From an uncultured Candidatus Actinomarina sp. (GTDB lineage Bacteria > Actinomycetota > Acidimicrobiia > Actinomarinales > Actinomarinaceae): a stretch of 56,420 nucleotides of DNA. Position 1 is the stretch's first letter, and each line of letters starts with the position of its first letter. Shown here one piece after another: positions 1 to 56,420 of the stretch. Position numbers and translations under genes: made by a program. The notes beneath the pieces were generated by a model, which saw only the letters and a list, made by a program, of their open reading frames with translations, had not been told where the DNA came from and made no database searches. The stretch lies in the NCBI GenBank assembly GCA_902593475.1, contig CACJIM010000008.1, forward strand, positions 1 to 56,420, given 5' to 3'.

Positions 1-1
1 T

Positions 2-208
2 GAAAGTTCCATTCTTGACGCAACTGATACATTGCTTGATTATCAAACATCTGTTGTTATTGCTCATAGACTGGAAACTATTTTAAACGCAGAAAAGATA
101 CTTGTAATGAGTGAAGGCAAATTAGTAGGTTTTGACAATCATGAAACTTTACTTGCTAATAATGAAATTTATCAACAATTATTTTCAGCCTGGAATTTAG
201 TTAATTAA
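2..208 (+). CDS. ABC transporter ATP-binding/permease protein, C-terminal fragment (truncated by window start)
   Basis: Frame 2 reads ESSILDATDTLLDYQTSVVIAHRLETILNAEKILVMSEGKLVGFDNHETLL...; H-loop 'VIAHRL' is typical of ABC exporter NBDs. Confidence 0.85.
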   Translation, partial: ESSILDATDTLLDYQTSVVIAHRLETILNAEKILVMSEGKLVGFDNHETLLANNEIYQQLFSAWNLVN

Positions 209-1040
209 CTTCTTTTTTTAATCTATTTTTAGCTATTTCAATGTACTTTTCTTCAATTTCATAACCAACAAAATTTCGTTCCAATAACTTTGCTGCTATA
301 GCTGTTGTTCCGCTTCCTAGGAAAGGATCAAGAATTAAATCATTTTTGTATGTGTATAGATTTATAAATTTTTGTGGTAGTTCTATTGGAAATGGAGCAG
401 GATGACCTATTTTCTTTGCTCTCGCTGGATTTATATTCCATATAGAAAGTGTGGATTCCATAAACTCTTCTTTTTCAAGAGAAGATTCACCCTGGGTAGA
501 TTTTTTAAGTGAATCTTTTGAAAATACTAAACAATACTCGTGAATATCTCTAATAACTGGGTTGGATGCCGATAGCCAGCTACCCCAGGCAAAATTAGCA
601 TTAGCTCCTTTGGACTTTTGCCATATGATTTCACCACGCATAATAAAACCAGTCTCAATTAAAAGCTCTGTGAAATATTTTGAAAAAGGAATATAAGGTT
701 TCCTACCTAAATTAGCAACATTTACAACAAGTCTCCCCCCGGATTCAGTAACTCTATATGTTTCTTTAAAAATATTTTCCATCATTGACCAGTACTCATC
801 ATCAGTTAAATCTAGGTCGCTATCCTTACCAATGTTATAAGGAGGGGATGTGACTGTGAGGCTAACAGAATTATCTTCAAGCTCCTCCATATTTTCAGAG
901 CTTTTGTGAAAAATTTCGTCAATTATTTTTGATTTATTGTTTGCGTCTGTGAATTCTTTTAATTCTGTTTTATCTTGGAAGTTAGAAACAAATGCTTTTC
1001 GAGCTCCGGAACCAGATTTAAAAAATGAATTTTTCTTCAT
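201..1040 (-). CDS. DNA methyltransferase, N4-cytosine/N6-adenine beta-class-like
   Basis: Motif IV TSPPYN precedes motif I DPFLGSGTTAIAA. Confidence 0.88.
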   Translation of the reverse strand: MKKNSFFKSGSGARKAFVSNFQDKTELKEFTDANNKSKIIDEIFHKSSENMEELEDNSVSLTVTSPPYNIGKDSDLDLTDDEYWSMMENIFKETYRVTESGGRLVVNVANLGRKPYIPFSKYFTELLIETGFIMRGEIIWQKSKGANANFAWGSWLSASNPVIRDIHEYCLVFSKDSLKKSTQGESSLEKEEFMESTLSIWNINPARAKKIGHPAPFPIELPQKFINLYTYKNDLILDPFLGSGTTAIAAKLLERNFVGYEIEEKYIEIAKNRLKKEVN

Positions 1041-1046
1041 AAGAGA

Positions 1047-1052
1047 ATTTTA
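1047..1052 (-). promoter_or_regulatory. -10 box TAAAAT, leaderless spacing to methyltransferase ATG
   Basis: -12 to -7 from start 1040. Confidence 0.6.
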
Positions 1053-1088
1053 CAACTTTACAATCTAGTAATCTAAGTTCAAAGTTTT

Positions 1089-1523
1089 TTAAGATAAATC
1101 GATAAATTTATCAGTTACTTCATCAATTTCTTCTAACTCCAAAACAGTATCTTCATAATTTGAATCTTTGTTACAAAAAATATAAGTTAAGTTGTCTAAT
1201 ACTGTGATTTCATCCGATTCTTTCTGATTAGATATCCATAAAATTCTTTTTAATGATGACTGTTTAATTGACTTTATAAATACTTCTCTTAAAGAATTTT
1301 CTGATCCTTCGTAAAATATTCCACAAAATGCTCCTTCAGAGGCTGTGTATATATGTGAATCATCGTAAATATCGCCTATTGCTTTTTTTCCAGGTAATTT
1401 TTCTATAAACTCTTTTTCAATTTTGTCTGATATAAAAACTCTTAAATCTTGATTCTGTTCTTTTAGACGATTCAATAAATTTATGTGTTCTTCAGTATTT
1501 GGGTTTATAAAAATTGCAGGCAT
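1089..1523 (-). CDS. hypothetical protein, possibly a short Rossmann-like (NAD(P)-binding-type) fold
   Basis: Intact 144-aa ORF with TANNNT promoter box at the start; only weak fold resemblance. Confidence 0.5.
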   Translation of the reverse strand: MPAIFINPNTEEHINLLNRLKEQNQDLRVFISDKIEKEFIEKLPGKKAIGDIYDDSHIYTASEGAFCGIFYEGSENSLREVFIKSIKQSSLKRILWISNQKESDEITVLDNLTYIFCNKDSNYEDTVLELEEIDEVTDKFIDLS

Positions 1524-1530
1524 ATAAAAA

Positions 1531-1536
1531 ATAATA
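1531..1536 (-). promoter_or_regulatory. -10 box TATTAT, leaderless spacing
   Basis: -13 to -8 from start 1523. Confidence 0.6.
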
Positions 1537-1592
1537 ACTAATTAAGAAAATAAATTAAATCAATACTTTTTATGATTGAATCAGCACATTAT

Positions 1593-1598
1593 TAATAT
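1593..1598 (+). promoter_or_regulatory. -10 box TAATAT, leaderless spacing to sufB
   Basis: -12 to -7 from ATG 1605. Confidence 0.65.
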
Positions 1599-1604
1599 AA
1601 AAGT

Positions 1605-3014
1605 ATGGCAAACGTTGATATAGATTTAGGTAAGTATTCGCTTGGGTGGTCTGATCCTGAAAAAAATGTATTCAAACCTGAAAAAGGTTTAAATGAAGAC
1701 ATTATTCGTAAGATGTCTGAAATTAAGGAAGAACCTGAATGGATGCTAGATTTCAGACTTAAAGCATACAAAAGATTTCTTGACAAACCTATGCCTGAAT
1801 GGGTTGCAAAGGAAAAATTAAGTCAATTAGATTTTGATGATATTTATTACTACATAAAACCTACTGAAGATCAAGCAGACTCATGGGATGAAGTACCAGA
1901 AGAAATAAAACAAACTTATGAAAAACTTGGTATTCCTGAGGCTGAAAGAACATATCTTGCTGGAGTTACGGCACAATATGAGAGCGAAGTTGTTTATCAC
2001 AAAAATAGAGAAGATTTAGAAAAATTAGGTGTATTATTTTGCGATATGGATACAGCAGTCAGAGAGTATCCGGAATTAGTTAAAGAATATTTTGGAACGG
2101 TAATACCTCCAGGTGACAATAAATTTGCTGCACTAAATTCAGCCGTTTGGTCAGGTGGATCATTCATTTATGTTCCAAAAGGTGTACATGTAGAAGATCC
2201 TTTGCAGGCATATTTTAGAATTAATGCAGAAAATATGGGTCAATTTGAGAGAACATTAATTCTTGTCGATGAAGGCGCTTCTGTACATTATATTGAAGGT
2301 TGTTCAGCACCTGTTTATACAACGGATGCTTTACATTCCGCAGTTGTAGAAATAGTTGTGAAAGCATCTGGGACATGTAGATACACAACAATTCAAAACT
2401 GGTCAAATGATGTTTATAACTTGGTTACAAAAAGAGCGCAGGCTTATGGAAATGCAACAATGGAATGGATTGATGCAAATCTTGGTTCAGGTTTAACGGT
2501 CAAGTATCCTTCTGTTTATTTAATGGAACCAGGTGCGCATGGTGAAGTCTTATCTGTAGCTTTTGCAAATTCTGGCCAACATCAAGATACAGGAGCAAAA
2601 ATGGTTCATCTTGCTCCAGATACAACCTCTTTGATTACATCAAAATCGGTTTCTAAAGGTGGTGGAAGAGGTGCTTACAGAGGATTAGTCAGAGTTGAAG
2701 ACGGTTCAGAAACAGCAAAAAGTTTTGTAAGATGTGATGCTTTGATTCTTGATGATGAATCAAGATCAGATACTTATCCTTATATGGAAATCGAAGAAGC
2801 ATCAGCAGTCATAGGTCACGAGGCAACAGTTTCAAAAGTAGGAGAAGATCAACTGTTTTATCTTATGAGCAGAGGTCTTTCTGAATCTGAAGCAACTTCA
2901 ATGATCGTTGCAGGGTTTGTAGAAGAATTTACTAAAACGTTACCAATGGAGTATGCCATGGAATTTAATCAACTGATTGAATTAAACATGATTGAAGCTG
3001 GCGCCGTTGGTTAA
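1605..3014 (+). CDS. sufB: Fe-S cluster assembly protein SufB
   Basis: SufB family sequence, e.g. [48 protein letters not shown]. Confidence 0.97.
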
Positions 3015-3028
3015 TGAATAGGTAAAAA

Positions 3029-4186
3029 TTGAACAATAAATTATTTGAAAAAAAATTAAAGTCACTTTCATCAAAAGATTTCGAAAACATTACTGCTAAA
3101 GATGAGGACTGGAAGTATCTTGGAAAAAAATTATTCGAACTTAATGACATTGAAATTGGCGAAGCCACTGATATAAAGGCTTCTAAAACCTTTGATATTG
3201 ATTCAAATTGTTTTACTTATGAAATAAATTCAGAGCATAATCATATTGAAATTACAGACATCAATGAAATCAAAAAACCGCTAATCAAAGAGTCAATTAA
3301 AAGACCGTTTGATAAATTTAATATTGAACAATTTGAAAAAGTAACGGGTGGTTTTCAATTGAATGTAAAAGGAGATATCGAACAATATTTTACTGTAAAT
3401 TTCCAATCAGATGATAACGCTATTCCTTACATCGGAATTAGTGTAGAAAAGAACAAATCTGGAAAATTATATTTAAATTTTGATGAATTAGTTATTGGAA
3501 ACATTTATCCAATTATTGAAATTTTCTTAAACGATAATTCAAATTTAGAAATAATACTTTCTGTAACTTCAACAAAAGAAATCAATATTGTAAATTCAAT
3601 ATATGCCCAGCTTGAAAGAGACTCTAATTTAACTATTCACAATATAAGCACAGGAGCAGGATTCTCTCGTTCAAGAATGGATATAGATCTTTTAGGCAAT
3701 GGTTCAGAATTTAGTTTAGATGGAATTTATTTTGGTGAAGAAAAGCAAATTCACGACAACAGAGTATTTGTAAATCACCTTGGAAAAAATACATCATCAA
3801 ATATGATTACAAAAGGTGTATTAGGTGATGAAAGTAGCTCAATATTTACTGGAACAATACACATAGCTGAGGGAGCAGAAAAAACAGAATCTCATCAAGA
3901 AAACAGAAATATACTACTCAGCGAAGAAGCTACTGCTCAATCTGTACCCAATCTAGAAATATTGTGTGATGATGTAATCTGCAGTCATGGTTCTTCAGTA
4001 GGTCCAATTGAAGAAAATGTTTATCACTATGTTATGGCTAGAGGTGTTGAAAAAGTTGATGCAGATAAATTACTTATCAAAGGCTTTTTTAATGAAGTAA
4101 TAAATAATTCTGAGTGGGAAGTAATTCATGATAAAGTTTCTAAAATTATTGAAAAAAAATATATGAACATAATTGAAAGTAACTAA
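3029..4186 (+). CDS. sufD: Fe-S cluster assembly protein SufD
   Basis: SufBD C-terminal core (CSHGSSVGPIEENVYHYVMARGV); TTG start; follows sufB. Confidence 0.92.
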   Translation: MNNKLFEKKLKSLSSKDFENITAKDEDWKYLGKKLFELNDIEIGEATDIKASKTFDIDSNCFTYEINSEHNHIEITDINEIKKPLIKESIKRPFDKFNIEQFEKVTGGFQLNVKGDIEQYFTVNFQSDDNAIPYIGISVEKNKSGKLYLNFDELVIGNIYPIIEIFLNDNSNLEIILSVTSTKEINIVNSIYAQLERDSNLTIHNISTGAGFSRSRMDIDLLGNGSEFSLDGIYFGEEKQIHDNRVFVNHLGKNTSSNMITKGVLGDESSSIFTGTIHIAEGAEKTESHQENRNILLSEEATAQSVPNLEILCDDVICSHGSSVGPIEENVYHYVMARGVEKVDADKLLIKGFFNEVINNSEWEVIHDKVSKIIEKKYMNIIESN

Positions 4187-4510
4187 ATGGAAAAATTAAA
4201 AACAATAAAATGTGCAGATATTGCTGAAAACTCATCGGCTTTATTTGAAACTGATACTCAGCAGATTGCTTTATTTAATTGTGAAGGGAAATTTTTTGCC
4301 ATTGATGATATGTGTTCTCATGCTGAAGCCAGTTTATCTGAAGGGGAAGTATATGATTGCAAAGTTGAATGCCCTCTTCACGGTGCTGAGTTTGATTTAA
4401 AAACTGGTGAAGCAGTTACATTACCTGCAACAAAAAGTGTTAATACCTATGAAACTGAAATAATTGATGGTTATATATATGTAGAAATGGATACTAATGC
4501 TCAAGATTGA
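4187..4510 (+). CDS. Rieske-type [2Fe-2S] ferredoxin (suf-operon associated)
   Basis: CSHAEASLSEGEVYDCKVECPLHGAEFDLKTG Rieske ligand motifs. Confidence 0.9.
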   Translation: MEKLKTIKCADIAENSSALFETDTQQIALFNCEGKFFAIDDMCSHAEASLSEGEVYDCKVECPLHGAEFDLKTGEAVTLPATKSVNTYETEIIDGYIYVEMDTNAQD

Positions 4511-5186
4511 AAACTTAAAAGCATCAATAGGTGAAGTAGAAATCCTCAAGGGAGTTGATTTAGAAATTAAACCTGGTGAACTCCATGCGGTAATGGGTCC
4601 TAATGGTTCAGGAAAATCAACATTATGTCATGTTGTAATGGGAAATAAAGATTATAAAAGTGAAGGTTCAATTTTTATTGATGAAGAAGAAATAAGTAAA
4701 AAACAACAAAACGAAAGATCAGAAATGGGAGTTTTTCAGTCTTTTCAATATCCCGTTGGACTACCTGGAGTAACGCTTCTCGAATTTTCTAAAATTATAA
4801 ATCCAGACTTATCTGATGATGAAATTACTAGCCTTGCTGAGGGTTTTAAATTAAAAGAATTTCTTGATCGTGAAGTAAATGTAGATTTATCTGGCGGTGA
4901 AAAAAAGAGGTGTGAGCTTTTTCAATTAACACTTAAAAATCCAAAAGTCGCGTTACTAGATGAAATAGATTCAGGACTAGATATTGATGCTATAAAATCT
5001 GTTGCCGAGCTGATTAATGAAAATAGAAATAACACCACGGCATACCTTATTGTTACTCACTACAGTAGGATTTTAAACTACTTAGATGTAGACAAGGTGC
5101 ATATTGTAGTAAATGGTGAAATTGCAAAAACAGGAACTAAAGAACTTATTGAAGAAGTCGATTCTGGTGGATACACTCAATACTAG
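4497..5186 (+). CDS. sufC: SufC-like Fe-S assembly ATPase (copy 1)
   Basis: Walker A GPNGSGKST, signature LSGGEKKRCELFQ, Walker B VALLDEIDSGLDIDA, VTHYSRIL. Confidence 0.92.
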   Translation: MLKIENLKASIGEVEILKGVDLEIKPGELHAVMGPNGSGKSTLCHVVMGNKDYKSEGSIFIDEEEISKKQQNERSEMGVFQSFQYPVGLPGVTLLEFSKIINPDLSDDEITSLAEGFKLKEFLDREVNVDLSGGEKKRCELFQLTLKNPKVALLDEIDSGLDIDAIKSVAELINENRNNTTAYLIVTHYSRILNYLDVDKVHIVVNGEIAKTGTKELIEEVDSGGYTQY

Positions 5187-5195
5187 GAACAGTAA

Positions 5196-6563
5196 ATGAC
5201 AGAACAATTTAGAACTGAAAAAGACTCAATGGGAGAGTTTCAAGTTCCAATAGATGCTAAATATGGAGCCTCTACTGCAAGAGCAGTTGACAATTTTCCA
5301 ATTTCAAACCTTAGATTTTCTAGATCGTTTATTAAAGCTTTAGGTGAGATTAAAAAAGCTTGTGCAAAAGTAAATCAAAATAATAAATTATTAGATAAAA
5401 ATTTTGCAGATTCAATTATTGATGCAGCGCAACAGGTAATTAATGGTGATCATGATAAAGATTTTGTTGTGGATATATTTCAAACTGGATCAGGCACCTC
5501 AACAAACATGAATGCTAATGAAATAATTTCAAAAATTGCTTCAGAAAGTTCAAGTGAAAATATTCATCCAAATGACCACGTAAACATGAGTCAGTCATCA
5601 AATGATGTAATTCCAACAGCTACTAATGTCGCAGCTGTAACAGAAATCGTTCAAAATTTGATTCCAGCAGTTGAAAGTTTAATTAAATCGCTCGAAGATA
5701 AAGCTAAAAAATGGGAAAAAGTATACAAAAATGGTCGCACTCATTTAATGGATGCAACGCCTGTTTCCCTTGGACAAGAATTTAGCGGATATTCAGCACT
5801 TTTATCAGAGAGACTAGAAGATATTAAATCATCACTAATAAATGCCAGTAAATTGGCTATTGGTGGTACAGCAGTTGGTACAGGAATCAATGCACCAGAT
5901 AATTTTGGTAAAGATGTTGCAAAAGAGATTTCAAAATCATTAGGTATTAATTTTGTTGAAGTAGAAAACCATTTTACTCGCCAGGGATCTAGAGAAGAAG
6001 TTGTTCATTTGTCAGGTTGCTTAAAAGCATTTGCTGTATCTATGTTTAAAATTGCAAATGATATTAGGTGGATGGGTAGTGGACCTGTCTCTGGACTCAA
6101 TGAGCTAGTTATTCCTGCATTGCAGCCTGGCTCTTCAATCATGCCTGGAAAAGTTAATCCTGTAATACCTGAAATGGTTATGCAAGTTTCTGCACAAGTA
6201 ATAGGAAATGACAACACAATTACCTTTTCTTCATCAAATGGGAACTTTGAATTGAATACAATGTTACCTGTTATGGCACACAATCTACTTGAAAGTATTG
6301 AGCTTTTGACTACTAGTACCGATGTATTTGAAAAAAAATTAATTAATGATTTAGAAGCAAATACAGAAAAGCTTGATGAAAATATTCAAAAAAATTCAAT
6401 TTTAGTCACTGCTCTTGTACCTGTAATTGGTTATGACAAATCTGCTGAAGTTGCTAAAGAAGCAATGTCACAAAACAAAACTATTAAAGAAGTTTTACTT
6501 GAGAAAAACTTGATCTCAAGTGAAGAAATTGATGAGCTTTTAAATATAGAAAAATTAATTTAA
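5196..6563 (+). CDS. fumC: class II fumarate hydratase
   Basis: SSIMPGKVNPVIPEM signature; QTGSGTSTNMNANEI. Confidence 0.96.
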   Translation: MTEQFRTEKDSMGEFQVPIDAKYGASTARAVDNFPISNLRFSRSFIKALGEIKKACAKVNQNNKLLDKNFADSIIDAAQQVINGDHDKDFVVDIFQTGSGTSTNMNANEIISKIASESSSENIHPNDHVNMSQSSNDVIPTATNVAAVTEIVQNLIPAVESLIKSLEDKAKKWEKVYKNGRTHLMDATPVSLGQEFSGYSALLSERLEDIKSSLINASKLAIGGTAVGTGINAPDNFGKDVAKEISKSLGINFVEVENHFTRQGSREEVVHLSGCLKAFAVSMFKIANDIRWMGSGPVSGLNELVIPALQPGSSIMPGKVNPVIPEMVMQVSAQVIGNDNTITFSSSNGNFELNTMLPVMAHNLLESIELLTTSTDVFEKKLINDLEANTEKLDENIQKNSILVTALVPVIGYDKSAEVAKEAMSQNKTIKEVLLEKNLISSEEIDELLNIEKLI

Positions 6564-6997
6564 TGATTCAAAATTTAGCAATTGCATCTGACCATGCTGG
6601 ATACAAATTAAAAAATTATATTGTTAACAACCTTAAAAGAGAAATTAACATAAAAGATTTTGGAACTAATAATGAAGAGAGTTGCGACTTTCCAGACTTT
6701 GCAAAAGAAGTTTGTGATTTTGTACTCAATAATGAATCCTCTAGAGGATTATTGATTTGTGGAAGCGGTGTAGGTATGTCAATTGCTGCTAATAAAATCA
6801 AAGGAATAAGAGCTGCAAATGTAATTGATAAAGACACTGCAATACAAAGTGTTGAACACAATGATGTAAATGTTCTATGTTTAGGTGCAAATAATATAAA
6901 TGAGGAAAATGTTATAAATATTGTTGAAAGTTTTTTAGACGCTATGTTAATTAAAGAAGAGAGATATCTAAGGAGAATTAGTAAATTTGAAGACTAG
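6563..6997 (+). CDS. rpiB: ribose 5-phosphate isomerase B
   Basis: ASDHAGYKLK, GLLICGSGVGMSIAANKIKGIRAA. Confidence 0.95.
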   Translation: MIQNLAIASDHAGYKLKNYIVNNLKREINIKDFGTNNEESCDFPDFAKEVCDFVLNNESSRGLLICGSGVGMSIAANKIKGIRAANVIDKDTAIQSVEHNDVNVLCLGANNINEENVINIVESFLDAMLIKEERYLRRISKFED

Positions 6998-7350
6998 ATT
7001 GACATTTGCCAAATTGCCTTAATCCAATCATCTGTAATCTCATTCCTTGCAAAAACCACAATACCAATTGCACCCTCTTGATAAACCTCTCTCATTGATG
7101 TACCAGTTGTATATACATCGTCACAAATTAACATCGGATCATTTTCGTCATTAGATGCGTACTGTTTAAGGGCATTTTCAAAAGGAATACCTCCACGAGG
7201 TATACCAACAACATCTTTAAATTTAATTTTTTCGCTTACTATTTTTGCAAGCGCTTCGTAATCACCCTCACTTAACGCATCACATTCGACCTTCCAAGTC
7301 AATGGCAATCCTGCGTGTGAAATAAAATCTTCTCTAATAAATAAATTCAT
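6994..7350 (-). CDS. pyrE: compact orotate phosphoribosyltransferase-like protein
   Basis: PRPP motif MLICDDVYTTGTSM; last gene of the pyr operon; ATG at 7350 overlaps the pyrD stop (ATGA). ORF track extends to 7383. Confidence 0.75.
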   Translation of the reverse strand: MNLFIREDFISHAGLPLTWKVECDALSEGDYEALAKIVSEKIKFKDVVGIPRGGIPFENALKQYASNDENDPMLICDDVYTTGTSMREVYQEGAIGIVVFARNEITDDWIKAIWQMSI

Positions 7351-8024
7351 AATAACCTTCCTAATTTTACTGGATTGAAACATACAGTTCCAAGACTTAT
7401 GTGATCTGCGCCTAACTCAATATAATGCTCAATATCTTTTTTTTCAGATATTCCTCCACCAGCAATAATCTCAATATGAGGATAGTACTGCTTTATATGC
7501 TCAATAAATTTAGAAGTATATGGGATAAGTTCTTTTCCACTTAAACCACCTTTTTCAATAGGCAAAGTATTACAAGCATGGATTTGTTTAAAGTTAAATT
7601 CATTTATATATTTTTCTAACTCATCAAAAGTTGTTAATGGAGAAATCTTTCCAATATACCACTGGCGAGACTCATAACTGAATTTTTCAATTCCTGAAGT
7701 AAAGTGGCTTTCAATATTTGGGCATGACATATTTACTTCTAGATTTGTATCACTAGGAATCAATTCAGCAAAAATTTTCCAATCATCTTCCTCAATTCCA
7801 GCTATTGAAAATACCTCATTTTTTTTATGATTTTTTATACCATGTTCAAATCCCGGATTTCTTAAGCCTATTTTGTTAACCCACCCTCTTTTGGTGTATC
7901 TCAGTGTTTTTACAATTTGCTTTATACGACCTTTACGTTTTTCTATAGTCCAGCTTCCAGTAACGGAGATTGTGTTTGATGTTTTAATATAATTTCCAAA
8001 TGGTGCTGCAATAAATGTTTTCAT
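7347..8024 (-). CDS. pyrD: dihydroorotate dehydrogenase-like protein (short, 225 aa)
   Basis: LEVNMSCPN, HACNTLPIEKGGLSGKEL, EIIAGGGIS motifs; pyr operon position. Confidence 0.78.
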   Translation of the reverse strand: MKTFIAAPFGNYIKTSNTISVTGSWTIEKRKGRIKQIVKTLRYTKRGWVNKIGLRNPGFEHGIKNHKKNEVFSIAGIEEDDWKIFAELIPSDTNLEVNMSCPNIESHFTSGIEKFSYESRQWYIGKISPLTTFDELEKYINEFNFKQIHACNTLPIEKGGLSGKELIPYTSKFIEHIKQYYPHIEIIAGGGISEKKDIEHYIELGADHISLGTVCFNPVKLGRLL

Positions 8025-8659
8025 AACTCTAAATCATTGATAATGTAGTCGAGATTATTTCTTATAGATCTTCCCATAACTATATATTTTGCACCTTCAT
8101 TGATTGCAAAATTAGGTGTTGCAACATTTTTTTGGTCATTTTTGTCATCATTTTTAAGACGTATTCCAGGAGTTACAATTAAATCAAATATCTCTTTTGT
8201 TTTAGATATTTCTGAAGCTGGACAAATTACTCCGTCAACACCACATTCCTTTGCTTCTTTAAACTCTTTGTTCACTTCTTCACTTACTGAGTTAGTCATA
8301 GCCCTACTGGTTAATGCACTGCTAACACCAAGAATTTGTAGAGTGTTGCCTTTAGTGTTTGATGCTTCAATTAAGGCATCGCTAGTAGAAGCAATATGAA
8401 TTGTTAAAAAATCTGCTCCAAGGTTTGCTGCACTTCTTGTAGCTTCCTTAATAGTATTTGGTATATCATGAAGTTTTAGGTCTAAAAAAACTTGCCATCC
8501 TTGTTTTTTTAACTTTTCTACAACAGATGGCCCTTCAGAAACAAAGAGTTCAAGGCCTACTTTTACTCCGTATATATGATCTTTTAATATCTTTAGTTCA
8601 AATTCAAATTCAGATAATGATTTACCATCTAATGCAAAGAATATTGGTTTAACTGACAT
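8021..8659 (-). CDS. pyrF: orotidine 5'-phosphate decarboxylase
   Basis: [32 protein letters not shown]; start set at [12 protein letters not shown]. Confidence 0.94.
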
Positions 8660-11600
8660 TTTGTATTGCCTCCATGTCTTCAAAAGATTTTGTAGTTTCT
8701 AAAAATGCCTTTAAAAAAGCTTCAGCTTCTCTGACAGATGAGACTACTGCAACTCCAGTTTCATGAGAGAGTCTCCTAATTTTCCATCCATCTGTATATT
8801 CATTTGCAAATGTTGGTGTATTGATAACAAGTGAAATTAGTTTATCTTGAAGAATAGTCAAAGAAGTTGGAAAGGTCTCATCAGCCCTTCCAACAATAGT
8901 TGAGTTAATTTCGCTATTTTTTAAGTATTCTCCTGTTCCGTATGTTGAATAAATTTTGAATCCTAAGTCGGAATAAGTTTTTACAATTTTTATAAAATTA
9001 GGTTTTTCTTGATCGCTAAGAGACACAAAAATTCCTTTTTCATTTTCATTTATTTCAACTCCTGCAGCTGCATAAGCTTTATTTAAAGCAACTCCAAAAC
9101 TTCTTCCAATTCCCAATACTTCTCCGGTTGCTTTCATTTCAGGGCCAAGCATTGTATCTTCAGCTGGAAATCTTGACCAAGGAAAAATAGCTTTTTTAAT
9201 AGCTACTTTATTTGTTGTACTATTCAAATAATTGGTAGTTTTTTTGATTGAATCCAAACTATGTCCAAGCATTAAAAGGGTGCCAGCTTTGATTATTTGG
9301 TTTCCCGTTACTTTTGACACAAAAGGCATAGTTCTTGAAGCTCTTGGATTTGCCTCAAGAATAAATAATGTATCATCTTTAATAGCAAATTGAATATTTA
9401 ATAACCCTTTTACACCAAGGGCTTTTGCAAGGGTCGTACTCTTGTCTTCAATTTCCTTTATCATGCTTTCCGTAATACTAAATGGTGGAAGAACAGCAGT
9501 AGAATCTCCACTATGAACTCCTGCAGGTTCCAAATGCTCTAAAATTCCTGCAATAAAGACATCTTTTCCATCCGAAATTAAATCAACATCTATTTCGATG
9601 GTTTCGGTTAGAAACTGATCAACAAGTAGTGGCCCAGAACTAAAAGGATTTCCATCATCATCTGCAGTTGCCAATATTGATAGATAGTTTTTTAACTCAT
9701 CATCATTTTTAACAACACGCATAGCTCTACCTCCCAAAACATAGCTTGGTCTTAATAGCACAGGATAAGTAATTTCTTTTACTGCACTGATTAACTCATC
9801 CTCATTGAATGATATTTTTGATTTTGGTTGATCAATATTTAAAGATAAACAAAGCTTTTGAAATAAATCTCTATCCTCAGTTGCATCTATGACATCTAGA
9901 GACGATCCTGCAATTTTATAACCAGCTGAAGAGATTTTATCCGCAAGCTTTAGGGGAGTTTGTCCTCCAAGTTGAATAATTACTGAATCTGGGTTTTCTC
10001 TTGCTAACACTGCTTTAACTTCATCCCAAGAAAGTGGTTCAAAATACAATTTGTCGGCAGTGTCATAATCTGTAGAAACAGTTTCTGGGTTTGAGTTAAT
10101 CATAATAGCTTCATAATTATTTTCTTTTAATGACTCAACTCCATGAACACAGCAATAATCAAACTCTATTCCCTGTCCGATTCTGTTTGGTCCCGAACCT
10201 ATGACTACGACTTTTTTGTTCTTTGATGCGCTGTCATCGTCTGACGTCCCAAAAGTGGAGTACAAATATGGAGTTTTTGATAAAAATTCTGCAGAACAAG
10301 TGTCTACAAGTTTATAAGCTCTCTTATTTTCAAGGTCATCCTTTATTTCTTTAGAATCTACATCTTCATCAGTCCAACCAAGCATTTTTAAAATTGATAC
10401 AGGAGTTGACTCTGGGTTTACATTAAAACTTTTTTCAATCTCTCTTAAAAACCACAAATCTACTTTTGACAATGAAGCTATATCTTCGATTGGCCAGTTT
10501 CTTCTGATAGCTTCTAGAATCGCAAAAATTCTTCTAGGTCTTGGTGTTTTAATTTCTTCTTGAAGCTGGTTTTTTGGCAGGTTTATAAATCGGTTATCAA
10601 TATTTCTTATTCCCGTTTTACCTATTTCAAGTGATCTGATTGCTTTAGTTAAGCTTTCTGTGAAAGTTGAAGCTATCGACATAACCTCACCAACACTTTG
10701 CATAGACGTTCCTAAAACGTCATCTGTTGAGGGGAATTTTGGAAAATCAAATCTTGGAATCTTAACCACAACATAGTCCTGAACTGGTTCAAAACTTGCT
10801 GGTGTTGAACCAGTAATATCATTTTTTAATTCTGTAAGGTTGTAACCCACAGCTAATAATGCTGCAAATTTTGCAATAGGAAACCCAGTTGCTTTAGATG
10901 CCAATGCTGAAGATCTCGAGACTCGAGGATTCATTTCTATAATTCTTCTATCACCATTTTCTGGATTAACTGCAAATTGAACATTGCTGCCACCAGTTGC
11001 AATCCCAATTGTGTCTAAACAAAGTAGAGCTTCGTCTCTCATAATTTGATATTCTTTGTCAGACAAGGTTTGAATTGGGGCAACTGTAATGGAATCTCCA
11101 GTATGAACGCCCATTGGATCAAAATTTTCAATTCCACAGACGATAACACCGTTTCCATCACTGTCTCTCATTACCTCAAGTTCATACTCTTTCCATCCAT
11201 AAACAGATTCTTCTATTAGAACTTCTTGTGTTGGAGATGCTTTAAATGCATCTTTTAATTTTTTTTCTAAGTCTTGTTTGCTTTCAACAAGACTTGTGCC
11301 ACCTCCACCTAAAATAAATGAAGGCCTAAGCATTAATGGAAATCCTATATCTTCACTTGCAGCGACACCCTCTTCGATAGATTTAACATACTCAGCTTGT
11401 AATGTTTTGATTCCTGCACTTTCCATAGCGCTTTTAAATAGCCACCTATTTTCTGCAATCTCTATAGATTTTGCTGAAGCACCCAAAAGTAAAATTTCAT
11501 TTTTGTCGAATACATTGTCATTTTCTAATTCCATTGATAAATTAAGTGCTGTTTGTCCACCTAATGTAGGTAAGACAGCATCAGGTTGTTCAATCTCAAT

Positions 11601-11831
11601 TATCTTTTTCAAATAATTTACAGTTAGTGGTTCAATATATGTAGCGTCTGCCATTTCAGGATCAGTCATAATAGTTGCTGGATTTGAATTAACAAGTATT
11701 ACTCTATAACCTTCCTGTTTAAGAGCTTTTGCAGCCTGTGATCCTGAGTAATCAAACTCACATGCTTGCCCAATTACAATTGGACCTGATCCAATTATTA
11801 ATATGCTATTTATATCTTTATTTTTTGGCAT
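8649..11831 (-). CDS. carB: carbamoyl-phosphate synthase large subunit
   Basis: [21 protein letters not shown]; two ATP-grasp halves; start set at MPKNKD. The 45-aa N-terminal ORF extension overlaps carA. Confidence 0.97.
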
Positions 11832-12915
11832 AGTTACTTTCCATAAGTTTGACAAAGGGGTCAAAAATTTGCAGTCCATCAGATGTGCCTGGACCAGATT
11901 CTGGATGAAATTGTACTGAATAAGCCATTGACTCCCAGATACTAATACCTTCATTACTTCCATCATTTAAATTACTTGCGTAACTTTCAATTCTTCCAAA
12001 TTTTTCATGCACAAGATCAGCTTCAAAATCATCTACAGCAAATCCATGATTCTGAGCAGTAATCAATGCTTTCTTGATTCCTTTAATTTCTACTGGGTGA
12101 TTAGAGCCATGATGTCCAAATTCTAGTTTTTTAACATTCAGACCACACGCAAGGCTTAAAATTTGATGACCTAAACAGATTCCAAATATAGGAATATTAC
12201 CAATCAGTTTTTGAACAGTATCAATTACACCTTCAAGAGATCTTGGATCTCCAGGGCCATTAGATATTAAAATACCTTTTAGATTCATTGAAAGTATATT
12301 TTCTGCTGATTCTTTTGGAGAAATTGCTACAGTTTGAAAATTTAACTTTTTTAATACATTTACAATACTTTGTTTAGCTCCAAGATCTAAAATTCCAACT
12401 TTACCAACTGTATCATCACCCAAATTCAAACTACCAGCGGTTAGTGCTGAATTATCACCAATTATGTCCCTAGCATTCATAACTAAATTAATAAGTGAGT
12501 CTTTATCAATCTCTTGCCCCATTGCAAACATACTGGACCCACAGTCTCTAAGATGTTTTGTTATTGACCTGACATCAAAACCACCACTAAAGGGTATTTC
12601 ATATTCTTTTAACCAGGAAGTTACAGATTTTTCTGATCTCCAAGATGATGGATCATATGTAAATGAATTACCTATAGCAGCTTCAATTTTTGGTTCATTA
12701 GACTCATAATCATCTTGTGACATTCCATAATTTCCAACATGAGAAGAAGTAAACGTAATTATTTGATTTATATAGGAGGGGTCACTGAGTATCTCAACAA
12801 AACCTGTCATTGCTGTGTTAAATATTAGTTCACCAGTTGTAGGGTTAAATTCGTTATCGGACCATCCTATAAACTCATCTCCATTTTGATTGACAAGCAA
12901 AGTTTTTTTATACAT
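11818..12915 (-). CDS. carA: carbamoyl-phosphate synthase small subunit
   Basis: Class I GATase [32 protein letters not shown]. Confidence 0.97.
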
Positions 12916-13966
12916 GATTTAGTTCTTTCTGAATATTTACTTGGAAGTTTTCAAAGGCTGAATTTTTGTAGAATGATTTTGTAATAAAAGTACTATCATT
13001 TTTAGTCCAGCAATTCTTTTTAGTGTTTGAACTATCATATCCAAGACTAACCAGAATATTCATTGGGTTTATTGACATAAATCTTGTTAATTCTTCCAAG
13101 CTAAATAAATTTGAAGAAAATAAAACAACAAATGCTGACTCTAACCCAACTACGCCTCTTGCAGATTTCTTGAAACTTACTTCTTTAGTTTCTTTTGGAT
13201 GGGGCGCATGATCAGTAGCAATTACATCGATAATTCCATTTTTTAGGCCATTAATTAATGCTTGCCTATCTTCTTCTGATCTTAATGGTGGATACATTTT
13301 GAGGCTTCCGTCATTCATATTTATATCTAGGTTATTTTTTAATAAGTGATGAGGGGTTACTTCGGCAGTTACTGGAAGGTCATTTTCTTTTGCATCTTTA
13401 ATTAGTTCAACACTCTTTTTAGAAGAAACATGTTGAACATGGTATCTTGTTTTATATTTATTTACTAAATCTAAATCTCTTTTTACAATTTCAAACTCTT
13501 CATTTTCATGAATAGTGATTAATTCCGAAGTATTGTGAGGAGGTGCTATATCACCAGGGTTTGTGTGACAGTTTTTTTCACAATGTTGAAAAATTGCAGC
13601 ATTTAATTGAGCAATTTTTTTAAAAGCAATTTCCGAAAGATCATCATCAATAAGTGTTTTTCCATCATCTGAAAAAATTGTTACTCCTTCGTCAACAAAT
13701 TCATTAAAATTTACAAGTTCTTTTCCATCAAGGTTTTTTGACAATGCTCCAACTCGATGAACTTTTATGTCTAACTTTTTATCAATAGACCTCGCAAGTT
13801 TAAGATTTTCTATTGAATCAATTGTTATTTCAGAATTTGCCATAGCTAAAACTTCTGAGTACCCACCGTTTAGTGCTGCTTTTTCAATTTCTAAAAAAGG
13901 GAAATTATTTTTATCGGGATAACGTGTATGGGTATGAAGATCAATAAATGATGGCAGTTCAATCAT
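12908..13966 (-). CDS. pyrC: dihydroorotase
   Basis: FIDLHTHTRYPDK metal motif; VIATDHAPHPKETKE. Confidence 0.94.
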   Translation of the reverse strand: MIELPSFIDLHTHTRYPDKNNFPFLEIEKAALNGGYSEVLAMANSEITIDSIENLKLARSIDKKLDIKVHRVGALSKNLDGKELVNFNEFVDEGVTIFSDDGKTLIDDDLSEIAFKKIAQLNAAIFQHCEKNCHTNPGDIAPPHNTSELITIHENEEFEIVKRDLDLVNKYKTRYHVQHVSSKKSVELIKDAKENDLPVTAEVTPHHLLKNNLDINMNDGSLKMYPPLRSEEDRQALINGLKNGIIDVIATDHAPHPKETKEVSFKKSARGVVGLESAFVVLFSSNLFSLEELTRFMSINPMNILVSLGYDSSNTKKNCWTKNDSTFITKSFYKNSAFENFQVNIQKELNHV

Positions 13967-14841
13967 ATTGCTCCAAAAACATATTGATAGCTTGCAACCC
14001 TTGCAGGAATTGCCATTTTTAGTTGCTCTTGGTATATAAATTTTTTACTTTTTGCTGCATTGTCGTCTATTTCTATTCCAATATTTATCGGCATCGGATG
14101 CAAGACAACAAAGTCATCAGAAGTGTTTTCAAGTATCTCATTGGTTAATTGAAAGTTTTTTTTGTAATTATTAAAATCAAAACCTTCTATATTTTCAATG
14201 CGTTCTTTTTGAACTCTTAATAATTCAACAGATCCTGAATTTTCAACTACTTCTTCCCAAGAATTAAAAACACATAAATTATCTAAATTACTAGGAAGAA
14301 GTTCTTCATTAGAGAAAACACCAACCTTAAATCCTAATTTGGTCAATAGTTCTCTGCCAGAGGAAAATACTCTAGAGTGTTTGAGGTCACCAACATAAGT
14401 CACTGGTACTTCATAGGAAAATTTATTTAATTTTGTTAGAGTTGCAACATCAACTAATGCTTGTGTTGGATGAGAAGTATTACCAAATCCTCCACTGATA
14501 ACTGAAATTTCATTAAAATTTTTATATTCTTCTAAATTATTTTCTTTTGTCCTTATTACTAATGCTTCTATTCCCATTGATTTAAAGGTTTCCAATTCGT
14601 GAATCAAGCTTTCACCTTTTTCTTTAGCTGAAATCGAGTCTTGTGACTCTACTACATTGATCCCCAATTTCTGAGCAGCAATTGAAAATGAAAGCCTAGT
14701 TCTTGTTGAGCTTTCATTAAATTGTAAAAGGGTAAAAGAATCAATTTTTTTTAATTTTTGTATATTAAGTTTTAAAATTGAATTAATAATCTTTTCCAAA
14801 TTTTCTTTTTCTACATTTTGAAAATCTAGAAGATGATTCAT
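13963..14841 (-). CDS. pyrB: aspartate carbamoyltransferase catalytic subunit
   Basis: FNESSTRTRLSFSIAAQKLG; VVLHPMPIN. Confidence 0.95.
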   Translation of the reverse strand: MNHLLDFQNVEKENLEKIINSILKLNIQKLKKIDSFTLLQFNESSTRTRLSFSIAAQKLGINVVESQDSISAKEKGESLIHELETFKSMGIEALVIRTKENNLEEYKNFNEISVISGGFGNTSHPTQALVDVATLTKLNKFSYEVPVTYVGDLKHSRVFSSGRELLTKLGFKVGVFSNEELLPSNLDNLCVFNSWEEVVENSGSVELLRVQKERIENIEGFDFNNYKKNFQLTNEILENTSDDFVVLHPMPINIGIEIDDNAAKSKKFIYQEQLKMAIPARVASYQYVFGAI

Positions 14842-14844
14842 ATG

Positions 14845-15321
14845 CTATGTGACCTCAACCTTATCAACATCATCTAATTCTTTAAGAAATACTGAAACAT
14901 ATTCTTCTTCATTAGTAGGTATATTTTTTCCAATGAATTTCGGACTAATGGGTAGTTCTCTATGGCCTCTGTCAATCAAGCAAAGAAGGGATATTAATCT
15001 TGGCCTGCCTGTATGAACAACGGCCTCTATTGAAGCTCTTAAAGTTCTTCCTGTATAAATGACATCATCAATCAAAATAACATCTCTTTCTTGCGGATTT
15101 ATATCTAATTTGGTTTTCTCAATTTCTTCTTCTAAATCATCTCTAAATGGTAAATAATCAACAGTATCAATATCATGTGCGTAATTTAGCTGATCAAGGT
15201 TTTTCGAAATTCTTTTTGCAATTAAATCGCCTCTTCTTGGGATTCCAAGTAAAAGAGGATTGATAAATTCAGATTCAGTAATTTCTTTACTAAGACGATA
15301 AATTAATTTATCTATTTCCAA
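14845..15321 (-). CDS. pyrR: PyrR pyrimidine operon regulator / uracil phosphoribosyltransferase
   Basis: VILIDDVIYTGRTLRASIEA PRPP motif; first pyr gene. Proposed TTG start at 15321, 6 nt after GGAAGGA; the ORF-track GTG at 15339 lies inside a hairpin stem. Confidence 0.92.
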   Translation of the reverse strand: MEIDKLIYRLSKEITESEFINPLLLGIPRRGDLIAKRISKNLDQLNYAHDIDTVDYLPFRDDLEEEIEKTKLDINPQERDVILIDDVIYTGRTLRASIEAVVHTGRPRLISLLCLIDRGHRELPISPKFIGKNIPTNEEEYVSVFLKELDDVDKVEVT

Positions 15322-15327
15322 GACATT

Positions 15328-15334
15328 TCCTTCC
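15328..15334 (-). promoter_or_regulatory. Shine-Dalgarno of pyrR (GGAAGGA)
   Basis: Minus-strand GGAAGGA, 6 nt before TTG 15321. Confidence 0.75.
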
Positions 15335-15350
15335 GACACTCACAGGTGTC
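15335..15350 (-). promoter_or_regulatory. PyrR RNA-binding loop (GACAC-CUGUGA-GUGUC hairpin)
   Basis: 5-bp perfect stem with hexaloop CUGUGA matching the PyrR consensus CNGNGA closed by C-G; abuts the pyrR SD. Confidence 0.85.
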
Positions 15351-15399
15351 AATTAAAGTCGTATTAATACTACCAAAAAATTAATTTAAAGAATTTGAT

Positions 15400-16329
15400 T
15401 TACCTATTTTCTCTAAAGAATGGAATACCAATATTTTTTGGAGCACCAGTATTTCCATTTTTTATAATTGTTAAGAAAACTAATACAAGGATAGTAATTA
15501 TGTAGGGTGTAATTTTGACAATGTATGGACTCATTTCAAATCCATATGTTTGTAAACGTGGACCAAGTGCCTCAAGAAAACCAAATAGTAAAGCTCCAAA
15601 CGCAGTTCTATATGGTTTCCATCCTCCGAATATTACTAATGCCAATGCAATCCATCCACGTCCAGAGGTCATACCATCGGTCCAATATGGAACATAGCTT
15701 AGAGTAAGATAGACACCAGAAAGACCAGCAAAAGCTCCACCCACACAAGTTGCTATAAATTGTGTTTTTGCAATTTTTAGCCCCATAGAATCTGCAGATT
15801 TCAAATCCTCACCTATTGCTTCGATTCTTCTTCCGAACATTGTTTTCTTTAAAATATAAGCGGTAAAAATCATAAGCAAAATAGCTATATAAAAGATAAG
15901 ATTTTGACTGAGCAATACTTGAAAAATATTTGATGGCTCTGCAATATCAATAAGGCTTTCAAGTTTGACTTCTAATTTTTTTCCAACATATGGTTTTCCA
16001 ATCAAAGAAGAAAGAGAAAGTCCAAGGATAGTTAAAATTAATCCAGACACTGTTTGATCTTGTTTTAGGACAACAGTTACGAAAGCATGAATTGATGAAA
16101 ATGCTGATGCACTTAGAACACCAACAATTACTGCTAGAAACAAACTTTCCGTATTAATTGCTGTAATGAAACCTGAAACAGCTCCAACTGAAATCATTCC
16201 CTCTACCCCTAGATTTAAAATTCCAGATTTTTCAGTAATAAGTTCTCCTAAAGCAGCAATAAACAACAAAGTTGCAGCTTGCAATGTAGCATTTAGTAAA
16301 CCCATTAACTGTACATCAATCATTTTCAT
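15400..16329 (-). CDS. ABC transporter permease (nucleoside/BMP-type, BPD_transp_2)
   Basis: Multi-TM; EKSGILNLGVEGMISVGAVSGF; operon with BMP protein. Confidence 0.9.
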   Translation of the reverse strand: MKMIDVQLMGLLNATLQAATLLFIAALGELITEKSGILNLGVEGMISVGAVSGFITAINTESLFLAVIVGVLSASAFSSIHAFVTVVLKQDQTVSGLILTILGLSLSSLIGKPYVGKKLEVKLESLIDIAEPSNIFQVLLSQNLIFYIAILLMIFTAYILKKTMFGRRIEAIGEDLKSADSMGLKIAKTQFIATCVGGAFAGLSGVYLTLSYVPYWTDGMTSGRGWIALALVIFGGWKPYRTAFGALLFGFLEALGPRLQTYGFEMSPYIVKITPYIITILVLVFLTIIKNGNTGAPKNIGIPFFRENR

Positions 16330-17377
16330 CCTTTTTTAAAATTTCATATGAAAAAAAGAATTGAGCTACCAAAGCACCAAAAAGAGTAGTTGCCTGAATT
16401 ATCTCAGCAATATATGAACTTACACCGATAGTTTGTATTACAGAGCCTCCGATAGTTAAAGCTCCAAACAAACAACCTACTAAGAATATACCAATAGGTC
16501 TCATTCCAGTTATTGCTGCAACAATAATAGCTGTATAACCAAATCCCTGAGAAATTCCAGTTGATACTCTGTGTGTCTGGCTTAATAATTCGATTGCTCC
16601 AGCTAGCCCAGCAAAACCACCACCAATTAACATTGCAAAAAATGCTTTTTGTTTTGCACTAATTCCAGCATAAATGGCAGTCAATTCTGATCCACCAGCT
16701 ATTCTCATTTCATATCCAAATACTGACTTGTCTTTAATGTAATAAGCTATGAGAGTGAAAAGTATACAAATTAAAAATCCAGAGCTTAATTTTCCCAAAA
16801 CAGTCGGTAAATAAACTGACTCACTTACATAGGCTGCTGCAGGAAAATTTAAAGAAGCAGGATCTTTCCAAGCACCATTTATTAAATAAATAGTTAGCCC
16901 AAAGACAATATAATTCGTAAGAAGAGTTGTAATAATTTCATTCACTCCAAATAAAACTTTTGTAATTGCAGGGAAGAAAATACAAAAAGCACCTCCTAAA
17001 AATCCAGAAACTAACAGTAGCAAAATATATATTTGCGAATTATTTATTGAAGTATTTATGTAAACAAAATTTAGAGCAATAGCTCCCATGAAAATTTGAC
17101 CTTCAGCTCCAATGTTCCAGAGCTTTACAGAGTTAATTATTGAGATACCTAGTCCAGCCAATATAAGAGGTATCGCCTTATTTAGTGAGTTGCTGAGACT
17201 ATTTACGCTGCCAATAGATAATTTAAGCATTAAGGAGAAAACATCGAAGGGATTTTTTTCCTGAATAAATAATATTAAAGATCCCACAGCAAGAGCAATC
17301 AAAAAGCCTATTAAGAAAGAATAAAAAGTTGCTAGTTCATTTCTGTAAAGTTTTTTAGAAAGAATATATTTATTCAT
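16316..17377 (-). CDS. ABC transporter permease (nucleoside/BMP-type)
   Basis: Multi-TM; NIGAEGQIFMGAIA motif. Confidence 0.9.
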   Translation of the reverse strand: MNKYILSKKLYRNELATFYSFLIGFLIALAVGSLILFIQEKNPFDVFSLMLKLSIGSVNSLSNSLNKAIPLILAGLGISIINSVKLWNIGAEGQIFMGAIALNFVYINTSINNSQIYILLLLVSGFLGGAFCIFFPAITKVLFGVNEIITTLLTNYIVFGLTIYLINGAWKDPASLNFPAAAYVSESVYLPTVLGKLSSGFLICILFTLIAYYIKDKSVFGYEMRIAGGSELTAIYAGISAKQKAFFAMLIGGGFAGLAGAIELLSQTHRVSTGISQGFGYTAIIVAAITGMRPIGIFLVGCLFGALTIGGSVIQTIGVSSYIAEIIQATTLFGALVAQFFFSYEILKKDEND

Positions 17378-18863
17378 TTATACCAGCCATTGCATAGCCT
17401 ATGGTCTCAATTGTTGCTGAATCGATTCCAACTTCTTTTACTACTTTGCCTTCGTAAAGAACAATAATCCTGTCACTAAGTTTAAAAAGCTCATCAAGAT
17501 CCTCTGAAATCAACAGAACAGCTGAACCTTTGTCTCTTTGATTAATTATCAATTTATGAATTGCATCAACTGCACTAACATCCAATCCTCTAGTTGGCTG
17601 GGCCGCAACAATTACTTCAGGGTTTGAAATTAATTCTCGACCCATTAAAAGTTTTTGCATATTTCCACCTGAAAGAGTAGATATTTCTGCTTTTACATCA
17701 GGTGCCTTAATCGCAAACTGCTTGATTAGATCATTTAAATAACCTAGCATTTTCCCTTTTGATAAATGAGGACCGTAGCTTGCCTTAAAATATTCTTTTA
17801 TAGCGGAATTATCTAAAACTGACACACCCGGAGCTAAACCCACACCAAGTCTATTTTCAGGAATATAAGAAAGGCTTAGCTTTTTTCTAGATTTAACACC
17901 TTTTTTTGAAACATCTTGAGAATTAATTAAAACTCTTCCTTGAAATTCTTTTTCAATTCCACAAATAACATTTGCTAGCTCTACCTGGCCGTTACCAGAT
18001 ACACCAGCAACACCCAGAATCTCTCCTGCTTGAATTGTAAAAGAAATATCGTCAAGTGATTTAAATTGTTCACTGTTTGTAAGTGAAATGTCTTTTACTT
18101 CTAATTTGATGTCACCCTTCTTGTTATCTTTTTTGAAATTAGAAGTTTTAACCTCACCCATCATCAATTCAATAAGTTCCTGATCAGTTACTTTTTCAGT
18201 TTCTAAATTTTTTGCAACCATTTTTCCGTTTTTCATTACAAATATTCTTTCAGTAAAATCTTTTATCTCTTTTAATTTATGAGTAATTAAAACAATGGTT
18301 TTATCATCTTCCTGAGAAAGTTTATCCAAAGATTCTTTAAGCTGTAATGTTTCCTGAGGAGTCAGAACTGCAGTAGGTTCATCAAGAAGCATAATTTCAC
18401 TATTTTTAAAAATTAATTTCATTATCTCTACTTTTTGTTTTTCACCAACAGAAAGTTCACTAATAGGAGTTAGATAACTCGAATTCAAAGTAAATATTTC
18501 TGAATATTTTTCGTATGCTTCTTCAAAATTATCAGAAAATATATTTGCTTTAGAAAGAGTAAGATTATCTTTTATTGTGAAACTATCTATAAGTCTAAAT
18601 TCTTGATGTACCATTCCAACCCCAAAAGAAGATGCAATATCGGGGTTCATTTTTTGAATATTTTGGTTTTTAATTTTAATAGTTCCACTTTCTGGTAAGT
18701 AAATTCCAGATAAAACATTCATTAAAGAAGATTTACCAGCACCATTTTCACCCAGTAGTCCGTGTACGATACCTTTTTGCAGGAAGAAATCTACACTATC
18801 AAGTGCTTTGACGTTTCCAAAAGTTTTAGAAACACCTTTTACTTCAAGAATTGGAGAACTCAT
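17370..18863 (-). CDS. ABC transporter ATP-binding protein, two NBDs (nucleoside-type)
   Basis: Walker A GENGAGKSS; LSVGEKQKVEI and LSGGNMQKLLMGREL signatures. Confidence 0.93.
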   Translation of the reverse strand: MSSPILEVKGVSKTFGNVKALDSVDFFLQKGIVHGLLGENGAGKSSLMNVLSGIYLPESGTIKIKNQNIQKMNPDIASSFGVGMVHQEFRLIDSFTIKDNLTLSKANIFSDNFEEAYEKYSEIFTLNSSYLTPISELSVGEKQKVEIMKLIFKNSEIMLLDEPTAVLTPQETLQLKESLDKLSQEDDKTIVLITHKLKEIKDFTERIFVMKNGKMVAKNLETEKVTDQELIELMMGEVKTSNFKKDNKKGDIKLEVKDISLTNSEQFKSLDDISFTIQAGEILGVAGVSGNGQVELANVICGIEKEFQGRVLINSQDVSKKGVKSRKKLSLSYIPENRLGVGLAPGVSVLDNSAIKEYFKASYGPHLSKGKMLGYLNDLIKQFAIKAPDVKAEISTLSGGNMQKLLMGRELISNPEVIVAAQPTRGLDVSAVDAIHKLIINQRDKGSAVLLISEDLDELFKLSDRIIVLYEGKVVKEVGIDSATIETIGYAMAGINE

Positions 18864-18874
18864 ATATAAAAGTA

Positions 18875-18907
18875 ATTAAGCACTCCAGCATTGCCGGAGT
18901 GCTTAAT
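18875..18907 (-). repeat. perfect 12-bp inverted repeat between BMP and ABC ATPase genes
   Basis: attaagcactcc - agcattgcc - ggagtgcttaat. Confidence 0.9.
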
Positions 18908-18917
18908 AAAAAACATG

Positions 18918-19925
18918 TTATGGATTTACAGTACCAATAACATTATCGATAAATTCATCTTCCACAATAGGAGGATCAAATGAACCACCAATTATCTCGT
19001 CAGTTCTTTGAGAGATTAAACTAGCAGTATCAGATGGGACATCAGAGGAAAGCTCATATAAAGAGACTAATCCTGTATCCATACCACCCCAGTATGCTTC
19101 TGCGACAAACTTATCATTTACAATAGACTCAACTACTTCAACATAGTACGGACCCCAGTCCCAGACAGGCGCTGTTACGAAGGCTCCAGGAGCAGCATCT
19201 TGTCCATATGCAGTATTGTAAGAAATCCATTTAGCACCAGCAGCTTCTGCCGCGATACCTGTCGATGGTGAATCTTGGTGTTGTGCAAGTACATCAACTC
19301 CAGTTTCAAGCAAAGCATTTGCAGCTTGTGTTTCAGCTTCAGGGCCAAACCAAGTAAATGTCCAAACAACTTCAACAGTTGCGTCTGGATTTACTTCTTT
19401 AACACCTGTAGCAAAAGCATTAATGCCTCTGATAACTTCAGGTATAGGGAACGCAGCGACATAACCTATTTTGTTTGATTCTGTCATTGCACCTGCCGCT
19501 AAGCCAGAAAGATATCTTGGTTGATACATTTTTCCGAAATAATTTCCAAAGTTTGTATCATTTTTAAGATAACCGGAACAATGTAAGAAAATGACATCAG
19601 GATATTCCTCTGCCATTTCAGCCATTGCATCTAAATAACCGAAAGTTGTTCCAAAAATTATATTGTAACCTTGTTCAATATAAGCTTCAGCAACTGTTCT
19701 GAATTCTGTAGCATCTTCTGGAACAAGCTCCGTATAAGCTGTTTCGATTCCAGTTTGTTCTACAAGATATTGTCTACCTACATCATGTGCTTGTGACCAG
19801 CCACCATCGTCTGCTGGACCTACATACACAAATGCAGCTTTGTAATCATCTACGTCTGCGGCTCCCCCGCAGGCCATAGCAAGAATACTGATAATAAGCA
19901 GGCCTACCGCCCAACTTCTTCGCAT
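18918..19925 (-). CDS. BMP-family substrate-binding lipoprotein
   Basis: Lipobox LAMAC; AAFVYVGPADDGGWSQAHDVG; SD AAAGGAGG upstream. Confidence 0.92.
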   Translation of the reverse strand: MRRSWAVGLLIISILAMACGGAADVDDYKAAFVYVGPADDGGWSQAHDVGRQYLVEQTGIETAYTELVPEDATEFRTVAEAYIEQGYNIIFGTTFGYLDAMAEMAEEYPDVIFLHCSGYLKNDTNFGNYFGKMYQPRYLSGLAAGAMTESNKIGYVAAFPIPEVIRGINAFATGVKEVNPDATVEVVWTFTWFGPEAETQAANALLETGVDVLAQHQDSPSTGIAAEAAGAKWISYNTAYGQDAAPGAFVTAPVWDWGPYYVEVVESIVNDKFVAEAYWGGMDTGLVSLYELSSDVPSDTASLISQRTDEIIGGSFDPPIVEDEFIDNVIGTVNP

Positions 19926-19948
19926 CCTTACCTCCTTTTCATACGATT

Positions 19949-19954
19949 AGTATA
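19949..19954 (-). promoter_or_regulatory. candidate -10 (TATACT) for the BMP/ABC/pyr operon
   Basis: TATACT about 24 nt upstream of the ATG, before the SD. Confidence 0.45.
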
Positions 19955-20051
19955 GAACATGCTCAAGCTACGTCTTTTATTTTGAAGGTAAAAAATAATT
20001 AAATATTTTCTCTGCACTTTTTATTCTTTGATAAAATTAGCACTTACGAAA

Positions 20052-20513
20052 ATGGAAAAATTAATTTATACCTGGGAACAGCAAATTGATGACACAAATT
20101 TAATTTGTGCAAAAATTGAAGCAGATGGATTTAAACCAGATGTAATTGTTGGCATTAGTAGAGGAGGATTGATTCCTGGAGTAATGATATCTCATAAACT
20201 CAATATACCTTTTAAACCAGTACATGCTTCAACTAGGGACTTTCCACATTGGGAAAATTATCTTCCGAAATCCAATGATTCAAAAGTTTTAATTGTTGAT
20301 GATATATGTGACAGTGGTGAGACTTTTGAGCGATTATCAAATTATATTAAGGATAATATAAACCATGATTGCGATGTTCGTTTTTCAGCTTTGTGGTGGA
20401 ATAACGAATGTGATTTTGAGCCACATTATTACACAAGAGATTTAGCAAAAGACTCTGAACCGGTCTGGATTTTTTTTCCACACGAAAATTGGTGGGAAGG
20501 TTCAATTAGCTAA
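20052..20513 (+). CDS. purine-type phosphoribosyltransferase (xanthine/hypoxanthine-like)
   Basis: VLIVDDICDSGETFERL PRPP motif; VIVGISRGGLIPGVMISHKL; start at MEKLIY (ORF track starts at TTG 20028). Confidence 0.8.
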   Translation: MEKLIYTWEQQIDDTNLICAKIEADGFKPDVIVGISRGGLIPGVMISHKLNIPFKPVHASTRDFPHWENYLPKSNDSKVLIVDDICDSGETFERLSNYIKDNINHDCDVRFSALWWNNECDFEPHYYTRDLAKDSEPVWIFFPHENWWEGSIS

Positions 20514-20915
20514 TTTTTGAGAAAATTCCTTTATGGTCTTTAACATACTAAAGGCACCATTTCTTCTAGCAGGACTCAAGATTACACCTAACTCAAATTC
20601 TTCCATTAGATCAATTTCTGAATTTACAATATCTTTTGGCGCTTCGTCAGAATAGATTGATGCAATTAACGTTACAAGTCCCTTTGCTATCAATGCATCT
20701 GAGTCACTTTTGAAATATAATTTATTTTCTTTTTCTTCTGGTACTAGCCAGACTTGACTCTGACACCCATTTACTTTAAATTCATCAATTCTTAATTCTG
20801 TTGGGAAATCTTCACTTTTCTTGGCTTGTTCAATTAAGTATTGATATTTTTCTTGTGGGTTTGGAAATAATGCTAGAGTTTTTTTATACTCTTCAACTTT
20901 TTCTTGAATGCTCAT
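20502..20915 (-). CDS. sufE: SufE family sulfur acceptor
   Basis: KVNGCQSQVWL catalytic Cys motif; next to sufS. Confidence 0.92.
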   Translation of the reverse strand: MSIQEKVEEYKKTLALFPNPQEKYQYLIEQAKKSEDFPTELRIDEFKVNGCQSQVWLVPEEKENKLYFKSDSDALIAKGLVTLIASIYSDEAPKDIVNSEIDLMEEFELGVILSPARRNGAFSMLKTIKEFSQKLAN

Positions 20916-20916
20916 T

Positions 20917-22137
20917 TTAAGTTAATAATTTTATGCTTTCTTCTATAGCATTGGATAAGATATCAAAATCTTCTTCATCATTATAGATATAGCCTGTAGC
21001 TCTAAATGTAGCATCAAGGTTTAATTTTCTATGAAATGGCTGAACACAATGATGTCCTGCTCTTACTGCTACACCAAAAGTGTCTAGCATTAAGGAGATA
21101 TCTGTTGCATGGACGCCATCTACACTCATTGCAAAAGTACAGCCAGCTAGTTTAGAGTTTGTATGGATAATATTTAAACCATCTATGTTTCCTAATTTAT
21201 TCTTTGCATATTCTCGAAGATCATCAGAATGTTTTTGAACATTATTCATATCTAGGTTGAATAAATAATCAACTGCTGCTCCAAGGCCTATTGCCTCAAC
21301 ATATGGAGGTGTACCAGCTTCAAATTTATGAGGAATCGGAGCCCAAGTAGCTGTATCGTAAAAAACTTCTTCAATCATATCGCCACCTCCATAAACAGGA
21401 TCTAAATTTTCTAGAAGCTCTTTTCGACCCCAAACTACTCCAATACCAGTTGGTCCGAGCATTTTATGACCTGAAACACACAGAAAATCTATCCCAAGAT
21501 CTTGTACATCAATTTTTCTATGAGGAACAAGTTGAGCGCCATCAACAATGTAAACTGCATCAGTTTTATCTTTTACAAGGGAATTTATTTTTTTAATGTC
21601 AGGCAGCATTCCTGATATATTTGATTCACCTACTATTGATACAACTTTTGTGTTTTTATTTAAAAGGCTTTCAAGATGATCAAAATCTAATTCAAATGAT
21701 TCGGACACATTTATATAATTAATTTTCAAATTGTATTTTGCAGCAGCCATTTGCCATGGAATTATATTCGCATGATGCTCAATTTCTGAAAGTATTATTT
21801 CATCTCCTGCATTTAAATCTTTACAAATCGAATTAGCTAAGAAATTAAATCCCTCAGTACATCCTTTTGCAAAAATTATTTCATCTGAAGAGTATGCATT
21901 TATGAAGTTTTTTAATTTATTTCTTACTTCTTCATACTTAGCAGTGGTTTCAGAAGATAGCACATATGTTCCTCTATGAACGTTTGCATTCATGTTTGTA
22001 TAAACATTTGTCATTTCATTGATTACTGAATTTGGTTTTTGTGAAGTTGCACCAGAGTCTAGATAAGTAAGCCTTTTTCCATTTATTTCTCTATCGAATA
22101 TTGGAAAATCTTTTTTTAAATCACTTACTTTTATCAT
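20917..22137 (-). CDS. sufS: cysteine desulfurase SufS
   Basis: YLDSGATSQKP, SGHKMLGPTGIGVVWG, VRAGHHCVQP. Confidence 0.96.
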   Translation of the reverse strand: MIKVSDLKKDFPIFDREINGKRLTYLDSGATSQKPNSVINEMTNVYTNMNANVHRGTYVLSSETTAKYEEVRNKLKNFINAYSSDEIIFAKGCTEGFNFLANSICKDLNAGDEIILSEIEHHANIIPWQMAAAKYNLKINYINVSESFELDFDHLESLLNKNTKVVSIVGESNISGMLPDIKKINSLVKDKTDAVYIVDGAQLVPHRKIDVQDLGIDFLCVSGHKMLGPTGIGVVWGRKELLENLDPVYGGGDMIEEVFYDTATWAPIPHKFEAGTPPYVEAIGLGAAVDYLFNLDMNNVQKHSDDLREYAKNKLGNIDGLNIIHTNSKLAGCTFAMSVDGVHATDISLMLDTFGVAVRAGHHCVQPFHRKLNLDATFRATGYIYNDEEDFDILSNAIEESIKLLT

Positions 22138-22859
22138 AAGTATGACTCGTACCCCTCTTTTTCAAGTTTTTCAGACAACTCTACACCACCAGATTCAACA
22201 ATTGCTCCATCAACAAAAACATGTACAAAATCAGGTCTTATATATTCCAAAAGTCTCTGATAGTGTGTTACGACTAAATATCCTTTATCATCAGTTTTCA
22301 ATTTACTTACACCTTCACCAACAACTTTTAATCCATCTACATCCAATCCTGAATCGGTTTCATCTAAAACTGCAAGCTTAGGTTTCAACACTGCTAGTTG
22401 CAGAATTTCATTCCTTTTTCTTTCTCCACCTGAAAAACCTTCATTTAAGTACCTATCAGCGAAATCTGCAGACAAGCCTAACTGTTCCATAGCTTCGGCA
22501 ACTTTTAATCTAAGTTCAAGTGTCGTATATTCAGTTTCTTCAATATTAGTTAATGCAGTTTTGAGCATATTTACTATTGTGACTCCTGGAATTGATTCCG
22601 GATATTGAAATGCAAGAAACATTCCTAATTTTGCTCTGTTATCTACTGGTTCTTCAGTGATATCCTCACCTTCAAATATTACAGATCCTTCAGTAACCTC
22701 ATAAACTGGATTACCCATAACTACATTTGCCAAGGTAGATTTACCAGAACCATTAGGCCCCATAATTGCATGTACTTCACCAGGGTTAATTTTTAAGTCA
22801 ACACCCTTTAAAATTTCAGTACCATCAACTTCTGCGTGTAAATTTTTAATTTCTAACAT
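22134..22859 (-). CDS. sufC: Fe-S assembly ATPase SufC (copy 2)
   Basis: GPNGSGKST, FSGGERKRNEILQ, LAVLDETDSGLDVDGL, VTHYQRLL; start MLEIKN. Confidence 0.95.
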   Translation of the reverse strand: MLEIKNLHAEVDGTEILKGVDLKINPGEVHAIMGPNGSGKSTLANVVMGNPVYEVTEGSVIFEGEDITEEPVDNRAKLGMFLAFQYPESIPGVTIVNMLKTALTNIEETEYTTLELRLKVAEAMEQLGLSADFADRYLNEGFSGGERKRNEILQLAVLKPKLAVLDETDSGLDVDGLKVVGEGVSKLKTDDKGYLVVTHYQRLLEYIRPDFVHVFVDGAIVESGGVELSEKLEKEGYESYL

Positions 22860-22866
22860 AACATCT

Positions 22867-22872
22867 ATGTTA
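22867..22872 (-). promoter_or_regulatory. -10 box TAACAT, leaderless spacing to sufC copy 2
   Basis: -13 to -8 from ATG 22859. Confidence 0.65.
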
Positions 22873-22923
22873 ATTATGATTTGAAACAAGTTAAATATGA
22901 TTAGCGAAATAAAAAATAAAAAT

Positions 22924-22929
22924 TACAAT
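22924..22929 (+). promoter_or_regulatory. -10 box TACAAT, leaderless spacing to acyl-CoA dehydrogenase
   Basis: -12 to -7 from ATG 22936. Confidence 0.65.
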
Positions 22930-22935
22930 TAGATA

Positions 22936-24057
22936 ATGCAATTTACATTAAGTGAACTTCAAAACGAAATTAAAGAAAATTCAAATAAACTTTTAAAAGA
23001 AAATATAGACCTTCTTGAAACAATCCAGAAAGTTGATGAAAACTGCAGAATCGATAAAAAAGTTTGGGATCTAGTTATCGAGCAAGGTTGGTTGGCCTTA
23101 GATGTTCCTGAGGAAGATGGTGGACTTGGTTTTTCTAATACTGATACAGCCATACTTTCTGAGGTTCTTGGTTACTATATGCCAATAATTCCAATTTTTA
23201 GCTCAGGTGTAGTTTTCAAACACATCTTAATGAATTCAAAAAAGGAAAAAAAAGACGAGTTATTACCTGAAATTATAAGTGGTGAAAAAATTGGTACATT
23301 TGCTGTATATGAAAGTGATAAATACGAAATTGATCAAGACACCTTAAACACACAGCTAACTACTACTGATTCAGGTTATATTCTTAGTGGAAACAAAAAA
23401 TACGTTATGTTTGGAGATGTTTCTGATTACATTGCTGTTTTAGCAAAACATGAAGACGGATATAAATTTGTTTTAGTTTCTTCTGGCTCTGAAGGAGTAA
23501 CAATTAAAGAAACCACTTCTCTTGATCAAACACGACCAATGTGTGAAGTTGAAATGTCTGATGTTGCATTAGATAGTGATGCGGTTTTAATTGAATTAGA
23601 TGCTGAGTTATCTGAATGGAATAAAGTTAAAAATATTGCACTTGGCTACTTAGCGATGGAGCAAGTAGGTGCATCTCAGGCATGTTTAGATATGTCTACC
23701 CTGTATGCAAAGGAGAGGATACAATTTGGAAGACCAATTGGTTCTTTTCAAGCTATTCAACATATATGCGCCAACATGCTTATGCATTTGGAAAGTGCAA
23801 AATCTGTAGCTTATAGTGCAGTTAGAGTTGATTATTCAGACGATGTAGAGACTGAAATGAGTTCAATGCTTGCCAAATCATATTGTTCTGAAGTTTTTAA
23901 TAAAATTGCTGGTGACAATATTCAAGTTCATGGTGGTATTGGATTTACCTGGGAACATCCAGCACATTTATATTTTAAAAAAGCTAAGTCAGATTCACTC
24001 TTATTAGGAACTCCTAAATTAGCAAGAGATAAAATAGCAGAACTACTTAACCTTTAA
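22936..24057 (+). CDS. acyl-CoA dehydrogenase
   Basis: YAKERIQFGRPIGSFQAIQHICANM; IQVHGGIGFTWEHPAHLYFKKAK. Confidence 0.94.
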   Translation: MQFTLSELQNEIKENSNKLLKENIDLLETIQKVDENCRIDKKVWDLVIEQGWLALDVPEEDGGLGFSNTDTAILSEVLGYYMPIIPIFSSGVVFKHILMNSKKEKKDELLPEIISGEKIGTFAVYESDKYEIDQDTLNTQLTTTDSGYILSGNKKYVMFGDVSDYIAVLAKHEDGYKFVLVSSGSEGVTIKETTSLDQTRPMCEVEMSDVALDSDAVLIELDAELSEWNKVKNIALGYLAMEQVGASQACLDMSTLYAKERIQFGRPIGSFQAIQHICANMLMHLESAKSVAYSAVRVDYSDDVETEMSSMLAKSYCSEVFNKIAGDNIQVHGGIGFTWEHPAHLYFKKAKSDSLLLGTPKLARDKIAELLNL

Positions 24058-24058
24058 A

Positions 24059-24262
24059 TTGAAAAGATTAGATAGATTCGAAAATTCTAGATTTGTCGGA
24101 TATAGAAAAAATATGAAAGTTTACGATTGTGACAACGAAGAACAATTTGAGAAATTAACGACTTTGACTAATAAAGTTGACTACATCAAATTAAATCTTA
24201 TTCAGTCATTTTCACCAGATAATATTGATGAAGCAAAAAATAGAGGTTTTAAACCTGCCTAA
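24059..24262 (+). CDS. hypothetical 67-aa protein
   Basis: TTG-start ORF directly after the acyl-CoA dehydrogenase stop; fills the space to the MBL gene. Confidence 0.5.
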   Translation: MKRLDRFENSRFVGYRKNMKVYDCDNEEQFEKLTTLTNKVDYIKLNLIQSFSPDNIDEAKNRGFKPA

Positions 24263-25238
24263 TTTTCTCCCAGTAATTTATGTCTGAATTTAAGACGTGT
24301 TTAATTAAACCTTTGTTTTCTAAATAAATTAAATGAGCCATAGTTTCTTGAAATGCAAGCCTTAGGTTTAATTCATCAAGTTTCCTTGGAAAAAGTAAAT
24401 TTACAATCTCCCAGCCGGAAAATTTTGAGTTCCCGATGAGATTGATGATTTTATCAGATCTTTTTTTGTGATGAAGTTGCATTTGTTCAATACGTGAATA
24501 AGGTTTTTCAATTAAAGCACCATGACCAGGAGCAATTAATTTTTGTTCTAAGTTGTATACTTTATCAAGTGATGAGGTGTATTTTTCTAACATATCATCT
24601 CCAGCATCTTCTAAAGGAATAAATGGAGTTATTTTTGGAAGGATATGATCACCAGAAAATAATATTTGAGATGGATTATCAAGAATTGAGATTTCTGTTC
24701 TATCGTGACCAGGGGTAAATATAATTTCAATATTTCTATTTACATTTTTTATATTTCCTTCTTCAAGTAAAACGTCTGGTTTTGATATTTTTCCTGCATA
24801 AGTTGGGGTTTCTATTTGGTCAATATCATCTAAGAAACTTTTAGGAGCACCTTCTTTTTTTGCATATTCTTTAAGTTTTTTAAACCTAATTGACCAGTCG
24901 TTATAACCTTCTATAAATTCCACTGAATTTTTATATAACGCAAATGGTATATCTTTTTCTCTAAGTGTTGAAGATAAACCTATATGGTCAGAGTGCATAT
25001 GTGTACCAATTAATAGTTTTATATTTTCATATGACAAACCAAATGACTTCATTTTGGTTTCTAGTAATTCTTGATATTCACTTCCATTAACTCCACAATC
25101 AATCATCACATACCCATCTTTTTCTTCAATAAAATAAACATTTACAAAACCAGGAGAGCTCCACGGAAGCTCCATTGGGATATGTATTATGCCGTGTTGT
25201 AGATTAAAGTTTTTCAATTCTAAAAAGTTAATAGCCAA
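24249..25238 (-). CDS. metallo-beta-lactamase fold hydrolase
   Basis: IGTHMHSDHIGLSS; IIFTPGHDRTEIS; FSGDHILPK. Confidence 0.93.
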   Translation of the reverse strand: MAINFLELKNFNLQHGIIHIPMELPWSSPGFVNVYFIEEKDGYVMIDCGVNGSEYQELLETKMKSFGLSYENIKLLIGTHMHSDHIGLSSTLREKDIPFALYKNSVEFIEGYNDWSIRFKKLKEYAKKEGAPKSFLDDIDQIETPTYAGKISKPDVLLEEGNIKNVNRNIEIIFTPGHDRTEISILDNPSQILFSGDHILPKITPFIPLEDAGDDMLEKYTSSLDKVYNLEQKLIAPGHGALIEKPYSRIEQMQLHHKKRSDKIINLIGNSKFSGWEIVNLLFPRKLDELNLRLAFQETMAHLIYLENKGLIKHVLNSDINYWEKIRQV

Positions 25239-25306
25239 GCACCAAATGCTGCAAGTATCAATAAACCTGTCAAAAGAGAAGCAATTATTAAATGTCTTGT
25301 CTGCAT
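25220..25306 (-). CDS. 28-aa single-TM microprotein MQTRHLIIASLLTGLLILAAFGAWLLTF
   Basis: Not in ORF track; complete ORF; hydrophobic helix; TAGAAT box at -12 to -7; overlaps MBL start by 19 nt. Confidence 0.55.
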   Translation of the reverse strand: MQTRHLIIASLLTGLLILAAFGAWLLTF

Positions 25307-25312
25307 AGTTAC

Positions 25313-25318
25313 ATTCTA
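25313..25318 (-). promoter_or_regulatory. -10 box TAGAAT, leaderless spacing to 28-aa microprotein
   Basis: -12 to -7 from ATG 25306. Confidence 0.55.
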
Positions 25319-25341
25319 CTTAAATATAAAACAATCCTAAT

Positions 25342-25358
25342 TTTGAACTTTGTTCAAA
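25342..25358. promoter_or_regulatory. operator-like inverted repeat TTTGAAC-ttt-GTTCAAA
   Basis: Perfect 7-bp arms in divergent intergenic region. Confidence 0.5.
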
Positions 25359-25469
25359 CTTTAGTAAATTTAAGTGTGACGATAACTATTATCATTTTTC
25401 TTGGGAACCCCTTGTAAAAGTGTAGTTATTATCTCGATTGGATAGAAACCCTATCTAGAAAGAGGTAAT

Positions 25470-26834
25470 TTGAAAAAATTGACCATTATTGGCGGAGGGC
25501 CGGCAGGATATGCTGCTGCACTTTACGCAAGCAATTTTGATTTAGAAACCACCCTTATTGAATCAGACACTCTCGGCGGAACTTGTTTAAACAGAGGTTG
25601 TATACCAGCAAAATACTGGCTTCATGTTGCTGAACTAAATCACGAAATTGAAACCTCGAGTGAATTTGGAATAGATGTTAATGAGAAATCTATTAACTGG
25701 GCTAAAACAGCTGAAAAAAGATATGAAATTGTCAATAAGCTTGTTGGTGGAATTGGCATGTTACTTAACTCAAAAAAAGTAAATGTAATTGAAGGCTGGG
25801 GCTCAATAAAAGACAAAAATAATGTCTTTGTTAAAAAAGCTGATGGCGAAGAAATAGTAATTGAATCAGACTTTATACTTCTTGCAACTGGTTCAAAACC
25901 TAGATCTCTACCAAGTATTGAAATTGATAATGAGTTTACTATCACTTCAGACACAGCATTGAATTGGGAGAAACCACCAAAGAAAGTCTGTGTCATAGGA
26001 GCAGGTGCTATTGGTTGCGAATTTGCAAGCCTGTTAAATGACTTAGATTCTGATGTTGTAGTTGTTGAACTAGCCAGTGAAATATTACCTGGCTTAGATA
26101 AAAGAACATCTGGTGAATTAAGAAAACAACTATCTAAAAGAGGAGTAAATTTTAAATTAGGCACATCTGTTGAATCAATTACTGATAAAAAAGTTAGCTT
26201 TTCTGACGGAGAAAGTGATAACTTTGACTGTGTTTTAGTTGCTGTAGGAAGAGAGCCACTAACCCAAAACATTGGACTTGAAGAAGTGGGTGTAAAAGTT
26301 AATAAAGGATTTGTGCAAACTAATCTAGAAACTTTACAAACTGAGATAGAAAATATTTATGCACTTGGTGATATTGTTGAGGGCACTCCACAATTAGCCC
26401 ACGTTGCTTTTGCAGAAGCAGTAAGTTCTATAACTCATATTGCTACAGGTGAGAATAAGGCGGTTAATTACAACGCTATACCTTATGTTGTTTACACAAG
26501 GCCAGAACTTGCTGAAGTAGGTGTAAACTCTGAAAAAGCAAAAGAGCTTGGAATGAAAATTAATCAATCCCAACATGGCTTTGCTGGTATAGGTAGAGCC
26601 ATGATTCAAAATCAAAATCAGGGATTAGTAAAGGTTTACTCAGAAGAAAACGGTCCTATAGTAGGAGCAAGTGTATGTGGACCAGCAGCTGGTGAAATGA
26701 TACATGAATTAATGTATATGGTTGGCTGGGAAGCGCTTCCAGATGAAGCATCAGAATTTATACATGCACATCCAACTTTGAGTGAAGCAATTGGTGAATC
26801 ATTAATGAGTTTAAGTGGTAGGGGGTTACATTAA
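25470..26834 (+). CDS. lpdA: dihydrolipoamide dehydrogenase (E3)
   Basis: GGGPAGYAAALYAS, GGTCLNRGCIPAKYWL; TTG start with GAGG SD. Confidence 0.92.
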   Translation: MKKLTIIGGGPAGYAAALYASNFDLETTLIESDTLGGTCLNRGCIPAKYWLHVAELNHEIETSSEFGIDVNEKSINWAKTAEKRYEIVNKLVGGIGMLLNSKKVNVIEGWGSIKDKNNVFVKKADGEEIVIESDFILLATGSKPRSLPSIEIDNEFTITSDTALNWEKPPKKVCVIGAGAIGCEFASLLNDLDSDVVVVELASEILPGLDKRTSGELRKQLSKRGVNFKLGTSVESITDKKVSFSDGESDNFDCVLVAVGREPLTQNIGLEEVGVKVNKGFVQTNLETLQTEIENIYALGDIVEGTPQLAHVAFAEAVSSITHIATGENKAVNYNAIPYVVYTRPELAEVGVNSEKAKELGMKINQSQHGFAGIGRAMIQNQNQGLVKVYSEENGPIVGASVCGPAAGEMIHELMYMVGWEALPDEASEFIHAHPTLSEAIGESLMSLSGRGLH

Positions 26835-26835
26835 T

Positions 26836-28842
26836 ATGCAAATTGAAAAAATAACTAGGCAAGGCTATTCAGCAACACTTTCAAAAGAAGTTTTGTGGGA
26901 TATTTATAAATCTATGAAAACACAAAGATTATTAGAGGATAGATTGTTAAAAATGTACAAAGGTGGACAGTTAAGTGGCGCAGTTTATCCAGGAATTGGC
27001 CAAGAAGCATGTATGGCGGGTATTGCTGCTGGTATGGATTCAAAAGATATATTTGGCGGAACACACAGAGATCTTGGTGTTCAAATTAAAAAAGGGGTAA
27101 CTCTTAGGGAAATTGCATTAAATTTCTTTGGAAAAAACGATGGTCCTTCTAAAGGACGAGATGGAAATAGTCACTTTGGTGTTGTTGATAAAGGTACTTT
27201 GATGGTTGTTTCTCCGCTCCCTGACTCAGCACCTGTAGCAGTTGGTTGGGCTTTAGCATCTCAACAAAGTGGTTCTGGAGTCGTTGCAGTTGCAAACTGT
27301 GGTGAAGGAGCTACTGCAACAGGTACTTGGCATGAAAGTGTAAATATGGCAGCTGTGCTTAATCTACCTATAGTTTTTACAGTTCAAAATAATCAGTTTG
27401 CTTACTCATCACCAAATGATACTGAATTCGGTACACCTAATGTAGCTGATCGAGCTGCTGGGTATGGAATTCCAGCAAAGATTATTGATGGAAATGACAT
27501 ATATGAAGTAATAGATGCAATTCATGATTCGTGTGAAGAAGCTAGGAATGGTAACGGACCTTCATTAATTGAATTAGTCACCTTTCGTCATTATGGTCAC
27601 GCAGGACATGATCCAGCTGAATACGTAAATGATGAAGTAAGAGATTTTTGGATGAAAAGAGATCCCATTGCAAGATTTGAGAATGCATTGTTAGAGGAAG
27701 GATTATTCACAACTGAACATTTTGTAAATTTAACAGATGAGTTAGAAACCGAAATAAAAGATACTTTAGAATGGGCAAAAAATCAAGATGATCCTGATCC
27801 AAAAAATGAGGAAGCAGATATTTTTGCATTAAGAACTACTCCAAAAATTGAAAATAGTGAAGATAATAAAAAAACAATGAACTACATTGAAGCAATTACT
27901 AACGGACTAGATGAGTTGATGGAAAATGATGAAAACGTTTTTATGATGGGTGAAGATATTGGAGTTTTTGAAGGTGCGTTTAAAGCAACAAAAGGTCTTT
28001 TTGATAAATATGGACCGTTCAGAGTTATAGATACATCAATTTCAGAGGGCGGATTTACTGGAGCAGCAGTTGGAGCAGCTTTAGCAGGTAAAAAGCCGAT
28101 AGTTGAGTTACAGTTTTATGATTTTGTATATCCAGCACTTGATCAGATAACAACCGAAGCAGCAAAATATCATTGGAAAGCTGGAAAAGCTGTCCCTATG
28201 GTTGTCAGGGGTCCAACAGGAGCAGGTACAAGGTCTGGTCCATTTCACTCAATAAGTCCTGAATCATTGTTAGCTCATCATCCTGGAATTAAGGTAGTTG
28301 CTCCATCTAATCCATATGATGCAAAAGGACTTTTGGTAGCTGCTGTGAATGATCCAAACCCAGTTATGTATTTAGAGCATAAAAAACTATATAGAAAACC
28401 TGACATAAAAATGGATGTGCCACTTGGACTATATGAAGTTGAAATTGGTAAGGGAAAAATAGTCAAAGAAGGCTCAGACGTAACAATTGTTACATGGTCA
28501 GGAATGGTTTCAGTAGCAGAACAATCTGCTCAAGAATTAGAAGAGGAAGGCATTTCCGTTGAGATTGTTGACATTAGAACAATTGTTCCACTTGATGAAG
28601 AAATTATTCTTCAATCTGTTGAAAAAACATCAAATTTGTGCATTTTACAAGAGGATGTTCCTTTCTCATCAGTGGCATCTGAAATTTCATCTATGGTAGC
28701 TGAAAAAGGTTTTTGGAACTTAGACAATCCAATTGTCAAAGTTACACCTCCAAATACTCATATTCCTTTTGCTCCTGTGCTTGAAGATGCTTTCATACCG
28801 AGTGCTGAAAAAGTCATAAAAGCTATAAAAGAATTACAATAA
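26836..28842 (+). CDS. 2-oxoacid dehydrogenase E1, fused alpha and beta subunits
   Basis: Alpha half (GGTHRDLGVQIKKG, FRHYGHAGHDPAEY) fused to beta half (VFMMGEDIGVFEGAFKATKGL); start MQIEKI. Confidence 0.93.
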   Translation: MQIEKITRQGYSATLSKEVLWDIYKSMKTQRLLEDRLLKMYKGGQLSGAVYPGIGQEACMAGIAAGMDSKDIFGGTHRDLGVQIKKGVTLREIALNFFGKNDGPSKGRDGNSHFGVVDKGTLMVVSPLPDSAPVAVGWALASQQSGSGVVAVANCGEGATATGTWHESVNMAAVLNLPIVFTVQNNQFAYSSPNDTEFGTPNVADRAAGYGIPAKIIDGNDIYEVIDAIHDSCEEARNGNGPSLIELVTFRHYGHAGHDPAEYVNDEVRDFWMKRDPIARFENALLEEGLFTTEHFVNLTDELETEIKDTLEWAKNQDDPDPKNEEADIFALRTTPKIENSEDNKKTMNYIEAITNGLDELMENDENVFMMGEDIGVFEGAFKATKGLFDKYGPFRVIDTSISEGGFTGAAVGAALAGKKPIVELQFYDFVYPALDQITTEAAKYHWKAGKAVPMVVRGPTGAGTRSGPFHSISPESLLAHHPGIKVVAPSNPYDAKGLLVAAVNDPNPVMYLEHKKLYRKPDIKMDVPLGLYEVEIGKGKIVKEGSDVTIVTWSGMVSVAEQSAQELEEEGISVEIVDIRTIVPLDEEIILQSVEKTSNLCILQEDVPFSSVASEISSMVAEKGFWNLDNPIVKVTPPNTHIPFAPVLEDAFIPSAEKVIKAIKELQ

Positions 28843-28846
28843 AACC

Positions 28847-30121
28847 ATGAGTCAAATTGTAACTATGCCCCAGTTGGGTGAAACGGTAACTGAAGGAACA
28901 ATACTTCGCTGGCTAGTTCAAGTTGGTGATGAGGTAAAAGAAGATGATCCTATTCTAGAAATATCAACTGATAAAGTTGATACTGAAGTCCCATCTCCAT
29001 TTACTGGTCAGGTCACATCTCTTCTAGTTGAAGAAGGTGAGACTGTTGAAGTTGGAGCATCTCTATTGGAACTTGATGGAGATTCAAGTGGTAGCTCTGT
29101 CAGTGAAAAAACATCGGACGAAGTAGAAACTGTCAGCGAGCCAGTCAAGGAAGTTGTTGAAGTGGAAGTTGAAGAAGTCAAATCTTCTCCAGTTGTTAAA
29201 AGTACTAATTTAAAGTTATCACCTGTTGTTAGAAAATTAGCAACTGAAAACAATGTAGATCTTGAGCAAGTTACCGGTACTGGATCAGGTGGAAGGATTA
29301 CAAGGAAAGATATTGAGAGTTTTATAACTTCTGAAAGTCAGACTGTTCAAAAACCAAAAGAAGCACCAAGCCAACAAAAAGAGAAGCAAGTACAATCAGC
29401 CGAACCTTCAAGTGGTGAAATTTCTAGATTAAGAAGAAGAATTGCTGAGAATATGGTTATGTCAAAACAGACTTCTGCTCATGTAATGACTTCTGTCGAA
29501 GTTGACTATGAAAATGTTGAAATACTAAGAAGCAAGCACAAAAAATCATTTAAAGAAGAGAATGGTTTTTCTTTAACTTATCTACCTTTTATATCTCTAG
29601 CTACAATATATGCTTTAAGAGAGTATCCCGTTGTAAATAGTTCATTCGATCTTGATAAAAATATCCACAGTTTTCACAGCAATATTAATTTAGGTATAGC
29701 TGTTGACCTCAATCAAGAGGGCTTATTAGTCGGAACTCTTCGTGAAGCAGATTCATTTAGCTTGAAAGGTTTAGCAAGAAAAATATCAGATACATCATCA
29801 AAGCTAAGAGAAGGATCTTATGATTTGCATGATGTTTCTGGAAGTACATTTACCATCTCTAACAATGGTTCATTCAATTCATTCTTAACTTCTCCAATAA
29901 TTAATCAGCCAAACGTAGCAATATTGTCTACTGAGTCAGTTAAAAAAAGACCAGTAGTTATTGAAGCACAGGATGGCACTGATTCTATAGCTATTAGGCA
30001 TACTGGAATGTTAAGTTTGACATGGGATCACAGAGCTTTTGACGGTTCAGTTGCATTATTGTTCTTAAATTCTATAAGAGAAAAATTAGAAAACTCTGAC
30101 TGGTCACAGGAATTAAACTAG
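28847..30121 (+). CDS. 2-oxoacid dehydrogenase E2 (dihydrolipoamide acyltransferase)
   Basis: Lipoyl domain EISTDKVDTEVPSPFTG; PSBD SPVVRKLATENNVDLEQVTGTGSGGRITRKDI; C-terminal LSLTWDHRAFDG. Confidence 0.95.
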   Translation: MSQIVTMPQLGETVTEGTILRWLVQVGDEVKEDDPILEISTDKVDTEVPSPFTGQVTSLLVEEGETVEVGASLLELDGDSSGSSVSEKTSDEVETVSEPVKEVVEVEVEEVKSSPVVKSTNLKLSPVVRKLATENNVDLEQVTGTGSGGRITRKDIESFITSESQTVQKPKEAPSQQKEKQVQSAEPSSGEISRLRRRIAENMVMSKQTSAHVMTSVEVDYENVEILRSKHKKSFKEENGFSLTYLPFISLATIYALREYPVVNSSFDLDKNIHSFHSNINLGIAVDLNQEGLLVGTLREADSFSLKGLARKISDTSSKLREGSYDLHDVSGSTFTISNNGSFNSFLTSPIINQPNVAILSTESVKKRPVVIEAQDGTDSIAIRHTGMLSLTWDHRAFDGSVALLFLNSIREKLENSDWSQELN

Positions 30122-30122
30122 T

Positions 30123-31751
30123 TTGAGAAAATTAAATATAAGGTGGCTTGGTAAACTTCCATATTCTGAAGCTTATGATTTACAACTAGGTTTACACAAA
30201 TCTGTATCAAACAACTTAGAAAATGACGACTACCTTTTATTACTTGAACATGACAATGTAATCACATCTGGAAGAACATCAAACGAAGGCAATTTACTTG
30301 TTTCACTAGATTATTTAGAAGAAATGAAAATAGAATATTTCGAGACGGACAGAGGTGGAGATATTACTTTTCACGGAGAAGGTCAATTGATTGGATATCC
30401 AATTATCAGACTTGAAGATCCAAAAAAAGTTGTTCCATTTGTGAGATTGATTGAGAACACTTTAATCGATTCTCTAAAAGAATTATCTATAGATTCATTT
30501 ACTAAAGAAGATGACACCGGGGTTTGGACTGAAAAAGGAAAGATTGCTTCAATAGGGGTAAAAGTTAGTAAGTGGACAACGTATCATGGTTTTTCATTAA
30601 ATATTTTTGATAAATTAGAAGGGTTCCAGCTCATAAATCCTTGTGGAAATGAGTTAGAAAATATTACCGCAATTCAAAACTATAATAATGAAGTTTCTTT
30701 TGAGGAAGTTTCACATATAGTGTCTAAAAATTTCTCAAAGTTATTTAAATATAAAGAAATTGACGAGCAATTTTCACAATTTACACCTAAACAACTTAAA
30801 TCAAAAAAAGAATTCAACATTGACAAAATGGTTGCTGAGGGAGTTTTTAAACCGGCAAGTAAAGGAATTCCAATAACTATTAAAGGAGTTTTACAGAATG
30901 AGCCTAAAAGACCTGAATGGATGAAGGTTAAAGCTAATTTAGGTAATGATTACAGATCTTTAAAAAACCTAATAAATGAAAAAAAGCTAAATACAGTTTG
31001 TGAAGAGGCTTCATGTCCTAATATATATGAATGTTGGTCTATGGGAACTGCAACATTTATGATTATGGGTGATGTTTGTACTAGGGCTTGTGGGTTTTGT
31101 GATGTAAAAACTGGAAAGCCTGGAAGTTTAGATTGGGAAGAACCAAAAAGAGTAGCCGAAAGTGTTAATACTATGGGACTTTCACATGCTGTAATCACTT
31201 CAGTTAATAGAGATGATTTAAACGATGGTGGTTCTTTATTTTTTGCAGAAACAATAAGAGAAGTCAAAAAATTTAATAATGGTTGTGATGTAGAAGTTTT
31301 GATACCAGATTTTAAAGGTGATAGAGCAGCAATTAACAATATAATTGAAGCCTCACCAGAAGTAATCAATCATAATCTTGAAACAGTACCAAGGCTGCAA
31401 AGAGAGATACGAACATCTGCATCTTATGGAAGATCCTTATCTTTATTGCATTATGTAAAATCTCAGGGGTTTGAAGGAAAAACAAAAACAGGTTTAATTG
31501 TTGGTATGGGGGAGAGTAAGGAAGAAGTAATATCTGTATTAAAAGATATTTCAAAACTAGATGTTGATATTGTGACTATTGGGCAGTATTTGCGTCCTAC
31601 TGCAAAACATCGCCCAATAGATAGATACGCACCTGAAGAAGAATTTGAACATTATAAACTTATAGGAGAGTCTTTTGGAATACCGCATGTGGAGGCTGGT
31701 CCTTTAGTTAGATCTTCTTACCACGCAAAAGATTCCTTTGCGTCTGTATAG
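30123..31751 (+). CDS. LipB-LipA fusion: octanoyltransferase + lipoyl synthase
   Basis: N-term LipB (DRGGDITFHGEGQLIGYPI, GKIASIGVKVSKWTTYHGFSLNI, INPCG) then LipA (CEEASCPNIYECW, CTRACGFCDV, VRSSYHA) in one 542-aa ORF. Confidence 0.95.
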   Translation: MRKLNIRWLGKLPYSEAYDLQLGLHKSVSNNLENDDYLLLLEHDNVITSGRTSNEGNLLVSLDYLEEMKIEYFETDRGGDITFHGEGQLIGYPIIRLEDPKKVVPFVRLIENTLIDSLKELSIDSFTKEDDTGVWTEKGKIASIGVKVSKWTTYHGFSLNIFDKLEGFQLINPCGNELENITAIQNYNNEVSFEEVSHIVSKNFSKLFKYKEIDEQFSQFTPKQLKSKKEFNIDKMVAEGVFKPASKGIPITIKGVLQNEPKRPEWMKVKANLGNDYRSLKNLINEKKLNTVCEEASCPNIYECWSMGTATFMIMGDVCTRACGFCDVKTGKPGSLDWEEPKRVAESVNTMGLSHAVITSVNRDDLNDGGSLFFAETIREVKKFNNGCDVEVLIPDFKGDRAAINNIIEASPEVINHNLETVPRLQREIRTSASYGRSLSLLHYVKSQGFEGKTKTGLIVGMGESKEEVISVLKDISKLDVDIVTIGQYLRPTAKHRPIDRYAPEEEFEHYKLIGESFGIPHVEAGPLVRSSYHAKDSFASV

Positions 31752-31758
31752 ATTCTTA

Positions 31759-31764
31759 TATACT
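31759..31764 (+). promoter_or_regulatory. -10 box TATACT, leaderless spacing to tkt
   Basis: -13 to -8 from ATG 31772. Confidence 0.65.
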
Positions 31765-31771
31765 TAAAGCA

Positions 31772-33685
31772 ATGTTTGATAAAGTAACAAAGTCTATTCG
31801 AGTAATATCTGCAGCTGCTGTTGAAAAAGCAAATTCTGGACATCCAGGAATGCCTATGGGTATGGCGGAAGTAGGTACAGTTTTATTTAAAAATGTTTTA
31901 AAAGTTTCAAATAAACAACCTGATTGGATCAATAGGGACAGATTTGTTTTAAGTGCTGGCCATGGTTCGATGTTGCTTTATAGCTTGCTTCATTTCAATA
32001 ATTTTGATATTTCTATAGACGATATTAAGCAATTTAGACAACTTGATTCAAAAACAGCTGGACATCCAGAAGTTGACACTTCATTAGGTATTGATATAAC
32101 TACAGGGCCCCTTGGACAAGGATTTGCTACAGGAGTTGGACTTGCTTTGGCAGAGTCCTATTTGTCGGAAGTTTTAGGTAAAGACATTATTGATCATTAT
32201 GTATACGGAATAGTCTCAGACGGAGATTTGATGGAAGGAATTTCATTTGAAGCTGCAGAATTGGCAGGTGTATGGAAATTAGGAAAACTGATTTATATAT
32301 TTGATGACAACAATATTTCTATAGATGGCAATGTTGATAAAGTATCCATTACGGATCAAAAGAAGAAATTCGAATCTTTTGGATGGCAAGTTTTAGAAGT
32401 TGATGGGCATAACGAAATTGAAATTAAAAATGCTATAGATTTATCAAAAAAAGAAACAAACAAACCTTCCTTAATTATTGCAAAAAGCACAATCGGAAAA
32501 TTTGCACCAAATAAACAAAATACCAGTTCTATACACGGTGCTCCTCTAGGAAATGAAGAAATGGAATTATTTTTTGATGAAATTGGTTGGGAAGGAGACC
32601 CTTTTGATCACAGTGATGATATCTATAATTATTTTGCAGAAAAGAGGCTTGAGGATGACAAATCTTTTGAAAAATGGAAATCAAACTTAGATAATAAATT
32701 AAAAAATGATGGCTCATTTAAAAAATTATGGGAGCAATTTGAAAAAAATGAGTTAAGTTTTCCAAAAAGTTTTGAAATTCAAGAAGCAGCTACACGTGTT
32801 ACTGGCGGTAATTATATGAAGTTAATTGGCTTAGAAAATAAATTTGTTTTAGGCGGGTCAGCTGATCTCGCAGCATCAACTAAACAAATTATTAGTGAAG
32901 AATCATATACAAGCGAAAATAAACGTGGACAAAATATAGAGTTTGGAATTAGAGAACACAGTATGGCGGCAGTAGTTAATGGAATAAGTCTTCACAGTAA
33001 TTTATTTTCTTTTGGTTCAACTTTTTTAGTTTTTTCAGACTACATGCGTCCAAGTATCAGGCTAGCTTCATTGATGAATTTAAATTCTGCATATATTTTT
33101 ACCCATGATTCAATATATCTTGGAGAAGATGGCCCAACACATCAGCCAGTAGAACACCTTATGTCTTTGAGGCTAATTCCTGGACTAGATGTTATTAGGC
33201 CTTCTAATAGTGTTGAAATAATTCATGCATATAAGTATTTATTTTCTAATACAAAAAATCCTAAAGCCCTATCGCTGACAAGACAAAATTTAAAATTTTT
33301 AGATTACGATGTCGATTATTCAGATTTTATAAATGGTGGTTTTATAATTTCCAAAGGTGAAGATTTAACTATTTTTGCATCAGGCTCCGAAGTTAATTTA
33401 GCATTAGAAATAAAAGAAACGCTTAAAGAATTTTCAGTTCAAGTTGTAAGCGTTCCAATACTAAATAAATTAACTCCTGCAGTATCTGAGTCATTAAATA
33501 ACAATAAATTCACCTTTACTCTTGAGTTAGGTAAAGCTACTGGATGGTTAGATTATATTGGTGATATAACCGAATCCTTTAGCGTTCAGATATTTGGCAA
33601 ATCTGCACCAGAAAAAGATTTAGCAGAGTTTTTTAAGGTTAATGCTGAATCTATTGGGGAAAAAATAAGAACCTATCTTGGCTAA
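31772..33685 (+). CDS. tkt: transketolase
   Basis: ANSGHPGMPMG; GPLGQGFATGVGLA; VSDGDLMEGISFEA. Confidence 0.95.
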   Translation: MFDKVTKSIRVISAAAVEKANSGHPGMPMGMAEVGTVLFKNVLKVSNKQPDWINRDRFVLSAGHGSMLLYSLLHFNNFDISIDDIKQFRQLDSKTAGHPEVDTSLGIDITTGPLGQGFATGVGLALAESYLSEVLGKDIIDHYVYGIVSDGDLMEGISFEAAELAGVWKLGKLIYIFDDNNISIDGNVDKVSITDQKKKFESFGWQVLEVDGHNEIEIKNAIDLSKKETNKPSLIIAKSTIGKFAPNKQNTSSIHGAPLGNEEMELFFDEIGWEGDPFDHSDDIYNYFAEKRLEDDKSFEKWKSNLDNKLKNDGSFKKLWEQFEKNELSFPKSFEIQEAATRVTGGNYMKLIGLENKFVLGGSADLAASTKQIISEESYTSENKRGQNIEFGIREHSMAAVVNGISLHSNLFSFGSTFLVFSDYMRPSIRLASLMNLNSAYIFTHDSIYLGEDGPTHQPVEHLMSLRLIPGLDVIRPSNSVEIIHAYKYLFSNTKNPKALSLTRQNLKFLDYDVDYSDFINGGFIISKGEDLTIFASGSEVNLALEIKETLKEFSVQVVSVPILNKLTPAVSESLNNNKFTFTLELGKATGWLDYIGDITESFSVQIFGKSAPEKDLAEFFKVNAESIGEKIRTYLG

Positions 33686-36645
33686 CAGCCTGTATAAGAT
33701 TTCATTTCTGATTTAGTTCTTGTCCCAGCGACTCCATCAGGAATTAATCCAACTTTTCTTTGGAAAGCTTTAATTGCCTCTCTGGTATAGGATCCCATTT
33801 GTCCATCAATAATTCCTGGGTTAAAGCCGTTATTTGCTAAATAGGTTTGAATATCTTCAATAGAGTCAAGTTTTGCAGACCTATTATCTCGTGCTATGCA
33901 AGAATTTTCACTTTTACAACCTGTGTAAGCTCTCATTGCAGCTTTGGTTTTATTTCCAGCTATTCCATCTGCTAAAAGTCCATTTTCTTTTTGGAAGGAA
34001 ATAATTGCGTTTTTAGTTTTTGGACCAGATTGACCATCAATTGGTCCAGGATTAAACCCATTGTTAGAAAGAAATTGCTGGATGTCTAAAGTCGAATTGA
34101 TAACTAGAGACCTATTGTCTTGGGGTATACACGCATCATTACCTGCATTAGGATTGGAGACAGCTGTTGATGATGCTTCAGTTACTTCACCGCCATTTGC
34201 TGACCAGCCTGCCTGGAATGGATTAGCCTCAAAAACTGATGTAGGAACGAGTGACTTCTCAACTAATTTATTTACAATATATGAAACTTCTCCGATAGTT
34301 ATTTTTCGACTCGGACAGAATTTTTCGCTTAAGTCACTACATGCTGGTATTACATCATTTGCTGCAAGTACGTTTATTTCATTTGTCCATTTACTTGCAC
34401 CTTCATCAGAATACTTATCAATTGCGCCGCTAAGATTTTCAGTCGTTCCAGCTTTTATGGACTTAACAAGCAAACAAGCAAGTTCATCTCTGGAAACAGT
34501 TTCAGATGGTTGAATCTGAAATGGGCTACCAAAACAAACTTGCATTCCATAATAAGGCAAAGCATTTGTTGCTTGTTGGTAAATACTTTGATCATCATCA
34601 CTATATGCATTTGGTGCATCGAGAGGGACCCCACCAACGACAGTTACAACCGCAGCAGCTTCTTCTCTTGAAATTGTTTTTGCTTGACAGGCGCTGGAGG
34701 TTTCACTACAAACATTCAAAAGGCCTGCTTTTGATAGGTAGTTCAGACCACTTGAAGAAGTTGCATATTGTGGAGCATCACCTGTTGAGCTTGATGAACT
34801 TTCAACAGCAGTTGTTGTAGTACTATTTGCAGTAATTGGTCCAATACTTAAATTCGAAATATCTGACTGACTTGAAGTTTTGAAATAATGAGAAGTGAAT
34901 CCTAATTGGGATTTAATATTTCTACCGGACTTGGTTACAGTTTTAGCTGAGCCATTTTTAAAACCTTTCATTGTGACCTGTAAAGCAGCGCCAGACTCAG
35001 AAACAGAAGATACATAAATATCTGTGATTGCATCAAAGCACGGAGTGTCTCCACAAAGGATATTTTTGGATAGCTGATAAGAGCTGAAGTCGTATGACCA
35101 TGCAGCTTTAGGGTTTCCAACTCTGTTGTCCACTGACCATGGGTCATCGACTGTTTTTAAATATGGCCAGGGGGTAGCTGAGCCAAATCCGACTACATTA
35201 TCATTTGTTTTTCCACCAGTTGATGATGAATAAAATGCTTGAACAACAGTACTTTGAGTATATCCACCGTCATATGTAATAACTTTTCCTGAGGTATTGT
35301 TAACTGCTTGCACCCAGTTAGGTCCAGCAATTTCCTTTAGATACCCATAGTAATATTGACTAGACGCTGTTGAGCCTATATGGCACCAACAATAACTTTT
35401 TCTTGAGCTCGATAATCCAGCATCAGTATCAGTTTTTTCTGAGGGAATGTTTTGCTTTAAATACTGGAAGACAGCATAACTTCTACCAACTAAAGCTTGC
35501 GCTTCAAGCGCTTTAACATTCCAATGAGATGGCATTTCAGCTAGGCCATATAAATACTTTTCAATATTTACAGCTAGTGACACATGAAAACCATTTGATA
35601 CATTTTTGTTTCTTAACTTTAAAATTCCATGTTTATGTTCTCTCGGACCAACTCTAATTCGTCCACCGTCAGACCAACTAATTCCAATATTGCATGATGC
35701 TGTAACTTTTGACAGTAAGGGATGTCCAGTCAAGTAGCAATTTCCATTTGAATAAATTACATTTATAGTTGCTCCACCTGCTATTTTCAATGGACCAAAA
35801 TCTGATTCACATGGCCCATCAGAAGTTGCATCCGATTTAATCTTATTTAAAGTTTCATCATTTATAGTTCCTGATTGCCCTATACCCACAGAAGCTTGAT
35901 AATTTTTAAGAGCATTTGCAGTCCTGTCACCAAATGCACCATCTACTGTACCTGGGTCAAAACCTCTTGATGATAGAAATGCTTGGACTCCTGCTACTTG
36001 CGGTAGATTCTCTTGACATATGAATAAGGTTGGAGGACTTGAAGAAGGAAGAGTAGTTAAGTTTATAGATTTAGCATTTCGAGCTAGTCCAACCCATAAT
36101 GCATTATTATTTGTTGATATATCTGGTGAAGATAAGGAAATTTCTGATAGCTGTTTTACAGAAGTACCCTGAAAATAGTAACTTACAACTTCATTAGAGC
36201 TACACGAACTTGTGTTGGAACAAAAACTAGCTCCCAACTCAGTCAACCCTTTTGTTCCATACTGACTTAGCCCAACTCCGTGACCCCAACCACTTCCTTG
36301 GAATGTAAATGAGACAGAACTGTAGCTTCTCATGGCTTGCTTAGTTGCAGGCCCAACTATACCATCTGCTGAAAGGCCAACAGTTTTTTGAAAGCTTTTG
36401 ATTGCTTGGTCAGTTCTTGAACCTGCAAGTCCATCAATTGGACCAGGATTAAAGCCATTACAACTGAGAAATGTTTGAATATCTTTTAAATTATTTAGAG
36501 GAGATACTGCATTATCTGCACAATTTAAAGTAATACTGTTTGGCACTTTATGTGCAAATGCAGGCTCTTTTTGTAAATTAATAAGAAAAGTAGTTGCAAA
36601 AAATGCAATAAGAAAGAATGTAGTTTTCTTAAGACCCTGTTTCAT
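33682..36645 (-). CDS. secreted SpoIID/LytB-domain protein with four PG_binding_1 repeats and SLH-like segment
   Basis: Signal peptide; GSGWGHGVGLSQYGTKGL; YLYGLAEMPSHWNVKALEAQALVGRSYA; four GFxPGxxDGxxGxxTxxAIxxFQ repeats. Confidence 0.88.
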   Translation of the reverse strand: MKQGLKKTTFFLIAFFATTFLINLQKEPAFAHKVPNSITLNCADNAVSPLNNLKDIQTFLSCNGFNPGPIDGLAGSRTDQAIKSFQKTVGLSADGIVGPATKQAMRSYSSVSFTFQGSGWGHGVGLSQYGTKGLTELGASFCSNTSSCSSNEVVSYYFQGTSVKQLSEISLSSPDISTNNNALWVGLARNAKSINLTTLPSSSPPTLFICQENLPQVAGVQAFLSSRGFDPGTVDGAFGDRTANALKNYQASVGIGQSGTINDETLNKIKSDATSDGPCESDFGPLKIAGGATINVIYSNGNCYLTGHPLLSKVTASCNIGISWSDGGRIRVGPREHKHGILKLRNKNVSNGFHVSLAVNIEKYLYGLAEMPSHWNVKALEAQALVGRSYAVFQYLKQNIPSEKTDTDAGLSSSRKSYCWCHIGSTASSQYYYGYLKEIAGPNWVQAVNNTSGKVITYDGGYTQSTVVQAFYSSSTGGKTNDNVVGFGSATPWPYLKTVDDPWSVDNRVGNPKAAWSYDFSSYQLSKNILCGDTPCFDAITDIYVSSVSESGAALQVTMKGFKNGSAKTVTKSGRNIKSQLGFTSHYFKTSSQSDISNLSIGPITANSTTTTAVESSSSSTGDAPQYATSSSGLNYLSKAGLLNVCSETSSACQAKTISREEAAAVVTVVGGVPLDAPNAYSDDDQSIYQQATNALPYYGMQVCFGSPFQIQPSETVSRDELACLLVKSIKAGTTENLSGAIDKYSDEGASKWTNEINVLAANDVIPACSDLSEKFCPSRKITIGEVSYIVNKLVEKSLVPTSVFEANPFQAGWSANGGEVTEASSTAVSNPNAGNDACIPQDNRSLVINSTLDIQQFLSNNGFNPGPIDGQSGPKTKNAIISFQKENGLLADGIAGNKTKAAMRAYTGCKSENSCIARDNRSAKLDSIEDIQTYLANNGFNPGIIDGQMGSYTREAIKAFQRKVGLIPDGVAGTRTKSEMKSYTGC

Positions 36646-36651
36646 TATTTC

Positions 36652-36657
36652 ATTTTA
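36652..36657 (-). promoter_or_regulatory. -10 box TAAAAT, leaderless spacing to SpoIID-domain gene
   Basis: -12 to -7 from ATG 36645. Confidence 0.6.
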
Positions 36658-36675
36658 GGGTACAATGTGTATTTT

Positions 36676-37047
36676 TCATAGTTCATGACTTTTTTTCCAC
36701 TTATTAAACAATTCTAATGAAATTAAATAACCTAGATAAGTGAAATGCGAGAGATATGTAATAGGAAACAATAGACCTTTGTAATCTGTGAGTATATTAG
36801 GAGGTATAAAAAAAATCGTCATAAAAAGGTAAATTCCTATTATTTTATATTTTTTGAGTGCTTCTAAGGAAATGGTAAACATCAGAAAATATGAAATAAA
36901 TGAGAAAACTAATACTGGAGAAAATAATTGTGATGATTCTTTAGAAATAATTCTTATTGAAAACATGAGTAGAATTGAAAACGTTAAAGCTTGACTACCA
37001 TTATTTTTTATTATATTTTTAAACACTTCTATTATTGTAAATAACAT
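36676..37047 (-). CDS. hypothetical membrane protein
   Basis: Hydrophobic multi-TM ORF; in-frame ATG at 37047 (track start TTG 37053). Confidence 0.55.
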   Translation of the reverse strand: MLFTIIEVFKNIIKNNGSQALTFSILLMFSIRIISKESSQLFSPVLVFSFISYFLMFTISLEALKKYKIIGIYLFMTIFFIPPNILTDYKGLLFPITYLSHFTYLGYLISLELFNKWKKSHEL

Positions 37048-37710
37048 ATGCAATTGAGTGAATTCACCTACATTTTTTTAACACTTTGTATACCTTTTTT
37101 GATATATATAGTTCGTTCTACTAATCCCAAAAAAGGATTTAGTATATTATTTGTTGCTATTATTTCAGCAAATATTTTTTTGATTTTTAATAATTTTTCC
37201 CAAATAGGGTTATTTTTTTTGGCATTTTATTTGATTGCATATAGTAGAAATGAAAAATTTTATTATTTAGCGCTTGCTTTTATATCTTTCACTGTTTCTT
37301 CATTAAATGTCATCGGTTTCAACAATATTAAAAATCTCATTCCAATTTTATTAATATCAGCTGTATTTTCATCCATGATGATTGGTCATTGGTTCCTTGT
37401 AGATCCTACGATTAATAGAGAAGGCATGAAAAACATCGCAAAATTTTCTATGTATCTTTCTTTTATTCTCTCATTGTCTGTCTTTGCAAATATATATGAA
37501 AGTTCGGCAGTATTTTTTAATATAGTGGGTAATGAATTATTAAATAATGTAATAGTATTTTTATTTATTTCAGCAGGAATACTTTCATATGCATCGTTTA
37601 AATCTTTACAAGAAAAATCATATACAGGAGTAATGGCCAGTACAGGATTAAGTTACTTGTCGCTCATTGTTTCATTAGGAGCTTCTGGAACACTAATACT
37701 TTCCTTATAA
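37048..37710 (+). CDS. hypothetical multi-TM membrane protein
   Basis: 220-aa hydrophobic ORF. Confidence 0.6.
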   Translation: MQLSEFTYIFLTLCIPFLIYIVRSTNPKKGFSILFVAIISANIFLIFNNFSQIGLFFLAFYLIAYSRNEKFYYLALAFISFTVSSLNVIGFNNIKNLIPILLISAVFSSMMIGHWFLVDPTINREGMKNIAKFSMYLSFILSLSVFANIYESSAVFFNIVGNELLNNVIVFLFISAGILSYASFKSLQEKSYTGVMASTGLSYLSLIVSLGASGTLILSL

Positions 37711-37713
37711 CAC

Positions 37714-37719
37714 TATTCT
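37714..37719 (+). promoter_or_regulatory. -10 box TATTCT, leaderless spacing to cobalamin adenosyltransferase
   Basis: -12 to -7 from ATG 37726. Confidence 0.6.
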
Positions 37720-37725
37720 TAAGCT

Positions 37726-38268
37726 ATGAAGATTTATACCAAAAAAGGCGATAAAGGTGAAACCAGGCTTTTATATGGTGATGCTGTATCCAAAGACAGT
37801 ATCGCACCTGAAGCTTATGGATCTGTCGATGAACTCGTTGCTGCTTTGGGATTAATCAGATATGAAAAAGAATTACCTCTTGAGACTAAGGAAGTCGTTT
37901 TAAGGATTCAAAGAGAACTGTTTGTTGTTGGAGCAGAGCTCGCAACTTCGAAAAAGAGCAGATTAAAATTAAAACCAGCAGAAACACTTGTTACAAGCAG
38001 TATGGTAGAAAGCCTTGAAAAAGATATAGACTATTTAACTGATAAAAATGGAATTCCAGATTTTTTTGTAGTACCTGGTGAAAATAGTATTTCTTCAAAA
38101 TTTGATTGGTGTAGAGTTGTATCACGAAGAGCTGAGAGAAAATGTGTTGCATGGAAAAAAATAAATGAAATCGAAGACACTTTTGTTTTAATATATCTAA
38201 ATAGACTATCTGACTTATTATGGATGATGGCGAGAGATTTTGAAAAAGAATGGACATCAAGTAAATGA
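37726..38268 (+). CDS. ATP:cob(I)alamin adenosyltransferase (PduO type)
   Basis: MKIYTKKGDKGETRLLYG; FDWCRVVSRRAERKCVAW. Confidence 0.93.
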   Translation: MKIYTKKGDKGETRLLYGDAVSKDSIAPEAYGSVDELVAALGLIRYEKELPLETKEVVLRIQRELFVVGAELATSKKSRLKLKPAETLVTSSMVESLEKDIDYLTDKNGIPDFFVVPGENSISSKFDWCRVVSRRAERKCVAWKKINEIEDTFVLIYLNRLSDLLWMMARDFEKEWTSSK

Positions 38269-39623
38269 AAATTGAAGTTTTATTAACAGATCAAGTCAAT
38301 GAAAGCATTGACAATTATGACGAAAATCGTATTTTGTTTGAAGCCAATAAATTTGAAGCTAAAAAAAATCAAATGTTTTATATGTCAAACTACAACTCAA
38401 CAGATGATACATCTTTTCTCGTAGTTGGTACTGATGGTTGCAAATCAGAATATGATTTTGTAGATCTAGGAGCATCAATTGGTAAAAAAATCAATAATGA
38501 TTGTGATTTGAAATTAACAGCTGTTGCTGAAAATTTAAATATGTATCTAATTGAATTAGGAATAATGTTGTCTACCTACAGATTTGAAAATTTCAAATCA
38601 ACAAAGTCTCCAGAAATTAATATAAATATTTTAAATAGTGAATTCTCAGCAGAAATTGAAAATAAAGTCAATTCAATATTCTGGGTTCGAGATATGGTTA
38701 ATTTTCCTGCACTAACTAAATCTCCAGAATTTTTCCAGGCTAAGGTTGAAGAATTAATTGATGGATTGAATATTAGTTTTAAGTCATATGATGAAAAATG
38801 GATAAAAGAAAATAAAATGGGTGGAGTTATTGGAGTATCTCAAGGCTCCGAAAGGTCTCCAAAATTTTTAGTTGGAGAATACAACACAAAAGCCAAAAAG
38901 CAGATTTCATTAATAGGTAAGGGGGTGTTGTTTGATTCAGGCGGACTCTCTTTGAAATCTCCTGCTGGTATGGAAACAATGAAAACGGATATGGCTGGTG
39001 CTGCAACTGCTTGGGGAATAATTGCACTAGTAGCAAAACAAGGTTTAGACATAGGTTTAAAAGTTTATACTCCCATAGTTGAAAATATGCCTAGTGGCAC
39101 TGCGATTAGACCTGGTGATGTTTTAAATATGAGAAATGGTAAAACCATTGAAGTTATGAATACCGATGCTGAAGGCAGGTTGATTATGGCAGATGCATTA
39201 GCTTATGCTAGTGAGAGCAAGCCAGACATAATATGTGATGTTGCAACGCTTACTGGTGCAGCGTATGTTGCACTAGGTGTTGAGATTGGAGCGGTTTTCT
39301 CAAATAGCAAAAAAACCTTAGAAAGTTTTTTGAACTCTAACAATGATGGGTTTGAAAATTACCATTCACTCCCATTAGAACAAAGTTATAAATCACTTAT
39401 TAAATCTAATATCGCTGATATGAAAAATTCTGGTGGAAGATTTGGGGGAGCAATAACAGCTGCTTTACTTCTTGAAGAGTTTGTTGATGATTTGGACTGG
39501 GTTCACTTAGATATTGCGGGACCTGCAAGGTCTAGATCCAACAACTCTATTTATCCAGAGGGTGGAACAGGATTTGGAGTTCTTGGTTATTTTAACTTTT
39601 TAACTAATGAGGCAAATAGTTAA
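38265..39623 (+). CDS. pepA: leucyl aminopeptidase (M17)
   Basis: NTDAEGRLIMADAL signature; GKGVLFDSGGLSLK. Confidence 0.95.
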   Translation: MKIEVLLTDQVNESIDNYDENRILFEANKFEAKKNQMFYMSNYNSTDDTSFLVVGTDGCKSEYDFVDLGASIGKKINNDCDLKLTAVAENLNMYLIELGIMLSTYRFENFKSTKSPEININILNSEFSAEIENKVNSIFWVRDMVNFPALTKSPEFFQAKVEELIDGLNISFKSYDEKWIKENKMGGVIGVSQGSERSPKFLVGEYNTKAKKQISLIGKGVLFDSGGLSLKSPAGMETMKTDMAGAATAWGIIALVAKQGLDIGLKVYTPIVENMPSGTAIRPGDVLNMRNGKTIEVMNTDAEGRLIMADALAYASESKPDIICDVATLTGAAYVALGVEIGAVFSNSKKTLESFLNSNNDGFENYHSLPLEQSYKSLIKSNIADMKNSGGRFGGAITAALLLEEFVDDLDWVHLDIAGPARSRSNNSIYPEGGTGFGVLGYFNFLTNEANS

Positions 39624-42502
39624 GAATCATCTTCAGTATTGTCAATAATAAATATCAAAGTATCACCTGTTGACATCGTGGCGCCTTGAGATACATTTGT
39701 TCCAATTACTTTTCCTTCACACCCCTGAATGTCACTAGATTCAAAATTTTTCTTTAAAAATAAAATAACATTATTTTCTCTCATGAAAGTTTTAATTAGA
39801 TCCTCAGCTTCTTCAGGTAATAACTGGCATGGTGGAATGCTTGGTATAGGAGCGGAAAATTTCTGTCCAGAAACTTCAAGCTCAATTACAGTGCCTTCTG
39901 GAACTTCTTCGTCAATTTCAATACTTTGACTTAAAACAAGCCCTGGTGCTTCTTCTGAATCAATAAGGTTTATATTCGGTAGTAAATAGTTTGAAAAAGC
40001 AATTTCTTCAGCAATAAGTACATTCAAACCAGTTAGTTCTGGGATTGTTACTGTGGGTATTTCATAATATTTCTGTATATCACTTGGGTCACTTGGCCAT
40101 TCTACGACTGGAAGATCTTCTACTACTTTAGTCATGAATTCTTTCCACATAGGAGCTGGTACACGACCTCCTGAAACATTTCTAATTACTTCACCATTAA
40201 TTTCTACATCTGTAAGTGGAAGCTGTTCTTCTGCAAATCCAATCCATACAGATGAGGTATATTGCGGAATAAATCCAATAAACCAAGCCTCCCTAAATCC
40301 TTGATGAGTACCTGTTTTTCCAGCAATAGGCCTGTCATCAAGAACTGCCCTAGTTCCAGTACCATATTGTGCTGCTACTTCTAATGTTTTTCTCACAGCT
40401 GCAGCAGCTCCAGGATCAGGTATAGAAGTTCGTTGGGAGACTATATTTTGATACAAAACTTCACCATTAGAGTCTTCTATACGTTCTATTAGATACGTTG
40501 GCGCTAACACGCCATTAGTAGCAAATGAGGAATAAGCAGAAGCAATTTCAATAGGCGTAACAGCACCGGCACCAAGTGTTAGTGAAATAACAGGATCAAT
40601 CTCTGAGTCAATACCAATTCTATTAGCTGTAGAAGCAAGCTTTTCACCTCCTAGCTCAGAAGCCATCTGAGCGAAAACAGTATTAATAGATCTTCGAGTA
40701 GCTTCTTCTAATGAAATCATTCCAGAAGTATCCAATAGTTTTACAGATCTGTTGTACTCACTTTTATCACTACAAGGTTTAAATATGTACTGAGTTTCAC
40801 TTTCTATATCAATTTGTGTTGTGTTTGCTTGTTGTTCAATCAATTCAGGATCTGAAATTACTACTGTACCCTCCGGAAAATTAACATTATCTGTGTCTTC
40901 TTGATAAACAATAGGATTACCCTCTTCATCGATTTGATTTAATGCCTTACCAATTTCAATTAGTTTTTCTTCTTCATCTTCTAATTCATCAAGATTTGGG
41001 ACAAGCGGAAACTGTTTAATAAAGTCAAGATTTTTAATGTCTTCAATGTGATAACCAACACATTGAAGTTCAATAGCTCTATCCTGTGCAGGTATCTTAT
41101 TTAAATAACGATCTGCAGTTATTGAAGTACCGTAATTTCTGACTACCCATTTTGTCCCTACTCCGTCAGGGGCACATGGATAACCACAATCTATTTCAAC
41201 AGGGCTTCGTGAATCTCTGTAGCTATATAATTTAGATCCAGACTCTAAAGCTGCTAGAAGAGTGATTGGCTTGAAGGCCGAGCCAGGATTTCTTTTTCCC
41301 TGTGTTGCAAGATTATATTGTTCTTCTTCAAAGGGAATTCCGGAAGCCATTACTTCAATACCACCGGTTAAATTATTAATTAAAGTTATTACTCCAGTTG
41401 GTTTTGGTTCATTACTTTCATCATCAGAACTTTCTGAAGGTACCCATTTATTTAAAATTTGGTTGGCATGTTTTTGGAACTCAAGATTTAAAGTTATGTA
41501 AACATTTAATCCACCTCCACCAGTACATGAAGTATCATCAGACGGACAACCAAATATTTTCTTTTTCCTTTCATCCTTTGTGTTGCCTAGAACTGCGAAT
41601 TGCGGATCATTTAATAATTGTCTTTTTACTTCTGCTACAACATGCTCTGCTTGAGAATTAATTTGAACTGAATCAATAACATTAAGTGGGGCAAGCTTGG
41701 CTGATCTAGCTTGGATATCTACAATAAACCCCTCTTTTAGCATTATGTTTAGAACATCATTTCTTCTTTCAATTACTCTTTCAGGATATTTTCTAGGATT
41801 GTAATAAGCAGGGCTCCTAATAATAACAACTAAAGTTGCTGCTTCATCCAGAGTTATATCTCGTATATCTTTGCCAAAGTATTCATATGCAGCCGACTGT
41901 ATACCATATGCTCCAGATCCCCAATAAATTGAATTTATGTAATATTCTAAAATTTGATCTTTTGTATACCTTCTCTCTAACTCAGCTGCTACAACTGCTT
42001 CAGCAACTTTTCTTCTTACTGAAATTTCATCACCAACGAAGGACTGTTTTGCAACTTGAGAAGTAATTGTCGAACCACCACGAGTAACACCTCTTAAATT
42101 ATCAAGAGCGGCACTTAAAATAGCAACAAAATCAACACCTTCGTGAAGGTAATAATTACTATCTTCTGCGGCAAGCAATGTATTGATGACAAAGGAAGGG
42201 ACCTCTGATAAAGGTATTGGGTCTCTGTTCAGCCCGTCATGTAATTCATCTAGTATCTGATTATCAGAGGTAATGATTGTTGATGGCTCAGACAGTGAAA
42301 CAAAGTTTAGAACCATACCTTCAGCTCTTGGAAGAAATTTTTCTTCAAGAGTTGTTACAACTTCCATACTTGATTTAACTGGCAAAAATATGAAGAAACC
42401 TACCCAGCCTGCTAATAAAATACTTGAAATAAGTATTATAAAACCAGCAACATATCGAGATCCATATCTAGTTTTGGATTCTAAATTATGTATTTGTGCC
42501 AT
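39620..42502 (-). CDS. class A penicillin-binding protein with C-terminal PASTA domains
   Basis: Transglycosylase (AEDSNYYLHEGVD, RGGSTITSQVAKQ); transpeptidase (NPGSAFKPITLL, AGKTGTHQGFREAWFIGF); PASTA-like C-terminus. Confidence 0.94.
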   Translation of the reverse strand: MAQIHNLESKTRYGSRYVAGFIILISSILLAGWVGFFIFLPVKSSMEVVTTLEEKFLPRAEGMVLNFVSLSEPSTIITSDNQILDELHDGLNRDPIPLSEVPSFVINTLLAAEDSNYYLHEGVDFVAILSAALDNLRGVTRGGSTITSQVAKQSFVGDEISVRRKVAEAVVAAELERRYTKDQILEYYINSIYWGSGAYGIQSAAYEYFGKDIRDITLDEAATLVVIIRSPAYYNPRKYPERVIERRNDVLNIMLKEGFIVDIQARSAKLAPLNVIDSVQINSQAEHVVAEVKRQLLNDPQFAVLGNTKDERKKKIFGCPSDDTSCTGGGGLNVYITLNLEFQKHANQILNKWVPSESSDDESNEPKPTGVITLINNLTGGIEVMASGIPFEEEQYNLATQGKRNPGSAFKPITLLAALESGSKLYSYRDSRSPVEIDCGYPCAPDGVGTKWVVRNYGTSITADRYLNKIPAQDRAIELQCVGYHIEDIKNLDFIKQFPLVPNLDELEDEEEKLIEIGKALNQIDEEGNPIVYQEDTDNVNFPEGTVVISDPELIEQQANTTQIDIESETQYIFKPCSDKSEYNRSVKLLDTSGMISLEEATRRSINTVFAQMASELGGEKLASTANRIGIDSEIDPVISLTLGAGAVTPIEIASAYSSFATNGVLAPTYLIERIEDSNGEVLYQNIVSQRTSIPDPGAAAAVRKTLEVAAQYGTGTRAVLDDRPIAGKTGTHQGFREAWFIGFIPQYTSSVWIGFAEEQLPLTDVEINGEVIRNVSGGRVPAPMWKEFMTKVVEDLPVVEWPSDPSDIQKYYEIPTVTIPELTGLNVLIAEEIAFSNYLLPNINLIDSEEAPGLVLSQSIEIDEEVPEGTVIELEVSGQKFSAPIPSIPPCQLLPEEAEDLIKTFMRENNVILFLKKNFESSDIQGCEGKVIGTNVSQGATMSTGDTLIFIIDNTEDDS

Positions 42503-42508
42503 ATGAAA

Positions 42509-42514
42509 ATGATA
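42509..42514 (-). promoter_or_regulatory. -10 box TATCAT, leaderless spacing to PBP
   Basis: -12 to -7 from ATG 42502. Confidence 0.6.
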
Positions 42515-42526
42515 ACCTCAATAGTG

Positions 42527-42543
42527 ACAAACTATTAGTTTGT
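42527..42543. promoter_or_regulatory. operator-like inverted repeat ACAAACTA-t-TAGTTTGT
   Basis: Perfect 8-bp arms, 1-nt spacer, between divergent PBP and citrate synthase promoters. Confidence 0.5.
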
Positions 42544-42579
42544 ATAGCTAAATTTCTAGCCTTATGAAACTTAATACTG

Positions 42580-42585
42580 TACAAT
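42580..42585 (+). promoter_or_regulatory. -10 box TACAAT, leaderless spacing to citrate synthase
   Basis: -13 to -8 from ATG 42593; lies in palindrome GTACAATTGTAC (42579..42590). Confidence 0.65.
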
Positions 42586-42592
42586 TGTACCG

Positions 42593-43663
42593 ATGGATTA
42601 TTCACCTGGTTTAAGAGGAGTCATTGCAGGAGAAACAGCAATCTCTACAGTTGGTAAAGAAGGCACTTCCCTTAGATATAGAGGTTATGACGCAACTGAG
42701 CTTACATCTAATAATACTTACGAAGAAGTTGCATCTCTGATCCTTACTGATTCTATAGAAGATAAAAATTTCAAGAAAAGTTTCTCAAAATATTATTTAG
42801 AAACTACAAAAGATACTAAATTAAATGAATTACTTGGAGAGATTAAAGAAAAACTTCACCCAATGGATGTTGTCAGGACAATAGTTTCATATAAGGGTGA
42901 ATTGACAACTCTTAGAAAAAAAAGTTTAGATAATGAAGATAAAACTGAGTTATCAGCAAGAATCACAGCAATAGTTTGCTACATCATTGCTTCTTACCAC
43001 CAAGAAGTGTGTGATGAGTTAGATAAGCAGTACTTGGTGGCAAGCTCTCTTTTACCTAATGAAACATCAAAAGAAAAATTAGAAGCTTTAGATGATATGT
43101 TAATTTTATATGCCGAACACGGGTTTAATGCTTCAACCTTTGCAACACGGGTTACAGCATCTACAAGAGCAGATTTAACTGGTGCTATAGTCTCAGGAAT
43201 AGCAACACTTAAAGGAGAACTTCACGGTGGAGCTAACGAAAGAGCAGTAGAGCTTATTAATTCCTTCGAAACTGTTGATGATGCAGAAAAAGGAATCAAA
43301 GTACTATTAGAACAAAAAACAAAAATTATGGGCTTTGGTCATGGTGTTTATAAAATACAAGACCCAAGAAGTCCAATTGTCAAAAATTGGGTATCAACAT
43401 TAGTCAATAATGATGAATCTAAAAATAGATTTGAAATAGCCCAAAAAATTGACCAAATTATGGATGAAGAAAAAAATCTTTTTCCAAATGTAGATTTTTA
43501 TGGAGGTCTACTTTTAGCTGAACTTGGTTTTGAAGTTGATTTGTTTACTCCAATTTTTGTTGCCGGACGTTCAGTTGGTTGGGCATCACATTATTTTGAA
43601 CAAAGAGAACAAGATATTTTGATTAGACCCGCAGCCAAATATACCGGACCTTCTGAAAGATAA
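42593..43663 (+). CDS. citrate synthase / 2-methylcitrate synthase
   Basis: GLRGVIAGETAIS, LHGGANERAVEL, KIMGFGHGVYKIQDPR, FVAGRSVGWASH. Confidence 0.93.
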   Translation: MDYSPGLRGVIAGETAISTVGKEGTSLRYRGYDATELTSNNTYEEVASLILTDSIEDKNFKKSFSKYYLETTKDTKLNELLGEIKEKLHPMDVVRTIVSYKGELTTLRKKSLDNEDKTELSARITAIVCYIIASYHQEVCDELDKQYLVASSLLPNETSKEKLEALDDMLILYAEHGFNASTFATRVTASTRADLTGAIVSGIATLKGELHGGANERAVELINSFETVDDAEKGIKVLLEQKTKIMGFGHGVYKIQDPRSPIVKNWVSTLVNNDESKNRFEIAQKIDQIMDEEKNLFPNVDFYGGLLLAELGFEVDLFTPIFVAGRSVGWASHYFEQREQDILIRPAAKYTGPSER

Positions 43664-43666
43664 TTT

Positions 43667-45052
43667 TTGAATTCTAACAATTTAGATGTATTAATTACTA
43701 ATTACATTTCTAGTGATATTGTTGAAGATGACAATCATTTCTATTCGTCTAAATTAGCAATATTAGATACTATAGGATGCATAATCGAAGCAAGTAATCA
43801 TGATAACGTTCTTCAATTTGCATCAAAAAATAATTTAAGTCTGAATTTTAAAAATCCATTTAAAAATTTATCTGTTAACGAAAGCTATGAAAACATATCA
43901 TGGTACATAACAGTTTTAACAAGATGGTTTGATTATAACGACACTTTTTTGGCTAAAGAGTGGGCACATCCATCGGATAATTTTGGTTCAATTTATAGTT
44001 ATTTTTATAAAAACAAAAATTATAAATTTTACGATTTTACAAATGCTCTAACTAAAGCATATGAGATACAAGGTTCTTTATGTTTAGGGACATCACTAAA
44101 CAAACTAGGTTATGATCATGTTTTCTATGTAAAACTTGCTTCGGGTTCTGTCTTCTCTTATTTTGTGAATAATGGTGATACCAATGCTATAAGAAGAACA
44201 GTCAACAATATACTTTTAGATGGACCAAGCCTCAGGGCATATAGACATTTTCCGAATGTTGGAAAAAGAAAAAGTTGGGCAGCTGCCGATGCCGCTAGAA
44301 GAGGTATCGAGCTTGCAATTATTAGCAACTACGAAGATGAAATTTATGAATCTGTTCAGAATGAAAATAAGTGGGGATTTGAGTCCAGTTTCTTGGATAA
44401 TTCAAAAATAGAGTTTGGAAAAGATCTTAATAATTGGGTTATACAAAATATATTGTTTAAAGTTTTATTTCCAGCTGAGTTTCATGGTCAGTCAGCAGTG
44501 GAAGCTGCAATTGAGCTCAGTGAGGAATTCAATAAAAATATAAATAAGTTTGAAAAAGTCAATATTTACACACATGAACCTGCAATGAGGATAATTTCAA
44601 ACAAAGAGGTTTTAAAAAATGCTTCAGACAGAGACCACAGTATGGAATATATGGTTGCTGCTGCACTTCTTTACGGGGAATTAAAATATGAAATGTATGA
44701 AGAGAGTTTTGAAGGATTTGAAAATATTAATAATTTAAGAAAAAAGATTTTTGTCTCTGAACAACCTCAATTCACAAAAGACTATTACGAATTCTCAAAG
44801 AGATATATATCTAACTCAATAGAAATTGTTTATAACGATAACTCAACTTCAGAAAAAATAACTATAGAAAATCCTATAGGCCATCCTTCAAGGAGAGAAG
44901 AAGCGATTCCCTTATTAAAAGATAAATTTGTCAGAAATGTGGAATCTTTATTTGACACAGAAAAAGCTTTAGAAGTCTGGGATAAAATTATAAATTTAGA
45001 AAAAGATGACGATTTAAATAAGTTTTTTAATATTCTTAATGAAGATGAATGA
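43667..45052 (+). CDS. MmgE/PrpD family protein (2-methylcitrate dehydratase-like)
   Basis: WFDYNDTFLAKEWAHPSDNFGSIYSY; KVLFPAEFHGQSAVEAAIEL; TTG start. Confidence 0.85.
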   Translation: MNSNNLDVLITNYISSDIVEDDNHFYSSKLAILDTIGCIIEASNHDNVLQFASKNNLSLNFKNPFKNLSVNESYENISWYITVLTRWFDYNDTFLAKEWAHPSDNFGSIYSYFYKNKNYKFYDFTNALTKAYEIQGSLCLGTSLNKLGYDHVFYVKLASGSVFSYFVNNGDTNAIRRTVNNILLDGPSLRAYRHFPNVGKRKSWAAADAARRGIELAIISNYEDEIYESVQNENKWGFESSFLDNSKIEFGKDLNNWVIQNILFKVLFPAEFHGQSAVEAAIELSEEFNKNINKFEKVNIYTHEPAMRIISNKEVLKNASDRDHSMEYMVAAALLYGELKYEMYEESFEGFENINNLRKKIFVSEQPQFTKDYYEFSKRYISNSIEIVYNDNSTSEKITIENPIGHPSRREEAIPLLKDKFVRNVESLFDTEKALEVWDKIINLEKDDDLNKFFNILNEDE

Positions 45053-45917
45053 AATTTATTTATTAGTTGGAGGAGAGGCAACAAGACTTCAACCACTTTC
45101 TTCTGGCATACCAAAAGCTTTGCTTACAATTAGAGGAGAAAGAATAATTGATAAAATTATTAAACAATTTTCAAATTTAGAAAATTTTAATTTTAATTTA
45201 ATTTGCTCAATCAAACATGAAGAACATTGGATAAGTTACAAAACTAACCACAATAACAATATAAATCTTCATTTTGAAAAATCTAAGCTAGACACTGCCG
45301 GATATATCATTGAAAATTTGGATTCAATGCCGGATCGATTTTATTGTATGAATGGTGATTTATTATTAAATGTTGATTTACCCAATTTTATTAATGCATC
45401 TAGTCAATGCTCTAATTCTCTAATTGGATCATTTGAAGTGGAAGACCCAACAAGATATGGAGTTTTAGAAATAGACCAAGACAGTAAAGTAACCCAATTT
45501 ATAGAAAAACCAAAAGACAAAAGCTATGGAAATAAAATAAGCCTGGGTTTGTATCATTTATACAAGAAAGATATATTATCAATAAATAAAAATCTTGAAA
45601 TTCCTTGTTCTTTTGAAAGACAGGTATTTCCAGCACTATCTAAAACCGGTTTATTAAGTACATACACGGTCAAGGGAGATATGTTGGATGTTGGAACACT
45701 AGAATCATACATTTCTGCACATATTGTTGAAGGTGAAGAAAATTGGGTCTCCCCAAATAATGTACAAGTTAGCGAAAGTGCAATAGTAAAAAACAGTGTT
45801 ATTTTGGATAACTGTATTATCGAAGATAATGTAACTATTTCTGATTCAATAATAAGTAGTGATTCAACTATTACCACTGGCACTATTATTAACAAAGAAA
45901 TTATAAGGAAAGATTAA
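45045..45917 (+). CDS. NDP-sugar nucleotidyltransferase
   Basis: LLVGGEATRLQPLSSGIPKALLTIRGERII; C-terminal hexapeptide-like repeats. Confidence 0.88.
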   Translation: MNEIYLLVGGEATRLQPLSSGIPKALLTIRGERIIDKIIKQFSNLENFNFNLICSIKHEEHWISYKTNHNNNINLHFEKSKLDTAGYIIENLDSMPDRFYCMNGDLLLNVDLPNFINASSQCSNSLIGSFEVEDPTRYGVLEIDQDSKVTQFIEKPKDKSYGNKISLGLYHLYKKDILSINKNLEIPCSFERQVFPALSKTGLLSTYTVKGDMLDVGTLESYISAHIVEGEENWVSPNNVQVSESAIVKNSVILDNCIIEDNVTISDSIISSDSTITTGTIINKEIIRKD

Positions 45918-45920
45918 AAA

Positions 45921-46844
45921 ATGAAAATATTAGTAACCGGAGGAGCTGGCTTTATAGGTTCTCATCTCGTTGAAGAGCTTCTTAGTAATGAAAATGAGAT
46001 TTTAATCTTTGATAATTGTCTAACTGGTAAAAAAGAGAATTTAGAAATGACAGGTAATTTTAAATTCATAATTGATGATTTCGGTTCTGAAAACTCTTTA
46101 GAAGAAATTGAAAAATTTGATCCAGATGTATGCTTCCATTTAGCTGCACAGTCTTCAGTTGTTGTATCAGTTGAAAACCCAGCACTTGATTTTGAACACA
46201 ATATTTTACAGCCAATAAAACTTATTCAAGTACTTTTAAAATCTAACTGTAAAAAATTAGTGTTTACTTCATCTGGAGGAACAATCTTTGGTGAACCTTC
46301 TGTAATTCCTACTGCTGAAGAAGATTATGCAGATGAGCCAGAGTCTCCGTATGGAGTTGCAAAAAAAAGATTAAATGAATTAATAAAGATAATGACAAAT
46401 AATTCAAATTTAAAATACTCAATTTTAAATTTATCTAATGTTTATGGACCAAGGCAGGACCCCCATGGTGAGGCAGGAGTAGTGTCAATATTTGCAAACA
46501 AATATTTAAATAATGAGGAACCGATTATCTATGGAGATGGTGAGCAGAGCAGAGATTATGTATATGTAAAAGATGTTGTCAGTGCATTAATAAAAGCATC
46601 AACAATTGATAAAAACCATTTTTTAAACATTGGAACTGGTGTAGAAACGTCAGTAAATAACCTTGCTAATTCAATGAAAAGACAGTTTAATTCTGAAATT
46701 AATCCTATTTATAAACCTGCAAGAGAAGGTGAATTAAATAGAAGTGTATTGAATAATACAAAAGCAAAAAAAGAATTAGATTGGAAACCAGAATACAACT
46801 TAGATGAAGGTATGAAACAAGTCTTTAACTGGTTGAAAGCTTAA
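45921..46844 (+). CDS. NAD-dependent epimerase/dehydratase (UDP-glucose 4-epimerase-like)
   Basis: VTGGAGFIGSHLVEEL; ESPYGVAKKRLNEL; YVKDVVSALIKA. Confidence 0.92.
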   Translation: MKILVTGGAGFIGSHLVEELLSNENEILIFDNCLTGKKENLEMTGNFKFIIDDFGSENSLEEIEKFDPDVCFHLAAQSSVVVSVENPALDFEHNILQPIKLIQVLLKSNCKKLVFTSSGGTIFGEPSVIPTAEEDYADEPESPYGVAKKRLNELIKIMTNNSNLKYSILNLSNVYGPRQDPHGEAGVVSIFANKYLNNEEPIIYGDGEQSRDYVYVKDVVSALIKASTIDKNHFLNIGTGVETSVNNLANSMKRQFNSEINPIYKPAREGELNRSVLNNTKAKKELDWKPEYNLDEGMKQVFNWLKA

Positions 46845-47539
46845 AGAAAAAAGTCTTCATTATCTTCTCTTATCAATTCATTTGCATTTAGCTTAGAACT
46901 TTTAAAGTCAACACCTCTGATTATTGCTATTGGAATATCAATAGTTTTCTTCATGACCAGCTCAGCAGCACTTGCTAACTCATCAATAACTGCTATTTCT
47001 GTAGCATTAAGTTCATTATCAAAACTATCTAATTTGCCAATATAACTATCTATAGGACTTATTCCCGATGAACCAATCGCAAAATTAACTTGACCTTTTC
47101 TCCACGCTCGACCAAACGTATCAGAAATAATTACCGCAATGGGTAAATTTGCTAATGATTCAAACCTTTTTCGAAATTTATCTGCTGATTTATTGGGGTC
47201 TTCAGGGAGCAGTAAAGCTGAATTTTTCTTTACATTTGATCTATCAATTCCAGCATTTGCACAAATAAATCCATGGCGTGTCTTTGCTATAACTAGATCT
47301 CCTCTTTTTCTTATAATTTTTTTTGATTCACTCTGCAACAACTCTTCAAAATCATAATTTGAGAGATCTCTTTCCATTCCTTCACTTTTTGACACAATTT
47401 TTTGAGTGACAATAAAAATGTCATTTTTTTCAATACCAATCTCACTTTTATTTAAAACATCGAATGTGATTTCAGCCAAATTATCACCAACTTTAATTTC
47501 TGGAATACCTTCTACAGGTATTATCCTTATCTCATTCAT
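46841..47539 (-). CDS. cofE: F420-0:gamma-glutamyl ligase
   Basis: DIFIVTQKIVSKSEG; VIISDTFGRAWRKGQVNFAIGSSGISP. Confidence 0.93.
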   Translation of the reverse strand: MNEIRIIPVEGIPEIKVGDNLAEITFDVLNKSEIGIEKNDIFIVTQKIVSKSEGMERDLSNYDFEELLQSESKKIIRKRGDLVIAKTRHGFICANAGIDRSNVKKNSALLLPEDPNKSADKFRKRFESLANLPIAVIISDTFGRAWRKGQVNFAIGSSGISPIDSYIGKLDSFDNELNATEIAVIDELASAAELVMKKTIDIPIAIIRGVDFKSSKLNANELIREDNEDFFL

Positions 47540-48428
47540 TTTGCAATATCCTATTAGCTAGATTTTTTGAGTCATTTTCATTTCTAAAAATAATTTGGTC
47601 TTCAAAGACGTTTGAAGAGTTGTCAGAATCTCCATGATGAACATAAAATTTATTAACTCGATTTCTATAATATTTTTTTAATCCCTGAATATCTGGCTCG
47701 TATCCCATATCAATAAAATTTTGAACGGAAGGACCTTTAAGAGCTTTTTTACCTACAAACGGACTAATAGCAATAACATTATTATGATCTTGTATCGATT
47801 GATTAATCCTACCTATGGAAAGGATAGGACCGATAGACAGGATTGGATTTGAGGGACCAACAATTAAAACATCACTTTGATTTATTAAGTCTATAACCTG
47901 ATTTGAGGACCTTGCTTTTCTTGACCCTTCATAGACAACTTTACTTAATCTTGGTTTTGCTTTTTTTTCAACAAAATAATTTTGAAAATTTAGCTTATCA
48001 CCATTTTTTGTAATAAGTTTTGTACTTACTTTATCATCAGACATCGGAAGAATTTTACATTTGATATTAAATTTGTTTTTTATTACCTCTGTAATTTCAG
48101 TAAGTTGTAAACCATCGTTTAACATTTGGTTTCTAAACAAATTAAGTGCCAGGTCTTTGTCGCCTATCATAAAATTCAAGTTATAAAACTTTTTTAATTC
48201 GTCATTTACTGTGAATTTATCATTCAGGATACCCCAACCAAGTTTCCCTTCTATGTTTGCTAAACCATAAATTACAGAATCAATGTCAGGCGAAAGAGCT
48301 ACTCCATGTATGTATTCATCATCACCAGTATTAACGATGATTGATAAGTCAAGATTTCTTAATTTGCTTAACCCCTTCGCAAATTTAGCACCACCAACGC
48401 CTCCACTTAAATAAACAACTTTTTTCAT
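47532..48428 (-). CDS. cofD: 2-phospho-L-lactate transferase (CofD/FbiA)
   Basis: VVYLSGGVGGAKFAKGLSKL; IVNTGDDEYIHGVALSPDIDSVIYGLA; VGPSNPILSIGPIL. Confidence 0.94.
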   Translation of the reverse strand: MKKVVYLSGGVGGAKFAKGLSKLRNLDLSIIVNTGDDEYIHGVALSPDIDSVIYGLANIEGKLGWGILNDKFTVNDELKKFYNLNFMIGDKDLALNLFRNQMLNDGLQLTEITEVIKNKFNIKCKILPMSDDKVSTKLITKNGDKLNFQNYFVEKKAKPRLSKVVYEGSRKARSSNQVIDLINQSDVLIVGPSNPILSIGPILSIGRINQSIQDHNNVIAISPFVGKKALKGPSVQNFIDMGYEPDIQGLKKYYRNRVNKFYVHHGDSDNSSNVFEDQIIFRNENDSKNLANRILQNE

Positions 48429-48460
48429 GTATAAGAACCTTAAATATTTGACCTTTCAAC

Positions 48461-48466
48461 TAACAT
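48461..48466 (+). promoter_or_regulatory. -10 box TAACAT, leaderless spacing to 82-aa Cys protein
   Basis: -13 to -8 from ATG 48474. Confidence 0.6.
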
Positions 48467-48473
48467 TTTAGTA

Positions 48474-48722
48474 ATGATAGACAAAGATATTCTAGATGGA
48501 TTATCAGAACTTGATGAAGCAGATTTAAAGAGAATAAAATTATTGGTGGACAATAAGTTAAAAATTGAATCTGATGTAAAAGTTTCTTATAGAACAAAAT
48601 CAATAAAGTGTGGAAAAGAGTCATGCAATTCCTGTCCACATGGTCCATATTGGTATGCAGAATGGACTGAGGCAGGAAAAAGAAAAACCAAATATTTAGG
48701 TAAAAATTTAACCGATGCTTAA
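48474..48722 (+). CDS. small Cys-containing conserved protein (CGKESCNSCPHGPYWYAEW)
   Basis: 82-aa ORF with CxxxxCxxCPHGPYWY motif; TANNNT box upstream. Confidence 0.65.
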   Translation: MIDKDILDGLSELDEADLKRIKLLVDNKLKIESDVKVSYRTKSIKCGKESCNSCPHGPYWYAEWTEAGKRKTKYLGKNLTDA

Positions 48723-50889
48723 AAATAATCTTTTTATAAAAGTTGCCCTAGGTTCTTTGTTGTTAGTATTTTTGCGAATTGAACTAGTTTTTTCTGATTT
48801 GCTTCCAACTGGTGGGGATATGGGTGCACATATTGTACCGACTAAGTTTTTTGTTACTGAGCTATTTAATAATTTTAAATTAAGTGGATGGTCACAGGAC
48901 TGGTTTGCCGGCTATCCGGTTTACTACTTTTATTTTCCACTTCCTCCGATCATTACAAGTTTGTTAAGTTTTTTATTTCCATTTTCTATTTCTTTTAAAT
49001 CCATGGTTCTGATTTCACAAGTTTTACTAGTAATTTCTATTGAAATGCTGATGCGAAAGAATTCAAAACAATTTTCTTTTTACGGATTTGGGGTTGGATT
49101 ACTTTATTTGCTTACTGAGTCTTTCACAATCTTTGGAGGAAATTTAGCTTCATCACTTGCAGGCCAGTATTCATTTACTTACTCCATTGCTTTTGCAAAT
49201 TTATCAATATTTTATTTGTGTAAGTCAAACCATAGATATTCCACGGAAATTGCTTCTTTACTTTTTGGCCTATCGGTGCTTTCCCATCTAATCCCTTTCA
49301 TGATTTATTTGCCAATATTTGCTTATTATTTCTTGAAAAGTGATGCAAAAATTAATGTAAAAATTTCAGCCTTTTTATTTTTCTTGTTTATCGCCATGAG
49401 ATTTTCAATTTCATTATTTTTAAATTTAGAATTTACTACAAACATGACATATACTCCTTACACCCAGCTTTCAGATTTAGTAAAATCTGATATACTCCCA
49501 TTTGCTCTAGGTGCAATTATTTATGTAATTTCAAGTGGTGGCAGAACCACTTTAAAGGCAGTCGCTGGATTTGAATTATATTTGGTTGCAATCGCAATAT
49601 TTTTATTTTTTTATGGACCCGAAAGTGCTCTTTGGAATGGCAGGATTGTTCCATTTTTTAATTTAGGTATCATATTTTTGTTTTTTAATTTATTACATTT
49701 TGATATTAAGAATTTAACAAAAAAAATACAGGGTAAATATCCTTTCATTATATTTATTTTGTTTATCAATTCTTACTTAATGTATTTGTATTATTCCAAA
49801 TGGGAAAACACTTATTCAACAACAACAATAAGCATAATTTTAATTATTTTGTTTATGTTTTTAATTTCAATAAACTCTGAAAAATTTTTAATTTATACAA
49901 CCCTTGTGTCTCTAACTTTTGGAACTTTAAGCTACTTGCCACACTGGTTGAATTGGAATTTTAGTGGTTATGAAAGCAAAAATAACTGGTCAGACATTAC
50001 AACTCTTTATGAAGGTTTAGATACACTTGAGCCAGGTAGAATTATATGGGAACCAAATTCTGATTTAAATAAATATGGTACCCCTATGGTATTGATGACA
50101 ATCCCTATGTTTACAGATCACCAAAGTGTTGAAGGTTTATATTTTGATTCAAGTATAACTACTCCATATCATTTTTTAACGGTTTCTGGACTTGCTGAAA
50201 GACCTTCCAATCCAGTTGGTGGGTTAACTTATATCAACGGTGAATTCGATAAAGGTTTTAGATTAATGGAAGAACTGGGTGTAGATTATTTTATTGCATA
50301 CACATCCTCAATCAAAGATAAAGCTAATGAAAGTGAAAATTTTAACTTTTTATTCTCTAATGAAGTTTTCAATGTCTATTCAATAAACACCAAAAAAGTT
50401 GAGTTAGTTGAAGACAACTTACACATATTTGAAAGTCCAGGTTTTTTTGATCGACTTAAGAATGCAGTTTTAAGAGAAGGTAGTGAACAAAGCTTCTTTG
50501 AATCTGCATATAAGAGCTTTAAAGATGAACTAAATCATAAAATAATTGAAAACTATGATGAGAGCTTGGCTGTTCAAAGTGAGAGTAATGCTGATCTTTT
50601 AATAAGTAATTTAAATATTCAAAACGAATTGATTACTTTTAAAACAAATAAACCTAATCAACTACATTTAATTAAAGTTTCTTATTTTCCAAATTGGAAA
50701 ATTAAAAATGGCTATGGACCCTTTAGAATTTCACCATCATTTATGGCAGTTGTTCCAAAAGATGAATATGTGGAAATCAGATTTGAGTCAAGTAATGTTG
50801 AAAAAGCTCTAAATTTATTATCGATTTTGACTTTATTTGGTGCTTTGCTTATGACTTACAAGTATAAAAAAAGATCTAATAATGTTTAA
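48715..50889 (+). CDS. large multi-TM membrane protein, GT-C / 6-PTPS-related type
   Basis: Multi-TM; TGGDMGAHIVPTKFFVTEL...GWSQDWFAGYPVYYFYFPLPP. Confidence 0.7.
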   Translation: MLKNNLFIKVALGSLLLVFLRIELVFSDLLPTGGDMGAHIVPTKFFVTELFNNFKLSGWSQDWFAGYPVYYFYFPLPPIITSLLSFLFPFSISFKSMVLISQVLLVISIEMLMRKNSKQFSFYGFGVGLLYLLTESFTIFGGNLASSLAGQYSFTYSIAFANLSIFYLCKSNHRYSTEIASLLFGLSVLSHLIPFMIYLPIFAYYFLKSDAKINVKISAFLFFLFIAMRFSISLFLNLEFTTNMTYTPYTQLSDLVKSDILPFALGAIIYVISSGGRTTLKAVAGFELYLVAIAIFLFFYGPESALWNGRIVPFFNLGIIFLFFNLLHFDIKNLTKKIQGKYPFIIFILFINSYLMYLYYSKWENTYSTTTISIILIILFMFLISINSEKFLIYTTLVSLTFGTLSYLPHWLNWNFSGYESKNNWSDITTLYEGLDTLEPGRIIWEPNSDLNKYGTPMVLMTIPMFTDHQSVEGLYFDSSITTPYHFLTVSGLAERPSNPVGGLTYINGEFDKGFRLMEELGVDYFIAYTSSIKDKANESENFNFLFSNEVFNVYSINTKKVELVEDNLHIFESPGFFDRLKNAVLREGSEQSFFESAYKSFKDELNHKIIENYDESLAVQSESNADLLISNLNIQNELITFKTNKPNQLHLIKVSYFPNWKIKNGYGPFRISPSFMAVVPKDEYVEIRFESSNVEKALNLLSILTLFGALLMTYKYKKRSNNV

Positions 50890-51346
50890 CAAGTTAAAAT
50901 CGCTTAAAATTTTTCAAAGTGACACTTCAATAATGCAGCTTGTTAGAACTTATATTGTTGGTGCCATAAATTTGTTGCTTGGTTTAACTTTGACATATTT
51001 ATTTCAATTTTTTGTACTTACTTTTATTGAATTTCCACTAAGAACTTATGTAACTAATGTACTTGGGTTTTTTATTGGTGTAGTTATTTCATACTATTTA
51101 TCCAGAAGAATAATTTTTAAATTTAGTTTTTTTGGAGGAAAGTTAAAAGAGTTTTTGAATTTTACTTACACTAACTTAATAAGTTTATTTGCTCCAAATC
51201 TTATTTGGTTCATAATTAATTTTATCAACGATACTTTACAGAAAGATGAACTCTGGTTTCTTGTAATTACAATTCTTATAAATGGAGCAATACTTCCAAT
51301 CAAATATTTGATTTATAAATTTTTTGTTTTTAAAGATTCTTTATAA
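50882..51346 (+). CDS. GtrA family membrane protein
   Basis: Four-TM GtrA-like sequence; between glycosyltransferase genes. Confidence 0.75.
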   Translation: MFNKLKSLKIFQSDTSIMQLVRTYIVGAINLLLGLTLTYLFQFFVLTFIEFPLRTYVTNVLGFFIGVVISYYLSRRIIFKFSFFGGKLKEFLNFTYTNLISLFAPNLIWFIINFINDTLQKDELWFLVITILINGAILPIKYLIYKFFVFKDSL

Positions 51347-52048
51347 AAAATAACTCTTAACTTAATTAAGCTCTTTATTGTTCTTGGGATTCTTTTATAA
51401 ATCAAAGACACGCTAGGTCTAATTTCATTTACTTTCGCAGGTATCTCTTTTATTTTGCCTCCGTCTTTTTCTATTCTTATTAATAATTCTGTATCAAAAA
51501 TGTCTTGTGTCGAAACAACTTTTGGAAGAAATTTTATAATTTCTGTTTTTTTAATTGCCTTCATTCCATGAGTGTCACTTAGTTTTGTTCCAAAAAGAGT
51601 TTTTAAAAGAATTACAAAAAAAATTAGTAGCTAATCTTCTAATTAACCTTCGACCATCTTCAGAAGACCCAAGTCTTTTGGAAGCTGTCATAGAGGAATA
51701 TTTGCTATCAAGCATTAAAGCTTCACGTAAAAAAGATTCTGAATAATAATCAATATCAAATGAAATAACTAAATCATTTTTTGCTAATTCAAATCCAGCT
51801 TTTAATGCATTTCCGTAGTTTGGTTCTGGATTGGATATAATTTTAATCTCTGAATATTTATTAATTAACTCATCAGCAATTTTTTTTGTATTATCAGTAG
51901 ATCCATTTTCTGAAAAAATAATTTCAAAATCTACCCCCATACTTTTACATAATGAAAATATTGCATTGGTAGATTCTTCTAGTATTTCCTCTTCGTTGTA
52001 AATAGGTATTACAATTGAAAAATTCTTATAGTTAAACTTTGATTCCAT
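51313..52048 (-). pseudogene. family 2 glycosyltransferase, split by a 1-nt frameshift at a T8 tract
   Basis: Two adjacent ORFs (51575..52051 and 51313..51564) are N- and C-terminal parts; removing one T from T8 (51616..51623) gives LATNFFVILLKTLFGTKLSDTHGMKAI continuous. Confidence 0.88.
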
Positions 52049-52055
52049 CAAGAGT

Positions 52056-52061
52056 ACAATA
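52056..52061 (-). promoter_or_regulatory. -10 box TATTGT, leaderless spacing to GT2 gene
   Basis: -13 to -8 from ATG 52048; overlaps plus-strand TACAAT (52055..52060) of manB. Confidence 0.55.
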
Positions 52062-52069
52062 ATTGGGTA

Positions 52070-53401
52070 ATGAGTAATAATCTAGATGTTATTTTTAAAT
52101 CCTATGACATTAGAGGTATCTTTGGGGACACTCTATCTTTGCAAGATGCTTACAAAATTGGATATTCTTTTGCAGAATTTGTTGATTCAGAAACAATTTT
52201 AATTGGTCATGATGGTCGTTTATCCAATATTGAAATGTTAAACGCAGTTGCATCTGGTATGTCTAACAGTGGTAAATCTGTTTTGTATGTTGGTCTTGTT
52301 CCAACAGATGTTGTTTATTCTTTATCGGGACTACTTGAATTACCTGGAGTAATAATCACTGCTTCTCACAACCCCAAAGAATATAATGGATTGAAACTTT
52401 GCAACTCAGGAGCAGTACCAATTGGAGAGCATTCAGGTCTTACAGAAATAAAAAACAATATCAAAAATATAAATGTCGGTGTAATAAGCGATTTACATTT
52501 AGAAACAAACAATGAACTGGACTTATATTTTGAACATATACAGAAATTAGTAAAACCAGAAAAAGTAAATAGTCAAATAAAATTTGGAGTAGATGGTGGC
52601 AATGGAGCAATAGGTTCGATATTTGAGGATTTATTAACAATTTATAACTTTGATTGCGAAAAGCTTTATATGGAAGTTGATGGAAATTTCCCAAATCATC
52701 CTGCTGATCCATCAAATTTAGAAAATTTGAAAGAAATTATAAAAATAGTTCAAGAAAAAAAATTAGATTTTGGGGTAGCTTTTGATGGAGATGCCGACAG
52801 AGCAGTCTTTATTGATGATACTGGAAAAGTTATATCCGGAAGTATGATGACAACATTAATTGCAGAATATTTATCTGAAAAAAAAGATAATTTGAAAGTT
52901 GTGTATAACGTTAATGTTTCACCGCATGCTTTATCAATACTTGATTCAAAAAATATTTCTCTCTTTAGGTGCAAAGTGGGTCACTCAAATATAAAAGCAA
53001 TGATGAAAGAACTTGAAGCAGATTTTGGTGGTGAACATAGTGCTCATTTTTATTATAAAGATAATTTTTTTGCTGATTCCGCAATACTCACTCTCTTAAT
53101 GTTTATGACTATTATTTCTGAGAGAGGAGAGAAAGTTAGTAGTATGTTTGATAAGTATAATTTTCCTCCATCATCTGGAGAAATTAATTTTGTAGTTGAA
53201 GATGTAGAAAGCTCTTTGGGGAATATAAAAACTGTTTTTGATGGTGATTTTGATGAACTTGATGGTCTTTCTTATTTTGATGAAAACTTTTGGTTTAATG
53301 TGAGAGGCTCAAATACAGAACCTAAATTAAGAGTAAATATTGAAGCTACTTCTCAAAAAACACTTGATGAAGTTTTAGAGAAAATTTCAACTAACATATA
53401 G
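52070..53401 (+). CDS. manB: phosphomannomutase/phosphoglucomutase
   Basis: SYDIRGIFGDT; ITASHNPKEYNGLK; GVAFDGDADR; RGSNTEPKLRVN. Confidence 0.94.
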   Translation: MSNNLDVIFKSYDIRGIFGDTLSLQDAYKIGYSFAEFVDSETILIGHDGRLSNIEMLNAVASGMSNSGKSVLYVGLVPTDVVYSLSGLLELPGVIITASHNPKEYNGLKLCNSGAVPIGEHSGLTEIKNNIKNINVGVISDLHLETNNELDLYFEHIQKLVKPEKVNSQIKFGVDGGNGAIGSIFEDLLTIYNFDCEKLYMEVDGNFPNHPADPSNLENLKEIIKIVQEKKLDFGVAFDGDADRAVFIDDTGKVISGSMMTTLIAEYLSEKKDNLKVVYNVNVSPHALSILDSKNISLFRCKVGHSNIKAMMKELEADFGGEHSAHFYYKDNFFADSAILTLLMFMTIISERGEKVSSMFDKYNFPPSSGEINFVVEDVESSLGNIKTVFDGDFDELDGLSYFDENFWFNVRGSNTEPKLRVNIEATSQKTLDEVLEKISTNI

Positions 53402-53407
53402 GTAATA

Positions 53408-54403
53408 ATGATTGAACACATACTTGATTTAGGTAATCAATTAAAAAAAGATTTAGAAACTTCAACAGATTTTATAGTGGATTCCTACAGTGATTTATTA
53501 ATTGTTGGAATGGGTGGTTCAGGAGTTGCGGGGGATGTTTTAAAGCTTATTTTAAATGAAACTAGTCATATAAATGTTGAAGTTAGAAAAGCTTATGGAA
53601 TCCCAGAAGTAGTTGCTGACAGAAGACCAAAGTGTCTTTTTATTTCATACTCAGGAAATACAGAAGAGACTGTTGAAGCTGTAAATGATGCAATTAAAAA
53701 TAAATTAGATTGGTCAGTAATTTCAAGTGGAGGACAATTACTAGAACTAGCAATAGAACATAAACGACCATTTGTTAAGGTACCATCAGGACTCCAACCC
53801 AGAGCAGCATTTGGATTTATGACAAAAGCTGTATTGCATTTTGCTTCACCTGATCAAGATAGAAAATATCTAGACATGTGTAATGAAGCTGGTGACTATT
53901 TAAATGAGGCTTTAGCAAACCAATCAGAAAACGAGTTATTATCACAAGCTTTACAAATCTCTAAAGAGATAAGCACTAAGACGTCTGTAATTTATGGAGG
54001 TACACCGTTAACATATTTAGTTGCTCAACGATGGAAGACACAAATTAACGAAAATGCAAAATCTAAAGCTTTTGTTGGATATATGCCTGAGGTGCATCAT
54101 AATGAAATTCTCTCCTGGGAAGCAAACAAAGTAGATTCAAAAAATAATTATCAGTTATTATTTTTAAGATCATCTAAAGAAAATTCTCAAATTAGTAAGA
54201 GATTTGAATTAACAAAAGAAATAATTGGTGATAAAGTTAATATCTCTGAAATTGAGAATATATCCTCAAAAAATATCGTTAGTAACCTATTTCATTTAAC
54301 ATTAATAGGTGATTTGGTAAGTGTTTATATGGCTGACAGTTCAAATATTGACCCATATGACATTACAGCAATTGAAAAATTAAAAAAGTTATTAGAGAGG
54401 TAA
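53408..54403 (+). CDS. bifunctional phosphoglucose/phosphomannose isomerase (SIS domain)
   Basis: VGMGGSGVAGDVLK; FISYSGNTEETVEAV; PEVHHNEILSWE. Confidence 0.9.
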   Translation: MIEHILDLGNQLKKDLETSTDFIVDSYSDLLIVGMGGSGVAGDVLKLILNETSHINVEVRKAYGIPEVVADRRPKCLFISYSGNTEETVEAVNDAIKNKLDWSVISSGGQLLELAIEHKRPFVKVPSGLQPRAAFGFMTKAVLHFASPDQDRKYLDMCNEAGDYLNEALANQSENELLSQALQISKEISTKTSVIYGGTPLTYLVAQRWKTQINENAKSKAFVGYMPEVHHNEILSWEANKVDSKNNYQLLFLRSSKENSQISKRFELTKEIIGDKVNISEIENISSKNIVSNLFHLTLIGDLVSVYMADSSNIDPYDITAIEKLKKLLER

Positions 54404-54410
54404 ACATATT

Positions 54411-55655
54411 ATGTCAACAATCAAAGATTCTAAATTAGCCACAGTTGGAAAAGATGAGGTTAAATGGGCCCAAAGGCAAATGCAAGTATTGGAAGATATA
54501 AAACTTGATTTTGAAAAAAGAAAACCCTTAGGTGGATTAAACATCGGTGCATGCATGCATGTCACTAAAGAAACTGCAAATTTAATGCTAACTCTACAAT
54601 CAGCAGGTGCAAATGTTGCATTGTGTGCTTCTAATCCTCTTTCTACTAAAGACTCAGTCGCAGCTTATCTTGCTGATAATGGCATAGAGGTTCATGCAAT
54701 ACATGGCGTAAGTAATGAGGATTTTTTCAAACATCTTAATTCTGTTTTAGACACTAAACCAGACATAACAATGGATGATGGAGCTGATTTAGTTTCTCTT
54801 CTTCATACTGATAGAGCTGATTTGCCTGTAATGGGCTCTATGGAGGAAACTACAACGGGAGTGATAAGGCTAAAATCAATGGAAAAAAATAATAAACTAA
54901 GGTTTCCCGTAGTTGCCGTGAATGATTCAGATACTAAACACTTATTTGATAACAGATTTGGTACTGGTCAAAGTGCTATGGATGGTGTTGTAAGGGCAAC
55001 AGATTTATTAATTGCAGGTCTAAATGTTGTAGTCATTGGATTTGGTGATTGTGGTAAAGGGGTTGCTGAGAGGGCATACGGAATGGGCGCTAAAGTTACA
55101 GTTGTAGAACCAAATTCGGTAAGGGCTTTAGAGGCTCTAATGCATGGCTATGAAGTAAAGAATAGTATTAATGCTGCAAAAATTGCCGATGTTATTGTGT
55201 CAGTTACCGGTAACATGCATGCATTAGATAAACAGCATTTTGATGTTATGAAAGATGGAGTGGCATTAGCAAATGCAGGCCATTTTGATGTTGAGATAAA
55301 TCTTGAAGCGCTTAAGAAAAATAGTTCAAGTGTTGACAGAGTGAGAGACCATGTTGAAAGCTATAAATATGGCGAAAAAGAAATATTAGTTCTTGCTGAA
55401 GGAAGGCTAGTAAACTTAGCTGCTGCAACAGGACACCCTGCATCAGTTATGGACATGTCTTTTGCAAATCAAGCTCTTGCAGCTGAGTGGATAAAAGATA
55501 ATTATAAAACTCTTGAATCAAAAGTATATACATTACCAAAAGAAGTGGATTTAAAAATAGCTGCAACTAAATTGGGACTCATGGGTGGTGAGTTAGAGGT
55601 CCTTACTGAGGAACAAATTAAATATCTTGACTCATGGGAGCACGGCACTAGCTAA
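54411..55655 (+). CDS. ahcY: adenosylhomocysteinase
   Basis: [44 protein letters not shown]. Confidence 0.97.
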
Positions 55656-55657
55656 AT

Positions 55658-56420
55658 TTGAGTATATTTAAAAAAGTCTTATCTGTTGGAAGTGGAAAGC
55701 TTGCTTCAGAACTAAAGGATGTTGTTCATGCCATCAATGATAAAGAAAAAGAATTTGAATTATTTTCTGATGACGAGATTAAGGTAAACTTTCAAGGTTT
55801 ATCAAAAAAACTTAATAAAGATCCTCAAAGTATAGAAATAGAGGCTTTTGCTTATATTAGAGAAGCTGCAAAAAGAACACTTGGACAAAGACATTATGAT
55901 GTACAGCTTTTTGGAGGATTGGTCTTACTAAGAAATAAAATAGCCGAAATGAAAACAGGAGAAGGAAAAACTTTAGTTTCAACATTGCCCATTTCATTAA
56001 TGGCATTATTTAAAAAAGGAGTACATGTTGTCACTGTTAACGAGTATTTAGCAAAAAGAGATGCAGAGTGGATGAGTCCAATTTATAATTTTCTGGGACT
56101 TGAGGTGGGATTGATACACTCAAACCAAAACCCTGAAGAAAAAAATCAAGCATATAAAAAAGATATTACATATGGAACTAACAATGAATTTGGATTTGAT
56201 TACTTGAGGGATAACATGGCTATTTCTAGTGAACAGCTTGTTCAAGGAGAGTTATTCTATAGTGTAATTGACGAAGTCGATTCAATATTAGTTGATGAGG
56301 CAAGAACTCCATTAATCATCTCAGGCAAAGTTAGTGATTCCACAAAGTGGTATTCAGAATTTACAAAAATTGTAAAAGGAATGAAAAGAGATGTTCATTA
56401 TGAAATAGATGAAGCCAAAA
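55658..56420 (+). CDS. secA: preprotein translocase subunit SecA, N-terminal part (truncated by window end)
   Basis: TTG start; [66 protein letters not shown]. Confidence 0.96.

Follow-up and report, generated by a model that had tools for sequence, protein, structure and literature searches.

A predicted PyrR-binding RNA element containing the pyrR Shine-Dalgarno sequence in Candidatus Actinomarina

Introduction

How is the synthesis of UMP controlled in Candidatus Actinomarina, in which a small RNA hairpin lies at the very start of the pyrR gene? The question arises from a stretch of 56,420 nucleotides from an uncultured member of this genus (contig CACJIM010000008.1; the whole stretch is called the window below), where a sequence-only reading had proposed that the hairpin mediates translational autoregulation of the pyr operon. 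This proposal is supported by the conservation of the hairpin, the covariation of its stem, its position at the ribosome-binding site (RBS), the lack of a terminator and the TTG start of pyrR. PyrR-dependent translational autoregulation of the Mycobacterium type is the best explanation of the locus, and we hold it with high confidence. The type of switch is already known, and the Actinomarina form appears from its sequence to be new and slightly altered, with a diverged RNA-protein interface. A known mode of control, feedback at translation, would thereby be extended to an uncultured and genetically inaccessible ocean lineage with a streamlined genome.

The pyr operon and its PyrR protein

The pyrR gene (14845-15321, minus strand, 158 aa) is the first of eight tightly packed genes in the order pyrR-B-C-carA-carB-F-D-E, most of whose junctions overlap, and this single operon holds what look like all the genes for UMP synthesis. 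On the minus strand, pyrB (aspartate carbamoyltransferase, 13963-14841) begins 3 nt past the pyrR stop codon and is overlapped by 4 nt by pyrC (dihydroorotase, 12908-13966), which in turn shares 8 nt with carA (11818-12915); carB (8649-11831), with a probable ATG at 11831, overlaps carA, and both car genes are assigned from their sequences. The run continues with pyrF (OMP decarboxylase, 8021-8656; PF00215), which overlaps carB, and a pyrD-like dihydroorotate dehydrogenase gene (7347-8024; PF01180), and ends with a probable pyrE-like phosphoribosyltransferase gene (6994-7383), named from a weak PF00156 match below the cut-off and from its position. The PyrR protein of the window belongs to the PyrR family by sequence, matching NCBIfam NF003549 with 158 bits against a cut-off of 138 and PyrR structures in the PDB with E values of 1e-25 to 1e-31, and carries the PRPP motif (DDVxYTGRT); its best match in named genomes comes from uncultured Candidatus Actinomarina, with 98% identity.

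Upstream of pyrR, a BMP/PnrA-type ABC transporter is encoded on the minus strand (window positions 15400-19925), comprising a substrate-binding protein, an ATPase and two permeases. Its permease end is kept upstream of pyrR in congeners, and it comes nearest in NCBIfam to entries named "putative B6 transporter", below the cut-off. Nucleoside uptake by this transporter would fit the pyr neighbourhood. A separate gene for a purine-type phosphoribosyltransferase, resembling xanthine phosphoribosyltransferase below the cut-off, is found near the transporter on the plus strand (20028-20513).

Start codon, promoter and leader

Regarding the start of pyrR, alignment of congeneric sequences places it at the TTG of 15321-15319. 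In congeners the aligned codon, 10-12 nt 3′ of the hairpin, is TTG, GTG or ATG, with a spacer whose length differs between Actinomarina clades, and the clade with ATG has an in-frame stop at the 3′ end of the hairpin. The aligned starts and this stop back the TTG that the sequence-only reading had favoured. The GTG at 15339 was rejected as the pyrR start, since it lies in the 3′ arm of the stem and the leader alignment contains no start codon within the hairpin that is common to congeners.

An extended −10 element, TGGTAGTAT, is predicted at 15367-15375 (minus strand) and would place the transcript start near 15360, giving a predicted leader of about 39 nt before the TTG. The GNTANNAT box is invariant in 28 of 28 distinct congeneric leaders except at its variable position 6; in these leaders it keeps a constant spacing of 8 nt upstream of CUUU and is preceded by TG in nearly all, and a comparably placed TA-rich box occurs in other members of the class. 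Because the predicted transcript start lies only about 39 nt before the TTG, there would be no room for an attenuator. The sequence-only reading had noted the lack of a terminator or antiterminator, and indeed no terminator was detected within the pyrR leader; an open reading frame (ORF) between the element and pyrR is likewise absent in Actinomarina. The element lies at the RBS of the operon's first gene, with neither leader ORF nor terminator, which is the arrangement of the Mycobacterium type. PyrR-dependent translational repression was reportedly described by Fields and Switzer in 2007 (J Bacteriol 189:6236; cited in PMC10672894) for the pyr operon of Mycobacterium smegmatis, which is like the predicted Actinomarina system in having the PyrR-binding loop at the transcript start, no attenuator and an occluded RBS of the first pyr gene.

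Structure of the predicted element

Read on the minus strand from 15375 to 15319, the region consists of TGGTAGTAT, TAATACGA, CTTT, AAT, TGACAC, CTGTGA, GTGTCG, GAAGGA, AATGTC and TTG. The hairpin GACAC-CUGUGA-GUGUC at 15350-15335, followed by the Shine-Dalgarno (SD) sequence and the TTG, was reproduced as the sequence-only reading had given it. Its upper stem is formed by the 5′ arm (U)GACAC (15346-15351, of which GACAC is 15350-15346) and the 3′ arm GUGUC(G) (15334-15339, of which GUGUC is 15339-15335); the pair U15351·G15334 lengthens this stem to 6 bp, and U15352·G15333 is also possible. The stem carries the hexaloop CUGUGA (15340-15345), which has the CNGNGA form of PyrR-binding loops. 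Below it, on the 5′ side, is the bulge AAU (15352-15354), which is AAA in many congeners and whose AA is invariant in the genus. The next segment, CUUU (15358-15355), can pair in two alternative registers with AAGG or GAAG (15333-15329), leaving a bulge of 2-3 nt on the 5′ side, and a lower helix with a 5′ purine-rich bulge (CUUU AA(N) ... AAAG) is again a property of PyrR-binding loops. The 3′ strand of this helix is part of the SD, GGAAGGA (15328-15334), whose AAGGA is invariant in 23 distinct genus sequences.

As CUUU and (A)AAGG form the lower helix, the SD is predicted to sit inside the PyrR-binding element and not beside it. The sequence-only reading had drawn the hairpin as a neighbour of the SD, within an extent of 15319-15350; the position of the hairpin and its association with the RBS stand, but the SD is itself a strand of the lower helix, which moves the 5′ limit of the element to about 15358. 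The CUUU strand, invariant in 28 of 28 distinct congeneric leaders, would also act as an anti-SD mimic: it resembles the 16S anti-SD CCUCCUUU, which the same genome carries (16S 3′ end, GGAUCACCUCCUUU). PyrR of Bacillus subtilis recognises the terminal loop, the top of the upper stem and the purine-rich bulge (PMC7430163). The Actinomarina element resembles the B. subtilis anti-antiterminator, or binding loop (RF00515), in its CNGNGA hexaloop, short stem, 5′ purine bulge and CUUU..AAGG lower helix, and differs from it in the absence of a terminator and antiterminator.

In the free RNA, the five core pairs of the upper hairpin have computed probabilities of at least 0.98 in the window; in a few congeners this hairpin is not the favoured computed fold (L012, L017, L025, L030). 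The lower helix is marginal, with a mean probability of 0.22 over 30 congeneric leaders. Since the upper hairpin forms and the lower helix is only marginal, the RBS would be partly open until the helix is stabilised.

When both strands of the 56 kb window were scanned, a CNGNGA loop with at least six closing pairs was found only once, at the pyrR hairpin. The exact pattern GACACCNGNGAGTGTC also has a single occurrence in the window, and a second site within three mismatches of it does not match the loop. Folding energy does not set the 71-nt pyrR leader apart (z = −0.30), and the case against chance therefore comes from comparison with relatives.

Conservation and covariation in the genus and class

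A full-length pyrR match is present in 31 of 42 congeneric genomes, several of the 42 being incomplete. With a search model that includes genus sequences, the element was found exactly once in each of these 31 genomes, always linked to pyrR or the pyr genes, and was absent from all 11 genomes without a full-length pyrR match; no second regulated site was found elsewhere in the Actinomarina genomes at E values up to 10. Alignment of leaders from relatives, put forward in the sequence-only reading as a check for stem covariation, revealed both conservation of the hairpin and compensatory changes in its stem. The same hairpin occurs in 30 of 30 aligned congeneric leaders, and the 28 distinct ones show no variation in CUUUAA, in C-G-GA of the loop or in the core of the SD; the C, G, G and A of the loop also remain invariant when the class is included. 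Among 23 genus sequences, the upper stem has 22 compensatory cells against 7.7 in shuffles, with 99.6% of cells paired. The two-sided changes are GC/AU, UA/CG and AU/GC, and no slid register comes near this result. The class alignment gives 100 compensatory cells against 33.5 in shuffles. The sole broken upper-stem pair in the genus is an A-G mismatch at the loop-closing pair of two congeners (L015 and L016; CAATGA, loop CTGTGA, GCATTG).

The lower helix is almost invariant within the genus and has no covariation support of its own there. It covaries in other families of the class, where CCUUU/AAAGG, CCGU/ACGG and ACGU/ACGU are found, and of 36 class sequences, 22 have U-A and 13 have G-C at its pair 6-32.

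The near-palindrome lies just downstream of the −10 element, and the conservation might in principle act at the level of DNA, as an operator overlapping the early transcribed region. This is highly improbable, considering that the loop is asymmetric and invariant, that the compensatory changes allow G·U pairs, and that the same element precedes pyrR by about 120-330 nt in several Bacillota leaders.

Divergence of the RNA and of PyrR

The B. subtilis consensus for the top of the stem is ARUC/GGYU (PMC7430163). The window has AC/GU in place of UC/GG, so the match to the Bacillus-type loop claimed by the sequence-only reading is exact in the hexaloop and departs from it at the stem top; because of this departure, the claim of strict membership by sequence is lowered. 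The second pair beneath the loop is U·G in 83 of 92 sequences from outside Actinomarina; in Actinomarina it is U·G in 0 of 30, being A-U in 17, G-C in 11 and G·U in 2. On the protein side, in the N-terminal helix of PyrR, the position of B. subtilis His22 (Actinomarina position 12), which is not a formal criterion of the PyrR family, is Lys in 30 of 30 Actinomarina proteins and His in 92 of 92 others, and the position of B. subtilis T18 (Actinomarina position 8) is Tyr or Phe in all 30. T18 and H22 of B. subtilis PyrR are reported from mutagenesis to be RNA-binding positions. The same features set Actinomarina apart from M. smegmatis, with A-U/G-C pairs replacing the consensus U·G under the loop, and Lys and an aromatic residue taking the positions of His22 and Thr18. 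As Actinomarina is one lineage, the change in RNA and PyrR counts as a single correlated event and not as a statistical association.

The sequence-only reading had proposed a search with the Rfam PyrR model. At the gathering threshold, no Rfam family matches the window: RF00515 (PyrR) reaches 25.8 bits against a cut-off of 54, and at E values up to 10 it is the top match in the window by bits, but weak. It lies above the cut-off in none of the 39 genomes searched. These results below the cut-off, in the window and in the 39 genomes, indicate that the attenuator-length model of 115 nt is unsuited to the compact leader. A covariance model built from sequences outside Actinomarina (R2), run unfiltered, places the pyrR site first in the window with a weak score (15.8 bits, E 0.032) and as the best match in most of 25 congeneric loci; with the prefilter of a genome search, R2 missed the pyrR site across 39 Actinomarina genomes. 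The divergence of RNA and PyrR would explain both the weak R2 score and the miss in the prefiltered search.

The loss of the consensus U·G, the replacement of His22 by Lys in 30 of 30 congeners with a full leader and the weak score of the outgroup model could also mean that PyrR binding was lost as RNA and protein diverged, leaving the hairpin as an unregulated 5′ stabiliser or a structure for RBS spacing. We consider this very unlikely: the loop C-G-GA, CUUUAA and AAGG remain invariant in 28 distinct leaders while the stem letters change in pairs, a mere stabiliser would need no CNGNGA letters, and the presence of the element tracks that of pyrR. Binding by PyrR is the preferred reading. More speculatively, the pair may have been re-specified to an orthogonal code, with T18/H22 becoming aromatic plus Lys and the U·G being lost, such that Actinomarina PyrR would bind its own leader and not that of Mycobacterium or Bacillus, and vice versa; this is a tentative idea that we think more doubtful than not. 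The paired change in the RNA stem top and the PyrR helix offers a natural experiment on RNA recognition by PyrR.

Proposed mechanism

Judged from sequence, PyrR would bind the Actinomarina element, and ligand dependence, SD occlusion and translational coupling are presumed. Transcription would begin near 15360, immediately upstream of the element. With an ample supply of uridine nucleotides, UMP- or UTP-bound PyrR would grip the CNGNGA hairpin and presumably keep the weak lower helix, CUUU/(A)AAG, from opening; the SD GGAAGGA would then be covered, and ribosomes would be unable to start at the TTG of 15321. Because the pyr genes abut or overlap, repression would pass downstream, spreading by translational coupling, probably together with mRNA decay, to pyrB, pyrC, carAB, pyrF, pyrD and pyrE.

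Distribution and variation of the element

Elsewhere in the class, 38 of the 40 pyrR leaders drawn from other families contain the element. A 33-nt covariance model built from genus and class sequences (R1) finds matches in 225 of the 246 genomes that were sampled throughout the phylum, at a threshold of E up to 0.1 per genome at which some tens of weak matches could be due to chance, most E values being far lower; nearly all of the loci examined precede pyrR. Annotation thus undercounts PyrR control, as the Rfam model misses the compact leader and the 33-nt model matches more than 90% of the sampled genomes of the phylum.

In many lineages of Actinomycetota, the SD of the element opens a short ORF of about 6-40 codons, often ending in ..GGVF; ahead of pyrR, this ORF overlaps a terminator-like hairpin that has a U run (L184, L194, L195, L200, L214-L220, L226, L239, L240, L249, L250 and L253, among others; within the class, L032, L036, L038, L041, L043 and L049). 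Binding of PyrR in these lineages would prevent translation of the leader ORF, so that the terminator could form. This resembles the pyr leader of Thermus Z05, where, as Van de Casteele et al. reportedly proposed in 1997, translation of a leader ORF keeps the terminator from forming unless PyrR blocks that ORF. In Actinomarina, too, the position of the element is such that binding would prevent the start of translation, but the SD concerned is that of pyrR; the Thermus-like plan occurs in other Actinomycetota. The class contains both plans, the direct one with the element at the pyrR SD and the one with a leader ORF.

The occurrence of a short ORF and terminator-like hairpin between element and pyrR in several families of the class and many actinobacterial lineages raises the alternative that PyrR binds the Actinomarina element and acts mainly by transcription attenuation, through a downstream terminator, whether a leader ORF is involved or not, on the Bacillus pattern or the one proposed for Thermus. 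One weak terminator-like site does exist inside pyrR (15036-15023), but its stem has 5 bp and it lies 285 nt into the gene; moreover, the SD and start of pyrR directly follow the element in Actinomarina, with neither ORF nor terminator in the leader. There is little chance that attenuation is the main mode of control here, and translational repression at the pyrR SD remains the preferred reading.

Prochlorococcus genomes also encode a relative of PyrR (L104, L111, L113, L115, L117, L118, L120-L123, L142, L146, L150). A CNGNGA hairpin of at least 4 bp was not found in the 450 nt upstream of the genes for this relative, which may have another role. Two genomes of the class have a second PyrR element, with a lower helix of the CCGU/ACGG kind, immediately before carA (L191 in G082 and L208 in G057), which suggests a separate carA unit under PyrR control.
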